DNA of 64,000 nt, taken from the NCBI RefSeq assembly GCF_008728635.1, contig NZ_CP044285.1, positions 3,906,001-3,970,000 on the forward strand, read 5' to 3'. Each line of letters starts with the position of its first letter. Position 1 is the first letter of the stretch. This document shows positions 1 to 64,000 of the stretch, piece after piece. The translations under genes were made by a program, and so were the position numbers. A model generated the notes under the pieces. That model saw only the letters and a program-made list of their open reading frames with translations, did no database searches and was not told the DNA's origin. Origin of the DNA: Hymenobacter baengnokdamensis. GTDB taxonomy: Bacteria > Bacteroidota > Bacteroidia > Cytophagales > Hymenobacteraceae.

Positions 1-640
1 GTGGCACTACACCTGGGAAGAGCGCACGCACGGCGGCTTCTGGCTGTGGGGCAACGAGCTGCGCGAGCTGGGAGCCAAAACGGTAGCCGTACCCGCCGCG
101 CCCACCGCCGCCAGCCTCAAGGCGCTGAACGTGTACGTAATAGTGGACCCCGACACCAAAAAGGAAACCCCGCAGCCCCACTACATCTCGGCCGCCGACA
201 GCAAGGTCGTGACCGACTGGGTGCGTGCCGGGGGCACGCTGGTGCTACTGGCCAACGACACGGCCAACTGCGAAATCCGGCACTTTAATGAGCTGGCCCG
301 CAACTTCGGCGTGCAGTTTACCGACCAGAGCGTGAACATGGTGCAGGGCAGCCAGTTTGAGCAGGGCCGAGTGGACTTGACGAGCGGCGCGGCCGTTTTT
401 AAGCAGGCTAAAATTGGGTATATTAAGGAGTTGGCAGTACTGGCGCTGCAAGCGCCGGCCCAGCCGCTGGTAACCAACAACGGCAAGGTTATCATGGCCA
501 CGGCGCAGCTGGGCAAAGGCCGCGTGTTTGCGCTCGGCGACCCGTGGCTGTACAACGAATACACCGACGGCCGCAAGATTCCGGCTTCGTTCGAGAACTT
601 TCAGGCCGGCAAAGACCTGGGCCGCTGGCTGCTGAAGTAG
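1..640 (+). CDS. C-terminal part of a GH88/GH105-type unsaturated uronyl hydrolase with DUF4350-like domain (5' partial)
   Basis: The frame is open from the first base (first whole codon at position 2) to the TAG at 638-640, so the gene starts outside the window; 212 residues are visible. They match the C-terminal, ThuA/DUF4350-like module that follows the (alpha/alpha)6 barrel in many Bacteroidota GH88/GH105 proteins. Landmarks are the WHYTWEE start, the VYVIVDPDT strand, GGTLVLLANDTAN and the closing GDPWLYNEY. GH105 enzymes remove the unsaturated uronic acid left at the non-reducing end by pectate or rhamnogalacturonan lyases. The catalytic barrel lies upstream and cannot be inspected, so its specificity is inferred from the recalled domain pairing and from the pectin genes that follow. 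Confidence 0.75.
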   Translation, partial: WHYTWEERTHGGFWLWGNELRELGAKTVAVPAAPTAASLKALNVYVIVDPDTKKETPQPHYISAADSKVVTDWVRAGGTLVLLANDTANCEIRHFNELARNFGVQFTDQSVNMVQGSQFEQGRVDLTSGAAVFKQAKIGYIKELAVLALQAPAQPLVTNNGKVIMATAQLGKGRVFALGDPWLYNEYTDGRKIPASFENFQAGKDLGRWLLK

Positions 641-833
641 TGAGCAGGTAGTAGTGAGCAGCGTGCAGTTGATAGTGAACAGTGAATATAATGACTCGTG
701 ATAACATCCTACGGAGCAGCAGCGGGCAGCTCGTGAGCGGTAGTAGCTCACCAGTTGGGTGAGCAAGGCAGTTGACCTTCGCTTGGTCTGACGTTCTTTT
801 GCCAGCTGTTCACTGCTCACTACTACCTGCTCA
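641..833. repeat. Intergenic inverted-repeat element filling the gap before the FAH-family gene
   Basis: A perfect 21-bp inverted repeat has its left arm at 641-661, directly after the upstream stop codon, and its right arm at 813-833, 11 nt before the next start codon. The arms are built from degenerate repeats of the word gtgagcag, and further copies (gtgaacag) occur just inside both arms. The centre of about 150 nt has no convincing reading frame. The layout recurs in several other gaps of this window. Confidence 0.7.
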
Positions 834-844
834 CTGCCTTTCTT

Positions 845-1693
845 ATGCTTCTTATCCGCCACGGCCAGCCTGGGCACGAAAAACCTGGCATCGTTCTCGA
901 CGGCCAGCACTACGACGTTAGCGACTTCGCCGAAGACTACGATGAGCGCTTCTTTGCTACCGATGGCTTGCGCCGCCTGGCCGCTTTCGTGGATGTGCAG
1001 CGTGAGCTGCTGCTGCCCGTACCGGCAACCCAGCGGCTGGGCCCGCCGGTAGCGCGGCCATCCAAGATTGTGTGCGCCGGCCTCAACTACACCGACCACG
1101 CCCAGGAAATGGGCCTGCCGCTGCCGACCGAGCCCGTTATCTTTCTAAAAGCCCCTTCGGCGCTGACCGGCCCCAACGATGCGATAATTTTGCCCAAAAA
1201 CTCGGTTAAGACCGACTGGGAAGTTGAGCTGGCAGTCGTTATCCGCAAGCGGGCGGCCTACGTAGATGAGGCCGATGCGCTAAACTACGTGGCGGGCTAC
1301 GCGCTGCTCAACGATGTATCGGAGCGCGCCTATCAGCTGGAGCGCGGCGGCACCTGGGACAAAGGCAAGGGCTGCGACACCTTCGCGCCGCTGGGCCCCT
1401 GGCTGGTTACACCCGATGAGCTGGCCGACCCCGCCAACCTGCGCCTCTGGCTGAAGGTAAACGGCGAAACCTACCAGAGCGGCAGCACAGCCAACCTCAT
1501 CTTTGGGGTGCCCTACCTCATCAGCTACATCAGCCAGTTTATGACGCTGCTGCCCGGCGATATTGTTTCGACGGGCACGCCCGCCGGCGTGGGTAGCGGT
1601 CGCAAGCCGCCCCGCTTTCTGGCCCCTGGTGATGTAGTCGAGCTGGGGATTACGGGCTTGGGCGTGGCCCGCCAGACCGTTCGCTCTTTTTGA
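845..1693 (+). CDS. Fumarylacetoacetate hydrolase (FAH) family protein
   Basis: This 282-residue protein has the FAH-family catalytic core from about residue 72 to the end. The IVCAGLNYTDHAQE segment holds the conserved His85. The metal-binding acids are Glu126 and Glu128 in DWEVELAVV and Asp157 in LLNDVSER. The glycine-rich GDIVSTGTPAGVG loop is intact. Relatives hydrolyse or isomerise acylpyruvates; the close group includes 2,4-diketo-3-deoxy-L-fuconate and L-rhamnonate hydrolases, often labelled ureidoglycolate lyase by automatic pipelines. Rhamnose is a main sugar of rhamnogalacturonan, so a role in deoxy-sugar-acid breakdown would fit the pectin locus. That is inference; the substrate cannot be read from the sequence. 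Confidence 0.85.
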   Translation: MLLIRHGQPGHEKPGIVLDGQHYDVSDFAEDYDERFFATDGLRRLAAFVDVQRELLLPVPATQRLGPPVARPSKIVCAGLNYTDHAQEMGLPLPTEPVIFLKAPSALTGPNDAIILPKNSVKTDWEVELAVVIRKRAAYVDEADALNYVAGYALLNDVSERAYQLERGGTWDKGKGCDTFAPLGPWLVTPDELADPANLRLWLKVNGETYQSGSTANLIFGVPYLISYISQFMTLLPGDIVSTGTPAGVGSGRKPPRFLAPGDVVELGITGLGVARQTVRSF

Positions 1694-1832
1694 CTTGTCG
1701 GCTCCCACGTCGGTTTTATCTTGCGTGGCCTATCCTTTATACTGACTGCTATGATTACACCTATCGCACTGCCTCAGCGCCCGGCGCTACCCCTCGTCCA
1801 GCATTCCATTTCCCACCTATTTTCTTTTTCCC

Positions 1833-2798
1833 ATGAGGTTACTCATACTTCTGTGGCTGTTCGCAGCCAGCTCGGCTACGGCCCTGGCCCAATCGCGGCA
1901 GGTGGTGGTATCGGCTGATGGCACCGGTAACTACCGCACTATTCAGGCCGCCCTCGATGCCGTTCCCAAGGGCAACCATACGCCCTTTACCATTTTTGTG
2001 CGGCGCGGCACTTACCATGAAAAGCTGACGCTCAACAAGAAGCAAGACTTTGTGAAACTGCTCGGCGAGGGCTCGGACCCTGCCGCCGTTGTGCTCACAT
2101 TTGACGACTTTAAGGGCCGCCTCGTCAACGGCGACACGCTCAGCACTTCCAATTCGGCCACGCTGCGCGTGTACGCTACTGATTTTGCGGCCGAGAACCT
2201 GACTATTCAAAATACGGCCGGCGCAAGCTCGCAGGCGGTAGCGGCCTGGGTTTATGGCGACCGGGCGCAGTTTAAGAACTGCCGCTTCCTGGGTTTCCGC
2301 GATACGCTGTACCCGTATGGCTACGGCAGCCGGCAATTATACAAAAATTGCTATATTGAGGGCAGCACCGATGCTATCCTGGGTTCGGCCACGGCCTTGT
2401 TTGAAGACTGCACCGTGTTCTGCAAGCCCGGCGGCATTTGCCTGATGGCGCCCTCTACCCCCGATACCGTGCGTTATGGGTTTGTGTTGCAGCGCTGCCA
2501 TATTACGGGCGATGCGGCGGCCAGCGCCTATTTCCTGGCTCGCCCCTGGAAGCCTTTTGCCAAAACCGTGCTGCTCAACTGCGTGCTCGATGCGGTGGTG
2601 AACCCCCGCGGCTGGGACCATTGGGGCAAGGAAAGCAACAAGCAGGATACTTTTTTTGCCGAGTTTAAGTCAACCGGCCCCGGGGCTACGCCCAAGCTGC
2701 GGGCGCCCTGGGGCCGCCAGCTCACCCCCGAACAGGCCAGCTTCTACACCCGCGAGCGGGTGCTGCGCGGCTGGCAGCCCGAGCAGGCCGTTAATTAG
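1833..2798 (+). CDS. Pectinesterase family protein with altered active-site motifs
   Basis: A 321-residue right-handed beta-helix protein of the CE8 pectin methylesterase family, exported by a signal peptide over residues 1-20. It is the first of three tandem paralogues on one strand. Conserved features are GTYHEKL, SSQAV with Gln134, Asp157, Asp180, and Arg237 and Trp239 in LARPW. Two family motifs differ: the usual QDTL reads RDTL (Arg156 replaces the transition-state glutamine), and DFIFG reads DAILG (180-184). The nucleophile and acid aspartates remain, so some activity is possible, but rate or substrate choice is probably changed. The other two copies keep both motifs. CE8 enzymes remove methyl groups from homogalacturonan so that pectate lyases can cut it. 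Confidence 0.9.
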   Translation: MRLLILLWLFAASSATALAQSRQVVVSADGTGNYRTIQAALDAVPKGNHTPFTIFVRRGTYHEKLTLNKKQDFVKLLGEGSDPAAVVLTFDDFKGRLVNGDTLSTSNSATLRVYATDFAAENLTIQNTAGASSQAVAAWVYGDRAQFKNCRFLGFRDTLYPYGYGSRQLYKNCYIEGSTDAILGSATALFEDCTVFCKPGGICLMAPSTPDTVRYGFVLQRCHITGDAAASAYFLARPWKPFAKTVLLNCVLDAVVNPRGWDHWGKESNKQDTFFAEFKSTGPGATPKLRAPWGRQLTPEQASFYTRERVLRGWQPEQAVN

Positions 2799-2906
2799 CC
2801 ATGCCAGCAGGTGCCCAAGTCAGCTGGGTAACAGCTTTCTTTTTATAGTATACCCCCGGCCCGGCGGCTGTTTCAGCTCTGCTGCGCTTAGCCATTTTTG
2901 CGTTTT

Positions 2907-3872
2907 ATGCTCTCTTTCCGCCCTTTGCTGACGTGTGGCCTGCTGGCCAGCGCTACCTGCCTGCACGCCCAAAGCCGCCGCCTGGTGGTAGCGGCCGATG
3001 GCAGCGGCGATTACCGGACCGTACAGGCCGCCTTCGACGCCGTACCCGATGCCAACCCAACGTGGCTTACCATCGTGGTAAAGCCGGGCACCTATAAGGA
3101 AAAGCTGACCCTTGCCAAGGGCAAAAACCACGTGCGTCTGGTGGGCGAAGACGCCGCCCGTACCATCCTTACCTTCGACGACTACAACCAGCGCATCGAC
3201 CCGGCCACTGGCAAAAATATCGGCACGTCGGGCTCCGGCAGCATTCACCTCTACGGCGACGACTTTTCGGCCGAGAATATTACGTTTGAAAACTCGGCTG
3301 GTCCGGTGGGCCAGGCCGTGGCGGTGTGGGTGAGCGGCGACCGCAGCAGCTTCCGCCACTGCCGCTTTCTGGGCTTTCAGGACACGCTTTATACCTATGG
3401 CTACGGCAGCCGGCAGTTGTATGAGGACTGCTACATTGAAGGCACCGTCGATTTTATCTTCGGCTCCAGCACAGCCTGGTTTGAGAATTGCCAGCTGGTA
3501 GGCAAAAAAGGCGGCTTCTTTACCGCCGCTTCCACCCCCGATACCACCCGCTACGGTTACGTATTTCATCATTGCCAGCTTACCGGCGATGCCCCGGCCG
3601 GCTCCTATGCGCTGGGCCGGCCCTGGCGGCCCTATGCCAAAACCGTGTACCTGGAGTGCAGCATGAGCGCCATCGTGCGCCCCGGCGGCTGGGACGAATG
3701 GGGCAAAGACAGCAACAAGCAAACTGCTTACTACGCCGAGTACAAATCCACCGGCCCGGGTGCCAACCCCAGCGCCCGCGTGCCGTGGTCGCACCAGCTC
3801 ACCAAAGATGAGGCCAAAGCCTACACGCGCACCGCCGTGCTGCGTGGCTGGGAACCCAAGTGGCCTAAGTAA
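2907..3872 (+). CDS. Pectinesterase (CE8)
   Basis: A secreted pectin methylesterase of 321 residues from the ATG at 2907. A TTG three codons upstream is possible, but the ATG gives a cleaner signal peptide ending in CLHAQS. All CE8 motifs are intact: GTYKEKL, GPVGQAV, GFQDTLY, VDFIFGSS and ALGRPWRPY, supplying the two glutamines, two aspartates and arginine of the active site. It would demethylate homogalacturonan outside the cytoplasm or at the cell surface. It lies about 110 nt after the first pectinesterase and 130 nt before the third, and is clearly similar to both, pointing to tandem duplication. No membrane segment or T9SS tail is present, so the mature enzyme is probably periplasmic. 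Confidence 0.93.
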   Translation: MLSFRPLLTCGLLASATCLHAQSRRLVVAADGSGDYRTVQAAFDAVPDANPTWLTIVVKPGTYKEKLTLAKGKNHVRLVGEDAARTILTFDDYNQRIDPATGKNIGTSGSGSIHLYGDDFSAENITFENSAGPVGQAVAVWVSGDRSSFRHCRFLGFQDTLYTYGYGSRQLYEDCYIEGTVDFIFGSSTAWFENCQLVGKKGGFFTAASTPDTTRYGYVFHHCQLTGDAPAGSYALGRPWRPYAKTVYLECSMSAIVRPGGWDEWGKDSNKQTAYYAEYKSTGPGANPSARVPWSHQLTKDEAKAYTRTAVLRGWEPKWPK

Positions 3873-4001
3873 CTCACCAGCTAGAGTGTAGCCAGCTTTT
3901 GGCAAGAACCACTACCCGGCGCCAGCGGTGACCAACCTGATAGCAGTTGCAACTTACGGAGGTTTATTTTTTACCTGATTGCTCGTTTTACGCCCTTACT
4001 C

Positions 4002-5015
4002 ATGCTCCGTCGCCTGCTTTGGGCCGGCTGCCTGCTGCCGCTGACGCCAGCCTTTGCCCAGTCTACTACGCCTGCCGCCAGTAGCCTGGGGATGCCGCCC
4101 GCGCGCCCGGCGCCACCACCCCAGGTGCTGCTCATGCGCGTAGCGCAGGATGGCAGCGGCGACTACCGTACCATTCAGGAGGCGGTTAATGCCGTGCGTG
4201 ACTTATCGCAGGTAATGGTTACTATTCAGCTTAAGCCCGGTATATACCGGGAAAAGCTGCTGATTCCCTCCCACAAGACGCACATACGGCTGGTGGGCGA
4301 AAGCGCTGTTGGTACTATTATTACCGGAGCCGACCATACCGGCGATGCGGCCGGCCACAATACCTACTCGTCGCAGACGGTGCTGGTGCAGGCCAACGAC
4401 TTCACCGCCGAGAACATTACGTTTGAGAACGCGGCCGGCCCCGTGGGCCAGGCAGTGGCTTTGCACGTCGATGGTGACCGCGCCATTTTCCGCCACTGCC
4501 GCATGCTGGGCAACCAGGACACGCTTTTCCCGGCGGTGGAAAACAGCCGCCAATATTATCAGGATTGCTATATCGAGGGTACTACCGATTTTATTTTTGG
4601 CTCCGCTACCGCCGTGTTTGACCATTGCGAGATTCGCAGCAAGCGCAACTCCTACATCGCGGCGGCCGCCACCACCGAGCGGCAGGCCTACGGCTTTGTG
4701 TTTATGGACTGCCGTCTCACCGCCGATACGGCCGCGCATAAAGTGTTTCTGGGCCGGCCCTGGCGGCCCCACTCGCGCACCGTGTACCTGCGCTGCGAGC
4801 TGGGCGCGCACATTCTGCCCGGCGGCTGGGATAACTGGCGCGACCCGGCCAACGAGCAGACGGCCTACTACGCCGAGTACCAGTCTACCGGCCCCGGCGC
4901 CAATCCTGGCGCCCGCGTTAAGTGGGCCCATCAGCTCACGGCCAAGGAAGCCAAAACATATTCATTAAGCAATATATTTAACGCTCCTTCCCCCTGGCTC
5001 CCTGCCGGGCACTAG
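4002..5015 (+). CDS. Pectinesterase (CE8)
   Basis: The third tandem pectin methylesterase, 337 residues, with a signal peptide ending near residue 20 (PAFAQ) and a short Pro/Ala-rich linker over residues 21-41 that the other copies lack. Active-site motifs are canonical: GIYREKL, GPVGQAV (Gln150), NQDTLF (Gln172, Asp173), TDFIFGSA (Asp196) and LGRPWRP (Arg252, Trp254). The segment after QDTL reads FPAVENSRQYY, while the other two have the YGYGSRQLY form, so this copy is the most distant of the three and may prefer a different methylation pattern. A strong hairpin terminator follows at 5049-5085, which probably ends the pectinesterase transcript. Confidence 0.93.
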   Translation: MLRRLLWAGCLLPLTPAFAQSTTPAASSLGMPPARPAPPPQVLLMRVAQDGSGDYRTIQEAVNAVRDLSQVMVTIQLKPGIYREKLLIPSHKTHIRLVGESAVGTIITGADHTGDAAGHNTYSSQTVLVQANDFTAENITFENAAGPVGQAVALHVDGDRAIFRHCRMLGNQDTLFPAVENSRQYYQDCYIEGTTDFIFGSATAVFDHCEIRSKRNSYIAAAATTERQAYGFVFMDCRLTADTAAHKVFLGRPWRPHSRTVYLRCELGAHILPGGWDNWRDPANEQTAYYAEYQSTGPGANPGARVKWAHQLTAKEAKTYSLSNIFNAPSPWLPAGH

Positions 5016-5048
5016 CACCAGGCCTTATTTCATAGCTGCTATTCATAC

Positions 5049-5085
5049 AAAAAGCGTCCCCGGCTAGTAGCCGGGGACGCTTTTT
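5049..5085. terminator. Bidirectional intrinsic terminator
   Basis: A perfect 17-bp stem (arms 5049-5065 and 5069-5085) closes over the loop agt. It carries five A on the left and five T on the right, so it can end transcription in both directions. It sits between the convergent pectinesterase and T9SS-protein genes. Confidence 0.9.
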
Positions 5086-5121
5086 GCTGCTTACGCTCCT
5101 GAGCGTAAGTGGACTAAGGAG

Positions 5122-6135
5122 TTAGTCTTTCACGATGCGGGCCGTGCTGCGCTGGCCGCCATCGGCGTACTCAACCAGGTAGAGACCTTTGGCGAGTGCG
5201 TCGAGGTTAACTGTAGTTTCGAGCGAGCCGGGCTGCACTGCCTGGCTGAAGATGCGGGCACCCGTAGTATTATACACCAGCACCTGCGCATCGCGGCTGG
5301 CCGCCGTGTGCGGAACCGTCAGCTGGCTCTGGGCAGGGTTAGGGTACACGCCGAGGTTGGTGTTGGCTACGGCACGGGTAGCAAGGGCCACCTGGGTGCT
5401 TTTCAGCATAACATTGCGTAGCGTGGCATAGCGGCTGGTAGCGCCGCTGCTCGAGCAGCTGAAATAGATGCGCACGGTGAGGGTTTGCCCCGCCGCAATG
5501 GTAACACCGGTAGTGCCATTGAGCGCAATGCGATAAGTATTGGTTTTATTAGGCAGAGTAGTAATCTGAGCCAGGGTAATAGGAGTGGCAAATCCGCCCG
5601 TAGTAGCGACAAAAGCCCCGGGGCCCTTGTTACCCGTCACATCAGCCGAATCGCTGGCAAAACCGCTTTTCGAGTATACTACGCCCATCGTTGTACTGCT
5701 GGAAGTGCTGATAAAGCCTGAAGTAACAATGAGGGAATCGGCCCGCAGCCCTGCGCCGCCGGCAGGGGCGGTTACGCTAAACTGGGCTGAAAAAGGACGC
5801 TTGAGGGCGCCACCCGGGCCGCCGGCCGACGTGCCCCAGCCCCCACCAGCCGCCAACGGAGCAAAGGCTTCGCCGAAAGCCGAAGAGTAAGGCTTGATAG
5901 TGGTGGCGGTGGTTGCGCCCGATAACGTTACTGTGTTGGCACCATCGGCTACCACGAAGTGGCGAAGCGTGTGCGCATTGACGGTAGTATTAGCCGAGCG
6001 CAAAGCAGCGCTGTCGGCGCTGTTAACGGTAAGGGGCCAGTACGCGAATACGGGCGTTTGAGCCGCGGCGGTGCTGATAGTACCGGCCGCCAGGCTGCCA
6101 GTAAGCAATAGGGCAGAAAGTAATTGCTTTTTCAT
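5122..6135 (-). CDS. Secreted protein with T9SS type A sorting domain, in the predicted pectin regulon
   Basis: A 337-residue protein starting at the ATG at 6135. It has a signal peptide (MKKQLLSALLLTG, cut near STAAAQT), a Ser/Thr/Gly-rich beta-type middle and a C-terminal type A sorting tail of about 80 residues with the LGVYPNPAQ motif and a final ARIVKD strand. Such tails direct export by the type IX secretion system and attachment to the cell surface. The middle region, about residues 27-245, is not a family I recognise; no catalytic motif stands out. A perfect LacI-type palindrome lies 124 nt upstream of the start, at the same distance as in front of kduD and kdgK. It is therefore probably induced with the pectin genes and may bind or process pectin at the surface. 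Confidence 0.85.
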   Translation of the reverse strand: MKKQLLSALLLTGSLAAGTISTAAAQTPVFAYWPLTVNSADSAALRSANTTVNAHTLRHFVVADGANTVTLSGATTATTIKPYSSAFGEAFAPLAAGGGWGTSAGGPGGALKRPFSAQFSVTAPAGGAGLRADSLIVTSGFISTSSSTTMGVVYSKSGFASDSADVTGNKGPGAFVATTGGFATPITLAQITTLPNKTNTYRIALNGTTGVTIAAGQTLTVRIYFSCSSSGATSRYATLRNVMLKSTQVALATRAVANTNLGVYPNPAQSQLTVPHTAASRDAQVLVYNTTGARIFSQAVQPGSLETTVNLDALAKGLYLVEYADGGQRSTARIVKD

Positions 6136-6259
6136 TAATGAAAAATTAGTGAGGGTGAATAAATTAAAGGTACTGCAAGGCAGCCACCAATACGAATAAT
6201 GCCTGCAATTTGCTACCAGGATGCGCTTACCTACTACCGAAAAGGGATTTTTTTTTATG

Positions 6260-6281
6260 CAAACGTTGCCGGCAACGTTTG
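6260..6281. promoter_or_regulatory. LacI-family operator (perfect palindrome)
   Basis: A 22-bp perfect palindrome with half-site caaacgttgcc and the central CG step typical of LacI-family operators. It lies between the end of the lacI-type gene and the T9SS-protein gene, 124 nt upstream of the latter's start. Related sites stand at 7473-7494 and 20570-20591. Confidence 0.8.
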
Positions 6282-6317
6282 TTAAACCCACCTGTTTTTT
6301 GCTTCGATTAGTGATTT

Positions 6318-7346
6318 CTAGACTACTACGGCCGGCCTCGATGACGACTCGCGCACTACCATTGTAGTGGGAATGGTAAGCGTGGCGGGCGGCGCGGCGC
6401 GGTGCTTCTGCTCAATCAGGTCGAGCAGGCGGCCCACGGCTTCCTGCCCGATTTCTTTGGCCGGCTGCTCTACTGTGCTCATTGAAGGGGAGAGCATATC
6501 GGCCACGGTGAGGTTGGTGAAGCCGATAAGTGATATGTCATCGGGAATGCCGATGCGGCGCTGGCGCAGCGCGGCCAGGCAACCCACGGCCAGGCGGTCG
6601 CTGGCCGTAAAGAAGGCATCGGGCCGGGGTTGCAGGGCCAGCAGCTCATCTACGAGCGGGCCTACCTCATCGGGGCCAAAAGTGCCGAAGCGCACCAGGG
6701 TTTCGTCGTAGGGTACCCCGTATTTTTCCAGCGCGGCCCGGTAGCCCGCCAGGCGCTCCTGGGTGATATTGAGCCAGGGCTGAATGGTGAGGTGGGCAAT
6801 GCGCCGACGGCCCGACTGCAGCAGGTGCTCGGTAGCGGCAAAGGCCCCGCCAAAGTTGTCGGCCACCACGCGGGGCGTATCCAGCGCCGCCGACACGCGG
6901 TCGAACTGCACGATGGGCGTGCCCTGCTGCTGCAATTCCTGCAGGTGCGATACGTCGTTGGTTTCGCTGCTCAGCGAAATCAGCAGGCCATCGACCCGGC
7001 GGGCCAGCGCCTGGCGCAAATTGGCCACTTCCCGGTCGTAGGCCTCGTGCGTCTGGAAGATGAGCACGTCGTAGCCCCGCTGGTTTGCTACCTCTTCAAT
7101 CCCATTAATAGCCTGCGAAAAGTAATAATTCGCAATCTGGGGCACTATCACACCGATGGCCTTGCTGCTGCTGCCTTTCAGGCTCAGGGCAATGGGGTTG
7201 GGGCGATAATGCAGGCGGGCAGCGCACTCCATCACGAGCCGCTTGGTTTCGGGATTGATTTCGTAGCTGTCGCGCAACGCCCGCGACACCGTCGATACAG
7301 AGATGTTGAGTTCCCGGGCAATATCTTTGAGAGTAGCGGCTTCCAA
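6318..7346 (-). CDS. LacI-family transcriptional regulator of the pectin/hexuronate genes
   Basis: A 342-residue regulator. Residues 4-60 form the LacI helix-turn-helix and hinge (TLKDIARELNISVSTVSRAL, then RPNPIALSLK); the rest is a periplasmic-binding-protein-like effector domain ending near TMVVRESS. The start codon is a TTG at 7346: no in-frame ATG lies just upstream, and this start puts the DNA-binding helix at the usual distance from the N-terminus. The gene sits between pectinesterases and kduD, and operator-like palindromes flank it on both sides. It most likely controls this locus, with a pathway intermediate such as 2-keto-3-deoxygluconate as inducer. The inducer and the direction of control are inferred, not visible. 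Confidence 0.92.
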   Translation of the reverse strand: MEAATLKDIARELNISVSTVSRALRDSYEINPETKRLVMECAARLHYRPNPIALSLKGSSSKAIGVIVPQIANYYFSQAINGIEEVANQRGYDVLIFQTHEAYDREVANLRQALARRVDGLLISLSSETNDVSHLQELQQQGTPIVQFDRVSAALDTPRVVADNFGGAFAATEHLLQSGRRRIAHLTIQPWLNITQERLAGYRAALEKYGVPYDETLVRFGTFGPDEVGPLVDELLALQPRPDAFFTASDRLAVGCLAALRQRRIGIPDDISLIGFTNLTVADMLSPSMSTVEQPAKEIGQEAVGRLLDLIEQKHRAAPPATLTIPTTMVVRESSSRPAVVV

Positions 7347-7472
7347 ACTGATTCTAATTAAAATGCAATTACCAACGCCTGAAAAGCAGGTGGTTTTCGC
7401 GGCTAAAGATAAAGGTTAAATGAAGGTTTTCGAGCTATTGGGCTTGTGAACCGGGCCAGCCGCCGCCGCGTG

Positions 7473-7494
7473 GAAACGTTGCCGATAACGATTG
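7473..7494. promoter_or_regulatory. LacI-family operator upstream of kduD
   Basis: The left half matches the perfect site at 6260-6281 over ten of ten core bases (aaacgttgcc); the right half matches seven of ten. It lies 129 nt upstream of the kduD start, in the intergenic region between the regulator and kduD, and could control one or both. Confidence 0.7.
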
Positions 7495-7623
7495 CGCAAA
7501 TAAAAACGGTCCCCAGTAGCCAGTGCGTTCGCTTTAGGCGCTAAACTTCGACACTGCAAACTGCCCTGGGGTTGCAGCAGCAGGCATTTTCTTCTTCTTA
7601 AAATTAAACCCGCTCGCTTTATT

Positions 7624-8391
7624 ATGAGCCTTTCCTCCCGTTTCAGCCTGTCTGGCAAGCGTGCCCTCGTTACGGGCTCCGACCGGGGCATTGGCCAGGC
7701 AATTGCCATTGGCCTGGCCGAGGCCGGGGCCGACATCATCGCCGTTTCCATGCACATGCCCGAAGGCGGCGAAACCGAGCAGGCGGTACGGGCCCTGGGC
7801 CGCGAGTTTAAGGGCTACCAGGCCGACTTCGGGCACCTCGACCAGCTGCAGGGGTTTATCCGGCAGGTGCAGGCCGATTTTCCGGTCATTGATATCCTGT
7901 TTAATAACGCCGGCATTATCCGCCGCGCTCCGGCCGCCGAGCACTCCGACGAAGACTGGGATGCCGTGCTCAGCATCAACCTCGACGCGCCGTTCCGCCT
8001 GGCCCGCGCCATTGGCGGCCAAATGGTGAAGCAGGGCTCGGGCAAGATTGTCTTTACGGCCTCGCTGCTCACTTTTCAGGGCGGCATTAATGTGCCGGGC
8101 TACGCGGCCAGCAAAGGCGGTGTGGGCAGCCTGGTGAAGGCCCTGGCCAACGAGTGGGCGGGCAAAGGCGTGAATGTGAACGCCATTGCTCCGGGCTACG
8201 TGGCCACCGACAATACGGCCGCCCTGCGCCAGGATGCTGAGCGCTCGGCCGCCATTCTGGAGCGGATTCCGGCCGGCCGCTGGGCCGTTCCCGCCGACTA
8301 TCAGGGCCCAGCCGTGTTTCTGGCCTCGGCCGCCAGCGATTACGTGCACGGCACTATCCTCACCGTCGATGGCGGCTGGATGGGACGCTAG
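7624..8391 (+). CDS. kduD: 2-dehydro-3-deoxy-D-gluconate 5-dehydrogenase
   Basis: A 255-residue classical short-chain dehydrogenase. The NAD(P)-binding loop TGSDRGIG is at residues 17-24, NNAG at 94-97, Ser147 in the catalytic strand, and Tyr160 and Lys164 in YAASK. Length and sequence fit KduD, which interconverts 2,5-diketo-3-deoxygluconate and 2-keto-3-deoxygluconate in the cytoplasm. It stands next to kduI, the enzyme for the preceding step on the unsaturated uronate branch. It is probably the first gene of an operon running through susC, susD and the pectate lyase to uxaC, controlled by the operator at 7473-7494. Gluconate dehydrogenases are close relatives, but the kduI neighbour makes KduD the better call. 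Confidence 0.93.
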   Translation: MSLSSRFSLSGKRALVTGSDRGIGQAIAIGLAEAGADIIAVSMHMPEGGETEQAVRALGREFKGYQADFGHLDQLQGFIRQVQADFPVIDILFNNAGIIRRAPAAEHSDEDWDAVLSINLDAPFRLARAIGGQMVKQGSGKIVFTASLLTFQGGINVPGYAASKGGVGSLVKALANEWAGKGVNVNAIAPGYVATDNTAALRQDAERSAAILERIPAGRWAVPADYQGPAVFLASAASDYVHGTILTVDGGWMGR

Positions 8392-8394
8392 ATT

Positions 8395-8491
8395 TTAATG
8401 GTTAATTTTTTACTGGTCAGTGTCGTCTGGTCTGCATGCGCCACAACTGACTAAAAATTACCCATTAACCATTAAAAAATTACCCATTAAA
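8395..8491. repeat. Intergenic inverted-repeat element between kduD and kduI
   Basis: The word ttaatggttaattttt near the kduD stop is matched in inverse orientation by aaaaattacccattaaccattaa before kduI, and the word is repeated once more up to the kduI start. Inner arms (actggtcagt and actgact) extend the pairing. The element fills almost the whole gap. Its layout matches the elements at 641-833 and 35866-35968, but its arm sequence is its own. Confidence 0.6.
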
Positions 8492-8492
8492 A

Positions 8493-9326
8493 ATGACTTC
8501 CCGCTTTGCTATCGGCCCGCGCGAAACGGCCAGCCTGAATACAGCCGGCTTGCGCGAGCACTTTTTGATTGAAACCATCTTCACCCCTGGCGAAGTAGTG
8601 CTGACGTACACGCACTACGACCGCATGATTGTGGGCGGCGCGCAGCCCGCGGCTGATGCCTCGCTGCCCCTGCCCTGCCCGGCCAGCCTCAAGGCTCGGT
8701 ACTTTCTGGAGCGCCGCGAGTTGGGGGCCCTCAACGTGGGCGGCGCGGGCCGCATCATCGTAGATGGCACCGCCTACGACCTAAATAATCAGGATTGCCT
8801 ATATGTGGGCAAAGGCAGCCAGTCGGTCGTCTTCCATAGTGTAGACGCGGCCAATCCGGCCAAGTTTTACCTGCTGTCGGCCCCGGCGCACCAGGCGTAT
8901 CCAACCACCCGCCGCACCCAGGCCGAGGCTACGCCCGTGGAGATGGGCGCCCGCGAAACGGCCAACGAGCGCACTATCTACAAGTACATCTATACCGAAG
9001 GCATCGCCAGCTGCCAGCTCGTGATGGGCCTGACCCAGCTCAGGCCCGGCTCGGTGTGGAACACCATGCCCAGCCACGTGCACGACCGGCGCATGGAAGC
9101 CTACCTCTACTTCAACCTGCCCCAGGGCCAGCGGGTGCTGCACCTGCTGGGTGAGCCCCAGGAAACCCGCCCGCTGTGGGTGAGCAACGAGCAGGCTATT
9201 CTGTCGCCGCCGTGGTCTATCCACACCGGCTGCGGCAGCACGGCCTATGCTTTTATCTGGGGCATGGCCGGCGAAAACCTCGAATACACCGACATGGACC
9301 CTGTAGCCCTGCAGGACCTCCGCTAA
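8493..9326 (+). CDS. kduI: 5-dehydro-4-deoxy-D-glucuronate isomerase
   Basis: A 277-residue cupin-fold isomerase, the normal KduI length. The zinc ligands known from E. coli KduI (His196, His198, Glu203, His245) correspond here to His195 and His197 in PSHVHDRR, Glu202 in MEAYLYF and His244 in WSIHTGCG. It converts 5-keto-4-deoxyuronate, formed from unsaturated galacturonate released by lyases, to 2,5-diketo-3-deoxygluconate, the substrate of KduD just upstream. The ATG at 8493 follows the repeat element directly. susC begins 49 nt after its stop with no terminator seen between, so the genes are probably cotranscribed. Confidence 0.96.
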   Translation: MTSRFAIGPRETASLNTAGLREHFLIETIFTPGEVVLTYTHYDRMIVGGAQPAADASLPLPCPASLKARYFLERRELGALNVGGAGRIIVDGTAYDLNNQDCLYVGKGSQSVVFHSVDAANPAKFYLLSAPAHQAYPTTRRTQAEATPVEMGARETANERTIYKYIYTEGIASCQLVMGLTQLRPGSVWNTMPSHVHDRRMEAYLYFNLPQGQRVLHLLGEPQETRPLWVSNEQAILSPPWSIHTGCGSTAYAFIWGMAGENLEYTDMDPVALQDLR

Positions 9327-9375
9327 ATTTTTATTTTTTTCAATTTCCCACCCCCTGTTTTTGGCTGCTTCTTTT

Positions 9376-12300
9376 ATGAAAAAACATCTTCTAATGCTTT
9401 GGCTGGTGCTTTGCGGCAGTATTGGCCTGGCCTTCGCCCAATCGCGCCAGGTAAGTGGCGTAGTTAAGGGCTCGGACGGCGAAACGCTGCCGGGCGTAAC
9501 CGTAGTGCTGAAAGGCACTACTATTGGCGCTTCGACCGGCGCCGACGGCAGCTTTTCATTGAGCGTTCCGACCGATAGCAAATCGGCTACGCTCCGCTTC
9601 AGCTTCATTGGCTACGTGAGCCAGGAGGTAGCCGTTGGCGATAAAACTACTTTTAACGTTACCCTGACTTCCGATACGCAATCGCTCGACGATGTAGTGG
9701 TTATCGGCTACCAGGCCGTGCAGCGCCGCGATGTAACCGGAGCTGTATCATCGGTTAATGCCCAGCAGATAAAGGATATACCGGTAAACTCGGCAGCGGA
9801 GGCCCTCCAGGGCCGCCTGGCCGGGGTACAGCTGAATGCCTCGGACGGCACCCCCGGCAACCAGGGCTTCCAGGTGCGGGTGCGGGGGGGTAACTCCATC
9901 ACCCAGGATAACACGCCGCTTTACGTGGTAGATGGTATTCAGGTAGAGAATGCGCTGGGCGTTATTGCCCCCCAAGACATAGCCTCGGTAGACGTGCTGA
10001 AGGATGCTTCGGCCACAGCCATCTACGGCGCCCGCGGTGCCAACGGCGTGGTTATCATCACCACTAAAGGCGGCAAGGAAGGCCGCACCACGGTAACCTA
10101 CAGCGGCTTCACCGGCATTCGCAAGATTACCAAGATGCTGCCGGTGCTTAACCCGACCGACTACGTCAACTATCAGTATGAGCGGGCCAGCCAGATTGGT
10201 ACCTCAACCGGGGGCCTCTCCACGTTTAAGAGCTATTTCGGTACTACCGACTACAACAGCGCCCGCCTCGACAGCGCCCGCAACGCGCCATTCCTGGATT
10301 GGCAGAAGCAGGTATTTGGCCGTAATGCCATGCAGCAGACGCACAACGTGTCGATTTCGGGCGGCAATAAAGGCACGACTTACTCGCTGAGCCTCACCAA
10401 AAACAACGAGGATGGCATTCAGCTGGGCAGCAGCTACAACCGCTACCTGATGAACTTCCGGATGGACAATAAGGTGAGCGATAAGTTCCGCTTCGGCTTC
10501 AACACGCGCTTCAACAGCCAGGAGTCGCTGGGGGCGGGCACCGGCGCGGCCGTGGGCACTGCTACCAACGGCCAGGCCGTACCAACCGGCTCGAATACTA
10601 CCTCGCGCCTGCGCAATACCATTCAGTACGTGCCGCTGGCGGTGCCCGCCACCAGCCACAGCACAGCCCTGGACCCCAACGTCTTCGACGCCGACTTCTT
10701 CAACAACTCCAGCCTGGTGAACCCGGTACTAGCCATCAATGACGAGTACCGCTCGGACAAGCGTCGGACCCTGAACCTGGCGGCTAACGCGGCCCTCAAT
10801 ATCACGAAGGACCTGGTGCTGCGCTCGACGGCTGGTATCGACATCACTGACTTCAATACGAGCACCTTTAACGGCCGCAACTCGCCCACTATCCGCCAGG
10901 TATCGGGTGGTTATAACAACCTGCCTTTTGCTACCATCACCACAGCTACCCAAACGAGCCTTAACAACTCGAACGTACTGGACTATACCTTCCGGCACGA
11001 GAAGCACACCCTGAACCTGCTGGCAGGTGAAGAAATTTATCAGCAGCAGACGCGCCAGCAATACATTCAAACCAATTACCTGCCCATCGATATTACGGCC
11101 CAGCGGGCGCTGGCCAACATCAACCAGGGCGTGCTGCCAGCCGGTACCACCTCGCAGCCGGTACTGCCTACTACCAGCATTCCCAACGACTACACGCTGC
11201 TGTCGTTTTTTGGCCGGGCCAACTACTCGTACGACGACAAGTACCTGCTTACGCTAACCGGCCGCCAGGACGGTTCCTCTAAGTTCCTGGGCTTCAACAA
11301 CCAGCACCGCTTTTTCCCGGCTGCTTCGGCTGCGTGGCGCATCTCGAAAGAGAACTTTATGCAGGATGTGAAGCCCGTATCGGACCTCAAGCTGCGCCTG
11401 AGCTATGGCCAGGCCGGCAACAACCGTATAAATGACTTCCTGTATTCGCAGCTCTTCCAGGCGGGCAGCGCGGTATACTACCTCAACCACCAGCAGGTGC
11501 TGGGCTCAACCGCTACTGGCCTGGCCAACCCCAACCTGCAATGGGAAGTAACTACCTCGCGCGATGCGGGTATCGACCTGGCGATGTTTAACAACCGCGT
11601 GCAGTTTACGACTGACGTCTACTACAACACCACCGACGACCTGCTGGTAAACCGCCCGGTGCCCGCCTTCCTCGGCTACACGAGCCAGCTCCAGAATATT
11701 GGGCGTACCTCCAACCGGGGCCTGGAGTTTCAGGTGAGCGGCACGGTAATCCAGACCCAAAACTTTACCTGGTCGGCCACGGCCAATGCCTCGCTCAACC
11801 GCAACCGCATCGAAGACCTGGGCCCTAACCTCAACGAGTTCTACCTGTCGTCGGGCTGGGCCGGGACCGCCTCTACCATCCCTACCGATTACGTAGTGCG
11901 GGTAGGCCAGCCGGTAGGCCTGATGTACGGCTTCGTGAGCGATGGCTTCTATACCACCGACGACTTCAGCGGCTACGACGCCGTAAACAAAGTGTGGAAG
12001 CTGCGCACCGACAAGCCCGTAGCCAACGACCTGAGCGTAACCGGCCTCACCTCGCTGGCCCCCGGCGTGGTAAAGCTGAAAGACCTCAACGGCGACGGCG
12101 TAGTTGACGTCAACAACGACCGCACCGTTATCGGCAATGCCAACCCCAAGGTAACCGGCGGCCTGAACCAGCAGTTCACCTATAAGAACTTCGATGCCAG
12201 CATCTTCGTGAACTTTGTATACGGCAACGACATTTACAACGCCAACAAGATAGAGTTCACTACCGCAGCTTATCCCCTCACCAACCTGCTGGGTGAGGAA

Positions 12301-12681
12301 GCCGGCCGCTACCGCAGCTACGACAACAACGGCGTACTGGTAACCGACCCCGCTGCCCTCAATGCCCTGAACCAGAATGCGACGGTAGCAGCTCCCAGCC
12401 GCCAGTTCTTCCTGCAATCGTCAGACATTGAGAAAGGCTCGTTCCTGCGCCTCAACAACATCACTCTGGGTTACTCCCTGTCGAAAAGCCTGATTCAGCG
12501 CGCCAAGGTGAACCAGCTGCGCTTTTACGTAACCATGAACAACCTGGCGACCCTGACGGGCTACTCGGGCTACGACCCGGAGGTGAACACCCGCCGCGCC
12601 ACGCCCCTGACGCCGGGCGTCGATTACGCTGCTTATCCGCGTAGCAAGGCCTTCCTGTTCGGTGTTAACCTCTCGCTTTAA
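9376..12681 (+). CDS. SusC/RagA-family TonB-linked outer membrane transporter
   Basis: A 1101-residue outer membrane protein starting at the ATG at 9376; a TTG five codons earlier would extend the signal peptide needlessly. Order of parts: signal peptide (residues 1-22, ending GLAFAQ), a carboxypeptidase-regulatory-like beta sandwich (about 24-100, GVVKGSDGETLPGVTV), the SusC signature DVVVIGYQ with the plug domain (about 105-215), and a 22-strand barrel ending in the aromatic-rich terminus FLFGVNLSL. With the SusD partner it forms the TonB-driven lid-and-barrel complex that imports oligosaccharides into the periplasm. Its place between kduI and a pectate lyase points to pectic oligomers as cargo. 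The next gene starts 13 nt after its stop. Confidence 0.95.
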   Translation: MKKHLLMLWLVLCGSIGLAFAQSRQVSGVVKGSDGETLPGVTVVLKGTTIGASTGADGSFSLSVPTDSKSATLRFSFIGYVSQEVAVGDKTTFNVTLTSDTQSLDDVVVIGYQAVQRRDVTGAVSSVNAQQIKDIPVNSAAEALQGRLAGVQLNASDGTPGNQGFQVRVRGGNSITQDNTPLYVVDGIQVENALGVIAPQDIASVDVLKDASATAIYGARGANGVVIITTKGGKEGRTTVTYSGFTGIRKITKMLPVLNPTDYVNYQYERASQIGTSTGGLSTFKSYFGTTDYNSARLDSARNAPFLDWQKQVFGRNAMQQTHNVSISGGNKGTTYSLSLTKNNEDGIQLGSSYNRYLMNFRMDNKVSDKFRFGFNTRFNSQESLGAGTGAAVGTATNGQAVPTGSNTTSRLRNTIQYVPLAVPATSHSTALDPNVFDADFFNNSSLVNPVLAINDEYRSDKRRTLNLAANAALNITKDLVLRSTAGIDITDFNTSTFNGRNSPTIRQVSGGYNNLPFATITTATQTSLNNSNVLDYTFRHEKHTLNLLAGEEIYQQQTRQQYIQTNYLPIDITAQRALANINQGVLPAGTTSQPVLPTTSIPNDYTLLSFFGRANYSYDDKYLLTLTGRQDGSSKFLGFNNQHRFFPAASAAWRISKENFMQDVKPVSDLKLRLSYGQAGNNRINDFLYSQLFQAGSAVYYLNHQQVLGSTATGLANPNLQWEVTTSRDAGIDLAMFNNRVQFTTDVYYNTTDDLLVNRPVPAFLGYTSQLQNIGRTSNRGLEFQVSGTVIQTQNFTWSATANASLNRNRIEDLGPNLNEFYLSSGWAGTASTIPTDYVVRVGQPVGLMYGFVSDGFYTTDDFSGYDAVNKVWKLRTDKPVANDLSVTGLTSLAPGVVKLKDLNGDGVVDVNNDRTVIGNANPKVTGGLNQQFTYKNFDASIFVNFVYGNDIYNANKIEFTTAAYPLTNLLGEEAGRYRSYDNNGVLVTDPAALNALNQNATVAAPSRQFFLQSSDIEKGSFLRLNNITLGYSLSKSLIQRAKVNQLRFYVTMNNLATLTGYSGYDPEVNTRRATPLTPGVDYAAYPRSKAFLFGVNLSL

Positions 12682-12694
12682 TTCCCCACCCATC

Positions 12695-14554
12695 ATGTCT
12701 ATATTTTCTTCTAAATCCGGTAAGTACGGCCGGCTGGCCGCTTCGGCGCTGGTAGTAGCCGGCGCGGCGGGCCTGCTGGGCTCGTGCAAGAACTACCTCG
12801 AAATCGAGCCTATTGCGCTTAATACTACCGACGCTACGTTTAGCACCGCGGCCGGGGCTACGTCGGCCCTCATCGGCACCTACAACATGCTGGCCGGCGA
12901 TGCGGGCTATGGCAACCGTATCTCTCAGTACTATCCCTATGATAGCGATGAGCTGATTGGCTCAGCCGGCCCCATCGATGGGGGCCGCCGCAGCATTGCG
13001 CGCTACAAAACGTTTTCGACCAACACCGAGATTACCAACCCCTGGAACCGCCTGTACCAGGGCGTGGAGCGGGCTAATATCTGCATCGCCAATCTGCCCC
13101 TCTCGCCTGCTTACAATGGTAGCGTAGCCGCCGACACGGCCACCATGCACCGCCTCTACGGCGAAGCCCTGGCCCTGCGCGCGCAGTTCTACCTGGAGCT
13201 GGTGCGCAACTGGGGCGACGTGCCGGCTCAGTTTTCGCCGACCGTGACGGGCCAGGACGTGAACCTGCCCAACTCAGACCGCAACGCTACCCTTAAGCGC
13301 CTGATAGACGACCTGGCCATTGCCGAAAAGATGGTGCCCTGGCGCTCGGCGGCCGGCGTTACCAATGAGCGCTTTACCAAAGGGGCTATCAAGGCCCTGC
13401 GGGCTCGCATTGCGATGCAGCGCGGCGGCTATGCCCTGCACGGCCTGGTCATGACGCGCCCCACCGACTACCTCGACTACTATAAGATAGCCCGGCAGGA
13501 ATGCCTCGATATCATGAACCACCGCTCGGAGCATACGCTTAACAGCAGCTTCCTGGAAACCTTCAAGAGCATCAACGAGCTGCGCACCGAGGCAGCCAAC
13601 GAGCTGATGATGACCGTAGGCATGGGTGGCTCGGGCTCGGCCAGCGACAGCAAGCTGGGGTATTACGACGGGCCCCGCCTGAGCGCGTCTCCCACCTTTG
13701 GCTCTTCGAGCGGCGCTATTACCATTGCGCCGCCCTACTTCTACGCCTTCGACTCGACCGATGTGCGCCGCGACGTTACCATCACGCTCTACACTATCAG
13801 CAATACCAACGCCTACGCCGCTACCACTCTGGCCAACGGCACCGATGGGAAGTTTCGGCGCGAATGGCGCGTGCCGGCGCTGCCCGGCACGAGCAACTAC
13901 CTGGGCTACAGCTGGCCGCTGATTCGCTTCGCCGACGTGGAGCTGTTGTTTGCCGAAGCCGAAAATGAGTTGAACGGCCCCACCGCCGACGCCCAGAAGG
14001 CGCTGCTCGAAGTACGCACCCGGGCCTTTGCCGGCAATGCGGCCAAAGCTGCCGCAGGCCTCACGCTCACCAGCAAGGATGCCTTCTTTAATGCCCTGGT
14101 AAATGAGCGCTACCTCGAGTTTGGAGGCGAAGGCATTCGCAAGTATGACCTGCTACGCTGGAATCTATTCACAAGCAAGCTGGCCGATGTGAAAGCCAAG
14201 ATTGCCCAGATGCAGGCCGGTACCGTGCCCTATGGCCCCAGCCAGATAACGGTAACCATACCTGCTACGATATATTTTAAACCTGTAACGGGAGGACTAC
14301 AATTCGCGCGCTCCTTCTACGCAGCCGCCCCGGCAACGGCTCCGGCCGGTACCACTAGCGCCAGCTGGGGGGCTTCTATCACGACTTCCTACGTGGCCAA
14401 CACACAACCCAGCGGCAGCAGCTACATGGGCTCGCCCAGCACCGGCACCGGCCTGGCGGCTGAGTACGTGCCCAGCGCTGGCAAAGAGCTGCTGCCCATT
14501 CCACAATCGACTATCGATGTGGACCCGGCGCTTACTCAAAACTCGGGCTACTAA
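12695..14554 (+). CDS. SusD/RagB-family glycan-binding lipoprotein
   Basis: A 619-residue protein, partner of the SusC transporter. The start is the ATG at 12695, just after the susC stop; an upstream in-frame start would overlap susC. The lipoprotein signal ends in LLGSC with Cys31 as the lipidated residue. The N-terminal SusD helices (about 32-330) contain the typical WNRLYQGVERANICI stretch, and the C-terminal RagB/SusD domain includes SWPLIRFADVELLFAEAENEL and NERYLEFGGEGIRKYDLLRW. SusD proteins close over the SusC barrel at the cell surface and capture the glycan. The segment from about 530 to 600 is Ser/Thr/Gly-rich and looks like a variable insertion before the final ELLPIPQSTIDVDP motif. 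Confidence 0.94.
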   Translation: MSIFSSKSGKYGRLAASALVVAGAAGLLGSCKNYLEIEPIALNTTDATFSTAAGATSALIGTYNMLAGDAGYGNRISQYYPYDSDELIGSAGPIDGGRRSIARYKTFSTNTEITNPWNRLYQGVERANICIANLPLSPAYNGSVAADTATMHRLYGEALALRAQFYLELVRNWGDVPAQFSPTVTGQDVNLPNSDRNATLKRLIDDLAIAEKMVPWRSAAGVTNERFTKGAIKALRARIAMQRGGYALHGLVMTRPTDYLDYYKIARQECLDIMNHRSEHTLNSSFLETFKSINELRTEAANELMMTVGMGGSGSASDSKLGYYDGPRLSASPTFGSSSGAITIAPPYFYAFDSTDVRRDVTITLYTISNTNAYAATTLANGTDGKFRREWRVPALPGTSNYLGYSWPLIRFADVELLFAEAENELNGPTADAQKALLEVRTRAFAGNAAKAAAGLTLTSKDAFFNALVNERYLEFGGEGIRKYDLLRWNLFTSKLADVKAKIAQMQAGTVPYGPSQITVTIPATIYFKPVTGGLQFARSFYAAAPATAPAGTTSASWGASITTSYVANTQPSGSSYMGSPSTGTGLAAEYVPSAGKELLPIPQSTIDVDPALTQNSGY

Positions 14555-14564
14555 TCACCTCCTA

Positions 14565-14605
14565 CCGGGCAGTGAGCTTAGGCTCGCTGCCCGGCAAGTG
14601 CTTTT
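14565..14605 (+). terminator. Hairpin with short T-run between susD and the pectate lyase gene
   Basis: A 13-bp stem (arms 14565-14577 and 14582-14594, one wobble pair) with loop ttag is followed by ttttt at 14602-14606. It could attenuate transcription into the lyase gene or protect the 3' end of a susCD message. Confidence 0.55.
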
Positions 14606-14610
14606 TCACC

Positions 14611-15690
14611 ATGAAGGCCGTCGCTCTTTTCCTGGGTATGAGTATGGGGTGGGCAACTACCGCCCTGGCCGGTCATAGGCCAGCCGGGCCGGCTTATCGT
14701 GAGCCGACCGATACTACTGCCGACAAGATGCTGGCCTTTCAGCGTAGCGTGGGGGGCTGGCCCAAAGCGGTGGATAATGCCAAAGTAGACTACCGCCACC
14801 GCATGAGCACGGCCGACCTCCAGGCAGCCCGCCGCGATGACGGCCGCGACGATGCGACCATCGACAACAACGCCACCACCCGCGAAATCAACTACCTCGT
14901 CGGGGCTTTTCAGCAAACCGGCAATCCGGCTTATCGGGAAGCGGCTGAACGAGGTATTCGCTACCTGCTGAAGATGCAGCAGCCCAGCGGAGGTTTCCCG
15001 CAGTATTTTCCCGACGACAGGCTTTACCGCGCCCAGATTACCTACAACGACAACGCGATGGTAAATGCGCTGCGGGTGCTGCAGGCAGTAGCCGAAAAGA
15101 AAGGTGCCTTTGCGCTAATCGACCCCACCCTGGTAGCGCCGGCGCAGCGGGCGGTAAGCCTCGGCGTGCAGTGTATAGTAAAAACTCAATATGTGCGCCG
15201 GGGCCAGCCCACGGTGTGGTGCGCCCAGCACGACCGCCTGACGCTGCTGCCCTGCCAGGCGCGGGCCTTTGAGCTGGCTTCGCTCAGCGGCTCCGAGTCG
15301 GTGGGCATTACCGAGTTTCTGATGAGCCTCGACCAGCCTACGCCCGAGGTACGCCGCGCTGTGACCGCTGCCATTGCCTGGTTTGAGGCTTCGAAGCTGG
15401 AGAATATGACGATAAAAGACGTTGCCGACCCCCGGGAGCCCAAAGGCCGCGACCGGGTGATGGTTTCCGAGCCTGGTAGTACCATCTGGGCCCGCTTTTA
15501 TGACCTGGCTACCAACCAGCCTATTTACGTGGGCCGCGACAGCAGAAAGCATGCGCAGCTGGCCGATATCGAAGTGGAGCGCCGCACCGGCTACGGCTAT
15601 GCCGGCACCTGGCCCGAAAAGCTGCTCACCCGCGAATACCCCAAGTGGCAGCAGAAATGGGGATATACTGCTCCTGCTGCCACCAACTAA
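14611..15690 (+). CDS. Pectate lyase, polysaccharide lyase family 10
   Basis: A 359-residue exported enzyme from the ATG at 14611, with a signal peptide ending near ALAG. From about residue 36 it matches PL10 pectate lyases: QRSVGGWPK near the N-terminus, DNNATTREINYLV, the MQQPSGGFPQYFP block, ITYNDNAMVNALRVL, a WCAQHDRLT segment and the late GSTIWARFYDL. PL10 enzymes cut de-esterified homogalacturonan by calcium-dependent beta-elimination, giving unsaturated oligomers. No T9SS tail or lipobox is present, so it is probably periplasmic and acts on oligomers brought in by SusCD. The GTG at 14572 lies inside the preceding hairpin and was rejected as start. uxaB begins 25 nt downstream. Confidence 0.92.
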   Translation: MKAVALFLGMSMGWATTALAGHRPAGPAYREPTDTTADKMLAFQRSVGGWPKAVDNAKVDYRHRMSTADLQAARRDDGRDDATIDNNATTREINYLVGAFQQTGNPAYREAAERGIRYLLKMQQPSGGFPQYFPDDRLYRAQITYNDNAMVNALRVLQAVAEKKGAFALIDPTLVAPAQRAVSLGVQCIVKTQYVRRGQPTVWCAQHDRLTLLPCQARAFELASLSGSESVGITEFLMSLDQPTPEVRRAVTAAIAWFEASKLENMTIKDVADPREPKGRDRVMVSEPGSTIWARFYDLATNQPIYVGRDSRKHAQLADIEVERRTGYGYAGTWPEKLLTREYPKWQQKWGYTAPAATN

Positions 15691-15715
15691 TTTGACTAAT
15701 AATCTACTTACCTAT

Positions 15716-17248
15716 ATGTTATCTCTTTCGCAAGAGCTAGTGCGGGCCGGAGCCGCCAGCCCGGCCGTGGCGCTGCCCGCTGCTGCTTTATTCGACCTGC
15801 CCGAAAAAGTGCTGCAATTTGGCACCGGGGTGTTGCTGCGCGGCCTGCCCGACTTTCTGATTGACCAGGCCAACCGCCAGGGTATTTTTAATGGGCGCGT
15901 GGTAGTGGTCAAAAGCACGGATGGCGGCGACGCCACCGCTTTTGCCCGCCAGGATGGCCTGTACACGGTGTGCGTGCGCGGCGTGGAAGACGGCCAGCCC
16001 GTGAGCCAGGACGTAGTGTGCGCCAGTATCAGCCGGGTGCTTTCGGCCAAAAGCCAGTGGGCCGAAATCCTCGAGTTTGCCCGCAACCCCGACCTGCAGC
16101 TTGTGCTTTCCAATACCACCGAAGTAGGCATTGTGCTCGACGAAGACGACGACGTGCGGGCCGCGCCGCCACGCTCGTTTCCGGGCAAGCTATTGGCCGT
16201 GCTGCTGGCCCGCTACGAGGCTTTTGCCGGCGCCGGCGATAAGGGACTCGTCATTGTACCCACCGAGCTAATACCCGAAAACGGCACCAGGCTGCATGAC
16301 ATCCTGCGCGAGCTGGCCGAGCAGCAGGTGCCCGACAGCGGCTTTCTGCACTGGCTCGAAACGGCCAATACTGTTTGTAACTCGCTGGTCGACCGCATAG
16401 TACCGGGCAAGCCCGATGCAGCGGCCTACGCTACCCTAACGCAGGAGCTGGGCTACGAGGACGAGCTGCTTATTATGTCGGAAGTCTACCGCCTGTGGGC
16501 CATAGAAGGCGGCGAGCGGGTAAAAAGCGTGCTGAGCTTTCAGCAAGTAGATGCCGGCATTATTGTGCAGCCCGACATCAACCAGTTTAAGGAGCTGAAG
16601 CTGCGCCTGCTCAACGGTACGCATTCGCTGGCGTGCGGGCTGGCGCTGCTGGCGGGTGTGCCCACCGTGCGCGAGGCAATGGAGGACGACTACCTGCTCA
16701 CCTATATCCGCAACCTGATGCTGGCCGATTTGCTGCCCGGCATCCCCTACCCTATCGATGAGAAAACAGGCCAGCGCTTTGGCATGCAGGTGCTCGACCG
16801 CTTCCGCAACCCGGCCGTAGAGCACCGCTGGCTGGCCATTACGCTCAACTACTCGGCCAAGCTACGGATGCGCGTTATCCCCGATTTGCTGCACTACTAC
16901 GAGCGGCTTAAAGCCGTGCCGCAGTACGTGGCGCTGGGTTTTGCAGCCTACCTGCTCTTTATGCGCAGCACCCGCCAGGATGGCAAGGTCTGGTACGGCG
17001 AAACACAGGGCCACGAATACCCGATTCAGGATGAGCAGGCCAGCTATTTTGCCGACCTCTGGCAGCGCCTCCCGGCGGCCGAAGTAGCGCAGACGGTGCT
17101 CAGTAACGCCGGCTTATGGGACAGCGACCTGACTCTGCTGCCCGGCTTCGCAGCAGCCGTAACCGAGTACCTGCGGCAATTGCAGCAGCAAGGTGCAGCG
17201 GCTACTCTGGCCGCTAAATTGAATAAATCGCAGCGCGCAGCTGTTTAA
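15716..17248 (+). CDS. uxaB: Tagaturonate reductase (altronate oxidoreductase)
   Basis: A 510-residue member of the mannitol dehydrogenase family, the usual UxaB length. The NAD-binding motif QFGTGVLLRG is at residues 34-43, and the catalytic pattern K-x4-N-x2-H is seen as Lys295, Asn300 and His303 in LKLRLLNGTHS. It reduces D-tagaturonate to D-altronate in the cytoplasm, the second step of galacturonate breakdown. The start is the ATG at 15716; the reading frame continues upstream but overlaps the lyase gene. Its neighbours downstream, uxaA and uxaC, supply the following and preceding steps, which supports this over mannitol or fructuronate dehydrogenase. Confidence 0.95.
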   Translation: MLSLSQELVRAGAASPAVALPAAALFDLPEKVLQFGTGVLLRGLPDFLIDQANRQGIFNGRVVVVKSTDGGDATAFARQDGLYTVCVRGVEDGQPVSQDVVCASISRVLSAKSQWAEILEFARNPDLQLVLSNTTEVGIVLDEDDDVRAAPPRSFPGKLLAVLLARYEAFAGAGDKGLVIVPTELIPENGTRLHDILRELAEQQVPDSGFLHWLETANTVCNSLVDRIVPGKPDAAAYATLTQELGYEDELLIMSEVYRLWAIEGGERVKSVLSFQQVDAGIIVQPDINQFKELKLRLLNGTHSLACGLALLAGVPTVREAMEDDYLLTYIRNLMLADLLPGIPYPIDEKTGQRFGMQVLDRFRNPAVEHRWLAITLNYSAKLRMRVIPDLLHYYERLKAVPQYVALGFAAYLLFMRSTRQDGKVWYGETQGHEYPIQDEQASYFADLWQRLPAAEVAQTVLSNAGLWDSDLTLLPGFAAAVTEYLRQLQQQGAAATLAAKLNKSQRAAV

Positions 17249-17322
17249 GGATGGCTGGTTGAGAGCTCCCCGGCCCTTTCGACGGCCGGAATGACCACCT
17301 AACAGATAGTAAGCAGATAGTT

Positions 17323-18972
17323 ATGAAACATTTAGTTGCGAAGATTCACCCCGCCGACAACGTGCTCGTCGCCCTCACCGACCTGCCCATTGGCACGCCC
17401 GTAACCTGGGACGGGGAAACCGTGACCACTACCGAGAAGATACCGGCCAAGCATAAGCTGGCGCTGCAAAACCTGGCCGCCGGCGACCCCGTGCACATGT
17501 ACGGCGTGCTGGTAGGCAAAATGGCCTCGCCCGTGGGCCGGGGCGGCCTGCTCACCACGGCCAATATCAGGCACGCTACCGACTCGTTTCAGGAAGGCCA
17601 GCATCGCCAGAGCTGGGCGCAGCCCGACGTAAGTAAGTTTACGGAGCGCACCTTTCTGGGCTACCACCGGCCCGATGGCCGCGTGGGCACGGCCAACTAC
17701 TGGCTGGTTATTCCGCTGGTTTTTTGCGAAAACAGAAATATTCAGGTTTTAGAAGAAGCTTTGGTAAACGACCTCGGCTACGCCCGCCGCAAGAGCTACC
17801 AGCCCCAGACCCAGGCGCTGCTTGAGCTGATGCAGGCTGGCAAGTCGGTAGAAGAGATTCTGGCCACCGACCTGCACTCGGCCGAGGTGAATCAGCAGAA
17901 AGTGAAGCCCTTCCCGAACGTGGACGGCATCCGCTTTCTGAGCCACGAAGGCGGCTGTGGCGGCATTCGCCAGGATGCCCAGACGCTCTGTGGCCTGCTG
18001 GCCGGCTACATCACCCACCCCAACGTGGCCGGGGCTACGGTGCTCAGCCTGGGCTGCCAGAATGCGCAGGTGAGTATGCTGCAGGACGAAATCAACAAGC
18101 GCGACCCGCACTTTGCCAAGCCGCTGTTCATTCTGGAGCAGCAGAAAATCGGCACCGAGGAAGCCTTGGTGAGCACGGCCCTGCGCCAGACCTTCGCCGG
18201 CCTCATGCAGGCCAACCAGCAGCAGCGCCAGCCCGCGCCGCTCAGCAAGCTGACTATCGGCCTGGAATGCGGCGGCTCGGACGGCTTCTCGGGCATCTCG
18301 GCCAACCCGGCCGTAGGCCACGTTTCTGACCTGCTGGTGGCGCTCGGCGGCTCGGTTATTCTGGCCGAGTTTCCGGAACTGTGCGGCGTGGAGCAAGAAA
18401 TTGTGAACCGCTCGGTTGACCACGACACGGCCCAGCGCTTTACCTCACTGATGAAAGCCTACGGCGAAAGCGCCGTAGCCGTGGGCTCGGGCTTCGACAT
18501 GAACCCCTCGCCCGGCAACATCCGCGACGGCCTCATTACCGACGCCATGAAATCGGCCGGCGCGGCCCGCAAGGGCGGCTCGTCGCCGGTAGTGGCCGTG
18601 CTCGACTACCCCGAGCTGGTAACCAAGCCCGGCCTGAACCTGCTCTGCACGCCCGGCAACGACGTGGAAAGCACCACGGCCGAAGTCGGCTCGGGCGCCA
18701 ACGTGGTGCTTTTCACCACCGGCCTGGGCACGCCCACCGGCAACCCCATTGCGCCGGTCGTCAAAATCAGCTCTAATACCAAGCTGGCCGAGCGCATGCC
18801 CGATATCATCGACCTGAACACCGGCACCGTTATCGACGGTGAGGAAACCATTGAGCAGGCCGGCGAGCGCATTCTCGACTACGTGATTCAGGTAGCCAGC
18901 GGCCTGGAAGTGAGCGCCGTGCGCCACGGCCAGACCGACTTTATTCCGTGGAAGCGCGGGGTGTCTTTGTAG
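17323..18972 (+). CDS. uxaA: Altronate dehydratase
   Basis: A 549-residue protein with the two parts of UxaA joined: an N-terminal SAF domain (about residues 1-100, ending near GGLLTTANI) and the large UxaA/GarD catalytic domain. Conserved cysteine segments are present at HEGGCGGIRQD, LGCQNAQ and GLECGGSDGFSG, followed by the late LNLLCTPGNDVES motif. It dehydrates D-altronate to 2-keto-3-deoxy-D-gluconate with an iron centre. The gap from uxaB is 74 nt and contains only a short GC hairpin around 17270-17289. The gene is probably read in the same transcript as uxaB and uxaC. Confidence 0.96.
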   Translation: MKHLVAKIHPADNVLVALTDLPIGTPVTWDGETVTTTEKIPAKHKLALQNLAAGDPVHMYGVLVGKMASPVGRGGLLTTANIRHATDSFQEGQHRQSWAQPDVSKFTERTFLGYHRPDGRVGTANYWLVIPLVFCENRNIQVLEEALVNDLGYARRKSYQPQTQALLELMQAGKSVEEILATDLHSAEVNQQKVKPFPNVDGIRFLSHEGGCGGIRQDAQTLCGLLAGYITHPNVAGATVLSLGCQNAQVSMLQDEINKRDPHFAKPLFILEQQKIGTEEALVSTALRQTFAGLMQANQQQRQPAPLSKLTIGLECGGSDGFSGISANPAVGHVSDLLVALGGSVILAEFPELCGVEQEIVNRSVDHDTAQRFTSLMKAYGESAVAVGSGFDMNPSPGNIRDGLITDAMKSAGAARKGGSSPVVAVLDYPELVTKPGLNLLCTPGNDVESTTAEVGSGANVVLFTTGLGTPTGNPIAPVVKISSNTKLAERMPDIIDLNTGTVIDGEETIEQAGERILDYVIQVASGLEVSAVRHGQTDFIPWKRGVSL

Positions 18973-18992
18973 GTGACAGGTGCAGCCACTCT

Positions 18993-19039
18993 ATTGAAGA
19001 ACGTCATGCAGAGCGCAGCGAAGCATGGCATTCTTCAAT
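18993..19039. repeat. Intergenic imperfect palindrome before uxaC
   Basis: Arms 18993-19009 and 19023-19039 match in 15 of 17 positions; the loop is agagcgcagcgaa. It resembles short palindromes with the words gtcatg and gcgcagc elsewhere in the window (26721-26817, 43166-43259). It may act as an RNA hairpin between uxaA and uxaC. Confidence 0.55.
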
Positions 19040-19085
19040 ATGAATTTTCATTGATAATTGCTCACTATTAATTGATAGCTGAATT

Positions 19086-20531
19086 ATGAAGCCCTTCCTT
19101 TCCGACGACTTTCTGCTCCAGACCGAAACGGCCCGCACGCTTTACCACCAGCACGCCGCGCCGCAGCCTATTATTGACTACCACTGCCACCTGCCGCCCG
19201 ACCAGATTGCCCAAAACCGGCAGTTTGAGAATATCACCCAAATCTGGCTCTACGGCGACCACTACAAGTGGCGGGCAATGCGCGCCAACGGCGTGAACGA
19301 GCGCTACGTGACGGGCGACGCCTCGGACTGGGAGAAATTTGAGAAATGGGCCGAAACGGTGCCCTATACCGTGCGCAACCCCTTGTACCACTGGACGCAC
19401 CTGGAGCTGCGCCGCTATTTTGGTATCACGGAGCTGCTGAATAAGGATAGTGCCCGGCGCATATATGACCAGTGCAATACCCTGCTCCAGACGCCCGAGT
19501 ACTCGGTGCAGGGCCTGTTGCGCAGGATGAAGGTCGAAACGGTGTGCACCACCGACGACCCGGCCGACTCGCTGGAGTTTCACCAGGCGCTGGCCGGCCA
19601 GGGCTTTGGCACGCGCATGCTGCCCACCTTCCGCCCCGACAAGGCCATGACGCCTGAGGCGGCCGACTACCGTCAGTACCTGGCCAGGCTGGGCGCAGCG
19701 GCCGGCGTAGCAATCAATACCTACGCCGACCTGCAAGCTGCCCTGCGCCAGCGCCACGATTTCTTCGCAACCCTGGGCGGCCGGCTGTCCGACCACGGCC
19801 TGGAGCAAATATATGCCGCCGACTATACTGCAGAAGAAGTAGCCGCCATTTTCACCAAAGCCCGCGCCGGGCAGCCGCTCAGCGCCCCGGAGATTGAGCA
19901 GTTTAAATCGGCCATGCTGATTTTCCTGGCCGAGCTGGACTGGGAGAAAGGCTGGACGCAACAGTTTCACCTTGGCGCGCTGCGCAACAACAACACGCGG
20001 GCACTGCGCCAACTCGGGCCCGACACGGGCTGGGACTCGATTGGGGACTTTTCGCAGGGCCGCGCCCTGTCGCGCTTCCTCGACCGGCTCGACAACCAGG
20101 ATAAGCTCACCAAGACGATTATCTACAACCTGAACCCGGCCGATAACGACCTGATGGCCACCATGATTGGCAACTTTCAGGATGGCTCCGTGGCCGGCAA
20201 GATTCAGTTTGGCTCGGGCTGGTGGTTTCTCGACCAGAAGGATGGCATGGAAAAGCAGCTCAATGCGCTCAGCAACATGGGTTTACTAAGTCAGTTTGTG
20301 GGTATGCTCACCGACTCGCGCAGCTTCCTGTCGTTTCCGCGCCACGAGTACTTCCGCCGCATTCTGTGCAACCTCATCGGCCGCGATGTGGAGAACGGCG
20401 AACTGCCGGCCGACGAGCTGCCCTGGCTGGGCCAGCTGGTCGAAAATATCAGCTACCATAATGCCAGCAAGTATTTCGGCTTTGAAAAAACGGCGCAGCC
20501 CGCAGGGGCAACGGAGTTGGTAGCGGGCTAA
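19086..20531 (+). CDS. uxaC: Glucuronate/galacturonate isomerase
   Basis: A 481-residue metal-dependent isomerase of the amidohydrolase superfamily. The N-terminal DYHCHLPP carries the HxH metal pair, followed by the conserved IWLYGDHYKWRAMRANG block and the late FQFGSGWWF-type segment (read here as QFGSGWWFLDQKDGM) and NMGLLSQFVGMLTDSRSF. UxaC turns D-galacturonate into D-tagaturonate and D-glucuronate into D-fructuronate, the entry step of the branch completed by UxaB and UxaA upstream. It appears to be the last gene of the kduD-to-uxaC operon, since a new operator precedes the following gene. Confidence 0.96.
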   Translation: MKPFLSDDFLLQTETARTLYHQHAAPQPIIDYHCHLPPDQIAQNRQFENITQIWLYGDHYKWRAMRANGVNERYVTGDASDWEKFEKWAETVPYTVRNPLYHWTHLELRRYFGITELLNKDSARRIYDQCNTLLQTPEYSVQGLLRRMKVETVCTTDDPADSLEFHQALAGQGFGTRMLPTFRPDKAMTPEAADYRQYLARLGAAAGVAINTYADLQAALRQRHDFFATLGGRLSDHGLEQIYAADYTAEEVAAIFTKARAGQPLSAPEIEQFKSAMLIFLAELDWEKGWTQQFHLGALRNNNTRALRQLGPDTGWDSIGDFSQGRALSRFLDRLDNQDKLTKTIIYNLNPADNDLMATMIGNFQDGSVAGKIQFGSGWWFLDQKDGMEKQLNALSNMGLLSQFVGMLTDSRSFLSFPRHEYFRRILCNLIGRDVENGELPADELPWLGQLVENISYHNASKYFGFEKTAQPAGATELVAG

Positions 20532-20569
20532 GCGCTGCTTTCGGCTGGTAACAGGCTTATTTGTCACTG

Positions 20570-20591
20570 GCAACGCTACCGGAAACGTTTG
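20570..20591. promoter_or_regulatory. LacI-family operator upstream of kdgK
   Basis: The right half ggaaacgtttg matches the perfect site at 6260-6281 in 10 of 11 bases and the left half in 7 of 11. It lies 127 nt upstream of the kdgK start chosen here, the same distance as for the other two sites. Confidence 0.7.
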
Positions 20592-20718
20592 CATGAATAA
20601 AGATGGCGCCAGCACGCTCAGTCGGCTTTCTGGCAGCCTACCTTTCCAGTCGCACTCCCATTTTTCACCCGCAATCTGGCCATACCAACACCGGTTAAAG
20701 GCGCTTTGCCCCTTCTAC

Positions 20719-21732
20719 ATGAAACAAGTCGTAACCTTCGGCGAAGTAATGATGCGGCTCTCGCCGCCGCTGAACTACCGGCTCTCCCAGACGGCCTCCC
20801 TCGACATAACCTACGGCGGCGGCGACGCCAATGTGGCCGCCGCCCTGGCCCAGATGGGCGTACCGGCAGCCCACGTTTCGGCTTTCCCGGCCAATGAGCT
20901 GGGCTACGCGGCGGCCAGCCACCTGCGCCGCTACGGCGTCGATACCACCCATTGCCACTTCACCGAAGGCCACCGACTAGGCTTATATTTTCTGGAAGTA
21001 GGCGCGTCGTTGCGGCCCAGCCGCATCGTGTACGACCGCGCCGAGTCGGCCTTTGCGCACCTCGACCCGGCCGCTTTCAACTGGGATGAGATTCTGAAAA
21101 ACGCCGGCTGGCTGCACTGGACGGGCATCACGCCCGCCATCTCGGCCGCCGCGGCGCAGGCTACTGCCGACGCCATCGCGGCCGCGCGCCGGCTGGGCCT
21201 TACCGTGTCGGCCGACGTCAACTACCGCCGCAACCTGTGGCAATATGGCCAGAAGGCTCAGGACGTAATGCCCGGGCTGGTAGCCGGCTGCGATATAGTC
21301 GTTTGTACCGAAGGCGACGCCGACGACCTGTTTGGCCTGCAGCCCGCTGCCGCTGCCCCCAACAGCTTTAGCTCGATGAGTGAGCAGCTGGTGCAGCGCT
21401 TTCCGCAAATCAAGCGCGTGATTGCTACCCGCCGTCAGACCCAAAGCGCCTCGCACGAGCGCATCTGCGGCCTGCTTTGGGACCAGGGCGAGTTCTTCGA
21501 GACGCCCTTTTACGATATCTCACCCGTGGTGGACCGCATCGGCGGCGGCGACTCGTTTATTTCAGGCTTCATCTACGGCTCTCATGCATATGAAGACCGG
21601 GCCCAGGCGCTATCCTTCGCTACCATCGCTTCGGCGCTGAAGCACACCATTCACGGCGATATCAACCTGGTGACGCCCGCCGAAGTGGAGCACCTCATGC
21701 AGGGTAACCTGACGGGGCGCCTGCTGCGGTAA
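20719..21732 (+). CDS. kdgK: 2-dehydro-3-deoxygluconokinase
   Basis: A 337-residue PfkB-family sugar kinase. The substrate loop YGGGDANVAAAL is at residues 33-44, and the ATP and catalytic motif DRIGGGDSFISG holds the base Asp278. It phosphorylates 2-keto-3-deoxygluconate to KDPG, joining the kdu and uxa branches. The ATG at 20719 gives the usual N-terminus (MKQVVTFGEVMMRL); an in-frame ATG at 20593 would add 42 unrelated residues and start immediately after the operator, so it is unlikely. It is followed by the aldolase and transporter genes, probably as a second operon of the regulon. Confidence 0.95.
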   Translation: MKQVVTFGEVMMRLSPPLNYRLSQTASLDITYGGGDANVAAALAQMGVPAAHVSAFPANELGYAAASHLRRYGVDTTHCHFTEGHRLGLYFLEVGASLRPSRIVYDRAESAFAHLDPAAFNWDEILKNAGWLHWTGITPAISAAAAQATADAIAAARRLGLTVSADVNYRRNLWQYGQKAQDVMPGLVAGCDIVVCTEGDADDLFGLQPAAAAPNSFSSMSEQLVQRFPQIKRVIATRRQTQSASHERICGLLWDQGEFFETPFYDISPVVDRIGGGDSFISGFIYGSHAYEDRAQALSFATIASALKHTIHGDINLVTPAEVEHLMQGNLTGRLLR

Positions 21733-21740
21733 CCTCATTC

Positions 21741-21850
21741 CCGGCCCCTCCCCAAAAAGGGAGAGAAGCCGCCGATTTTTCTACGTTTTTTCTTGCCTCT
21801 AATCCTTTGCCTTCCGGCACTTTTCCCTTTCGGGATGGGGTCGGGGGTGG
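21741..21850. repeat. Intergenic imperfect inverted repeat between kdgK and the aldolase gene
   Basis: Left arm cccctccccaaaaaggg (around 21745) and right arm ccctttcgggatgggg (around 21825) pair imperfectly over about 30 nt, with an AT-richer centre. It is similar in layout to the other gap-filling palindromes here but less regular. Confidence 0.4.
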
Positions 21851-21860
21851 GGTTTCTCCT

Positions 21861-22517
21861 ATGCTTTCTTCCCAAGAAGTTATCGCCCGCACGCTGCAAG
21901 CGCCGCTGGTGCCGGTCTTTTTTCACGCCGATGCCGCGTATGCCCAGTCCATTGTGCGGGGCTGCTACGCTGGAGGCGTGCGGGTATTTGAGTTTACCAA
22001 CCGCGGGGCCAATGCTTTTGAGGTTTTTCAGGAGCTTGTCAAGCTAGTAGCTGATGACTGCCCCGACCTCGTGCTGGGTATTGGCACCATCTACACCGCC
22101 GCCGATGCCGAGCGCTTCATTGCGGCCGGCGCGGCCTTCATCGTGCAGCCCGTTACCACGGCCGAGGTGGCCGCCGTCTGCCAGCGCCACGACGTGGCCT
22201 GGCTGCCCGGCGCCCTGACGCCGAATGAGATTTATGCCGCCACGCAGCTCGGCGCGCAGCTCGTCAAAATCTTCCCCGGCAACCTCGTCGGCCCCGATTA
22301 TGTGAAGGCCCTGCGCGGCCCCATGCCCAGCGTCAGGCTCATGGTCACGGGCGGCGTCGAGCCTACCGAGGCCAGCCTCACTGAGTGGTTTGGGGCCGGG
22401 GTAAATGTGGTGGGCGTAGGCTCGCAGCTCTTCAAAGGGGCCAGCGACGCGGCTACGATTACGGCGCGCGTGGCGCCGCTGATGCACTTTTTACAGAAGC
22501 AAGTAGCGGCTGGTTGA
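21861..22517 (+). CDS. kdgA: 2-dehydro-3-deoxy-phosphogluconate aldolase (KDPG aldolase)
   Basis: A 218-residue class I aldolase of the KDPG/KHG family. Glu44 in VFEFTNRG matches the catalytic glutamate and Lys136 in LVKIFPGN the Schiff-base lysine; the phosphate loop is MVTGGVEPTE. It cleaves KDPG to pyruvate and glyceraldehyde 3-phosphate, the last step of the pathway here. The start is the ATG at 21861; an in-frame start 54 nt upstream would add residues encoded by the repeat element and is unlikely. The KIFPGN form, instead of KFFPAE, is common in Bacteroidota members of this family. The symbol eda would be equally valid. Confidence 0.93.
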   Translation: MLSSQEVIARTLQAPLVPVFFHADAAYAQSIVRGCYAGGVRVFEFTNRGANAFEVFQELVKLVADDCPDLVLGIGTIYTAADAERFIAAGAAFIVQPVTTAEVAAVCQRHDVAWLPGALTPNEIYAATQLGAQLVKIFPGNLVGPDYVKALRGPMPSVRLMVTGGVEPTEASLTEWFGAGVNVVGVGSQLFKGASDAATITARVAPLMHFLQKQVAAG

Positions 22518-22530
22518 TAACCACTAATCA

Positions 22531-22623
22531 GTTGTCATTGCGGGCCTGCGAAGCAATCGCACCTGCACGACACCCGGACGATTACGTTCTGATGCGATTG
22601 CTTCGCAGGCTCGCAATGACAAC
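22531..22623. repeat. Long intergenic palindrome before the hexuronate transporter gene
   Basis: Arms of 31 bp at 22531-22561 and 22593-22623 differ at one position; the centre is 31 nt. The arm includes gttgtcattgcg and gcgaagcaatcgc. It lies 14 nt after the aldolase stop and 35 nt before the transporter start, and would form a very stable hairpin in a shared message. Confidence 0.8.
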
Positions 22624-22658
22624 CGAATTTTAAGTATTCAATACGAAAGCTCTATTCT

Positions 22659-24017
22659 ATGAATCCCACCCTTCACAGCTCGCCGCCCGGCACCGATTCA
22701 GCGGCTGCCATTGGCAAATACCGCTGGACAATCTGCTCGCTGGTATTTTTTGCTACCACCATTAATTACCTCGACCGGGCGGTTATCTCGCTGCTGAAGC
22801 CCTACCTCGAAAAGGCTTTTCACTGGAACTCGGGCGACTATGCCAACATCGAGATTGCCTTTAAGCTGGCATATGCCGTGGGTATGATTGGCGTGGGGCG
22901 CATCATCGACAAGCTGGGCACCAAGCTCGGCTACGCGCTTTCGACGGCGCTGTGGAGTGTAGCGGCCATGGGCCACGCACTGGTGAGCAGCACGCTGGGC
23001 TTCGGGGTAGCGCGGGGCTTTTTGGGAATTACGGAGGCCGGCAACTTCCCGGCGGCTATCAAGACGACCGCCGAATGGTTTCCGCAGCGCGAGCGGGCGC
23101 TGGCCACGGGCATCTTCAATTCGGGCTCCAACGTCGGGGCTATCGTGGCCCCACTCTCAGTGCCCTGGATTGCCGAGCACATTGGCTGGCAGTGGGCCTT
23201 TATTATTACCGGCGCGCTGGGCTTTATCTGGCTGGTGCTCTGGATGCTTATCTACGACACGCCGGCCGACAGCAAGCGTCTGAGTAAAGCCGAGTTCGAC
23301 TACATCAACGCTGATATTCCGGCGGGCCTGCCCGCCGAGGGCGTGGTAGAAGAAAAGCCTAAAGTGGGCTGGCTGCCCCTGCTGGGCTTCCGCCAAACCT
23401 GGGCCTTCGTTATCGGCAAGTTTATTACCGACCCCATCTGGTGGTTTTACCTGTTTTGGCTGCCCGATTTTCTGGGCAAGCAGTACCACCTCACTGGCAC
23501 GGCCATTGCCCTGCCAGTGGCGGCGGTGTACATCTTGTCGAGCATTGGGAGCGTGGGCGGCGGCTACCTGCCGCTGGGCTTTATCAAGCGGGGCATGCCG
23601 GCTTTTCAGGCCCGCAAAACGGCCATGCTGGCTATCGCCTTCTGCGTGTTTCCAATTGTGTTTGCGCAGTGGCTGGGAAGCATTGATATGTGGCTGGCGG
23701 TGCTGGTTATCGGCATTGCGGCGGCGGCCCACCAGGCCTGGAGCGCCAATATTTTCACCACCGTGTCGGATATGTTTCCCAAGCGGGCCGTGGCCTCGGT
23801 CACGGGTATCGGCGGCATGGCCGGCGGCCTGGGCGGCATCGCGCTCACGGCCCTGGTACAGAAGCGCATGTTTGTGCATTACGAGTCTATCGGCCAGCTC
23901 GATAAGGCCTACTACATCATGTTCTTTATCTGCGGAGCGGCTTACTTGCTGGCCTGGGTGCTGATGTTCACGCTGGTGCCGCGCATGGAGCCCATCAAGC
24001 TAGACGAGACGGATTAA
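22659..24017 (+). CDS. MFS hexuronate transporter, ExuT-like (anion:cation symporter family)
   Basis: A 452-residue major facilitator protein with 12 predicted membrane helices. Typical ACS-family features are the first helix with FFATTINYLDRAVISLL, the GRIIDKLGTKLGY loop between helices 2 and 3, the ARGFLGITEAGNFPAAIK helix-4 block and WFPQRERALATGIFNSGSN. This group includes ExuT, which imports galacturonate and glucuronate with protons. Its place directly after kdgK and the aldolase agrees with uptake of monomeric hexuronates from the periplasm. Specificity within the family cannot be read from sequence alone, so the galacturonate role rests on context. Confidence 0.9.
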   Translation: MNPTLHSSPPGTDSAAAIGKYRWTICSLVFFATTINYLDRAVISLLKPYLEKAFHWNSGDYANIEIAFKLAYAVGMIGVGRIIDKLGTKLGYALSTALWSVAAMGHALVSSTLGFGVARGFLGITEAGNFPAAIKTTAEWFPQRERALATGIFNSGSNVGAIVAPLSVPWIAEHIGWQWAFIITGALGFIWLVLWMLIYDTPADSKRLSKAEFDYINADIPAGLPAEGVVEEKPKVGWLPLLGFRQTWAFVIGKFITDPIWWFYLFWLPDFLGKQYHLTGTAIALPVAAVYILSSIGSVGGGYLPLGFIKRGMPAFQARKTAMLAIAFCVFPIVFAQWLGSIDMWLAVLVIGIAAAAHQAWSANIFTTVSDMFPKRAVASVTGIGGMAGGLGGIALTALVQKRMFVHYESIGQLDKAYYIMFFICGAAYLLAWVLMFTLVPRMEPIKLDETD

Positions 24018-24097
24018 AGCTGGTGCGAGAAGCCGATTACTCCGCTGCTCTCCGACAAGGCAGCCCGCCTTTTCACATAATATAACATTTTCACTAT

Positions 24098-24568
24098 ATG
24101 AGAAAGATTTCGCTCCTGCTGGCTTTCCTGCTGGTCCTGCCTTTGCTCACGTTTGCCCAGGCTCCTAACAAGAAAAACGTGGCTGCCGCTCAGGAAGTCG
24201 AGAAGCTGGAGCGCCAGCGCTTCGCGGCCCAGGTGAGCAAGGATTTCGCTTTCCTCGAAAAAGTATTCGCCGACGACCTCATCTATACCCACGCCAGCGG
24301 CAAGCAAAACGGCAAAACCGATTACCTGCAAAGCATCCGCGACGGCAAGAGCGTGTACGATAAGATTGAGGTAGAAGCTATTAACGTGCGGGCCTACAAC
24401 GACGGGCAGACCGCCGTGGTCAACGGCCAGATTGTTATCTACCAGCCCAATAAGCCCGATGGCTCGCCCAACGTGGCGCATATCAAGTACGTGACCACCC
24501 AGATTAAAGACCCCAAAAAGGGCTGGCAGGTAGTGCTGTGGCAGTCGCAGAAGCAACCCGAGAAATAA
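24098..24568 (+). CDS. Exported NTF2-like (DUF4440-type) protein
   Basis: A 156-residue protein with a signal peptide (MRKISLLLAFLLVLPLLTFAQ). The rest matches the small NTF2-like fold known as DUF4440/SnoaL-like: an N-terminal helix (EVEKLERQRFAAQVSKDFAFLEKVFADDLIYTH, given here in part by its ends), then a beta sheet with NVRAYNDGQTAVVNGQ and a WQVVLWQSQK closing strand. No catalytic residues can be assigned; members range from enzymes to binding proteins. It follows the hexuronate transporter by 80 nt on the same strand, with no terminator seen, so it may be cotranscribed, but a pectin role is only a guess. Confidence 0.8.
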   Translation: MRKISLLLAFLLVLPLLTFAQAPNKKNVAAAQEVEKLERQRFAAQVSKDFAFLEKVFADDLIYTHASGKQNGKTDYLQSIRDGKSVYDKIEVEAINVRAYNDGQTAVVNGQIVIYQPNKPDGSPNVAHIKYVTTQIKDPKKGWQVVLWQSQKQPEK

Positions 24569-24630
24569 GCTACCCCGAACGATTCAACTTAACTATTTTT
24601 TTCCTTTTTTCACCCTTTCCCTCTTCCCCT

Positions 24631-25620
24631 ATGAGCATTTTTACATCTGTTTCGCGCCTGGCCCTTCTGGCACTGGCGCTACCGCTGGCGGCTACTGCCC
24701 AGAAGGCCAGCTCCTACACGATGGTAGCCAGCGGCAGCAACGCCGGCGCTTACACCGTACTGGAGCCGACCACCACTGCCGCCGTGCGCACTGCCGGCAC
24801 CGAGGATGAAGGCTACTACAACAACCTGCCGCTGGGCTTCAGCTTTAAGTTCGCGGGCACGTCGTACACCACGGTATCGGCCTCGACCAATGGCTTCCTG
24901 ACGCTGGGCCAGGCGCTAACCAGCGCGACGCCGGTCAATAACCTGGCTACGGGTACGCTGCGCCCCGTCATTGCGCCGCTCTGGGATGATATCTCGTTTG
25001 GCACGGCCGCCTCGCCGCCCGACCCCACCGTGGATGGCAACCTGTACTACCAGACTACGGGCTCGGCCGGCAGCCGCGTCTTTACCATTGAGTGGCGCAA
25101 CGTTCGCTGGGCACCCGGCGCAACCGGGCCGGTCTGCTCGTTTTTCGTGCAGCTATTTGAAGGTACCAACGTAGTCGTATTCGATTACCTGCAGGGCAGC
25201 GGCAGCGCGTACGGCTCGACACGCAGTGCTTCGGTGGGCCTGGCCGGGCCAACCAGCGGCGACTTTATCTCGCTGTCGGACCTGCAGCTCACTGCTACTA
25301 CCAGCACCACGGCCGAAACCTCTACCATTACCAGCCGGGCCACGAGCGGACGCATTTTCACCTTTACCCCGAGCGTGGTAACGGCTACGGCCCCTGGGGT
25401 GGCCGCGGCTGCTTTTCAGCTGGCGCCTAACCCCGCCCACGGTCGCGTAGAGATGGTGAGCTACGATGCCCAGCAGCCCGTGACCCTGCACGACAGCCAG
25501 GGCCGCCTGGTGCGTACGCTGGCGCCCGCTGCCGGCGCTTCGCTCGACCTGAGCAGCCTGTCGCCGGGCCTCTACATTGTGCGCAACGGCCAGCAGAGCC
25601 GCCGGCTGGCCATCGATTAA
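24631..25620 (+). CDS. Secreted protein with T9SS type A sorting domain
   Basis: A 329-residue protein starting at the ATG at 24631 with signal peptide MSIFTSVSRLALLALALPLAA. The body has a beta-rich, nidogen-like pattern (LGFSFKFAG, STNGFLTLG, RPVIAPLWDDISFG, FTIEWRNV) seen in many Bacteroidota surface proteins, followed by a type A sorting tail: FQLAPNPAHGRVEM, a SQGRLVRTL strand and the end SRRLAID. It would be exported by the type IX system. Function is unknown. An upstream in-frame start would overlap the preceding gene and was rejected. A GC hairpin with six T lies just after the stop. Confidence 0.85.
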   Translation: MSIFTSVSRLALLALALPLAATAQKASSYTMVASGSNAGAYTVLEPTTTAAVRTAGTEDEGYYNNLPLGFSFKFAGTSYTTVSASTNGFLTLGQALTSATPVNNLATGTLRPVIAPLWDDISFGTAASPPDPTVDGNLYYQTTGSAGSRVFTIEWRNVRWAPGATGPVCSFFVQLFEGTNVVVFDYLQGSGSAYGSTRSASVGLAGPTSGDFISLSDLQLTATTSTTAETSTITSRATSGRIFTFTPSVVTATAPGVAAAAFQLAPNPAHGRVEMVSYDAQQPVTLHDSQGRLVRTLAPAAGASLDLSSLSPGLYIVRNGQQSRRLAID

Positions 25621-25643
25621 GTACTTCCGCTTTTTGTGTTACT

Positions 25644-25674
25644 GCCCCGGCCGGCCACGGTCGGGGCGTTTTTT
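25644..25674 (+). terminator. Intrinsic terminator overlapping the leader of the FBPase-like gene
   Basis: A stem of gccccggccg (25644-25653) with cggtcggggc (25658-25667), one mismatch, is followed by gtttttt to 25674. It ends the T9SS-protein transcript. The next start codon is at 25681, only 6 nt after the T-run, leaving no room for a promoter downstream of it. Confidence 0.8.
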
Positions 25675-25680
25675 ACCGGT

Positions 25681-26700
25681 ATGTCTCCGTCTACAATCCC
25701 GCCTTCGCACGACGACATCGCGACCCCCGTCGGCACCACGCTTGAGCGCTACATCATGCGCAAGCAGGCCGAGTTTCCGTTTGCTACCGGCGAGCTTTCG
25801 CAGCTGCTGCGCGACATCGCCCTGGCCAGCAAAATAATGGCGCGCGAGGTGAGCCGCGCCGGCCTCAACAACCTGGCCGAAGTAGTTGGCGCCGAGGGCG
25901 AGCAGCAGCCCCCGCGCCACCGGCTGGGCGAGGAGGCCCATATTCGCTTTGTGCGGGCCCTCACCAATGGCCGCGAGTGCTGCGCCGTGCTCAGCGAGGC
26001 CCGCCCCGATATCATCGACACCGGCAACCACGAGGGCAAGTACGTGGTTGCCCTCAACCCGCTGAACGGGTCGGTGAGCCTCGATTTTAACGTCAATACC
26101 GGCACCATCTTCAGCATTTACCGGCGCGTGAGCCGCTACGGCGGGCCGGCGCGGGCCGAAGACTTTTTGCAGGGCGGCCGGGCGCAGGTGGCAGCGGGCT
26201 ACATTCTCTATGGCTCCAGCACCATGCTGGTGTACACCACCGGCCACGGCGTAAAAGGCTTTACCTACGAGCCCAGCCTGGGCGAGTTTTTTCTCTCGCA
26301 CCCGCACCTGACCATGCCTAAGCGCGGCGAGGTGTTTTCGTGCAACGAGGGCAACTGGTTTGACTTTCCGGAGTTTGCGCGCACCTTTCTTACCACTTGC
26401 AAGGAGCGCCGCATGGCCGCCCGCTACGTGGGTTCACTGGCGGCCGATTACCACCGCAATCTGTTTACGGGCGGTATTTACCTGTACCCGCCCACCGGGC
26501 AGTGGCCCAGCGGCAAGCTGCGCCTGCTCTACGAATGCTACCCCATTGCCTTCGTGAGCGAACAAGCCGGCGGCGTGGCGGTTACCGGAGCCACTGAGGT
26601 ACTCGACGTGCCCCCTACTGCCGACCTGCACCAGCGGGTGCCGCTGTTTGTGGGCTCTTCGGAGCTGGTGCGCGAGCTGCAAGCCGTGGCGAGCAAATAG
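25681..26700 (+). CDS. Class I fructose-1,6-bisphosphatase homologue with degraded metal site
   Basis: A 339-residue member of the FBPase class I family, recognisable from TTLERYIMRKQAEFPFATGELSQ-type N-terminus (starting at residue 19), GTIFSIYRR, CNEGNWFDFP, RYVGSLAADYHRNLFTGG and LYECYPIAF. Substrate-side residues are largely kept (Asn222, Arg248, Lys279). The metal-binding acids are not: the DPLDGSS motif reads NPLNGSV (Asn126, Asn129), the SEE pair reads SEA (Ala107), and the KLD segment after GEQQ is replaced by PPRHR with three extra residues. Only Glu106 and Glu285 remain. Catalysis by the known mechanism is therefore unlikely, and a sensor or regulatory role is possible. The frame is intact, so this is not simple decay. 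The start follows a terminator closely. Confidence 0.85.
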   Translation: MSPSTIPPSHDDIATPVGTTLERYIMRKQAEFPFATGELSQLLRDIALASKIMAREVSRAGLNNLAEVVGAEGEQQPPRHRLGEEAHIRFVRALTNGRECCAVLSEARPDIIDTGNHEGKYVVALNPLNGSVSLDFNVNTGTIFSIYRRVSRYGGPARAEDFLQGGRAQVAAGYILYGSSTMLVYTTGHGVKGFTYEPSLGEFFLSHPHLTMPKRGEVFSCNEGNWFDFPEFARTFLTTCKERRMAARYVGSLAADYHRNLFTGGIYLYPPTGQWPSGKLRLLYECYPIAFVSEQAGGVAVTGATEVLDVPPTADLHQRVPLFVGSSELVRELQAVASK

Positions 26701-26720
26701 CATTTTTATTATAAATAGAA

Positions 26721-26817
26721 AACGTCATATTGAGGTTAGCAAAGCACCTTGCCTGAGTTGTGGGAGCACCGTCTCCCCGAGTCGGCCGGGTTGTTTTACT
26801 ACCCTTGATATGACGTT
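26721..26817. repeat. Intergenic inverted-repeat element before the aldehyde dehydrogenase gene
   Basis: Exact 10-bp arms aacgtcatat (26721-26730) and its inverse (26808-26817) enclose a centre with several partial inversions such as gtgggagcac and gtctcccc. It is similar in layout to the palindromes at 18993 and 43166. Confidence 0.5.
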
Positions 26818-26889
26818 CTTGCGCCAGCCCTCGTACCTGTTCTTATTCTTTTCACCGATTCGCGCAGCTATTGGCCGCGCGCTACTCCC

Positions 26890-28434
26890 ATGGCTAAAAT
26901 CGTTTCGCCCGAAGTTGAGTTCAGCAAGCTGCTGGCCGATATCAAGCAGGCCACGCCTGAAATCTTCGCTCCTAACGGCGGCTACCTCAATTTGCTCGAA
27001 GGCCGCTGGCAGGAAGCCGGTGAGCCCCGCCCCTTCCATTCGCCGGTCGATGGCTCCGAGATTGGCTCGCTGCCCATGCTCAGGCACGATGCCGCGCTGC
27101 GCGCGGTGCGCTTTGCCAAGGGCGAAGCCGCTGCCTGGGCTGCTACCGACCTCGACGAGCGCAAGCGCCGCGTGCAGGACTGCCTCAACCAGCTGCGCCC
27201 GCAGATAGACCTGGTGGGCAAGCTGCTCATCTGGGAAATCGGCAAGACGTATAAATTGGGTTTTACCGATATTGACCGGGCTATCGAGGGCGTGCAGTGG
27301 TACGTTGACAATATAGAAAGTCTGCTCGGCGACCGCCAGCCCCTGGGCCTGGTGAGCAACATTGCCTCCTGGAACTACCCCATGTCGGTGCTGCTGCACG
27401 CGGTACTCACGCAGGTGCTGTGCGGCAACTCGGTTATTGCCAAAACGCCCACCGACGGCGGCTTTATCTCCCTGAGCCTCACCTTTGCCATTGCCCGGCG
27501 CTGCGGCCTGCCCGTGACCCTGGTAAGCGGCCCCGGCGGTGAGCTGAGCGACGTGCTGGTGAAAGACCCCGCCGTGGACTGTCTTTCCTTCGTGGGCGGC
27601 CGCTACAACGGCCGCAACATCGCCGATGCGCTATCGCAAAACCACAAGCGGTATATGCTCGAGATGGAAGGCGTGAACACCTATGGTATCTGGGACTACT
27701 CGCAGTGGGATAAGCTGGCCGACCAGCTGGTAAAAGGCTACGACTACGGCAAGCAGCGCTGCACCGCCTACGTGCGCTGGGTGGTGGAGCGCCGCCTGTT
27801 TCCGCAGTTTCTCGAAACGTACACAACGGCCATTGGCAGCCTTAAAGTGGGCAACCCAACGCTGGTTGATGCCGCCGGCGACAAGCTGCCCGACCTGGCC
27901 TTTGGCCCCGTTATCAACGCCCGCCAGGCCGAAGACCTGGACCGGCTGTACGCCGATGGCCTCAAAACCGGCGCTATTCCCTTTTACGAAGGCAAGCTCG
28001 ACGACTCGCTCTTCCTGCCCGGCCAGGACCGCTCGGCCTACCGCGCGCCCCGCGCCCTGGTGGGCCTGCCGCGCCAGAGCGAGCTGTACTTCAAGGAGCC
28101 TTTCGGCCCCATTGATACAGTAGTGCTCATCGACCGCGTGGAAGAGCTGGTGGGCGAGATGAATATCTCGAACGGCGCGCTCGTCACCGCCCTCGGCTCG
28201 GACGATGAGAAATGGGCCAACCGCACTGCCAAGGAGTTGCGCGCCTTCAAGGTGGGCATCAACAAGCTGCGCTCGCGCGGCGACCGCGAAGAAGTCTTCG
28301 GTGGCCTCGGCGAGAGCTGGAAGGGCGCCTTCGTGGGCGGCAAGCTGCTGGTGGAGGCCGTGACCCAGGGCGCGCCCAGCCAGCCCGTGCTCGGCAACTA
28401 CCCCGACGCCGTGCTGCTGCCCGAGAAAGCGTAG
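26890..28434 (+). CDS. NAD(P)-dependent aldehyde dehydrogenase family protein
   Basis: A 514-residue member of the aldehyde dehydrogenase superfamily. Asn162 in SNIASWNYPM, Glu258 in RYMLEMEGVN and the nucleophile Cys291 in GKQRCTAYVR occupy the catalytic positions, and KEPFGPIDTV near residue 410 is the usual late motif. LEMEGVN departs from the common LELGGKN, so this is an unusual subfamily. It oxidises an aldehyde to an acid, but the substrate is not evident. It lies on the same strand as the pectin genes but is separated by the FBPase homologue and a palindrome, so its own promoter is likely. A strong two-way terminator follows. Confidence 0.88.
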   Translation: MAKIVSPEVEFSKLLADIKQATPEIFAPNGGYLNLLEGRWQEAGEPRPFHSPVDGSEIGSLPMLRHDAALRAVRFAKGEAAAWAATDLDERKRRVQDCLNQLRPQIDLVGKLLIWEIGKTYKLGFTDIDRAIEGVQWYVDNIESLLGDRQPLGLVSNIASWNYPMSVLLHAVLTQVLCGNSVIAKTPTDGGFISLSLTFAIARRCGLPVTLVSGPGGELSDVLVKDPAVDCLSFVGGRYNGRNIADALSQNHKRYMLEMEGVNTYGIWDYSQWDKLADQLVKGYDYGKQRCTAYVRWVVERRLFPQFLETYTTAIGSLKVGNPTLVDAAGDKLPDLAFGPVINARQAEDLDRLYADGLKTGAIPFYEGKLDDSLFLPGQDRSAYRAPRALVGLPRQSELYFKEPFGPIDTVVLIDRVEELVGEMNISNGALVTALGSDDEKWANRTAKELRAFKVGINKLRSRGDREEVFGGLGESWKGAFVGGKLLVEAVTQGAPSQPVLGNYPDAVLLPEKA

Positions 28435-28462
28435 CCTGGCGCTACCATTATCGCCGAACGCC

Positions 28463-28497
28463 AAAGAGGCCGCTTCCTGGCAGGAAGCGGCCTCTTT
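28463..28497. terminator. Bidirectional intrinsic terminator
   Basis: A perfect 15-bp stem (arms 28463-28477 and 28483-28497) with loop tggca, flanked by three A on the left and three T on the right. It separates the convergent aldehyde dehydrogenase gene and the repeat-protein gene. Confidence 0.85.
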
Positions 28498-28525
28498 GTG
28501 TATATCTAGCTGACCAGCCAGCCGC

Positions 28526-31375
28526 TTACTCCACCGTGAGGCGCAGGGCCTGCGTGCCGGCGCGCACCACGTACACGCCCGCCGCCAGCCCCTGCGGCAG
28601 CGCCAGCGTGGCCGTGCCCGCGGCATCGGCCGGCGAGTTGGCCACCGGGCGGCCCAGCGCATCGTACACCTGCACCAGGGTGCCGGGAGCCGCGCCCATC
28701 AGCCTGGCCCGGCCACCGGGGGCCGGATTGGGGTACAGGCTCAGGCCGGCGCTGGCACCTGCCAGGGCCACTGTGCGCACGGGGGAGTAGCTGTAGGTGC
28801 CGTCCACGTCCAGCTGCTTCAGGCGATAATAGAGGACAGACTGCCGGGCGAGCGGATTGGTATCCAGCAACTCATACCGGCGGGGAGTACTGCTACTGCC
28901 GGCTGCGGGCACTGTGCTAACGTGGGTAAAGGTCTGCCCGTCCTGGCTGCGCTCTACTTCGAAGGCCAGGCTGTTCTGCTCCGAGGCGGTCGCCCAGGCC
29001 AGAGCCACCGCCGTATTACCTGCGGCCGTAGCCGTGAAGGCGGTAAGCTCGACGGGCAGGGGCGTCGGCGCGGCCCCGTAGTAGGCAACATTATTGACCA
29101 CCAGCCCGCCGGCCGTGGCAAAGCTGCCACCTACGTACAGGTCGGTGCCCTTTAGCGCCAGTGAGTAGACGCTGCCATTACCGGTTCCGTTGGCGCCGCC
29201 GGTGCCCAGGCTGGTCCAGTTGCTGCCGTCCCACTTGGCTACCCGGTTGGCAGCTCTGCCGCCGGCCGTGGTAAAGCTGCCGCCCGCATACAGGTTGGTG
29301 CCATCCAAGAGCAGGGCCGAAACCGAATTACTGAGGCCGCTGCCCAGCGCACTCCAGGCGCTGCCATTCCACTGGGCAATGTAGTTGGCCGGCGCGCCGC
29401 CGGCAGAAGTGAAAGAGCCACCAGCATACAAGGTAGTACCCCCAACTACCAGCGAATTGACCGTGCCGCTCACGCCGCTGCCCAGGGCACTCCAGGTAGT
29501 GCCGTCCCATTGGGCCACTCGTTGAATGGCACTATTGCCGCCGGCCGCCGAAAAGTCGCCCCCCACGTAAACAGTCGTCCCGTTCACGGCCAGGGCCAAC
29601 ACGCCCGAGGTATATGAACCCACGGTAACCCCGCCGCCGAGCGCGCTCCAGGCGTTGCCATCCCACTTGGCGACATTGTTAACCGTGATGCCTCCAGCCA
29701 AATTGAATATACCAGCTACGTACAGCAGGCCGTTGCTCATCGTCATCGCCGACGGGCCAATGCTATACCCACTCCCCCCACTTAGCCCGCTGCCGAGCGC
29801 GCTCCAGGCGCTGCCATCCCACTTGGCCACCCGGTTGGCCGCTATTCCGCCAGCCGTAGTGAAGTAGCCGCCTACGTAGAGGTCAGTGCCATTTGCGCCC
29901 AGGGCCAGGGCTGTCGCACTGTAGACCCCACTGCCGAGGGCGCTCCAGGTACTGCCGTCCCACTTGGCTACCCCACTGGCCGGTACCCCACCCGCGCTAT
30001 TAAACGAGCCGGCCACGTACACGGTGGAGCCGTTTATCAGCACGCACTGAATCGACGCACTGGAAGAGGAGTTGCTGACGCCACTCGCCCCGCCCATGCC
30101 CAGGGAACTCCAGGTGGTGCCATCCCACCGGGCCATGTGGTTAGCGGTACCACCGCCGGCGTTGGCAAAGTTGCCGCCCACGTACAAGGTAGTGCCGCTC
30201 ACCCCCAGCCCGAAAACGCTGTTATCGGTACCATTGGCCGCGCCCATTACCAACGGGCTCCAGGCCGAGCCGTTCCATTGGGCGACGCGGTTGGCGGTAG
30301 TGCCATCGGCAGTTGTGTACTGGCCGCCCGCGTACACCGTGGTGCCAATCACGGCCAATGACTGCACTACGTTGTTCATGCCGGCGCCCAGCGCACTCCA
30401 GGCGGTGCCGTCCCACTGGGCCACGTAGCGGGTGCTCACGCTGCCAGAGTTCAGGAAAAATCCCCCTGCATACAGCGTAGTGCCACTCACGGCCAGCGCC
30501 TCTACGCTATTATCGAAGCCGGCCCCCAGCGCACTCCAGGCGGTGCCGTCCCACTGGGCGATGCGGTTGGCCGGGGTGCCCCCGGCCGTGGTGAAATAGC
30601 CGCCCGCATACAACGTCGAGCCGCTCACAGCCAGCGTATACACATTGCTGCCCATGCCGCTGCCCAGCGCACTCCAGGTGCTGCCGTCCCACTGGGCTAC
30701 GTTGTTAACGGTGATACCGCCGGCGGTGACGAAGCTGCCGCCCACGTACACGTTCGTGCCGTTGGGAGCCAGAGCCAGGGCCAGCACGTTGCCAGCGTAG
30801 GCACCCGTGGTTACGCCCGCTCCCATCGCGTTCCACGTGGTGCCATCCCACATGGCCACTGCGTTGGCCGGCAGGCCACCGGCCGTAGAAAAGTTGCCGC
30901 CCACGTACACGTTCGTGCCGCTCACCGCCAGCGCGGATACGCTACTCCCTACCCCATTGGCCGAGCCCGTACCCAGGCTGCTCCAGGTGCTGCCGTTCCA
31001 CTTGGCCACGTAGTTGGCGGCGGTGCCCCCAGCCGTGGTAAAGGCGCCGCCCACGTACACGTCGGTGCCGCTCACGGCCACTACCTGTACGTTTCCATTA
31101 GTGCCGTTTTGGGTGCCGGCCGGGCTACCGCCCAGCGCGTTCCAGCTTTGGCCGGCCGCCGCGTGCAGCACGGGCTGGCCGCCCTTGCCGTAGCTAAGCT
31201 GGTAGCCGGTAGCATTAAAGGAACCCTTGGCACCGGCCCGCAGCGTGCCGTCGGGGTTGAGGATGCTGCTTACAGTTGGGGCCTGAGCCCGCGCTGCCCA
31301 AGGCAGCAAGGCCAGTATCCCGACCAGCAGGAGCAAAAAATGAGCTGCGGGCAGCAGGCGTAGCGAAAACTTCAT
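28526..31375 (-). CDS. Large secreted repeat protein with T9SS type A sorting domain
   Basis: A 949-residue protein with signal peptide (residues 1-30, ending ARAQ). From about residue 75 to 765 it holds about 14 copies of a unit of 45-55 residues built on W-D-G-S-x-W-S-A-L-G, then a strand like ALAVSGTTLYVGG and a turn like FTTAGGxxANxVA. The pattern suggests beta-propeller blades, perhaps two seven-bladed propellers. A fibronectin-like segment (PLPVELTAFTATA) and a type A sorting tail (LSLYPNPAPGG, ending LRLTVE) follow. It should be displayed at or released from the cell surface by type IX secretion. Function is unknown; propellers of this kind often bind ligands or other proteins. No enzyme motif is seen. 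Confidence 0.88.
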   Translation of the reverse strand: MKFSLRLLPAAHFLLLLVGILALLPWAARAQAPTVSSILNPDGTLRAGAKGSFNATGYQLSYGKGGQPVLHAAAGQSWNALGGSPAGTQNGTNGNVQVVAVSGTDVYVGGAFTTAGGTAANYVAKWNGSTWSSLGTGSANGVGSSVSALAVSGTNVYVGGNFSTAGGLPANAVAMWDGTTWNAMGAGVTTGAYAGNVLALALAPNGTNVYVGGSFVTAGGITVNNVAQWDGSTWSALGSGMGSNVYTLAVSGSTLYAGGYFTTAGGTPANRIAQWDGTAWSALGAGFDNSVEALAVSGTTLYAGGFFLNSGSVSTRYVAQWDGTAWSALGAGMNNVVQSLAVIGTTVYAGGQYTTADGTTANRVAQWNGSAWSPLVMGAANGTDNSVFGLGVSGTTLYVGGNFANAGGGTANHMARWDGTTWSSLGMGGASGVSNSSSSASIQCVLINGSTVYVAGSFNSAGGVPASGVAKWDGSTWSALGSGVYSATALALGANGTDLYVGGYFTTAGGIAANRVAKWDGSAWSALGSGLSGGSGYSIGPSAMTMSNGLLYVAGIFNLAGGITVNNVAKWDGNAWSALGGGVTVGSYTSGVLALAVNGTTVYVGGDFSAAGGNSAIQRVAQWDGTTWSALGSGVSGTVNSLVVGGTTLYAGGSFTSAGGAPANYIAQWNGSAWSALGSGLSNSVSALLLDGTNLYAGGSFTTAGGRAANRVAKWDGSNWTSLGTGGANGTGNGSVYSLALKGTDLYVGGSFATAGGLVVNNVAYYGAAPTPLPVELTAFTATAAGNTAVALAWATASEQNSLAFEVERSQDGQTFTHVSTVPAAGSSSTPRRYELLDTNPLARQSVLYYRLKQLDVDGTYSYSPVRTVALAGASAGLSLYPNPAPGGRARLMGAAPGTLVQVYDALGRPVANSPADAAGTATLALPQGLAAGVYVVRAGTQALRLTVE
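29080..31150 (-). repeat. Coding tandem repeats, about 14 units of 135-165 nt
   Basis: The repeats encode the propeller-like units of the 949-residue secreted protein. Shared DNA words on the plus strand include ccactccaggcgctgcc-like and ccgccggccgtggt-like strings, with drift between units. Recombination between units could change copy number. There are no unique spacers, so this is not a CRISPR array. Confidence 0.8.
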
Positions 31376-31826
31376 AAAAAGGAGAATGACGAAAAGCAGC
31401 TATTAAAAGGCAGATTGCCCTTAATTAGCCAATAGCGCACTACTTGGCTAACCAGGGGCAAAGGTCCGGCTTGATTCAATGCGGCGGTATCGCATAATGA
31501 TGCTAGTGCGCCCAGGCGCCTGGTGAGTGTAGACCGAAACAGGGTTTATTGAGGAAACTGACCCCAGAACCCCAAAAACCGGCTGTTTTCCCTCGGCGCG
31601 TATTCGTTACGACAATTATTCAAGGGCCAGCTTCAGGCGCTAAGGCTGCCAGGTATGGGAATGCACCTATTGAAAGGAAGCCTAGCGTGCAAATATTTTA
31701 TAATTTATATATTATAATTTTAAATATGTTAACCAATCCGGCAACAGCATAATACTGGCGCGCACGGGGCCAGCTTTTGAGGTAGTGAAGTCGCGAATCA
31801 GACCAAAAGCCGTTAGTTTGTGCATT
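31376..31826. other. Intergenic region with an AT-rich island
   Basis: These 451 nt separate two divergent genes and must hold both promoters. Most of it shows no gene. A block at 31694-31732 is almost pure A/T in a GC-rich genome and contains near-palindromic ttataa words about 14 nt apart. A TTAGTTTG box at 31813-31820, close to the TAnnTTTG consensus, lies 6 nt before the esterase start. A 67-codon frame at 31549-31752 has no recognisable features. Confidence 0.5.
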
Positions 31827-33881
31827 ATGCTGCATAAGTTGCTACTGCCCCTACTGGCTCTGCTGGCCCTGCGAGCCGCCGCCCAAACCCCCATCCCCAA
31901 CGTCATCGACTGGAAAGCGCCGGCCACGCTGCCCACCTACCTCTTGCAGCAGCTGCACCAGCAATACGCCCCGCGCCGGGCGGCGCTCGACCAGGCGCTG
32001 ACCTCGGCGGCGGGCGCGCAGGCCTACCGCGACTCGGCGCGGGCGCGCTTCCGGCGGGTGCTGGGGCCGCTGCCGGCCCGCACGCCGCTGCGGGCGCGGG
32101 TAGCGGGCACGGTAGCGCAGCGCGGGTTTAATATAGAAAATATACTATATGAAAGCACCCCGCATCACCACGTCACGGCCAACCTCTACCTGCCCGCCGG
32201 ACAGGGCCGCAAACCGGCGGTGCTGCTGTTTTGCGGGCACGAGAATACCAGCAAGGCCACGCCCTCTTACCAGCAAACGGCGCGGCTCTTCGCCCGCAAC
32301 GGCTTTGTGGTGCTCGTCATTGACCCGGTTTCGCAGGGCGAAAGAATGCAACTGACCGATGCGGCCGGTAAGTCGCTCACGCGCGGCGGCACCACCGAGC
32401 ACACGCTGCTCAATGCGGAGGCCAACCTGCTGGGCCGCACCCTGCCCGCCGCCGAGCTCTGGGACAACGTGCGCGGCCTCGACTACCTGCTGACCCGCCC
32501 GGAGGTAGATGCCGGCCGCGTGGGCTGCCTCGGCAACTCGGGCGGGGCCACCCAAACCGCCTATTTTATGGGCTATGACGACCGCGTGCAGGTAGCGGCG
32601 CTGTGCAGCTACGTAGCCGCCGGCGAGCGCAACCTCACCGCCACCGGTCCGGCCGATGGCTGCGTGATGCTGCCGGGTGCCGGCGCGGCCGGCCTCGACG
32701 TGGCCGACTGGCCCATTATGTTCGCGCCCAAGCCGGTGCTGCTGCTCACGGGCCGCTACGACTTCGTGGACCAGACCGAGATGGAAGCGGCTTTTGCCGA
32801 CATGCGCCGCGCTTATACAGCTTTGGGTGCCGCTGAAAAAACCGACCTCTTCACCTACGACGATGGCCACGGCATCTCGGCCCCGAAGCGGGCGGCGGCG
32901 GTGGCCTGGTTTCGGCGCTGGCTGCACGTAAGCGGGCCGCTGGTGCCCGAAGACGCCTCGCCAGTCCTGCCCGAAGGAACGTTGCGCTGCACCGCTACCG
33001 GGCAGGTCAACACCAGCTTTAAAGACGAAGAAACCCTGCCGGCTACTTACCTGGCCGAAGCACGGGCATTGGCGGCCAGCCGACCCAGCTACTCGCCTGA
33101 TGCCCTGGCCAAAGCGGTTCACCGGGAGCTGGGCATCAGCAACCAAAGAGGCGTCACTACCAGCATCGACCAGCGCGATACCCTACAGCTGCCCGGTGGC
33201 CAGAACTGGCAAAACCTGGTGCTGCGCCGCACCGGCGAGCCACCGCTGCCCGCCCGGCTCCTGCTGCCCGCCGGCCCGGCTCCTACGGCCCGCCTCGTGC
33301 TCTGGCTACCCGACCGGGGCATGGCCGCTACCCTGCGCGACAGCGCCGCCCGCCTGGCCGCCTACCAGCGCCAGGGCACGGCCGTGCTGCTGGCCGACCT
33401 ACGCGGCCTGGGCGAAACCACTGACCCGGCCGCCTTCAACGACCCCAAGTTTTACAACCAAGAATACCGCGATGCGCTGCTGGCGCTGCTCACCGGCCGG
33501 CCACTGCTGGCGCAGCGCGTGATGGATGTAAGTATTCTTCTCTCCTTTATTCGCAACGACAGCCGGCTGGGGCAGCTGCCCATTCTGCTGCGGGCCGATG
33601 GCCGGGCGACCCTGGTGGCGCTGCACGCGGCGCTGTTAAGCTCTCGCGTGGCGAAGGAGCCGGCTACGTTAGCCACTGACCAGCCGGGCACCAGCCCGGC
33701 CAGCGCATTCGGCCCCCAAATCGAGCAGGTGCAGGTGAGCGGCGGGCCGCCTTCGTTCCGGTATTTTCTCGAAAACCCCACCGCCAAGGACGCTTATTCG
33801 GAGGTGCTCCCCGGCGTGCTGCGCTACTACGATGTACCCGACCTGCGCCGGGCGCTGGGCAGCCGATTATTACTTAGGTAA
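31827..33881 (+). CDS. Exported tandem alpha/beta-hydrolase (acetylxylan-esterase-like)
   Basis: A 684-residue protein from the ATG at 31827 with signal peptide MLHKLLLPLLALLALRAAAQ. The N-terminal half (about 110-370) is an alpha/beta-hydrolase of the AXE1/dienelactone type: Ser238 in GCLGNSGG, an acid in GRYDFVDQ (312-315) and His348 in DDGHGIS form a likely triad. The C-terminal half (about 440-680) looks like a second hydrolase fold, but its nucleophile elbow reads RADGRAT with no serine, so it is probably non-catalytic. Homologues remove acetyl or similar esters from plant polysaccharides. Pectin is often acetylated, so a side role beside the pectin locus is possible but not shown. Confidence 0.8.
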   Translation: MLHKLLLPLLALLALRAAAQTPIPNVIDWKAPATLPTYLLQQLHQQYAPRRAALDQALTSAAGAQAYRDSARARFRRVLGPLPARTPLRARVAGTVAQRGFNIENILYESTPHHHVTANLYLPAGQGRKPAVLLFCGHENTSKATPSYQQTARLFARNGFVVLVIDPVSQGERMQLTDAAGKSLTRGGTTEHTLLNAEANLLGRTLPAAELWDNVRGLDYLLTRPEVDAGRVGCLGNSGGATQTAYFMGYDDRVQVAALCSYVAAGERNLTATGPADGCVMLPGAGAAGLDVADWPIMFAPKPVLLLTGRYDFVDQTEMEAAFADMRRAYTALGAAEKTDLFTYDDGHGISAPKRAAAVAWFRRWLHVSGPLVPEDASPVLPEGTLRCTATGQVNTSFKDEETLPATYLAEARALAASRPSYSPDALAKAVHRELGISNQRGVTTSIDQRDTLQLPGGQNWQNLVLRRTGEPPLPARLLLPAGPAPTARLVLWLPDRGMAATLRDSAARLAAYQRQGTAVLLADLRGLGETTDPAAFNDPKFYNQEYRDALLALLTGRPLLAQRVMDVSILLSFIRNDSRLGQLPILLRADGRATLVALHAALLSSRVAKEPATLATDQPGTSPASAFGPQIEQVQVSGGPPSFRYFLENPTAKDAYSEVLPGVLRYYDVPDLRRALGSRLLLR

Positions 33882-34089
33882 TCTACCCAGAAAAAAAAGT
33901 GTTTAACGAAGATTTCAGAGGCTTCACAGGGTAAAATGGTCGATTGAGAGATTTGTAGCGGCCACTGGGCTAGTTGGGTTGGTGGCAGGGTAGTCGGCAC
34001 GCAATCTTTGGTAAAGTCAACCGCTTTGCTGGTCCTGCCAAGACCAGTATAGCCTGACGGCTGCTACTTCACTCTATCCTTTTTTGCTT

Positions 34090-34443
34090 ATGAAAGCACT
34101 ATTTACCACCAGCTTCCTTATTGCGCTGGGCCTGAGCCTGCATCCGGCGCTGGCTTCCTCCCACGACCCCGAGCGCCCTACTCCCAGCGTGGGCATAGTA
34201 GAAGGCGGCGGCATTGGCGCCCGCCCCCTGGTACGCTACCTGGCAGCTACGCTGCGGCTTTCCAAAGCCCAGACTACTGCCGTGCAGCACGCCGTGCAGA
34301 GCCACCAGCTCCAGACCCGCTCGCTACAGCAGCTAGCCCTGTGCCTGGAGCAAGTGTTAACGCCAGCCGAGTACGAGCGTTATCTGCAATTGCAGGACGA
34401 CGCGGCCACCTACAAAAGCCTACGCGTGCTGGCCCTGCGCTAG
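34090..34443 (+). CDS. Small exported helical protein
   Basis: A 117-residue protein from the ATG at 34090, with signal peptide MKALFTTSFLIALGLSLHPALAS. The mature part is helical and contains LRLSKAQTTAVQHAVQSHQ and LTPAEYERYLQLQDD, a pattern like Spy/CpxP-type periplasmic proteins, in which an LTxxQ-like motif recurs. The resemblance is weak, and I do not recognise a family. The gene stands alone between the esterase and a convergent P450 gene. Confidence 0.6.
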   Translation: MKALFTTSFLIALGLSLHPALASSHDPERPTPSVGIVEGGGIGARPLVRYLAATLRLSKAQTTAVQHAVQSHQLQTRSLQQLALCLEQVLTPAEYERYLQLQDDAATYKSLRVLALR

Positions 34444-34472
34444 CAGCAGGCACGCTGGCTTCTTTACCGGGC

Positions 34473-35864
34473 TCATGCGGCTGTTTCGCGCCGCTCAAAG
34501 CGCAGGGGCAATTTGCCGCTGGGCCGCAGCGTAATAAGCGGAGCCAGGCCCGGTACCTCGGGGCCGGCCGGCACCACGCGGTAGCGCCGCAGCGTTTGAA
34601 TGAGGACGAGCTGCAGCTCGGTGAGGGCAAACTGATTGCCCACGCACAGGCGCGGCCCGCCGCCGAAGGGCAGGTAGCCATAGGTGGGCAGCGGTGGCTG
34701 CGCCCCGGCCGCAAAGCGCTCGGGCCGGAATGCCTCGGCCTCGGGCCACAGCGCCGGGTGGTGGTGCAGGCCGTAGAGGTAAAGCGAAAACAGTGTCCCT
34801 TTGGCAATGGGCTGGCCCTGAAACTCGTCGTCTTCGGCCGCCTCGCGCGACATTATCCAGGCTGGCGGGTAGAGGCGCATGGCTTCCTGCACCACTTGCA
34901 GGGCGTAGGGCAGGCGGGCCAGGTCGGCAAACTCGGGGCTTTGCCCGGCCGGCAGCGCCGCCTCAATCTCCGCCACCAGCCGGGCCTGAATTTCGGGGTG
35001 GCGAGCCAGCAGGTAAAACGCCCAGGCCAGGGCATTGGCCGAGGTTTCGTGGCCGGCCACCAGCAGGATGTTCAGCTCGTCGAGCAGCTGGTTTTCGGTC
35101 ATGCCCTCACCGGTGTCTTCGTAGCGGGCTTCCAGCAGCATTTGCAGCAGGTCGTCGGGCGGGGGTGTACCGGGGGCCGCGGCGGCCTGCGCCGCCTGGT
35201 GCTGCCGAATGGCCCCGCGCACCAGCTCGCGCAGGTGCGTAGCCAGCTGGTCGTGGCGCTCATAATTGCCGCGCAGCCAATGCCAGGGCCGCAGGTAAGG
35301 CTGCCGCAGGGTATTCACATAAAAAGCCTGAATGGCGGTGAGCCAGTCGTTGAGCTTTGCCAGCTGGCTTTCGTCGAGGCTGCTGCCAAATACCGAGCGG
35401 GCAATAATGCGGAAAGCTACCCGCGTAGTGGCGGCGTGCGTGTCCAGTTCTACGCCTGCTGCCAGGCTCGTTTGCACGTCCAGCTCGGCTACCCACTCGT
35501 CGGCCACGGCGCGCATGAGGCGTGTGAGGCCGGCCAGGCGCTGCCGGTGAAAGCCGGGCTGCACCAGCCGCCGCTGGCGCAGCCAGTCGGCCCCCTCGTT
35601 GGTGAGCAGGCCCCGGCCCAGGTAGCGCACCAGCCCGTGCGTGAGGTCGGACTTATGATAGCGCCGGTGGTTTTTCTGCACGATGTGCTGAATCAGGGCC
35701 GGGTCGCGGGTCACCACCGTGGGCCGCACGCCGCCCATGTACAGGCGCACCGTGTCGCCGTAGCGCGCCAGCAGCTCGGTAAGGGCCCCAATCGGGTTGC
35801 GGGCCGCTTTCAGCGAGTTGCGCAGCGTGAGCAGGCGCGGCACCTGCGGCCAGGATGTTTTCAA
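34473..35864 (-). CDS. Cytochrome P450
   Basis: A bacterial P450 of about 463 residues. The oxygen-binding I-helix motif is LVAGHETSAN, the ExxR helix is QEAMRLYPPAW, and the haem loop FGGGPRLCVG places the thiolate at Cys407. Class and motif forms fit the soluble CYP102/CYP1xx-like fatty-acid hydroxylases, but the substrate is unknown. The start is uncertain: no ATG lies in frame. The TTG at 35864 is chosen because it gives a normal N-terminus (KTSWPQVPRLLTLRNSL) and lies exactly at the edge of the intergenic repeat; a longer frame would translate repeat sequence. No redox partner gene is adjacent. Confidence 0.88.
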   Translation of the reverse strand: MKTSWPQVPRLLTLRNSLKAARNPIGALTELLARYGDTVRLYMGGVRPTVVTRDPALIQHIVQKNHRRYHKSDLTHGLVRYLGRGLLTNEGADWLRQRRLVQPGFHRQRLAGLTRLMRAVADEWVAELDVQTSLAAGVELDTHAATTRVAFRIIARSVFGSSLDESQLAKLNDWLTAIQAFYVNTLRQPYLRPWHWLRGNYERHDQLATHLRELVRGAIRQHQAAQAAAAPGTPPPDDLLQMLLEARYEDTGEGMTENQLLDELNILLVAGHETSANALAWAFYLLARHPEIQARLVAEIEAALPAGQSPEFADLARLPYALQVVQEAMRLYPPAWIMSREAAEDDEFQGQPIAKGTLFSLYLYGLHHHPALWPEAEAFRPERFAAGAQPPLPTYGYLPFGGGPRLCVGNQFALTELQLVLIQTLRRYRVVPAGPEVPGLAPLITLRPSGKLPLRFERRETAA

Positions 35865-35865
35865 C

Positions 35866-35968
35866 TGGTAATGGGTAGTAAGTAGTGAGTACTGAGTAGT
35901 AAACAATGGCAATGTCGTTCAGCAGAGCAGAATGATAGTGTTCGCCTTACTCAAATTACCCATTACCA
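35866..35968. repeat. Intergenic inverted-repeat element between the P450 gene and its neighbour
   Basis: Outer arms tggtaatgggta (35866-35877) and tacccattacca (35957-35968) are exact inverses. Inside the left arm, words such as gtagtaagtagtgagtactgag repeat with a short period. The element fills the whole gap between the P450 start codon and the stop of the upstream gene. Confidence 0.65.
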
Positions 35969-35969
35969 A

Positions 35970-36530
35970 TTATCCATTGGGCAATACCAGCTCCCGGGGC
36001 AGCTCAAATTTCAGCTCGCGGCTCTTGCTGCGGCCGTGCAGCTGGGTCAGAAAATCATCCAGCTCGCTCTTATATTCCAGCCACAAATCCTCGTGCAGGT
36101 GCTTCACCACCAGCTGGGTGAGGCGCATCGCCAGCCGCGCCGTGCCCACAAAAAAGCCCTGGTACACGCTGTCGAACTGCCCGGTGTAGTTGTCGAATAT
36201 TAGCCGGAGTGCATATACGCTCAGGTCGATTTCAAGCTGCTTGCTTTTGGTGATGCGCCGGGCGCGGGCCGCTTCCTGCACGGCCCCGCGCAGGGCTTTC
36301 ACCAGGCTGCGGTTGAGCAGCCGGCCCGTCACAGCCACGTTGAACAGCTCGTGGATGCGGTCGGCACTGGCTTCGTACACGCTTTCGAGCGTTACATCGG
36401 GCAGCAGCTCGTAGCTGAAGGTATCGTAGAGCTCGGTGTCGCGGCGCACGGCTCGCAAAATGAGCGACTCCTTTTCCTTTTCGGAAAGGCGGGCGACGGC
36501 TTTTTTAAAATCGGCGGAAGGAACGGGCAT
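35970..36530 (-). CDS. Conserved-looking helical protein of unknown function
   Basis: A 186-residue soluble protein from the ATG at 36530 (MPVPSADFKKAVARLSEKEKES). It is rich in charged helices, with blocks such as YDTFSYELLPDVTLESVYEA, RDTELYDTF and HEDLWLEYKSELDDFLTQL. There is no signal peptide, membrane span or metal motif. I do not recognise the family. It is divergent to clpS, 154 nt apart, so the two may share a regulatory region. Upstream in-frame codons exist but overlap the clpS promoter region and look non-coding. Confidence 0.65.
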   Translation of the reverse strand: MPVPSADFKKAVARLSEKEKESLILRAVRRDTELYDTFSYELLPDVTLESVYEASADRIHELFNVAVTGRLLNRSLVKALRGAVQEAARARRITKSKQLEIDLSVYALRLIFDNYTGQFDSVYQGFFVGTARLAMRLTQLVVKHLHEDLWLEYKSELDDFLTQLHGRSKSRELKFELPRELVLPNG

Positions 36531-36672
36531 AGGGCTAAGCAGGCACGGCGCGCACGGGCCGCCTGTTTCTTCGCTAAAAGTAGCGGCCAAACGCTGGTAT
36601 GAGCTTATTATTCCGAACGAAATGGCGGCCTGCGGAGTTATCAGGCGGCCCCTTTCTTCGCCGGGGCTGCCG

Positions 36673-36680
36673 TATTTTTG
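36673..36680 (+). promoter_or_regulatory. TAnnTTTG-like box before clpS
   Basis: TATTTTTG matches the Bacteroidota -7 consensus. It ends 4 nt before the clpS ATG, which would make the message leaderless or nearly so. No clear TTG -33 element is seen at the usual spacing. Confidence 0.35.
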
Positions 36681-36684
36681 TGCC

Positions 36685-36975
36685 ATGGCTTTCCCCGCTA
36701 CCCGCCCGCAGATTGATTACGAAGACGATGTACTGCTGCTCGAAGAAGAGCAGGAGCTGCGCACGCTCGTGGTGTACAACGACGACGTGAACACGTTCGA
36801 CCACGTTATCCAGACGCTCATCGATGTGTGCGGCCACGAGCCCGAGCAGGCCGAGCAATGCACCCTGCTTATTCATTATAAGGGCAAGTGCGCGGTCAAA
36901 AACGGCACCTTCGACGAGCTGGCCCCGCGCTGCTCGGCCATCCACGACCGGGGCATCTCGGCCGATATCGTTTAG
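36685..36975 (+). CDS. clpS: ATP-dependent Clp protease adaptor ClpS
   Basis: A 96-residue ClpS protein from the ATG at 36685. The core has LVVYNDDVNTFDHVIQTL, with the NDD and T/F positions that contact N-degron substrates, and CTLLIHYKGKCAVKNG, the strand and loop typical of ClpS. It delivers proteins with N-terminal bulky residues to ClpAP or ClpCP. The N-terminal extension (residues 1-25) is acidic, in line with the flexible tail that enters the Clp pore. The frame continues upstream, but that part lies antisense to the neighbouring gene and lacks family features. Confidence 0.93.
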   Translation: MAFPATRPQIDYEDDVLLLEEEQELRTLVVYNDDVNTFDHVIQTLIDVCGHEPEQAEQCTLLIHYKGKCAVKNGTFDELAPRCSAIHDRGISADIV

Positions 36976-37084
36976 AATGCGGAAATATGTTGAATGTGGA
37001 AATGTAGAAATGGGCAGGGTCGCTTCATGCCTTTCCCCTCATTCATTTTCACATCTTTTGCATTCATACATTCCGCACATTTAA
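36976..37084. repeat. Intergenic inverted-repeat element between clpS and recR
   Basis: From directly after the clpS stop to just before the recR start, the words aatgcggaaatatg and gaatgtggaaatgtagaaatg are mirrored by cattcattttcacatc and cattcatacattccgcacatt. The arms are imperfect and internally repetitive, as in the elements at 641 and 35866. Confidence 0.6.
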
Positions 37085-37087
37085 AAA

Positions 37088-37702
37088 ATGGATTTTCCTT
37101 CCAAACTTATTGAAAACGCGGTAGTAGAGCTGTCGCGCCTGCCCGGCATCGGCAAAAAAACGGCTCTGCGCCTGGCTTTGCACCTGCTGAAGGCCGAAAG
37201 CGATACCACGGCCAACCTGGCCGAGGCGCTGGCCAAAATGCGCTTCGATATCACGTACTGCCGCACCTGCCACAGTATTTCGGACAGCGAAGAGTGTACT
37301 ATCTGCGCCAACCAGCTGCGCGACCACGCCCAGGTGTGCGTGGTGGCCGACGTGCGCGACGTTATCGCCATCGAAAACACGGGCCAGTACAAGGGCGTGT
37401 ATCATGTGCTGGGCGGCGTTATCTCGCCCATCGAGGGTATCGGCCCGGCCGATTTGCAGGTCGATTCGCTGGTGGCCCGCGCGGCGGCCGAAGACTCGGA
37501 AATCCGGGAGATTATCCTGGCCATCTCGCCCACCATGGAGGGCGACACCACGGCTTTCTACCTTTCGCGCCGCCTGCGCGACTTCGAAAATATTCACCTC
37601 AGTACCATTGCCCGCGGCATTCCGATGGGCGGCGAGCTGGAATATGCCGATGAGATTACCCTGGGCCGCTCGATAGTAGAGCGCCAGCGCCAGGCGCGGT
37701 AG
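37088..37702 (+). CDS. recR: Recombination mediator RecR
   Basis: A 204-residue RecR of normal length. It has the helix-hairpin-helix LPGIGKKTALRLALHLL (residues 18-34), a four-cysteine zinc finger (Cys58, Cys61, Cys70, Cys73), a Toprim domain starting VCVVADVRDV with the following HVLGGVISP, and a C-terminal strand with GGELEYADEITLG. RecR acts with RecO, and in many bacteria RecF, to load RecA on single-stranded DNA at gaps. It is separated from clpS by a palindromic element and may be read from the same promoter. Confidence 0.96.
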   Translation: MDFPSKLIENAVVELSRLPGIGKKTALRLALHLLKAESDTTANLAEALAKMRFDITYCRTCHSISDSEECTICANQLRDHAQVCVVADVRDVIAIENTGQYKGVYHVLGGVISPIEGIGPADLQVDSLVARAAAEDSEIREIILAISPTMEGDTTAFYLSRRLRDFENIHLSTIARGIPMGGELEYADEITLGRSIVERQRQAR

Positions 37703-37781
37703 CCCGCCGAAAAGAAAGCTGCTCTTCCCAGCGGCCGGCCATCGCAGCGGAAGCTCCGCGTTACTTTAACTTCGCCCTCCC

Positions 37782-39755
37782 GTGGTGAAGCTGTCCGTCG
37801 TCATTGTTAATTACAATGTCTGCTACTTTCTGGAGCAGACGCTGCTTTCGGTGCGCACGGCCGTAGCGGCGCTGGGCCAGCCAGCCGAGGTGTTTGTGGT
37901 CGATAATAATTCGGCTGACAGCTCGGTGGCGATGGTGCGTGCGCGCTTTCCCGAAGTCATTTTGCTTGCCAACCAGGATAATCCGGGTTTTTCGAAAGCC
38001 AACAACCAGGCCCTGCGGCTGGCTACCGGCCAGTACCAGCTGCTGCTCAACCCCGACACGCTGGTAGAGGAAGACACCTTTCGGCGCTGCTGCGACTTTA
38101 TGGATGCGCACCCGCGCTGCGGCGGCCTGGGCGTGCAGATGCTCGATGGCCAGGGCCGGTTTTTGCCCGAAAGCAAGCGCGGGCTGCCCACGCCGGCCGT
38201 GGCGTTTTATAAGATTTTCGGGCTGGCGAGCCTTTTTCCGAAGTCGCGCACGTTTGGGCGCTACCACCTGGGCTTTCTGGCTAAAGACCAGGCCCACGAG
38301 ATTGAGGTGCTGAGCGGGGCATTTATGCTGCTGCGCAAAACCGCGCTCGACCAGGTAGGGCTGCTCGACGAAGACTATTTTATGTACGGCGAGGACATTG
38401 ACCTCTCGTATCGCCTCACGCGGGGCGGCTGGCAAAACTGGTACTTTCCGGGCGCCCGCATTCTGCACTACAAGGGCGAAAGCACCAAGCGCACGAGCGT
38501 TAACTACGTGTTTGTGTTTTACCGGGCCATGGTCATTTTTGCCCAAAAGCACTTTGCCCCGAACCGGGCCGGCCTGTTTTCGGCGCTGATTAACAGCGCC
38601 ATCTGGCTGCGGGCAGGCGCGGCCGTGGCGCAGCGCCTGGCCACGGCCGCCGCCCCGGTACTGCTCGACACGGGCTTGCTCTACGCGGGCATGTATGCCC
38701 TCAAAGTATACTGGGAAACCAACCAGAAGTACGTGCGCATGCCCTACCCGCCGCAGTACATGCTGGTGGCGGTGCCGCTCTACATTGCCGTGTGGCTGAC
38801 TACCACCTGGCTAAGCGGGGGCTACGACCAGCCGGCCCGCACCAGCCGCGTGGTGCGGGGCCTGGCCGTAGGCACAGTGCTGATTTCAGCGGCCACCAAT
38901 TTTTTTGATAACTGGCGCTTTTCCAAGGCGCTTATCGTGCTGGGCGGCGTGTGGGCAGCCGCTGCCCTCATTGCCCGGCGGCTGTTTAGCCACTGGCTGC
39001 GCCACGGCAACCTGCGCCTGAGCGAAGGCCGGGCAAAAACCGTGGCTATCGTTGGCTCAGCTTCCGAAAGCCAGCGCGTGCGCCAGCTGCTCGGCGCTGC
39101 GCAGGTACCTGCCAAAATTATCGGCTACCTCACGCCCGTGCCGCTACCCGCCGCGCTGCCTGTGCCCCCCGACCACCTGGGTACGGTGGCCGAGCTGCCG
39201 GCCCTGCTGCGGCTCTATGGCCTTACGGAGCTTATTTTTTGCGGCCAGGACCTGCCCGCCAGCCAGATTATCGACCTCATGGCCCGCCTGCCAGCCGAGC
39301 CGGTTGTGACGTATAAGATTCTGCCGGCCGGCAGCCAGTACATTATCGGCAGCAGCGATAAGGATGCGCCCGGCGACTACTACGCCCTCGACCGCTCGTG
39401 GCAGCTGAGCCAGCCGGCCCAGCGCCGCAACAAGCGCCTGCTCGACTTGGTCGCCTCCCTCACGATACTAGCTGCCAGCCCTTTACTGGCCTGGGGGCAG
39501 TTCCGGCCGGGCGGCCTGCTGCGCAATGTCTGGCTAGTGCTGCGGGGCCGGCGTAGCTGGGTAGGACTACGCTACCTGCCCGAAGCCGGCTCCCATCCCG
39601 CCGTGCTCTCGCCCGCCGACACCGCCGCTGCCGAGACACTGCTTTCTGAGGCTACCCGCTGCCGCCTGGAGCTGCTTTATGCGCAGGATTATGAGCCCAG
39701 CCTCGACCTGGGCATATTGGCCCGGGGCTGGCGCCGACTCGGCGGCTCGTCATAA
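37782..39755 (+). CDS. Family 2 glycosyltransferase with membrane and Rossmann-like C-terminal parts
   Basis: A 657-residue protein starting at GTG (37782, or the next codon, also GTG). Residues 1-260 are a GT2 transferase (LSVVIVNYNV, VVDNNSAD, NPGFSKANNQAL, LLNPDT, MYGEDIDLSYR) of the rhamnosyltransferase-like type. About four membrane helices follow (roughly 275-410), then a Rossmann-like domain (about 420-545, KTVAIVGSASESQRV). The end holds KRLLDLVASLTILAASPLLA and a RSWVGLRYLP segment that recall the start and the SLVGPRPLP motif of polyisoprenyl sugar-phosphate transferases, but the catalytic middle is missing. It probably adds a sugar to a surface polysaccharide. No glycan cluster is adjacent. 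Confidence 0.83.
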   Translation: MVKLSVVIVNYNVCYFLEQTLLSVRTAVAALGQPAEVFVVDNNSADSSVAMVRARFPEVILLANQDNPGFSKANNQALRLATGQYQLLLNPDTLVEEDTFRRCCDFMDAHPRCGGLGVQMLDGQGRFLPESKRGLPTPAVAFYKIFGLASLFPKSRTFGRYHLGFLAKDQAHEIEVLSGAFMLLRKTALDQVGLLDEDYFMYGEDIDLSYRLTRGGWQNWYFPGARILHYKGESTKRTSVNYVFVFYRAMVIFAQKHFAPNRAGLFSALINSAIWLRAGAAVAQRLATAAAPVLLDTGLLYAGMYALKVYWETNQKYVRMPYPPQYMLVAVPLYIAVWLTTTWLSGGYDQPARTSRVVRGLAVGTVLISAATNFFDNWRFSKALIVLGGVWAAAALIARRLFSHWLRHGNLRLSEGRAKTVAIVGSASESQRVRQLLGAAQVPAKIIGYLTPVPLPAALPVPPDHLGTVAELPALLRLYGLTELIFCGQDLPASQIIDLMARLPAEPVVTYKILPAGSQYIIGSSDKDAPGDYYALDRSWQLSQPAQRRNKRLLDLVASLTILAASPLLAWGQFRPGGLLRNVWLVLRGRRSWVGLRYLPEAGSHPAVLSPADTAAAETLLSEATRCRLELLYAQDYEPSLDLGILARGWRRLGGSS

Positions 39756-39839
39756 CAAACAAATGGTAGCCGGGCAGAGCGATTCTGGCTTTTTTGTGAC
39801 AAAAGACCCGGCAAGCTGAGGCTTACCCCACATTTTCAA

Positions 39840-39847
39840 TACTTTTG
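39840..39847 (+). promoter_or_regulatory. TAnnTTTG box before the aminotransferase gene
   Basis: TACTTTTG matches the Bacteroidota -7 consensus and lies 32 nt before the start codon, a normal leader distance. No clear -33 TTG is seen. Confidence 0.45.
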
Positions 39848-39879
39848 CGACTCGCTCCTTTAACTTATCGAATAAGTCT

Positions 39880-41121
39880 ATGACCCCTAGTGCTTCTGCG
39901 GCTACTGCCCCGGCCGACCCAAGTGCCTATTTCGCCGACCGCATTCTTCAGATTCAGGAGTCGGCTACCATCGCCATGGCCAAGAAAAGCCGCGAGCTGG
40001 CTGCGCAGGGCGTCGATGTGATTAACCTGAGCTTCGGCGAGCCCGATTTTCAGACGCCGCAGTACATAAAGGATGCGGCCAAGAAGGCGATTGACGACGG
40101 CTACACGTTTTATACGCCGGTACCCGGCTACCTCGACCTGCGCCAGGCTATTTGCGATAAACTCTTGCGCGACAACGAGTTGACCTACCAGCCCAGCCAG
40201 ATTGTAGTGAGCACCGGAGCCAAGCAGGCGCTCAGCAATATCATCATGACGCTGATAAACCCTGGCGATGAGGTCATTATTTTCTCGCCCTATTGGGTAA
40301 GCTACGCCGCTCAGGTGGAGCTGGCCGAGGGCGTGGCCGTGCCCATTATGGGTAGCCTGCACAACGACTACAAGGTGACGGCTGCTGAGTTTGCCGCGGC
40401 CATCACGCCGCGCACCAAGGCTGTCATGTACTCCTCGCCCTGCAACCCAACCGGGGCCGTGTTCAGCCGCCAGGAATTAGGGGCCATTGCCGATGTGCTG
40501 GCGCAGCACCCCGGCATCTTTGCCATTGCCGATGAGATTTATGAATATATAAATTTTACCAATGAGCACGTAAGCCTGGCCCAGTTTGCACAGGTGAAAG
40601 ACCAGGTAATCACCATCAATGGCTTCTCGAAGGGCTACGCCATGACGGGCTGGCGCCTGGGCTACCTGGCTGCGCACCCGGCCGTGGCTGCCGCCTGCGA
40701 AAAGCTCCAAAGCCAGGTTACTTCCGGTACCTGCTCCATCGCGCAGCGCGCCGGCCTGGCGGCCCTGCAAGGCGGCCGCGCCTCGGCCGATGAGATGGTG
40801 CGGGCCTACCGCCGCCGCCGTGACCTGGTGCTGGAACTGGTAAAAGACATTCCGGGCCTCGTCACGCCCACGCCCGACGGCGCATTTTATATCTTCCCCG
40901 ATGTGACGGCTTTCTTCGGACGCACCGCGCCCGATGGCAGTGTTATTACTAATTCGTCGGACCTGACGCTCTACCTGCTGCGCGACGCGCACGTGGCCGC
41001 CGTGAGCGGTGACTCATTTGGCGCCCCGGATTGCGTTCGATTCAGCACCGCCGCCGCCGATGCTAAGCTGACGGAGGCCTTTGCGCGCATTAAGAAAAGC
41101 CTGGCCGGCTTAAGGTACTAA
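39880..41121 (+). CDS. Pyridoxal-phosphate aminotransferase, aspartate aminotransferase type
   Basis: A 413-residue class I/II aminotransferase. Features in order: LSFGEPDFQTP (residues 50-60), YTPVPGYLDLRQAI, the cofactor-ring region STGAKQAL, SSPCNPTGAVFS (Asn189), the DEIYEY acid at about 218, and the Schiff-base Lys251 in NGFSKGYAMTGWRLGY. This is the I-gamma group that includes many bacterial aspartate aminotransferases and some with wider amino-acid range. The late FGAPDCVRFSTAAAD keeps the carboxylate-binding arginine. It stands alone, with its own promoter-like box and a terminator after it. Confidence 0.93.
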   Translation: MTPSASAATAPADPSAYFADRILQIQESATIAMAKKSRELAAQGVDVINLSFGEPDFQTPQYIKDAAKKAIDDGYTFYTPVPGYLDLRQAICDKLLRDNELTYQPSQIVVSTGAKQALSNIIMTLINPGDEVIIFSPYWVSYAAQVELAEGVAVPIMGSLHNDYKVTAAEFAAAITPRTKAVMYSSPCNPTGAVFSRQELGAIADVLAQHPGIFAIADEIYEYINFTNEHVSLAQFAQVKDQVITINGFSKGYAMTGWRLGYLAAHPAVAAACEKLQSQVTSGTCSIAQRAGLAALQGGRASADEMVRAYRRRRDLVLELVKDIPGLVTPTPDGAFYIFPDVTAFFGRTAPDGSVITNSSDLTLYLLRDAHVAAVSGDSFGAPDCVRFSTAAADAKLTEAFARIKKSLAGLRY

Positions 41122-41129
41122 AGTCAACC

Positions 41130-41170
41130 GGTTGTCCTTGCCTGGCACGCTCGCAAGGGCAACCGCTTTT
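41130..41170 (+). terminator. Intrinsic terminator after the aminotransferase gene
   Basis: Arms 41130-41141 and 41153-41164 pair with one mismatch over 12 bp and are followed by gctttt to 41170. Confidence 0.7.
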
Positions 41171-41214
41171 AGGCTTCTTACCGCCCAGCAAATTTCCGCG
41201 CCGCGCCCCGGCCG

Positions 41215-41222
41215 TACCTTTG
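41215..41222 (+). promoter_or_regulatory. TAnnTTTG box before the ABC-F gene
   Basis: TACCTTTG matches the Bacteroidota -7 consensus and ends 9 nt before the ATG at 41232. The TTG inside it could itself be read as a start codon but is better explained as promoter. Confidence 0.45.
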
Positions 41223-41231
41223 CGGGTACTT

Positions 41232-43140
<1,909 letters not shown>

Positions 43141-43145
<5 letters not shown>

Positions 43146-43259
43146 TGCGCTGCACTACACAAAGAAGTGCGTCATACCGGGCCCCGCGCAGCAGCTCGCT
43201 CACGTCATTGGGTTAGTTATCCAACGATTCGGGCGGCTGCGCGGAGCTCAGCATGACAC
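43141..43259. repeat. Hairpin over the ABC-F stop codon followed by an imperfect palindrome
   Basis: tgtagtgc (43141-43148) and gcactaca (43152-43159) form an 8-bp stem that includes the stop codon of the ABC-F gene. A second inverted pair, agtgcgtcat to gcgcagc (43166-43192) and gctgcgcg to tgacact (about 43237-43259), encloses 45 nt. The words match the gtcatg/gcgcagc palindromes at 18993 and 26721. This fills the space between two convergent genes. Confidence 0.5.
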
Positions 43260-43293
43260 TCTTTCGCATTGCCAGGCTTTCACCAACAGGCAG

Positions 43294-43671
43294 TTACGCC
43301 TTCCAAAGCTCGTGCTCCTGACCTTTGCTGGTGGTGAGGATGAAGCGGGGCGGATTGGCGCGCAGCACGAGGCGCACGCGGCCGGGGTACTTTTCAGAGT
43401 CTATCCACACCCCATCTTCCTTCTGAGGCTTGTCGGTGGCGGGCAGGTACGCAGTGGGCAGCAGCACGTCGGTATCCGACTTCAGGTCGAGGTGGACTTT
43501 TTCGAGCGCGGCTTCGAGGTCGGGGCCAAAGTCATCGTTAAAATCGTCTTCGAGGTCGTGCAGCGACTCTTCCACGTCGTCGTAGCGGGCGTCGTCGTAG
43601 GTGAGCGTGTGAAGCTCGGCTTTCTTCTCAATCAGGGCCATCAGGGCGGCGTTCAGGTCGGCGGCGTTCAT
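43294..43671 (-). CDS. Small acidic protein of unknown function
   Basis: A 125-residue protein from the ATG at 43671. The first half is strongly acidic and helical (LTYDDARYDDVEESLHDLED, then DFNDDFGPDLEAAL); the second half is predicted beta (DGVWIDSEKYPGRVRLVLRA, PPRFILTTS). No signal, membrane span or metal motif is present. I do not recognise the family; the well-formed N-terminus and codon use support a real gene. It is divergent from the peptidase gene, with a 109-nt gap that must hold both promoters. Confidence 0.7.
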   Translation of the reverse strand: MNAADLNAALMALIEKKAELHTLTYDDARYDDVEESLHDLEDDFNDDFGPDLEAALEKVHLDLKSDTDVLLPTAYLPATDKPQKEDGVWIDSEKYPGRVRLVLRANPPRFILTTSKGQEHELWKA

Positions 43672-43780
43672 CGGGGCAGGCAGGGGAAAGACACGTAAGA
43701 AGAAGATAGGGTACAAATTTGCGCATGAAACGGCAATCGGCCGCCCCAACCGCCGGGGCTGCTGCGCCGTTAAGCGGCGC

Positions 43781-44731
43781 ATGTCTTTTTCTTTCGTACT
43801 GGCCGCTGTGGTATTGCTGGGCCCGCTGCTGCTTTTTTACCGCTACCTCACGGCCGACCGACGCCGCCGGGCGGCCGCCCTGGCTCTTGCCTTTCCTGAT
43901 GCCTGGCGCACACTGCTAAGCACGCACGTCGCCTTTTACAACGGCCTGGAGCCCGCCGAGCGGGTTCGCTTCGAGCAGGGCATGCAGCTGTTTCTGGCCC
44001 GCACGCGGCTTACGGGCATTCAAACCGAAGTCGATGACCTGACGCGGATACTCACGGCTGCCGCGGCGGTTATCCCCGTCTTTGGGTTTCCCGGCTGGGA
44101 ATACCCGACGCTGCACGAGGTACTGATAGTACCCGACGCCTGGCAGCTCGCAACCCGGGCCGACCAGGAGGTATTGCCTTTGCAGGGCACCCTGCTGGGC
44201 TCGGTGCAGCGCTTTCAGACCTCGCAGTACATGCGCCTGTCGCGGGCCGCGCTGGTACAGGGCTTCGCCGATGCCGAAGACCGCCGCAACGTGGGGGTGC
44301 ACGAGTTTGCCCACCTTGTAGACGAGGCCGATGGGCAGATAGACGGCATACCTGCCACGGGCCTGCCCCCCGCGCTGCGCCGCCCCTGGGCCGAGGTAAT
44401 GCAGCGCGAGCTGGCCGCCATCCGGGCCGGGCACTCCGACATCGACGCCTACGGCGGCACCAGTGAAGCCGAGTTTTTTGCGGTAGTAAATGAGTATTTT
44501 TTCGAGCGACCCGAAAAGCTCCGGGAAAACCATCCCGAGCTGTTCGACTTGCTCAGCCAGGCCCTGCACCAGCACCCCGAGCAAACCCTGACCGCCCACG
44601 GCAATCACCTCGACCCGCGCCAGTGGCTACGCCAGCTGCGGGCCAAGAAGAAGGTACTGGGCCGCAACTCGCCCTGCCCCTGCGGCAGCGGGAAGAAATA
44701 TAAGGAATGTCATATGAATGCCGCTGTATAG
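43781..44731 (+). CDS. MtfA-like zinc peptidase (M90) with C-terminal SEC-C motif
   Basis: A 316-residue protein. An N-terminal hydrophobic segment (residues 5-20) is followed by the MtfA/M90 domain, with the zinc motif HEFAH at 174-178 and a downstream glutamate in TSEAEFFAVVNEYFFE (about 229-240). E. coli MtfA is a zinc aminopeptidase-like protein that binds the Mlc repressor and adjusts glucose uptake. Here the protein ends with a SEC-C zinc motif (RNSPCPCGSGKKYKECH, 295-311), as found at the end of SecA, which MtfA itself lacks. The fusion suggests binding to another protein or to the ribosome. Function here is inferred from the fold only. Confidence 0.88.
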   Translation: MSFSFVLAAVVLLGPLLLFYRYLTADRRRRAAALALAFPDAWRTLLSTHVAFYNGLEPAERVRFEQGMQLFLARTRLTGIQTEVDDLTRILTAAAAVIPVFGFPGWEYPTLHEVLIVPDAWQLATRADQEVLPLQGTLLGSVQRFQTSQYMRLSRAALVQGFADAEDRRNVGVHEFAHLVDEADGQIDGIPATGLPPALRRPWAEVMQRELAAIRAGHSDIDAYGGTSEAEFFAVVNEYFFERPEKLRENHPELFDLLSQALHQHPEQTLTAHGNHLDPRQWLRQLRAKKKVLGRNSPCPCGSGKKYKECHMNAAV

Positions 44732-44799
44732 CGCCAAGCAGTCCGATAGAAAGTCCGGCAAAATGTATTCATATTTGACTAAGAAATCTATTTTGGTCA

Positions 44800-46209
44800 A
44801 TGAGAATAAGCTTTATCGTATTACTGCTTGCCTGGGTATTTTCTCCGGTTCGGGCCCAGGTGTACTACCTGAATCTACACGGCCAACACCTCGAGCTACC
44901 GGAGCGGAAAATTGCCATAGAGCAGGTAGTAGATGGGCGCGAAGGGCATCCGGCTATCGGTATTGTCTACCACGGACTGGGCAACAAAGCCGTGGCAGTG
45001 CTATTTCGCCACAGCCTGGAAGAAGACCTGACGGCTTTTGTACAGACTCAACTACCCGCTCGCCCTACCGACCAGCGGGTACTACTATGTGTGCGGCAGC
45101 TTCGCGTGAGCGAGGAGATTGGCAGCTTCAGCGAGAAAAAGAGTGCCGACCTGGCGCTTGATGTCTATATTCATCTGCCAGATGGCTATCATTTTACACA
45201 AAGCACTGGAGCGCATACCAGCGACAAGGCATTTGATGGCACGCACAGCCACCCTGCCAACCTCGCGCTGCTCCTAACTAAATGCCTGCGCCAGTTTACT
45301 ACGGCCGATTGGTCGGCGGCCACCAGCCGCCCGGCTCTCACCCTGGCCCAGGTACCTACCGACCTACCGGCGGCGCTAGCGGGCGGTGGACGGCGCGGAC
45401 CAGCACCACCCATTCTGCGGGAGCCCCTGCGGCGGGGTATTTATTACCAGTTCGAGCAGTTTCTGGCTAACCGGCCCGATACCAGTCTGGCATTTACCCT
45501 GGATACTTTGCGACTGTACTTTCGCAGTCCGCTGGCTGCCGCTAAGTGGCTGGGCGTGGCCAGAGTACGCCCGCTAGTTACTGCTGCCGGCACCAGACAT
45601 CCTAGTGTGCCTACTGGTATGTGGGGGTTCTGCGATGGGAAGCAGCTTTTCGTGCAGTACAACAAACAGTTTTTCCCGTTAATGCGTCAGGGCAGCTACT
45701 TTACCTTTGTTGGAGAGGCACCCGCGGATGTTAATTATGCTCGGGCTAGGGCTAATGCTCAGGCCCGGGCCCAGTTTACCGTGGTGGCCCCGGTTGGAGT
45801 GGATGACCATACGGCAGAACCAATGGCCTATGCGCTTGATATGCGAACTGGCGAACTGGCTCCCTACCCTGGCCTACGGGCCCCTACTCGCTACGACACC
45901 GCTTATGTGTATGTATACCGTCCCGTCTCCAAAGCAACTGCTCCGGTGATGGTTTTGATAAATGGCCGGGAGGCTGGCCGCATCCAGCCAGGCGAATATC
46001 TGGAAATCCCGTGGACGCAGTATGCAAAGCCGCTGCGGCTCTGCCTCGATGGCTTACCTATGCACGCACCCTGCCAGTATCTGGTTCCTAATACTGCTCG
46101 GCAAAGCTATTTAAAAGTAGACTCGCAAAGCCCAGGCCCAGCCTGGCAGTGGATGACCAGCACCCAGGGGGAAGCTGACCTCAATGAGCTCGACAAGCTC
46201 CGCAAGTGA
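44800..46209 (+). CDS. Exported protein of unknown function with DUF2846-like C-terminus
   Basis: A 469-residue protein with signal peptide MRISFIVLLLAWVFSPVRAQ. The first 300 residues are beta-rich with no family I recognise. The segment from about 375 to 460 (YVYVYRPVSK, VMVLINGREAGRIQPGEYLEIP, ending SYLKVDSQ) resembles DUF2846, a small domain of bacterial lipoproteins. There is no lipobox, so it is probably periplasmic. Its codon use is less GC-rich than its neighbours in places. It starts 68 nt after the peptidase gene and may be cotranscribed with it. Confidence 0.75.
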   Translation: MRISFIVLLLAWVFSPVRAQVYYLNLHGQHLELPERKIAIEQVVDGREGHPAIGIVYHGLGNKAVAVLFRHSLEEDLTAFVQTQLPARPTDQRVLLCVRQLRVSEEIGSFSEKKSADLALDVYIHLPDGYHFTQSTGAHTSDKAFDGTHSHPANLALLLTKCLRQFTTADWSAATSRPALTLAQVPTDLPAALAGGGRRGPAPPILREPLRRGIYYQFEQFLANRPDTSLAFTLDTLRLYFRSPLAAAKWLGVARVRPLVTAAGTRHPSVPTGMWGFCDGKQLFVQYNKQFFPLMRQGSYFTFVGEAPADVNYARARANAQARAQFTVVAPVGVDDHTAEPMAYALDMRTGELAPYPGLRAPTRYDTAYVYVYRPVSKATAPVMVLINGREAGRIQPGEYLEIPWTQYAKPLRLCLDGLPMHAPCQYLVPNTARQSYLKVDSQSPGPAWQWMTSTQGEADLNELDKLRK

Positions 46210-46220
46210 GGTATTGCTTG

Positions 46221-46607
46221 CTACCCCATCTCCACGGCCGGGTCCCAGTACAGCTTTTTGAAATCGACCACCACGTCGTCCACTACCCGCACGCCTTCGG
46301 CTTCGAGCCGCTCCTGCATGGCGGTGGGAGTAGGAAAATGGTGGCGCCCGGTAAGCTGGCCCAGCCGGTTTACCACGCGGTGGGCGGGCACGGGCGCATC
46401 TTTTTGGAGCGTAGCCGCGTCGAGGTTGGCGGCCATGAGCGCGTAGCCTACGGCCCGCGAGCCGTGCCGGGCCCCCAGGTAGTGCGCGATGGCGCCGTAG
46501 CTCGTGACGCGGCCCGGCGGCACCAGCCGTACTACCTCGTGCACATCGGCAAAGTAGTTGCGCTCGGGAGCCCGGACAGCAGGCGGTAAAGCGGCAGGTT
46601 TTTTCAT
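46221..46607 (-). CDS. Alkyltransferase-like protein (ATL, MGMT family without the catalytic cysteine)
   Basis: A 128-residue protein homologous to the DNA-binding domain of O6-alkylguanine-DNA alkyltransferases. The acceptor motif PCHR reads PAHRVVN, with Ala75 where the alkyl-accepting cysteine should be. The helix GRVTSYGAIAHYLG with the base-probing Tyr37 and the arginine finger region GSRAVGYALM are kept. ATL proteins bind alkylated guanine, flip it out and hand the site to nucleotide excision repair; they do not transfer the alkyl group. Start at the ATG at 46607; a longer frame would run into the opposite efflux promoter. Confidence 0.9.
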   Translation of the reverse strand: MKKPAALPPAVRAPERNYFADVHEVVRLVPPGRVTSYGAIAHYLGARHGSRAVGYALMAANLDAATLQKDAPVPAHRVVNRLGQLTGRHHFPTPTAMQERLEAEGVRVVDDVVVDFKKLYWDPAVEMG

Positions 46608-46731
46608 GGGGTGAAAATACGAGCGCGGACAGCCGGCAGCGCAACCCTGGCCTGGAAGCCGCGTCCTTGCCCGCGCACTGAACCCGAACCTGGTGCGTGC
46701 TGTTGACCGAGCTTCGGCCGGCGGCTGTGCG

Positions 46732-46739
46732 TAATTTTG
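46732..46739 (+). promoter_or_regulatory. TAnnTTTG box before the RND efflux operon
   Basis: TAATTTTG matches the Bacteroidota -7 consensus and lies 32 nt before the start codon at 46772. A TTG at 46703-46705 is somewhat too far upstream to be an ideal -33 element. Confidence 0.45.
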
Positions 46740-46771
46740 CACAAGCTGCTGCTATTCACCTTATTTCCCGT

Positions 46772-47848
46772 ATGCGCTTTTTCACTTCGGCCCAGCTCGT
46801 GCTGGCCGGCGGCGCGCTGGCCCTGCTGGCCGGCTGCCATTCCAAAACCGACGACTCGAAAGGCGGTAAAGATTCTAAAAAGAATAATGGCCCGGCCCTG
46901 GTCGACGTGCTGGTGGCCCACCCTTCCTCCGTAACCGACTCGATTGAGGCCAACGGCACGGTGGTCGCCAACGATTTTGTTGAGCTGCACCCCGAGGTAA
47001 ATGGCCGCCTTATTGCCCTCAATGTCAGCGAGGGCCGCCACGTAAGCCAGGGTAGCATTATTGCCCGCATCAACGACGCCGACCTGCGGGCTCAGCTGCA
47101 AAAAACCAACGCGTTGCTGCAGGTAGCCCGGCTCTCACAAGACCGTCTTGAGAAGCTGCTGAAGGTGCAGGGGGTAAACCAGGCCGATTACGACCTGGCT
47201 GTGAGCCAGGTGCGCAGCAACGAGGCCGATGCGGCCTACACCCAGGCCATGCTGGCCAAAACGGTTATCCGGGCGCCCTTTGCCGGCGTGCTGGGCCTGC
47301 GCCAGGTAAGCCCCGGTGCCTACGTAACGCCCGCTACCATCATCGCCACCCTGCAGGCCGATACCAAGCTTAAAGTAGACTTTACGCTGCCCGAAGCCAA
47401 TGGCAACATCGTGCAGCCGGGCTCCGTCGTGACGGTGCGCTTCGCCGGCAACCCGCCGCGCCGCTACAACGCCACCATTCAGGCCCAGGAAAGCCAGGTA
47501 AACCAGACTACCCGTAACCTCACGGTGCGCGCCCTGCTGCCCGCCGGCGCTCAGGTGAGCCCCGGCACGTTTGCCCGCGTGAGCGTGAGCACCGGCGCGG
47601 CGCGGCGCAGCGTACTGCTGCCCACCAACGCCATTATGCCCGGCGATAAATCGGACCAGGTAGTGCTGGTCAAGCATGGCAAAGCGGTAATGCAGGATGT
47701 AAAAACCGGCGACCGCCAGAATGAGCAGATTGCCGTGGTCAGCGGCATCGCCGCCGGCGACTCAGTTGTGACGAATGGCGTGCTGTTCACCCAGCCCGGT
47801 AAGCCGGTGAAAGTGCGTAAGGCCAAGAATAATCAACAGGGTCAGTAA
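46772..47848 (+). CDS. RND efflux membrane fusion (periplasmic adaptor) lipoprotein
   Basis: A 358-residue adaptor from the ATG at 46772. The lipobox LLAGC places the lipidated Cys at residue 22. It is followed by a charged linker, the lipoyl half-motif (DFVELHPEVNGRLIALNVSEG), a short helical hairpin (about 110-150), the second lipoyl half (TVIRAPFAGVLGLRQVSPGAYV), a beta barrel and a membrane-proximal domain. With the RND pump and TolC genes downstream it forms a tripartite exporter that moves drugs, detergents or metabolites out across both membranes. The substrate cannot be read from sequence. Confidence 0.93.
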   Translation: MRFFTSAQLVLAGGALALLAGCHSKTDDSKGGKDSKKNNGPALVDVLVAHPSSVTDSIEANGTVVANDFVELHPEVNGRLIALNVSEGRHVSQGSIIARINDADLRAQLQKTNALLQVARLSQDRLEKLLKVQGVNQADYDLAVSQVRSNEADAAYTQAMLAKTVIRAPFAGVLGLRQVSPGAYVTPATIIATLQADTKLKVDFTLPEANGNIVQPGSVVTVRFAGNPPRRYNATIQAQESQVNQTTRNLTVRALLPAGAQVSPGTFARVSVSTGAARRSVLLPTNAIMPGDKSDQVVLVKHGKAVMQDVKTGDRQNEQIAVVSGIAAGDSVVTNGVLFTQPGKPVKVRKAKNNQQGQ

Positions 47849-48007
47849 TGAAATGCTAAAATAGCAGGCCTATCCAGCGGCCGCTTGCCGAAACATCCAC
47901 GCCCCTGTCGTTAGGCTACTAAGCAGCGGCGCGAGTGAAATGCTTGGGTAAGCGCGTGCCCGCTAAGCCTGACGGTCAATTTTAGGTTATTGCGCAATAA
48001 GCATAGT

Positions 48008-51000
48008 ATGAATATCTCCGAATTATCTCTAAAGCGACCCGTGTTGGCGACGGTGTTCAACCTGCTGCTGATACTATTTGGCGGGGTGGGCTTCTCGTTT
48101 CTGGCGCTGCGCGACTACCCGGCCATCGACCCGCCGATTATCAGCGTCAGCACGGCCTACACCGGCGCCAACGCCGATGTAATTGAGAACCAGATAACGG
48201 AGCCGCTCGAAAAGCAGATTAATGGCATTCCGGGCATTCGCTCCATCACGAGCAGCTCGTCGCTGGGGTCGAGCAACATCACGGTCGAGTTTAACCTCGA
48301 CGTGGATTTGGAGGCCGCTGCCTCCGACGTGCGCGACAAAGTGGGCCAGGGCGTGCGCTCGCTGCCGCAGGATATTGACGCCCCGCCGGTGGTGGCCAAG
48401 TCGGACGCCAACTCCGACAACATCCTCATCCTGGCCGTGACCAGCCGCACCAAGAGCCTGCTCGACCTCAGCGACTATGCCGAGAACAACCTGCAGCAGC
48501 GCTTCCAGACCATTAACGGTGTATCGGCAGTCAACATCTTCGGCCAGAAGCGCTTTGCCATGCGCCTCTGGCTCGACCCCAGCAAGATGGATGCGTACAA
48601 CGTCTCCTTCACCGATGTGCAAAATGCCCTCAACGCCGAAAATGTGGAGGTGCCAGCCGGCAAAATCTACGGCGGCAAAACGGAGCTGACCATTCGCACG
48701 ATGGCCCGCTTCACGACCGAACAGCAGTTTCGCGACCTGATTTTGCGGGAAGATAAAACCGGTATCGTGCGCCTCGGCGACGTGGCCCGGGTGGTGCTTG
48801 GGCCCGAGAGCTACGAGCAAAGCTGGAAGGTAAACGGGGCTTACGCCGTGGGCCTGGCCATTGTGCCCCAGCCGGGCTCCAACTACGTGCAGATTGCCGA
48901 AGAATTTTACAAGCGCCTGGCCGAGGTGCAGAAGGAAAATAAGGCGGACATCCAAATGCGGGTGCTCACCGACAACACCAAGATTGTTCGCAACTCGATT
49001 GATGAGGTAATCGAGACGCTGCTTATCTCCTTTGGGCTGGTGGTGCTGGTTATCTTTTTCTTCTTTCGCAACTGGCTCATCGCCCTGCGCCCGCTTATTG
49101 ATATTCCTATCTCGCTGATTGCGACATTCTTCGTGATGTACCTGGCAGGATTTACTATCAATATATTAACTTTGCTTGGTATTGTACTCGCCACCGGCCT
49201 GGTAGTCGACGACGGCATTGTGGTGACGGAGAACATCTTCCGTAAGCTGGAAGAAGGCATGGATATCCGCAAGGCGGCGCTGGAGGGCAGTAAGGAGATT
49301 TTCTTCGCCGTTATCTCAACTTCGCTCACACTGGCGGTGGTGTTTTTGCCGGTTATTTTTCTGCAAGGCTTTACCGGACGCTTGTTCCGCGAGTTTGGGG
49401 TGGTAGTGGCTGGCGCAGTGCTGATTTCAGCCTTCGTGTCGCTGACTATTACGCCGGTTCTGAACGTGGCGCTGCACCGTGAGGGCGCAGGCCACGGCAA
49501 GTTTTACGACCGTACCGAGCCCTTCTTTACGGGCATGGAAAACGCCTACGGGCGGCTGGTCGGCAGCTTTCTGCGCGTGCGCAGCCTGGCGTGGGTAGTG
49601 GTAGCGGTATGCGCCGGCCTCATCTACTTTGTGGGTAAAAATATCCCAACCGAGCTGGCTCCGCTCGAAGACCGCAGCAGCCTGCGCCTTACCCTGACGG
49701 GCCCCGAGGGCACCAGCTTCGGGGCAATGCAGAAAATCAGCGACCAGGTAGCGCAGTTTGCAACCGACTCGGTACCGGAAAATGACTTTGTATTCAGTAT
49801 TACGCCGGGCTTCGGCGGCGGGGGCGGCGTCAACAATGGGCAGGTGCGCATTGGCCTTGTGCCCCCCGATGAGCGTAAGCGCTCGCAGGAAGCTATCGGC
49901 AAGTACCTGACCAAGAATACCAAGCGCTTTAATGATGCGCGCATATTTGTGGTGCAGGAGCAGACTATTGCCGTGGGTTCGGGGTCGAAAAGCAGCTTAC
50001 CCGTACAGTTCGTGCTGCAAAACGTGGACCTGGCCCGCATCCGCGGGGCGCTGCCTAAATTTTTGGCCGCGGCCCGCCAGGACCCTACTTTCCAAAACGT
50101 TGATGCCAACCTCAAATTCAACAAGCCGGAGGTACAGCTAACATTCGACCGCCTGAAAATCAGGGACCTTGGCCTGACTACTCAGAACGTAGTGGCGGCC
50201 GTACAGGGCGCATTTGGAGGCCGCCGCATGGCCTACTTCCTCATCAATGGGCGGCAGTACCAGGTAATTGGGCAGGTGGAGCAGGGCAACCGCAGCGCGC
50301 CCACTGACATCAGCCGGCTTTACGTGACCAACAGTCGGGGCGAAAGTATTCCGCTCTCGGCCGTGGTGCATCAGATTGAGGACTCTAATCCCAGCACGCT
50401 CTACCACTTCAACCGTCTGAAATCGGCCACCGTGTCGGCGCAGCTGGCCGAAGGCAAAACCGTGGGCGACGGCGTGCGGGCCATGCAGGCCATTGCCGAC
50501 AAAACGCTCGACCCGACCTTCCAGACGGCCCTCTCAGGCTCGTCGCGCGACTTTGCCGAAAGCTCCTCTAACACGGCCTTCGCCTTCGGGCTGGCGCTGA
50601 TGCTGATTTACCTGCTGCTGGCGGCTCAGTTCGAGAGCTTCCGCGACCCGCTTACCATTCTGCTCACGGTGCCGCTGGCTTTGGCCGGGGCGCTGCTCAG
50701 TCTGTGGCTTTTTGGCCAGACTATCAACATCTTCTCCCAAATCGGGATGATTATGCTGATTGGCCTGGTCACGAAAAACGGTATTCTCATTGTGGAGTTT
50801 GCCAACCACCAGCGCGATGCCGGCGTGCCCCTGCGCCAGGCCGTGCAGCTGGCCGCCCAGCAGCGCCTGCGCCCCATTCTGATGACTTCGCTGGCCACGG
50901 CCCTTGGGGCGCTGCCCATCGCCCTTAGCCTGGGCGCGGCCTCTACCAGCCGCCGGCCGCTGGGTATCGTGATTGTGGGCGGCATTCTGTTCTCGCTCAT

Positions 51001-51109
51001 TCTCACGCTGCTTGTTATCCCGGCCATCTACACGTTTATCGCCAAGGACCGCAAGCCGCTGGAGCTGGGGGAGGAAGCAATAGTGCAGGAAGAGCCCGTA
51101 ACTGCCTGA
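48008..51109 (+). CDS. RND efflux pump inner membrane subunit (AcrB/MexB, HAE1 type)
   Basis: A 1033-residue pump with 12 membrane helices and two large periplasmic loops. The start is the ATG at 48008 (MNISELSLKRPVLATVFN), a normal RND N-terminus; a TTG 18 nt upstream is less likely. The proton-relay aspartate pair lies in helix 4, in LATGLVVDDGIVVTENIF. The second half repeats the fold with LMLIYLLLAAQFESFRDPL and GLVTKNGILIVEFAN. Sequence fits the HAE1 group, which exports hydrophobic or amphiphilic compounds, rather than the heavy-metal HME group. A 159-nt gap without features separates it from the adaptor gene. Confidence 0.95.
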   Translation: MNISELSLKRPVLATVFNLLLILFGGVGFSFLALRDYPAIDPPIISVSTAYTGANADVIENQITEPLEKQINGIPGIRSITSSSSLGSSNITVEFNLDVDLEAAASDVRDKVGQGVRSLPQDIDAPPVVAKSDANSDNILILAVTSRTKSLLDLSDYAENNLQQRFQTINGVSAVNIFGQKRFAMRLWLDPSKMDAYNVSFTDVQNALNAENVEVPAGKIYGGKTELTIRTMARFTTEQQFRDLILREDKTGIVRLGDVARVVLGPESYEQSWKVNGAYAVGLAIVPQPGSNYVQIAEEFYKRLAEVQKENKADIQMRVLTDNTKIVRNSIDEVIETLLISFGLVVLVIFFFFRNWLIALRPLIDIPISLIATFFVMYLAGFTINILTLLGIVLATGLVVDDGIVVTENIFRKLEEGMDIRKAALEGSKEIFFAVISTSLTLAVVFLPVIFLQGFTGRLFREFGVVVAGAVLISAFVSLTITPVLNVALHREGAGHGKFYDRTEPFFTGMENAYGRLVGSFLRVRSLAWVVVAVCAGLIYFVGKNIPTELAPLEDRSSLRLTLTGPEGTSFGAMQKISDQVAQFATDSVPENDFVFSITPGFGGGGGVNNGQVRIGLVPPDERKRSQEAIGKYLTKNTKRFNDARIFVVQEQTIAVGSGSKSSLPVQFVLQNVDLARIRGALPKFLAAARQDPTFQNVDANLKFNKPEVQLTFDRLKIRDLGLTTQNVVAAVQGAFGGRRMAYFLINGRQYQVIGQVEQGNRSAPTDISRLYVTNSRGESIPLSAVVHQIEDSNPSTLYHFNRLKSATVSAQLAEGKTVGDGVRAMQAIADKTLDPTFQTALSGSSRDFAESSSNTAFAFGLALMLIYLLLAAQFESFRDPLTILLTVPLALAGALLSLWLFGQTINIFSQIGMIMLIGLVTKNGILIVEFANHQRDAGVPLRQAVQLAAQQRLRPILMTSLATALGALPIALSLGAASTSRRPLGIVIVGGILFSLILTLLVIPAIYTFIAKDRKPLELGEEAIVQEEPVTA

Positions 51110-51175
51110 ATGTAAAAGCGGAGCCGGCAGCCGATTAGGCTGCACCGGCTCGGCTCGCCCGACTTGTTTAATGAC

Positions 51176-51196
51176 AAACGAAGTATTCCTTCGTTT
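51176..51196. promoter_or_regulatory. Short perfect palindrome before the tolC gene
   Basis: aaacgaag (51176-51183) and cttcgttt (51189-51196) are exact inverses around tattc, 9 nt before the tolC-type start codon. It may be a repressor operator or an RNA hairpin covering the start region. Function is unproven. Confidence 0.4.
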
Positions 51197-51205
51197 TAAC
51201 GTATA

Positions 51206-52549
51206 ATGAAACGAACTTTCTGCTTGTTAACCTGCCTGTTACCTGCTTCTTTGCTGGCTCAGACTGCGCCCCCCACCACGGCGCAGTCGCCGGCCGGGCC
51301 CGGCGCTGGCCCGGTACTTACCCTGCACGACGCCCTGCAAACGGCCCTCAAAAACAGCCTCGATATTCAAATTAGTCAGAATAACGTGGACGTGCAGGGC
51401 CTGCGCAACAATGCCGGCTTTGCGGGCGCGCTGCCTGCGGTGGGTATTACTGCCAGCAACAACGCGGTAGTCAACAACACGCAGCAGGAATTTAATACCG
51501 GGAGCAGCGTCTCCCGCACCGGGGCAGTATTCAGCCAGTACAACGTGGGGCTGGCCGGCACCTTGCTTCTTTACAACGGCGGCCACGTAGTAGCCACCCG
51601 CAAGCGGCTGGATGAGCTGGCTCAAATAAGCCAGCTGCAGCTCAACTCGACCGTGCAGAATGTGCTGGCCGATGTGAGCCTGAAGTACTACGCCGTGGTG
51701 CAGCAGCAGCGCTATATCCGCACCCTCGAAGCTTCGGTGGAGGTATCGCGCCAGAAGCTGCGCCTTATCGAAACCCGCCAGAGTGTGGGCCTGGCCAACA
51801 ACGCCGACCGCTTTCAGGCGCAGCTCGACCTGAATGCCCAGCTCGAAACCCAGCAGCAGCAGCAGCTGGCTGCCCAGCAGGCTACGGCCGATTTGCTTCG
51901 CGCCCTGACCCTGGATTTGAACACGCCCGTAGCCGTCGAAGACACCATTCCGGTTAATCGCTCGCTGAGCTGGGCCGAGCTGGAAGGCTCGCTCGCCAAG
52001 AACCCCGACTTGCTGGCGGCCGAGCGCCAGGTGCGCGTCAACGAGCTGATTGAGCGCGAAACCAGGGCCGCTCGCTACCCATCCATTGGCATAAATACCG
52101 GCACCAACTTCGCCCGTAGCCAAAACTCGGTGGGCACCACCCTCTTCAACCAAAGCTATGGTCCCTACGCCGGGCTGGGCTTATCGGTGCCCCTCTACGC
52201 GGGCGGCGTAAACCGGCGGCAGGTTGATATTGCCAGGATTAACACGCGCACCACCGCATTACAAAGCAATGCGTTGCAGCGCAACTACCGCCTCAATGCC
52301 CTCAAAGCCTGGGAAGCATACCAAAAGCAGCTCAGCCTCGTGACCACTGCCGAGCAGAGCTATACCACTGCCCGCCAGCTTCTGAAGCTGGTGCAGCTGC
52401 GCCTCGATGCCGGCCTCTCCACCCTGGTCGATGTAAAGCTGGCCCAGCAGAGCTTCGAAGATGCCGGCTACCGGCTCGTAAACTACCGCTACGCCGCCAA
52501 ATCGGCGGAGATAACGCTGCGCCAGCTGGCGGCGTTGCTCACGCCCTGA
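51206..52549 (+). CDS. TolC-family outer membrane efflux protein
   Basis: A 447-residue protein with a signal peptide (ending SLLAQ near residue 19) and the two-fold repeat of long helices and strands of the TolC/OEP family. Seen are TLHDALQTALKNSLDIQISQNNV-type helix starts (from residue 39), the LLLYNGG strand, and in the second repeat SVPLYAGGVNRRQVDIARI followed by QLRLDAGLSTLVDVKLAQQS-type segments. It forms the trimeric channel and exit duct of the exporter built with the two preceding gene products. A strong hairpin follows and probably ends the operon. Confidence 0.93.
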   Translation: MKRTFCLLTCLLPASLLAQTAPPTTAQSPAGPGAGPVLTLHDALQTALKNSLDIQISQNNVDVQGLRNNAGFAGALPAVGITASNNAVVNNTQQEFNTGSSVSRTGAVFSQYNVGLAGTLLLYNGGHVVATRKRLDELAQISQLQLNSTVQNVLADVSLKYYAVVQQQRYIRTLEASVEVSRQKLRLIETRQSVGLANNADRFQAQLDLNAQLETQQQQQLAAQQATADLLRALTLDLNTPVAVEDTIPVNRSLSWAELEGSLAKNPDLLAAERQVRVNELIERETRAARYPSIGINTGTNFARSQNSVGTTLFNQSYGPYAGLGLSVPLYAGGVNRRQVDIARINTRTTALQSNALQRNYRLNALKAWEAYQKQLSLVTTAEQSYTTARQLLKLVQLRLDAGLSTLVDVKLAQQSFEDAGYRLVNYRYAAKSAEITLRQLAALLTP

Positions 52550-52561
52550 GGCAGGCAGCCA

Positions 52562-52618
52562 GCCGTCAGCAGCAAGGGCCGACCGAGCGATGCTCGGCCG
52601 GCCCTTGCTGCTGACGGC
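52562..52618. terminator. Long hairpin between convergent genes
   Basis: Arms of 27 bp (52562-52588 and 52592-52618) with one mismatch and loop gat. There is no T-run on either side. It lies between the tolC gene and the convergent T9SS-protein gene and probably ends or protects both transcripts. Confidence 0.7.
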
Positions 52619-52628
52619 GCTACAAACG

Positions 52629-53513
52629 TCAGTCCTTCACAAAGCGCTTGGTTTCCGTGCCGGCTTTGGTCGTGATTTTATAATAATAGGTCCCATGGGG
52701 CAGGTCGCTCAAATCGAGCTGCTGGGTGTAGGAGCCCCGCTCCTGCTGCACCGGCGCCAATAAAGTACGGAGCTGCGCACCGTTGCCATCCAACAGCTCA
52801 ACGCTGACAGGACCGGCTTTTTTCACGTCGTATTGCAGCTGCGTGGTGGCCGCGGCGGGGTTTGGGTAAAGGTTAGTGCTCGTAAGATTACCGTCAGCCG
52901 GCGCAGTGGGGTCGAGCAGCAGAAAGGCCGCCGGCCGGAACAGCTTCCGCAGGCCACTGCGCCGGGCGGCCAGGCCCGCCCACTTCGCCAGCTTTTCCTG
53001 CTGCTCGGGCGTAGTATTCTTCGCCACAATCGCTTTTATGTCGGTGGCCCACTGCGCTTTTTGCGGCGCTATTTCCTGGGTTAGCTTCTGAATGTTGGCG
53101 TCGTACTTCAGCGCCAGCTGGGCCACGCTCAGCATAATGCTTTTCGCCTGCAAGCGCAGGGCGTGCACCTGTTGCTGCTGGTCGGCCGTGAAGGTGGGGC
53201 GGGTTCCGGCTGGCGCTTCGGCCGGCATAATGCGCTGGCGCAATGCCTGGCCTTGGGCACGCAGGGCCTGGAGTTGGGCGCGGTAAGTCACTACTTGCGC
53301 CTGGTCGGCCGGGGCAAGCTGGGCTTCCAGCTTCTGGCGCTGCTGCCGCAGCACGGGCAGGACCGTCGCGTTTAAATAAGCTTTAATTTCCTGGCGCAGT
53401 GGCTGGCTGGGGCCAGCCTGATGGCCAGCACCCGGCTGGGCACTAGTTACCACGTTTGTAACCAGCAGGAGCAGCAATACCAGGGGTAAGCGGGTGAGCA
53501 AAGGGTATTTCAT
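52629..53513 (-). CDS. Secreted helical protein with T9SS type A sorting domain
   Basis: A 294-residue protein with signal peptide MKYPLLTRLPLVLLLLLVTNV (first 21 residues, cut near TSAQ). The mature N-terminal part (about 38-190) is one long helical region rich in Gln, Ala and Arg, with patterns such as PVLRQQRQKLEAQLAPADQ and TPEQQEKLAKW that recall Spy/LTxxQ chaperone-like proteins. A type A sorting tail follows (NLYPNPAAATTQL, DLPHGTYYYKI, end KRFVKD). It would reach the cell surface by type IX secretion. Function is unknown; the helical part may be a coiled coil that binds misfolded proteins or metals. Confidence 0.82.
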   Translation of the reverse strand: MKYPLLTRLPLVLLLLLVTNVVTSAQPGAGHQAGPSQPLRQEIKAYLNATVLPVLRQQRQKLEAQLAPADQAQVVTYRAQLQALRAQGQALRQRIMPAEAPAGTRPTFTADQQQQVHALRLQAKSIMLSVAQLALKYDANIQKLTQEIAPQKAQWATDIKAIVAKNTTPEQQEKLAKWAGLAARRSGLRKLFRPAAFLLLDPTAPADGNLTSTNLYPNPAAATTQLQYDVKKAGPVSVELLDGNGAQLRTLLAPVQQERGSYTQQLDLSDLPHGTYYYKITTKAGTETKRFVKD

Positions 53514-53629
53514 GTTTTTAACGGCAGCGTGGGGTCATAGCTCAGTCGGCTTTTATATAGACTTGCGGTAAGCCAAGCGGTTTAATTCGGCTGCTGAAAA
53601 ATACTTTAGTCCGCGCTTTTCCACTAACG

Positions 53630-53664
53630 CAAGAATGGCCCGGTAGCAGACCAGGCCATTCTTG
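53630..53664. terminator. Hairpin in an AT-rich intergenic region
   Basis: Arms caagaatggcc (53630-53640) and its exact inverse (53654-53664) enclose 13 nt. A run of A/T follows (53665-53697) up to the stop codon of the oxidoreductase gene. It could end that minus-strand gene, though no clean T-run follows on that strand. Confidence 0.45.
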
Positions 53665-53697
53665 AAATTATATTATTAATTTATTATATATAAAATA

Positions 53698-54735
53698 TCA
53701 TTCATTGTTGCGCGCCCCCTCTTCCCGGTTAAGCGCCGTGAGAAACGAGCGGGTGAGCGGCGTTTCACTTTCGGCGCCGGTACGGCGCTCGTAGCCGACC
53801 GGACTTTCGCCGGTGGCGGGCAGGGCGCGGTTGAGCCAGGCCAGGGCGTCGGTGGTAGTGCCGGGCATGAGGCCGTGCAAAGCAGCCAGCAGCCTGGCGG
53901 GCAAGGTCAGAATCAGCTCGCCATCGCCGCGGCGGCAGGCGTTCCAGATGCTGCGGGCGGCCTCTTCGGCACTCATGGTGAAGCCCGGCAGGGCATCGGC
54001 GATGCTAAACCAGGCGTATTCTTTTTCGTGCTGGCCCTTTAGCTCGGCGTGGCCGGCGCTGCCGGTGCGCAGCAGGCCGGGGCACACGGTAGTAACGAAA
54101 ATACCGTATTGGTTGAGCTCGGCCCGGAAGCCTTCGGACAAGCCCACCAGCGCAAACTTGCTGGCGCTGTAGGCCGTGAGGTGCGGAATGGCCACCTTGC
54201 CGCCCAGCGACGAGATATTGACAATGCGGCCCTCGCCGCGCAGCCGCATGCCCGGCAGCACGGCCTGCATGGCGTAGAGCGGCGCCCAGAAGTGCGTATT
54301 CATGGAATCCTCGAAGTCGCGGACGTCCATGTTTTCGAGCGGCCCACCCAGGATAATCCCGGCGTTGTTGATGAGCACATCAATCGGCCCCAGGCGGTTT
54401 TCGACCTCCGCTACCAGCGTGCGTACTTCCGTTGCGTCGGTGAGGTCGCGGCTGAAGGCCAGCACGCTGGTTTCGGGCGCGCCGTAGCGCAGCAAATCCT
54501 GGCGGGCGCGGGCCAGCTCCTGCTCGTCGCGGGCGCAGATAGCCACGCGGGCGCCTTCGGCCACGGCCCGGCGGGCCAGCACCAGGCCCAGCCCACGCGA
54601 GCCGCCGGTAATAAGCACAGTACGCCCCGCCAGCTCATACGAGCCGCGCCGGTTGCGCCAAACGGTAGTGGCCAGGGCAGCAACGCCGAATCCGGCGGCC
54701 CAGAGCCAGGAGGTAGTACGAGAAGTTGGCTTCAT
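53698..54735 (-). CDS. Membrane-anchored short-chain dehydrogenase/reductase
   Basis: A 345-residue SDR protein from the ATG at 54735. A hydrophobic segment (WLWAAGFGVAALATTVW, residues 10-26) should anchor it to the membrane. The catalytic domain has TGGSRGLG for cofactor binding, RD and LINNAG further on, SSLGGKVAI and the catalytic YSASK. After about residue 240 the protein continues with a tail not typical of classical SDRs. The substrate is unknown; similar proteins are annotated as ketoreductases or serine dehydrogenase-like. It is transcribed in the same direction as the dienelactone-hydrolase gene, which lies upstream of it, but a terminator separates the two. Confidence 0.88.
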   Translation of the reverse strand: MKPTSRTTSWLWAAGFGVAALATTVWRNRRGSYELAGRTVLITGGSRGLGLVLARRAVAEGARVAICARDEQELARARQDLLRYGAPETSVLAFSRDLTDATEVRTLVAEVENRLGPIDVLINNAGIILGGPLENMDVRDFEDSMNTHFWAPLYAMQAVLPGMRLRGEGRIVNISSLGGKVAIPHLTAYSASKFALVGLSEGFRAELNQYGIFVTTVCPGLLRTGSAGHAELKGQHEKEYAWFSIADALPGFTMSAEEAARSIWNACRRGDGELILTLPARLLAALHGLMPGTTTDALAWLNRALPATGESPVGYERRTGAESETPLTRSFLTALNREEGARNNE

Positions 54736-54789
54736 GCTACCCTGTATGGGTTTGGGAGGCGAAAGGTTGCATCGGCTCCTTTGCCTGCT

Positions 54790-54839
54790 AAAAAGCAATG
54801 CGGGCCTGGCAAAGCTAACTACCTCACCAAGCCCGCATT
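54790..54839 (-). terminator. Intrinsic terminator of the dienelactone-hydrolase gene
   Basis: Read on the minus strand, arms 54839-54827 and 54809-54797 pair over 13 bp with one wobble, and a run of five T follows (54794-54790). It lies 17 nt after the stop codon of the hydrolase gene. Confidence 0.7.
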
Positions 54840-54855
54840 ACACCTTTATTATCGA

Positions 54856-55566
54856 TTAATTACCGAGCTTTTCCTGGAAGAAAGCCAGCGTCAGGGCCCA
54901 GGCTTCGGCGGCGGCGTCCTTGTTGTAGCTGGGGCGCGCATCGCAGTTGAACCCGTGGTCGGCATAGGAGATAACCGTGTTGATGTAAGGCTTGCCGGCC
55001 GCCGCCACGGCATCGGTCACTTGCTTTATCTGGTCCTGGCTGATGTGCTGGTCGAGGCCGCCCCAGAAAAACAGATGCGGCGCGTGCAGGTCTTTGGCGT
55101 GGTCGGCCAGCAGGTGGGTGCCGCCTCCATAATACGACACCGCGGCGGACAGCGGCAGCACGGCATTGGCCAAAAACGCTACCCGCCCGCCCAGGCAAAA
55201 GCCAATGGCGGCGATTTTGTTCTTTTGCACGTTGGGCTGAGCTTGCAGCCACTCGTAGGCTGCCTGCACATCCTGGGTCAGGCCTTCGTTGGTAAGAGCC
55301 TGATAGTGCGGCATGGCACTGGCAAAGCTATCGTACGGAATCTCCAGCCCCGGGGCCGCCGTGCGGTGAAACAATTCGGGTGCCACCACCACATAGCCCG
55401 CCCTGGCCAGGCGGTCGGCCACGCTGCGAATGTGCTGGTTTACGCCAAACGCCTCCTGGCAGAGGATGATGCCGGGCGCGGCAGTAGTGGCCGGGGGCTG
55501 AGCTACGTAGGCGTGCACCTCGGTGCCATCGGCTACGGGCAGCACCAGCGAGTTGGGGGTACTCAT
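54856..55566 (-). CDS. Dienelactone hydrolase family protein
   Basis: A 236-residue alpha/beta hydrolase from the ATG at 55566. The triad is Cys124 in AAIGFCLGGR, Asp172 in WGGLDQHIS and His204 in YADHGFNCD. The cysteine nucleophile is typical of true dienelactone hydrolases, which open lactone rings such as 4-carboxymethylenebut-2-en-4-olide from chloroaromatic breakdown. No aromatic pathway genes are near, and many members act on other esters. It is divergent from the flavin monooxygenase gene; the 108-nt gap must hold both promoters. Confidence 0.9.
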   Translation of the reverse strand: MSTPNSLVLPVADGTEVHAYVAQPPATTAAPGIILCQEAFGVNQHIRSVADRLARAGYVVVAPELFHRTAAPGLEIPYDSFASAMPHYQALTNEGLTQDVQAAYEWLQAQPNVQKNKIAAIGFCLGGRVAFLANAVLPLSAAVSYYGGGTHLLADHAKDLHAPHLFFWGGLDQHISQDQIKQVTDAVAAAGKPYINTVISYADHGFNCDARPSYNKDAAAEAWALTLAFFQEKLGN

Positions 55567-55674
55567 ATAAGAAGAGGAAAAGGAGTGGTAAAGTCGGAGC
55601 CGGAACAAGGCGGTCAGGGTGGTTGTTTTACGAGCGTACAGCTTGTTTTTACTATTTATTCTAGTAGCGATACT

Positions 55675-56727
55675 ATGCCTGCCTCCCCTGCTTTGCGCCT
55701 GAGCGTGCTCGACCAGTCGCCCGTGCGCCCCGGTGCCACCGCCCGGCAGGCTTTGCTCGAAACCACCGAGCTGGCCCGCCTCGCCGACCGCCTCGGCTAC
55801 ACCCGGTTTTGGGTGAGCGAGCACCACAATACCACCTCGCTGGCCGGCCCCGCCCCCGAAGTGCTGCTGGCGCACCTGGGAGCGCACACCAGGCATATCC
55901 GGCTGGGCTCGGGCGGCGTTATGCTGCCCCATTACTCGGCCCTGAAAGTAGCCGAAAATTTCAAGCTGCTCGAAGCGCTGCACCCCGGCCGCATCGACCT
56001 GGGCCTGGGTCGGGCGCCGGGCGCCGACCGCCTCACGGCCTACGCGCTCAACCCTAATAATCAGTTCAACGAGCAGGATTTTATTGAGCAGCTGCTTGAC
56101 CTACAGGCCTATCTGCGCGACGACACCACGCCCGAAACCATCCACGAGCGGGTGCAGGCTATTCCTAAAATTACTACTCAGCCCCACCTGTGGCTGCTCA
56201 GCTCAAGCGGGCAAAGCGGGCAGTTTGCGGCCCAGCTGGGTATGGGGTTTTCGTTTGCGCAATTTATCGGGCCCCACGGCGGGCCGGCGGCCGTGCAGCG
56301 CTACCGGGCACAGTTTCGACCCTCGCCCGAGCTGGCGTATCCCCAAGCCAACGTAGCGCTGTTTGTGCTCTGCGCCGATACTGAAGAGAAAGCCAACGCG
56401 CTGGTTAAAGCGCTATTTATTCAGCTATTACGCTTCGACCAGGGCCGGCGGGGCCCCTACCCCACCGCCAGCGAAACGGCCGCCTACGTTTTCAGCCCCG
56501 AGGAGCAGGCGCGCCTGCGCTACCACCAGGGCCGGGTAGTGAGCGGCACGCCCGGGCAGGTGCGCGAGCAGCTGACGCAACTAGCCGCTGCCTATGACAT
56601 CGATGAAGTGACGGCAGTAAGCATCACCGCCGATTTTAACGACCGCCTGCGTTCTTACGAGCTGCTGGCCGAGGCCTTCGAGCTGGTCCCGACAACCCAG
56701 AAAGTAGCCGAGGAAGCCTTGGTTTGA
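55675..56727 (+). CDS. LLM class flavin-dependent oxidoreductase
   Basis: A 350-residue luciferase-like monooxygenase from the ATG at 55675. Family features are RLSVLDQSPV at the N-terminus, the TRFWVSEHHN strand, IRLGSGGVMLPHYSALKVAENF, the LDLGLGRAPG-type loop (here IDLGLGRAPGADRLT) and LLSSSGQSGQFAAQLG. This matches the MsnO8/YhbW-like branch, whose members use reduced flavin and whose substrates are mostly unknown. The open frame runs a further 542 codons upstream, antisense to two good genes; that part was rejected. A clean terminator follows. Confidence 0.92.
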   Translation: MPASPALRLSVLDQSPVRPGATARQALLETTELARLADRLGYTRFWVSEHHNTTSLAGPAPEVLLAHLGAHTRHIRLGSGGVMLPHYSALKVAENFKLLEALHPGRIDLGLGRAPGADRLTAYALNPNNQFNEQDFIEQLLDLQAYLRDDTTPETIHERVQAIPKITTQPHLWLLSSSGQSGQFAAQLGMGFSFAQFIGPHGGPAAVQRYRAQFRPSPELAYPQANVALFVLCADTEEKANALVKALFIQLLRFDQGRRGPYPTASETAAYVFSPEEQARLRYHQGRVVSGTPGQVREQLTQLAAAYDIDEVTAVSITADFNDRLRSYELLAEAFELVPTTQKVAEEALV

Positions 56728-56764
56728 TGAGTGAAAACTGCCTTATTCAGTATTTTTCTAAATA

Positions 56765-56793
56765 AAAAGCCTCCCTGGCAGGGAGGCTTTTTT
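56765..56793. terminator. Intrinsic terminator
   Basis: A perfect 13-bp stem (arms 56765-56777 and 56781-56793) with loop ggc and a run of T at its end, 37 nt after the oxidoreductase stop. A-runs on the left arm would let it work in both directions. Confidence 0.9.
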
Positions 56794-56857
56794 AGTGTCA
56801 ACCACCTCATAAGCAGCATTTTTACCTTATACGTCAGCTTAAAGCTCCGGTAGCTGG

Positions 56858-56936
56858 ATGCAGTTTACTGCATAAACTATTTGGAATCGTTCTAAACTCA
56901 GGCAGACCTTTGCGCTGCGTTGAATGATTCTAAATA
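56858..56936 (+). promoter_or_regulatory. Putative operator/promoter region of the TonB-dependent receptor
   Basis: A 16-bp palindrome (atgcagt, tt, actgcat) lies at 56858-56873. Two similar copies of a TTGrAT-x2-TTCTAAA word follow at 56881-56896 and 56920-56934, each partly palindromic. Between them GACCTTTG (56905-56912) resembles the -7 box. The second copy overlaps the first possible ATG. Metal-responsive control, for example by Fur, is plausible for a siderophore receptor but unproven. Confidence 0.45.
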
Positions 56937-59428
56937 AGCTTATGCCTCAGCTTTTCTTTCCGATTTCGCTCCTGGCTCTGGCCTTGCCGCTGGGCTGCCT
57001 GGGGCAGGCTTCTGCTACTCCCGGCTTGGCCCACCACGCGCCGCACCAGCATCGGCGGCTGGGCACCCTTGCAGGTCGGGTAACGCTGGCCGACGGGCAG
57101 AGCGCCGACCACGTATCGGTGCTGGTGCGTGGCACGGCCTACGGGGCGGCACCTGATGCGCGCGGTAATTTTCGACTGACCGCGCCGGCGGGCTGGCAGG
57201 TGGTCACGTTTACGGGCCTGGGCTACGCGGCGCAGGAAATAACGGTGCAGGTAGCGCCCCATCAGGTTATTACCTTACCGAGCGTGACCTTGGTACGCGG
57301 CACACGGCAGCTCGACGAAGTGGTCGTGACGGGCGGCAGCGCGGCCGCTCGCCCCACCACGGCCAGTAAAGCGGGTATCGCGCCCCTCGACCTGCCCCAG
57401 AGCGTGAGCGTAATTTCGCGCACGGTTCTGGCCGACCAGCAGGTAAACCGCCTCGGCGACGCGCTGCGCAACGTAGGTGGGGTGGCCCTGACGCAGCAGC
57501 GCCAGGGCATTGCCGAAACGTTCTCGGCGCGGGGCTTCAGCATCGGCATTGGCGGGGCGGGCGGCAGCATATTCAAAAATGGTATTATTTCCAACACCCA
57601 GGGCTTTCCCGATGCCAGCACGCTGGAGTCGATTGAGGTGCTGAAAGGCAGCTCGGCCCTGCTCTACGGCAACGTATCGGGCGGCCTTATTATCAATATG
57701 ATAACTAAAAAGCCGCGCTTCGACTGGGGCGGCTCGGTAGAGATGCGGGCGGGCAGCTACCGTTTCTACAAGCCGATGGTGGACATTTACGGGCCCATCA
57801 GCAAGAATCTGGCGTTCCGGGTAGTGGGCACCTACGAAAATGCCGGCAGCTACCGCGACGTAGTGACGTCGAAGCGCGCGTACGTCAACCCTTCGCTACT
57901 GTATAAGCTGGGCGAGAAAACGGACCTTTTGCTGCAGGGCGACTACCTGCAATCGAACGTGACCCCTGATGCCGGCGTGGGCGTCGTCAACAGCGGAATT
58001 ACGGCTGAGATTCCGGCCAATACGCCGCGCTCACGCTTTATCAATGCGGTGTGGGCATATAATACTACCACGCAATACTCGGGCTCGCTGGTTGTTACTC
58101 ATCGCTTTAACGAATTGTGGAAGCTGAATGCCATTGCCGGCTGGCAGGACACGCGCGTGCTGGGCTTCGGGGTGGGGGTGCCGTCGGCTATTGCTGCCAA
58201 CGGCGACTTTAGCCGGACGCTCAGCGCCGTGAAAACGAGCGAGCGCGACTTCACGGGGCAGCTAAACCTGACGGGCAGGTTTGACACCGGCTTTCTGGGG
58301 CACCAGCTGCTGGCCGGCAGCGACGCAGTGCGGATTGAGACCCAGAGCAACGCCTTTCGCTACACCGATGCGGCGGGCAACGTGGGTCCGGCCTATGATA
58401 TAATCAATATTCTGGACCGCAGCAAATACGTAGAACGCACCGATATGCCGGCCTTTGTTGATACGGCCCGCACGCGCACGCCGTCGTACCGCGTCGGCGT
58501 TTATGCCCAGGACCTGATTACGCTCTCGCCTAAATTCAAAGTGCTGGCCGGGCTGCGGTGGTCGTATCAAAAGGCGCAGCCAGTCAGCGTTTTCAACCAG
58601 ACTACCCAGCGCGAGCGGGCCACCAGCGTCGAGAAGGTTGATAAAGCCTTCTCGCCCAAGGCCGCCCTGCTTTACCAGCCGCTGGCCACGCTGTCATTTT
58701 ACGGCAGCTACACCAACAATTTTACCATCAATACCGGCTACGACACAAACAAGCAGGCCCTGGCCCCGTCTATCGTAGATCAATATGAGGCGGGGGCCAA
58801 GCAGGAGCTGTTTAACGGCCGGGTTTTTACCAGCCTGAGCGTGTATCGCTACCGCAATAGCAATCTGGCCCAGTTTATCGCCTTTTTACCTAACGGCCAA
58901 GCCAATACCGACACGAATATGAAGGAGCTGACCGGCCAGACAACCAGCGATGGCCTGGACGTGGACGTCAACGCCAGCCTTTCCCAAAACCTCTACTTCA
59001 ACGTGGGCTACGGCTACAACTACAATCGCTACACCAATACCTCCGGGCTAAAGGGGTCGCAGATTGAAGGTGAGCGCCTCACCAACAACCCCACAAATAC
59101 GGCTAACGCGTCTGTCTTTTATACGTTTAGCCAGTTGGCCCTGCGCGGCATCAAAGTGGGTGCTTCGGCTTTTTATACCGGCCAGCGCTACGGGGGCAAC
59201 AACAACACCGTGGGGCAGGACCCCGTAGGCAAAGAATACAGCCGCCTTATTTCACTCACCAGCTTCACTACCATCGACTTATCGGCCGGCTACACGTATC
59301 AGCGCTTCTCCCTGCTGGCCAAGCTCTCCAACATCACCAACGAGCTGAACTACCTGGTGCACGACCGATATAGCATAAACCCTATACCTCCCCGCCAGCT
59401 CCTGACCACCATCACTTATCGCTTTTAG
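56924..59428 (+). CDS. TonB-dependent siderophore-type receptor
   Basis: An 834-residue outer membrane receptor. It has a signal peptide, a carboxypeptidase-like beta domain (about 48-125, LAGRVTLADGQSADHVSV), a TonB-box region DEVVVTGG, a plug domain (about 145-260, LDLPQSVSVISRTVLADQQVNRLGD in part, ARGFSIG, VLKGSSALLYGNVSGGLINMITKKP-like) and a barrel ending in aromatic Phe (LTTITYRF). The plug sequence fits FhuE/FpvA/FecA-type siderophore receptors. Two starts are possible: ATG at 56924, giving a positive charge before the hydrophobic segment, or ATG at 56942. A promoter-like box and repeated operator-like words stand just upstream and suggest metal control. Confidence 0.9.
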   Translation: MILNKLMPQLFFPISLLALALPLGCLGQASATPGLAHHAPHQHRRLGTLAGRVTLADGQSADHVSVLVRGTAYGAAPDARGNFRLTAPAGWQVVTFTGLGYAAQEITVQVAPHQVITLPSVTLVRGTRQLDEVVVTGGSAAARPTTASKAGIAPLDLPQSVSVISRTVLADQQVNRLGDALRNVGGVALTQQRQGIAETFSARGFSIGIGGAGGSIFKNGIISNTQGFPDASTLESIEVLKGSSALLYGNVSGGLIINMITKKPRFDWGGSVEMRAGSYRFYKPMVDIYGPISKNLAFRVVGTYENAGSYRDVVTSKRAYVNPSLLYKLGEKTDLLLQGDYLQSNVTPDAGVGVVNSGITAEIPANTPRSRFINAVWAYNTTTQYSGSLVVTHRFNELWKLNAIAGWQDTRVLGFGVGVPSAIAANGDFSRTLSAVKTSERDFTGQLNLTGRFDTGFLGHQLLAGSDAVRIETQSNAFRYTDAAGNVGPAYDIINILDRSKYVERTDMPAFVDTARTRTPSYRVGVYAQDLITLSPKFKVLAGLRWSYQKAQPVSVFNQTTQRERATSVEKVDKAFSPKAALLYQPLATLSFYGSYTNNFTINTGYDTNKQALAPSIVDQYEAGAKQELFNGRVFTSLSVYRYRNSNLAQFIAFLPNGQANTDTNMKELTGQTTSDGLDVDVNASLSQNLYFNVGYGYNYNRYTNTSGLKGSQIEGERLTNNPTNTANASVFYTFSQLALRGIKVGASAFYTGQRYGGNNNTVGQDPVGKEYSRLISLTSFTTIDLSAGYTYQRFSLLAKLSNITNELNYLVHDRYSINPIPPRQLLTTITYRF

Positions 59429-59452
59429 GCAGGCGGTTTGGTGCTGTGGTCA

Positions 59453-60340
59453 TTAATACGCGAACGACGCCCGGTGCTTCGCTACAAAATCCGTCCACGT
59501 CACCGGCGCCTGCCCGGTAATGCCGAAGAAGTTGTCGAACGTATCATCGGCGCCGGGCAAGGTGTGGGCCGCGTAGCGCTTGTAGTGTTCGTACACGCAG
59601 TGCATGTAGGCCATTTCGGCCCCGGCTGCCCGCATATTTTCCAAAAAAATCTCGGGTGGCAGGGCTTGGTAGCGAAACGGTTGACCGAGCACCTGCGCCA
59701 TAACAGCGGCAATTTCGCCGTACGATTTGGCATCGTAGCCGAGGCGATAGGTCTGCCCGGCGTGCTGCGCCGGATGCAGCAGCGCCTGCACTGCCACCAG
59801 GGCCACGTCTTCGGCATCAACCCAGCTCAGGCGGGCATCGCCGGTGTATTGCTCAATAACACCCGCACGCACCACCTGCGTACCGCCGTAGCTGAGCAGG
59901 TTTTGCATAAAGGTTTCGGGCCGCAGGTGCGTAAACGAGAAGCCCGACCACTCAATATAGCGCTCCACTAATTGATGCCAGGCCCAGTGCGCCACCGTAG
60001 TATCGTCGCGGCCGCAGGCTCCAAGGTGCACCATATGCTGCACGCCGGCCGCCTTCGCCTTATCCAGAAATGCCTTGCTCTGGCGCAGCATATCTACGGT
60101 GTAGCCCGTCACGAGCAACGCCCGGTCGATGCCTTGCAGAGCCGGGCCCAGCGTTTCTTCCTTATCAAAATCGAGAATAACGCTGCGAATGCCCTGCGCC
60201 GTCAGCGGCAGCGCCTTGTCGGGCGAGCGCACGGCAGCTACCAGCGTGCAGGAATCATCGGCCTGCAGGCGGCGCAATACATCGCCGCCTATCTGGCCGG
60301 TAGCCCCGGTAATAAGGATGGTTGGTTTTGGAGTAGCCAT
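59453..60340 (-). CDS. NmrA-like NAD(P)-binding family protein
   Basis: A 295-residue atypical short-chain dehydrogenase of the NmrA/HSCARG or quinone-oxidoreductase-like group. The nucleotide loop is ITGATGQIGGDVLRRL (residues 10-25). Features of the group are AAVRSPDKA, the DFDKEETLGPAL segment, LRPETFMQNLL and the late TDFVAKHRASF. There is no YxxxK catalytic pair in the usual place. NmrA-like proteins either sense the NADP/NADPH ratio or reduce quinones; neither can be chosen here. The start is the ATG at 60340; a GTG four codons earlier is possible. It converges on the receptor gene, with only 24 nt between the stops. Confidence 0.87.
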   Translation of the reverse strand: MATPKPTILITGATGQIGGDVLRRLQADDSCTLVAAVRSPDKALPLTAQGIRSVILDFDKEETLGPALQGIDRALLVTGYTVDMLRQSKAFLDKAKAAGVQHMVHLGACGRDDTTVAHWAWHQLVERYIEWSGFSFTHLRPETFMQNLLSYGGTQVVRAGVIEQYTGDARLSWVDAEDVALVAVQALLHPAQHAGQTYRLGYDAKSYGEIAAVMAQVLGQPFRYQALPPEIFLENMRAAGAEMAYMHCVYEHYKRYAAHTLPGADDTFDNFFGITGQAPVTWTDFVAKHRASFAY

Positions 60341-60452
60341 TGGGTAGCGCACGCGTGAAGCTGGCTAACCGCTTTACCGGGCGTAAGGTTGGGTTGGCAC
60401 CTTGCTATGGCGGGGCCGGGCTGGCAGTTTGTGCAGGGCCTGGCGGCTGATG

Positions 60453-61235
60453 CTAGGCAGTTTGCAGCACCTCATAGCCCAGCTTGAGAATAAACGCACT
60501 TACCACGCCCAAAAACAGCACCCGCACGAAGCCCGTGCCGCGCCGTAGCGCCAGCCGCGCGCCCAGCGTAGAACCCAGCACGTTGCAGGCCGCCATCGGC
60601 AGGGCGTAGTAGTAGAGCACCTGCCCGGTCGAGATAAAATAGGCCAGCCCGGTAATGTTGGTGGCAATATTCACTACCTTGGCCGAGGCCGAAGCCGCCA
60701 GAAAGTCGTAGCCAAACAGCCCCACAAACGCAAACAGCAGCAAGCTACCCGTGCCCGGCCCGAAGAAGCCGTCGTAAAACCCGATGCTGGCACCCAGCGC
60801 CACGCCCGTCCACAGCTCGCGGCTCCCGCGCAGGCGCGGGGCGTGCAAGCTGCCGAAGTCCTTGCGCCAGAAGGTGTAGGCGGCCATCAGCACCAGCAGC
60901 GCCAGCACCAGCGGCTTCACCAGGTCTTTGTTGAGGCCGCTTACGGCCCGCGCCCCCAGCAGCGCAAAGCAGCCTGCCACCACCGCCGCCACCGCCACCG
61001 TGCGCCAGTTGATAGCTACTCCGCTCAACCCGCGCAAATACCGAAATGCCGAAGCCGAGGTGCCGGCCAGACTGGCAACTTTGCCGGTGCCCAGCACCGT
61101 GGGCACCGGCACTTTGGGTAATAAAAGCAGGAGCGCCGGCAGTTGAATAAGGCCGCCCCCGCCCACCATGCCGTCGATGAGGCCGGCCAGCAGCGAGGCC
61201 GCGCATAGGAGGGGGAGGACTAAGCTGTTACCCAC
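60453..61235 (-). CDS. TSUP family transporter (TauE/SafE type)
   Basis: A 260-residue membrane protein with seven to eight predicted helices. The first half starts LLAGLIDGMVGGGGLIQLPALLLL and the second repeat reads FYDGFFGPGTGSLLLFAFV, the paired glycine-rich motifs of TauE/SafE exporters. Relatives move sulfite, sulfoacetate or other small organic anions across the inner membrane; the substrate is unknown. The start is a GTG at 61235 that directly follows the stop codon of the frameshifted gene upstream, so translation was probably coupled to it. Confidence 0.9.
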   Translation of the reverse strand: MGNSLVLPLLCAASLLAGLIDGMVGGGGLIQLPALLLLLPKVPVPTVLGTGKVASLAGTSASAFRYLRGLSGVAINWRTVAVAAVVAGCFALLGARAVSGLNKDLVKPLVLALLVLMAAYTFWRKDFGSLHAPRLRGSRELWTGVALGASIGFYDGFFGPGTGSLLLFAFVGLFGYDFLAASASAKVVNIATNITGLAYFISTGQVLYYYALPMAACNVLGSTLGARLALRRGTGFVRVLFLGVVSAFILKLGYEVLQTA

Positions 61236-61633
61236 TCAAATCCCTTGATTTAGCATAGCCCATACAAAAAAAGCACTTATCACCAGCCAGATAAGCAAAG
61301 GCTTGACCCAACTCTTGCGGGGAAAGCTAGCTTCGTCAGGCAGGTATTTCTTGAAGTAATATCTATCGAGTACGTAACTCCAGCCTAAGTTTAAACCGAG
61401 AGCTATCCCCCGGTTTTTGTTGAAATCAGGTTCACTAACAGTACCGTTAAAGCTGTATAGCCAATACTGGCCCACAATGCCTGCCGGGCGGCAGCTGGCT
61501 GGCCGGCATCTCTTAGTGAATGAAATGTCAGAATACCACCGGCCAGCCCACTAAATAGGACGGAGAAAACCCGTACCACCCGAGGCGAATAAATGGCAGG
61601 CTTCGCTTGGTCAAGGGTATATACTGGCTCCAT
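61236..61633 (-). pseudogene. Frameshifted gene for a small membrane protein
   Basis: Two overlapping frames look like halves of one protein. The first (ATG at 61633) gives MEPVYTLDQAKPAIYSP and two hydrophobic helices, then stops at 61403-61405. The second continues from there in the next frame with IALGLNLGWSYVLDRYYF, KKYLPDEASFPRKSW and a last membrane helix to the TGA at 61236-61238. Joining them needs one extra base in the run of five C (G on the coding strand) at 61407-61411, giving about 131 residues with three helices. Cause may be a true mutation, phase variation at the homopolymer or a sequencing error. I know no function for this family. The TSUP gene starts immediately after it. 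Confidence 0.7.
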
Positions 61634-61755
61634 TGTAGTTAAGAAAAAGGTGGAGCAAAGCTACTTGTCCGGCTACCTCAAACCTAACGAAAGTCAGTTC
61701 CTTTTTCTTTTTCTATAGGAGTATAGAGTACAAATAGCTCTAAGCAGTATCCTCA

Positions 61756-64000
61756 CTAAAACGGTGGTTCCTCGCCAAAGCTGTTGCTCTTGGGGAAGGG
61801 CACCGGCGAGGGCGGCGCGTCGTTCATGCGCGAGCCCAGGCGGATGGTGTTCGGCGCAAAGCCACCGCCCGGCGCGGGCCCACCGGCCGGTTCCGAGTCG
61901 AAGCTACTGGTTGGGAAGGAGTTGGACGAAAACGCCGGTGCGCCGCCGAAGCCGCCCGCATCTCCTCCCCCATCAAACCCGTCGAGGTCGGCAAACTTGG
62001 TGAAGCGGCCGATAAACTTGAGCTGCACCGTTTCGAGCGAGCCGTTGCGGTGCTTGGCAATAATCACCTCGCCCATGCCCTGAGTGGGGTTGCCCATCTC
62101 ATCTTCGGTAATCTTATAATATTCAGGCCGGTACAGGAAGATAACCATGTCGGCATCCTGCTCGATGGAGCCCGATTCGCGCAGGTCGCTCAGCTGGGGC
62201 TTCTTGTCGCCGCCGCGCGTCTCGACCGAGCGCGAGAGCTGCGACAGCGCAATAACCGGAATATTCAATTCCTTTGCTATTCCCTTGAGGGCGCGCGAGA
62301 TGCTGGCAATCTCCTGCTCGCGGTTGCCGCCCGGCCGGCCGGCCTCGCCGCCGCTCATCAGCTGGAGGTAGTCGATGATAATGAGCTGGATATCGTGCTG
62401 CGATTTGAGGCGGCGGCACTTGGCGCGCAGCTCGCGGATGCTGAGCGCGGGCGTGTCGTCGATAAAAATCGGGGCCGAGGAGAGCGAAGAAATCTTGTGG
62501 TTGAGCTGCGCCCATTCGTAATCGGCCAGGTTGCCCTTCTTGATTTTCTCGGAATCCAGCTCCGCCTCGGCCGAAATCAGACGATTGACCAGCTGCAGCG
62601 ACGACATTTCGAGCGAGAAAATGGCGACCGGCTTCTTGAAATCGACGGCCGCATTGCGCATGGCCGACACCACGAACGCCGTATTGTGCGTCACGGTGCA
62701 GTCGGCCAGCAGAAACAGGTGATTGCCGTCAATCTCGAAGCCGTAGTAATCGTCCTCTTTATCAAACTCGACTGAGATTCCGGTCATGCGCCAATCGACA
62801 GCGGAAGCCCAGGGATTCGCCTTTTTGCGCGCCACGCGCACCGGAATCTTATCTACGTCGCCGTAGAAGCGCACGCGCCACACCTCGCTCTCGTAGCCGA
62901 TTTTGCTGATGACGGCGCGCTTCTTCGTCAGCGACGTGCGGAAGCCCAGCGAATCGCACAGGAATTTAATCTGGCGGGCTAACTTCTTGTTTTTCTGAGT
63001 AATCTCGTAGCCATTGCTCACCACGTTGAGGTGGCCGTCGGAGTCGATAAGACCAGCCAGCAGGCGCAGGCGGTACTCGGTCGAGTTGACCAGGTAAGCC
63101 TGCGGAATGTGCTTGTTATTGAGCACGCCCAGCTGGCGCAGCTCGTCCTGCACCGAGTATTCGGCAACGCTCCCACCCTGCCGGCCGCGCGTAATGCCGT
63201 AGCTGTTGCAGCGGTCGGTTACTACGCCGGTGGTTACCTGCATGCCCAGCTCATCGGCGTACTGGTGCAGGTAGTCAATGATTTCGGCATCCTGGCCGGT
63301 GATGCGGCAATTGCCGGCAGCGCCGTCACCCAGCCACACACCCAGAAAATAAGGGTCGAGCGGCACCGTCTGTTCGGCAAACTCCAGGGCCACTTTGTAG
63401 CCTTTGTAGTTCGACTGAAACTTGGGGCCTTTTTTCAACCATTCACGAACCTCTATATTCAGCACGTCGCCGTGGCGGTGCGGCCCTTCGTTGCGGCTGC
63501 GCTTGAGCGAGAGAATGTGGCTCTCATTTACGCGGTAGTCGTCGCCTTTATTCTGGCGCACCCAGTACATGTTTTCGCGGCCACGCGCCAGGCTCAGCAC
63601 CCGGCGCGGCGTCGAGTCGTCGCCCATCAGCAGGTCGCCTTCGCGCACGTCTTCCACGCGGCGCAGCGTACCATCATACATCACCACCTTGGTACCCAGC
63701 GCCAGGCATTTACCCATGCCGGGCCGGGCCGCAATAATCACCAGGTCAGACGGTTGCCAGCCGCTCGTTACGCGGTCGAGCGCCGAGAAGCCGGTGGGCA
63801 CACCCGTCAATCCGTCTTTCTGGTGCTTCTTTTCTTCGAGCTCTTTAATGGCCTTCACCATCAAATCCTGCATCGAGTCGACGCCCTTGCGCATGTTGTC
63901 TTCCGACACCTGGAAGATGTTCTTCTCCGTGGCGTCGAGCAGCTCAAATACGTCGGTGGTTTCCTCGTAGGCGTCGCGCAGGATGTCGGTAGCGGTGCGA
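61756..64000 (-). CDS. dnaB: Replicative DNA helicase DnaB, intein-interrupted (5' partial)
   Basis: The coding frame enters from the right edge of the window and ends at the TAA complement at 61756. Host sequence visible first is the linker (EETTDVFELLDATEKNIFQ), then the RecA-like domain: GVPTGFSALDRVTSGW and ARPGMGK, the first part of Walker A. An intein of 342 residues follows, and the helicase resumes with TAFVVSAMRNAA, FSLEMSSLQLVNRL, the Walker B region IIIDYLQLMSGG, SQLSRSVE and SGSIEQDADMV. The last 75 residues are a Gly/Pro/Ser-rich tail. DnaB unwinds DNA at the replication fork, so splicing must restore Walker A for the cell to grow. The N-terminal domain and start codon lie outside the window. 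Confidence 0.96.
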   Translation of the reverse strand, partial: RTATDILRDAYEETTDVFELLDATEKNIFQVSEDNMRKGVDSMQDLMVKAIKELEEKKHQKDGLTGVPTGFSALDRVTSGWQPSDLVIIAARPGMGKCLALGTKVVMYDGTLRRVEDVREGDLLMGDDSTPRRVLSLARGRENMYWVRQNKGDDYRVNESHILSLKRSRNEGPHRHGDVLNIEVREWLKKGPKFQSNYKGYKVALEFAEQTVPLDPYFLGVWLGDGAAGNCRITGQDAEIIDYLHQYADELGMQVTTGVVTDRCNSYGITRGRQGGSVAEYSVQDELRQLGVLNNKHIPQAYLVNSTEYRLRLLAGLIDSDGHLNVVSNGYEITQKNKKLARQIKFLCDSLGFRTSLTKKRAVISKIGYESEVWRVRFYGDVDKIPVRVARKKANPWASAVDWRMTGISVEFDKEDDYYGFEIDGNHLFLLADCTVTHNTAFVVSAMRNAAVDFKKPVAIFSLEMSSLQLVNRLISAEAELDSEKIKKGNLADYEWAQLNHKISSLSSAPIFIDDTPALSIRELRAKCRRLKSQHDIQLIIIDYLQLMSGGEAGRPGGNREQEIASISRALKGIAKELNIPVIALSQLSRSVETRGGDKKPQLSDLRESGSIEQDADMVIFLYRPEYYKITEDEMGNPTQGMGEVIIAKHRNGSLETVQLKFIGRFTKFADLDGFDGGGDAGGFGGAPAFSSNSFPTSSFDSEPAGGPAPGGGFAPNTIRLGSRMNDAPPSPVPFPKSNSFGEEPPF
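62683..63708 (-). mobile_element. Intein with LAGLIDADG homing endonuclease, inserted in DnaB Walker A
   Basis: A 342-residue in-frame insertion between Lys and Thr of GMGK-T. It starts with the splicing nucleophile Cys (codon 63708-63706, CLALGTKVVMYDG), has a block-B-like NESHILSL, and ends with block F/G GFEIDGNHLFLLADCTVTHN, whose His-Asn pair (codon for Asn 62685-62683) precedes Thr, the +1 nucleophile. In the middle, LGVWLGDG and LLAGLIDSDG are the two dodecapeptide motifs of a DOD homing endonuclease, each with its catalytic aspartate. Both splicing and cutting activities therefore look intact. The P-loop is a known intein site in DnaB. GC content is similar to the host gene. Confidence 0.95.

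Follow-up and report, generated by a model that had tools for sequence, protein, structure and literature searches.

The dnaB gene of Hymenobacter baengnokdamensis is interrupted by a genuine intein, not by a chance resemblance to one. The interruption lies near the end of the window analyzed here, a stretch of 64,000 nucleotides, and we consider it very probable that the insert is a canonical class 1, PI-SceI-like homing intein at site b of the housekeeping DnaB, one that splices and homes, is old in the genus, and persists by gain and loss. Its main value lies in the genus-wide pattern: among 120 Hymenobacter genomes, the site is empty in 68 and filled by an apparently intact, selected endonuclease intein in 51.

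An intein divides the P-loop of DnaB

The insert, on the minus strand, comprises 1026 bases, or 342 codons without a stop, and keeps the dnaB reading frame. It splits the GMGKT of DnaB exactly between the Lys codon (63709-63711) and the Thr codon (62680-62682), the Cys1 codon TGC occupying 63706-63708 and the Asn342 codon AAT occupying 62683-62685. The 5' end of dnaB is beyond the window edge, and the gene runs on upstream outside the window (locus L009); its open frame in the genome (G000, a single 4.43-Mb contig) has 971 codons. From the assumed start MNDRMDD, the spliced DnaB would have 553 residues (245 + 308) and a mass of 60.1 kDa. The interrupted protein passes the NCBIfam DnaB equivalog TIGR00665 with 429 bits, and Pfam matches above the curated cut-offs were obtained for Hom_end_hint (E 2.9e-18), Hom_end (8.4e-9), and LAGLIDADG_3 (2.5e-8).

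These matches and the exact coordinates bear out the preliminary description, which had placed an intein with an endonuclease at 62683..63708 in the Walker A motif of DnaB. The Cys...His-Asn/Thr residues that it read at the GMGK-T break are all present as Cys1, His341-Asn342, and Thr+1, and its two LAGLIDADG motifs with aspartates correspond to Asp128 and Asp224, both kept in 50 of 50 genus copies. Its estimate of about 38 kDa for the free intein compares with a calculated mass of 38.9 kDa.

Table 1. Features of the interrupted dnaB gene and of the two further DnaB-family genes of the genome
Feature	Position	Strand	Remarks
dnaB precursor gene, 3' part within window	61756..63999	-	TIGR00665 over cut-off
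N-extein end (DnaB up to GMGK)	63709..63999	-	
Upstream flank of insertion site	63709..63718	-	synonymous bases -1 (63709) and -10 (63718)
Intein, 342 aa, CLALGT...TVTHN	62683..63708	-	
Hint splicing domain, N-terminal half, residues 1-105, Cys1 nucleophile	63394..63708	-	Pfam Hom_end_hint; model strands residues 7-105
Block B, N61-E-S-H64	63517..63528	-	identical in 50/50 genus inteins; N61 and H64 invariant in 46 aligned inteins
LAGLIDADG homing endonuclease domain, residues 112-285, approximate bounds	62854..63375	-	Pfam Hom_end, LAGLIDADG_3; model helices 119-128, 210-224
First LAGLIDADG motif PYFLGVWLGDG, Asp128	63322..63354	-	D128 invariant in 46 aligned inteins; aligned to PI-SceI residue 218
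Second LAGLIDADG motif LLAGLIDSDG, Asp224	63034..63063	-	D224 invariant in 46 aligned inteins; aligned to PI-SceI residue 326
Hint domain C-terminal part, residues 286-342, blocks F and G, His341-Asn342	62683..62853	-	H341 and N342 invariant in 46 aligned inteins; Hint fold matches
Thr+1, expected splicing nucleophile and Walker A threonine	62680..62682	-	
C-extein (DnaB from T of GKT to C terminus), 308 aa	61759..62682	-	
DnaB-family helicase without intein	L007:8929-10485 (G000:C1, about 1109 kb)		
DnaB-family helicase without intein	L008:7877-9277 (about 1754 kb)		adjoins McrBC and type I restriction genes

The insert resembles canonical class 1 inteins

A Hint fold was found in the predicted model and in its structural matches, and the model has two LAGLIDADG helices (119-128 and 210-224), each with a terminal acidic residue. 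The known system to which we liken the insert is PI-SceI (the Sce VMA1 intein), another two-motif LAGLIDADG endonuclease intein; PI-SceI has 454 residues and a V-ATPase host, whereas the present intein has 342 residues and resides in DnaB, and the two are 26% identical. We take PI-SceI residues 218 and 326 to be its catalytic aspartates. Among the orthologues extracted from the genus (50 of the 51 found), YRVNESHIL and the terminal TVTHN are common to all, as are Cys1, Thr+1, and the THN end. The block B consensus is TxxH; here the block reads NxxH, with Asn in place of Thr, and the His is kept in the 46 aligned inteins.

The class 1 features found are an in-frame insert, Cys1/Thr+1, a His-Asn end, a Hint fold, and an empty form, ARPGMGKTAFVV, in the 68 uninterrupted genomes of the 120. 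The insert looks like a canonical class 1 intein of the ordinary type, with an apparently intact two-motif LAGLIDADG endonuclease whose activity is predicted. Mycobacterial class 3 inteins of the DnaB P-loop are not known to have a nucleophile at position 1. Cys1, Thr+1, and the presence of an endonuclease set the insert apart from the mycobacterial class 3 DnaB P-loop intein, which is described as having Ser+1 and lacking an endonuclease (PMC6195587).

The insert belongs to an already known kind of intein. We claim no priority of discovery, as the literature was searched with partial coverage and public records of these proteins are already annotated as replicative helicases. A DnaB intein is known from Rhodothermus marinus. 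DnaB site b has been described in the literature, and Msm DnaBi1 and Mle DnaBi of Mycobacterium occupy the same P-loop site as the present intein (PMC6195587); TerL1-a of mycobacteriophages is likewise inserted between K and T of Walker A (PMC5050341). A literature search of partial coverage returned no paper joining intein, DnaB, and Hymenobacter.

In the mechanism we propose, the precursor would be translated as one chain, acyl shifts on Cys1 and Thr+1 would follow, and His341-Asn342 would release the 38.9-kDa intein, leaving the exteins joined as a DnaB of about 60 kDa. Because the P-loop is broken while the intein is in place, DnaB would be active only after splicing. The free endonuclease is predicted to cut empty dnaB alleles at the same codons, the break being repaired from an intein-bearing copy; indirect support for cleavage and homing comes from the pattern of presence and from purifying selection.

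Full-length inteins and empty sites coexist across Hymenobacter

The comparison with the dnaB genes of relatives, proposed in the preliminary description, gave the split between filled and empty sites stated above; the remaining genome (G108), in which no intact dnaB was found, could be assigned to neither group. The other 50 full-length orthologues are 75-97% identical to the present intein and have no stop codons. All 51 copies match over residues 1-342, and none is a mini-intein. Of the 50 extracted inteins, 46 have 342 aa, and the others have 340, 346, 349, and 349.

The rest of the family (84 genomes) yielded no match at E 1e-20, and an order-level draw of 390 genomes yielded matches at E 1e-15 in 39, of which 15 lie outside Hymenobacter. 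Four of these 15 (G374, G323, G318, and G429) cover the Hint parts only, their endonuclease region being diverged, replaced, or shortened. A protein search found 7144 relatives among 8000 candidates scored. The earlier view that full-length inteins are not widespread in Bacteroidota is not supported by these counts. A scan of named genomes returned 245 loci, of which the 80 kept include Hymenobacter, Spirosoma, Larkinella, Fibrisoma, Saprospiraceae, and Campylobacterota. In the 11 Campylobacterota loci compared (L260, L262, L276, L284-L286, L288, L291, L294, L298, and L300; mostly metagenome-assembled), the intein is 61-66% identical to the present one despite N- and C-exteins at 26-36% and 40-47%, a pattern that points to transfer from one phylum to another.

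Relatives of the intein, with up to 58% identity, also occur on viral contigs. The insert follows GK in 22 of the 23 viral-contig loci examined (80 were fetched), and a Pfam check of six of the host proteins gave DnaB, primase-helicase, RecD2-like, Clp-like, or AAA. Among 691 phage records with a match, 690 are below 60% identity to the present intein, and those listed are annotated as terminase, helicase, or hypothetical. Nineteen plasmid records match, three of them over most of the query.

Two further kinds of insert came to light. DnaB proteins 1044-1337 aa long that also have a PF14890 intein splicing domain (12 of 120 listed; L252, Hymenobacter gummosus) probably hold two inteins in one DnaB. 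A different LAGLIDADG-bearing insert, probably also an intein, was seen in a SNF2-family helicase (L331:325-4374, G011; Pfam scan of the L331 copy), alongside weak matches in 13 further genus genomes with frames of 1129-1689 aa.

Presence of the intein is out of step with descent

Close relatives differ in whether they carry the intein: it is missing from G080, G083, G104, G027, and G106, whose C-exteins match the present one at 97-99% identity, and G082, with a 100% identical C-extein, has it. On the extein tree (116 alleles, without G096), presence takes 36 changes, compared with a shuffled mean of 38, and 40 changes once the 60 bases flanking the site to the left and to the right are omitted. 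An independent rpoB tree, built from 110 of the 117 matching genomes (omitting G013, G055, G060, G093, G096, G097, and G108), takes 35 changes, with a shuffled mean of 36; 192-208 of 500 shuffles were as low as 35, and at least 26 changes are forced by supported branches. As these counts are near the shuffled means, presence is out of step with descent at this depth, and no clustering on the tree was seen.

The intein itself is no more at odds with rpoB than the extein is, so tree conflict is no proof of frequent homing. Distance correlation with rpoB is 0.72 for the intein and 0.73 for the dnaB extein, and each of the two trees shares 14 of 46 splits with the rpoB tree. Median four-fold site divergence is 0.37 for the intein, 0.39 for dnaB, and 0.41 for rpoB.

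The similarity of these divergences, together with an intein tree that follows rpoB as well as the dnaB tree does, would fit a single entry in the genus ancestor, followed only by loss through empty-allele replacement, with an endonuclease that no longer homes. This history is the main alternative to our reading; we regard it as quite unlikely. A dead endonuclease is expected to decay, and the motifs are intact in 50 of 50 aligned copies of a domain under purifying selection; with loss alone, 39 losses are required on the rpoB tree (110 genomes, midpoint-rooted); and one case of transfer, into G078, is likely. The G078 intein groups with the intein of the present strain's clade and is far less diverged than the G078 dnaB and rpoB. 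Clade tests for this transfer were nonsignificant (p 0.27 and 0.48), and stretch-by-stretch comparison of G078 with its relatives revealed no sharp conversion tract. The G078 dnaB (L015) exteins are unusually diverged from their own clade, with a long branch and an odd base make-up, and the intein is not.

In further clade tests, whose groups were named after the trees had been seen, the extein rejected a placement of G112 with the other clade (p 2.7e-11), the intein did not reject the reverse placement (p 0.07), and its rejection of a 25-row extein clade was only weak (p 0.043). Whole-topology mutual rejections carry little weight; quick trees missed better ones in two tests.

We read the intein as an old resident of the genus with local gain and loss. 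Its age in the genus would be about that of the genus divergence, and it would have persisted by repeated local gain through homing and by loss through replacement with empty alleles. Halobacteria offer a parallel: full and empty sites coexist there out of step with the species tree, as presence is scattered here, and the intein sequences look compatible with vertical inheritance (PMC4071816). Mini-inteins, many at one polymerase site, are reported there (PMC4071816), in contrast to Hymenobacter. Decayed intermediates were likewise not seen in the genus. Since the homing-cycle model predicts decay after fixation (PMC3229294), Hymenobacter, with its many cultured species, is a useful bacterial case for measuring persistence without decay.

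The endonuclease domain is under constraint

The endonuclease domain is constrained, in close pairs less so than the splicing domain. Genus-wide median dN/dS is 0.134 for the endonuclease domain and 0.134 and 0.132 for the Hint halves; in 53 close pairs, the endonuclease domain (0.098, without G058) exceeds the Hint halves (0.064 and 0.036). Extein dN/dS, calculated without G078, G096, and G097, is slightly higher in intein-bearing than in empty lineages (0.105 versus 0.084; 0.155 versus 0.114), which counts against our reading. All values were obtained by the simple Nei-Gojobori method, and pairwise values are non-independent.

In G058 (Hymenobacter psychrophilus; L090 / L255), the first half of the endonuclease contains a stretch of 91 residues with only 44% identity to the close relative G003, the rest being alike; apart from itself, the best match of this stretch among the loci compared is 53%. 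A swap of an endonuclease half is possible on this pattern.

Bases near the insertion site differ between filled and empty alleles

The comparison of flanks covers 50 intein-bearing alleles (the G093 gene, split over contigs, was left unaligned) and 67 empty ones (from the other 69 genomes, leaving out G108 and G118, whose frame is broken). Four of 480 flanking positions differ between the two groups (p < 0.01, uncorrected): -193, -10, -1, and +3. Raised divergence between intein-bearing alleles and empty relatives, as expected of co-conversion, was found only within 30 bases of the site, the context-driven -1 included, in a profile without G078, G096, and G097.

Position -1 is the third base of the Lys codon. 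All 67 empty alleles have A there, and 40 of the 50 intein-bearing ones have G (p 1e-18). Synonymous resistance at this base was considered and rejected, as the difference is mostly explained by the codon that follows Lys. In 163 control ORFs from 39 Hymenobacter loci, which are non-independent (many are the same neighbor genes across species, and the window overlaps L009), Lys is AAA in 133 of 156 cases before AC and in 56 of 64 G-K-T contexts, and AAG in 23 of 32 cases before TG. The Lys codon in these ORFs depends strongly on the next codon, AAA standing before AC and AAG before CG and TG. Empty sites in other genera of the order, among those listed, mostly have AAA.

At position +3 (62680), 39 of the 50 intein-bearing alleles have G, compared with 18 of the 67 empty ones. 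Thr codon context fails to explain this base (ACG in 29 of 133 cases after AAA and 44 of 135 after AAY), and the association holds in independent pairs on both trees (median p 0.0026 for the extein and 0.0024 for rpoB). C at -10 is found in 43 of 50 intein-bearing and 28 of 67 empty alleles; in independent pairs, it holds on the extein tree (median p 0.021) and fails on the rpoB tree (median p 0.09). GGT is usual at this codon in empty sites elsewhere in the order, among those listed. Both bases together occur in 34 of 50 intein-bearing and 4 of 67 empty alleles.

The bases at -10 and +3 may reflect a target preference of the endonuclease or may have been carried with the intein; they are a weak lead, and the signature provides a short list of candidate target bases. 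That the dnaB site is in long-lived balance, with full-length inteins and empty alleles but no mini-intein intermediates, and with synonymous changes no more than ten bases from the insertion point protecting some of the empty alleles, strikes us as unlikely.

Splicing is predicted to supply DnaB

By analogy with Mycobacterium smegmatis, whose P-loop DnaB intein has been proposed to splice conditionally under stress (PMC6195587), the intein might be kept in the genus as a switch that regulates DnaB. The insertion site is the same as in the M. smegmatis DnaB of that source, and an extra Cys337 near the splice end (DCTVTHN) is present in 15 of 50 genus inteins, the present one included; we nevertheless hold such domestication to be very improbable.

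Besides the interrupted gene, the genome has two DnaB-family genes without an intein, both in phage-like islands (Table 1). The first shares only 54% identity with the housekeeping DnaB across 218 residues and has tape measure, replication-initiation, Rha-like, and integrase genes as neighbors; the second lies near integrase, invertase-like, S24 peptidase, and DUF1376 genes. Across the genus, the interrupted dnaB is the only DnaB-family gene in 26 of the 51 intein-bearing genomes (PF03796 search, E 1e-20), three of which, G090, G107, and G082, are 83%, 91%, and 94% complete. DnaB is essential in bacteria generally. If this applies to the 26 genomes, the interrupted gene, with exteins under purifying selection, must yield functional DnaB, and splicing is implied. 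The claim that the host depends on splicing has to be qualified for the present strain with its two intein-free genes; of the two things that the preliminary description had named together as a refutation, a second intein-free dnaB and a silent interrupted copy, the former exists twice over, and no sign of silence was seen. That one of these intein-free genes does the work and the interrupted dnaB is unneeded is hardly credible, given their setting among phage-like genes, the low and partial identity of the first, the 26 genomes without any such gene, and the purifying selection on the interrupted DnaB.
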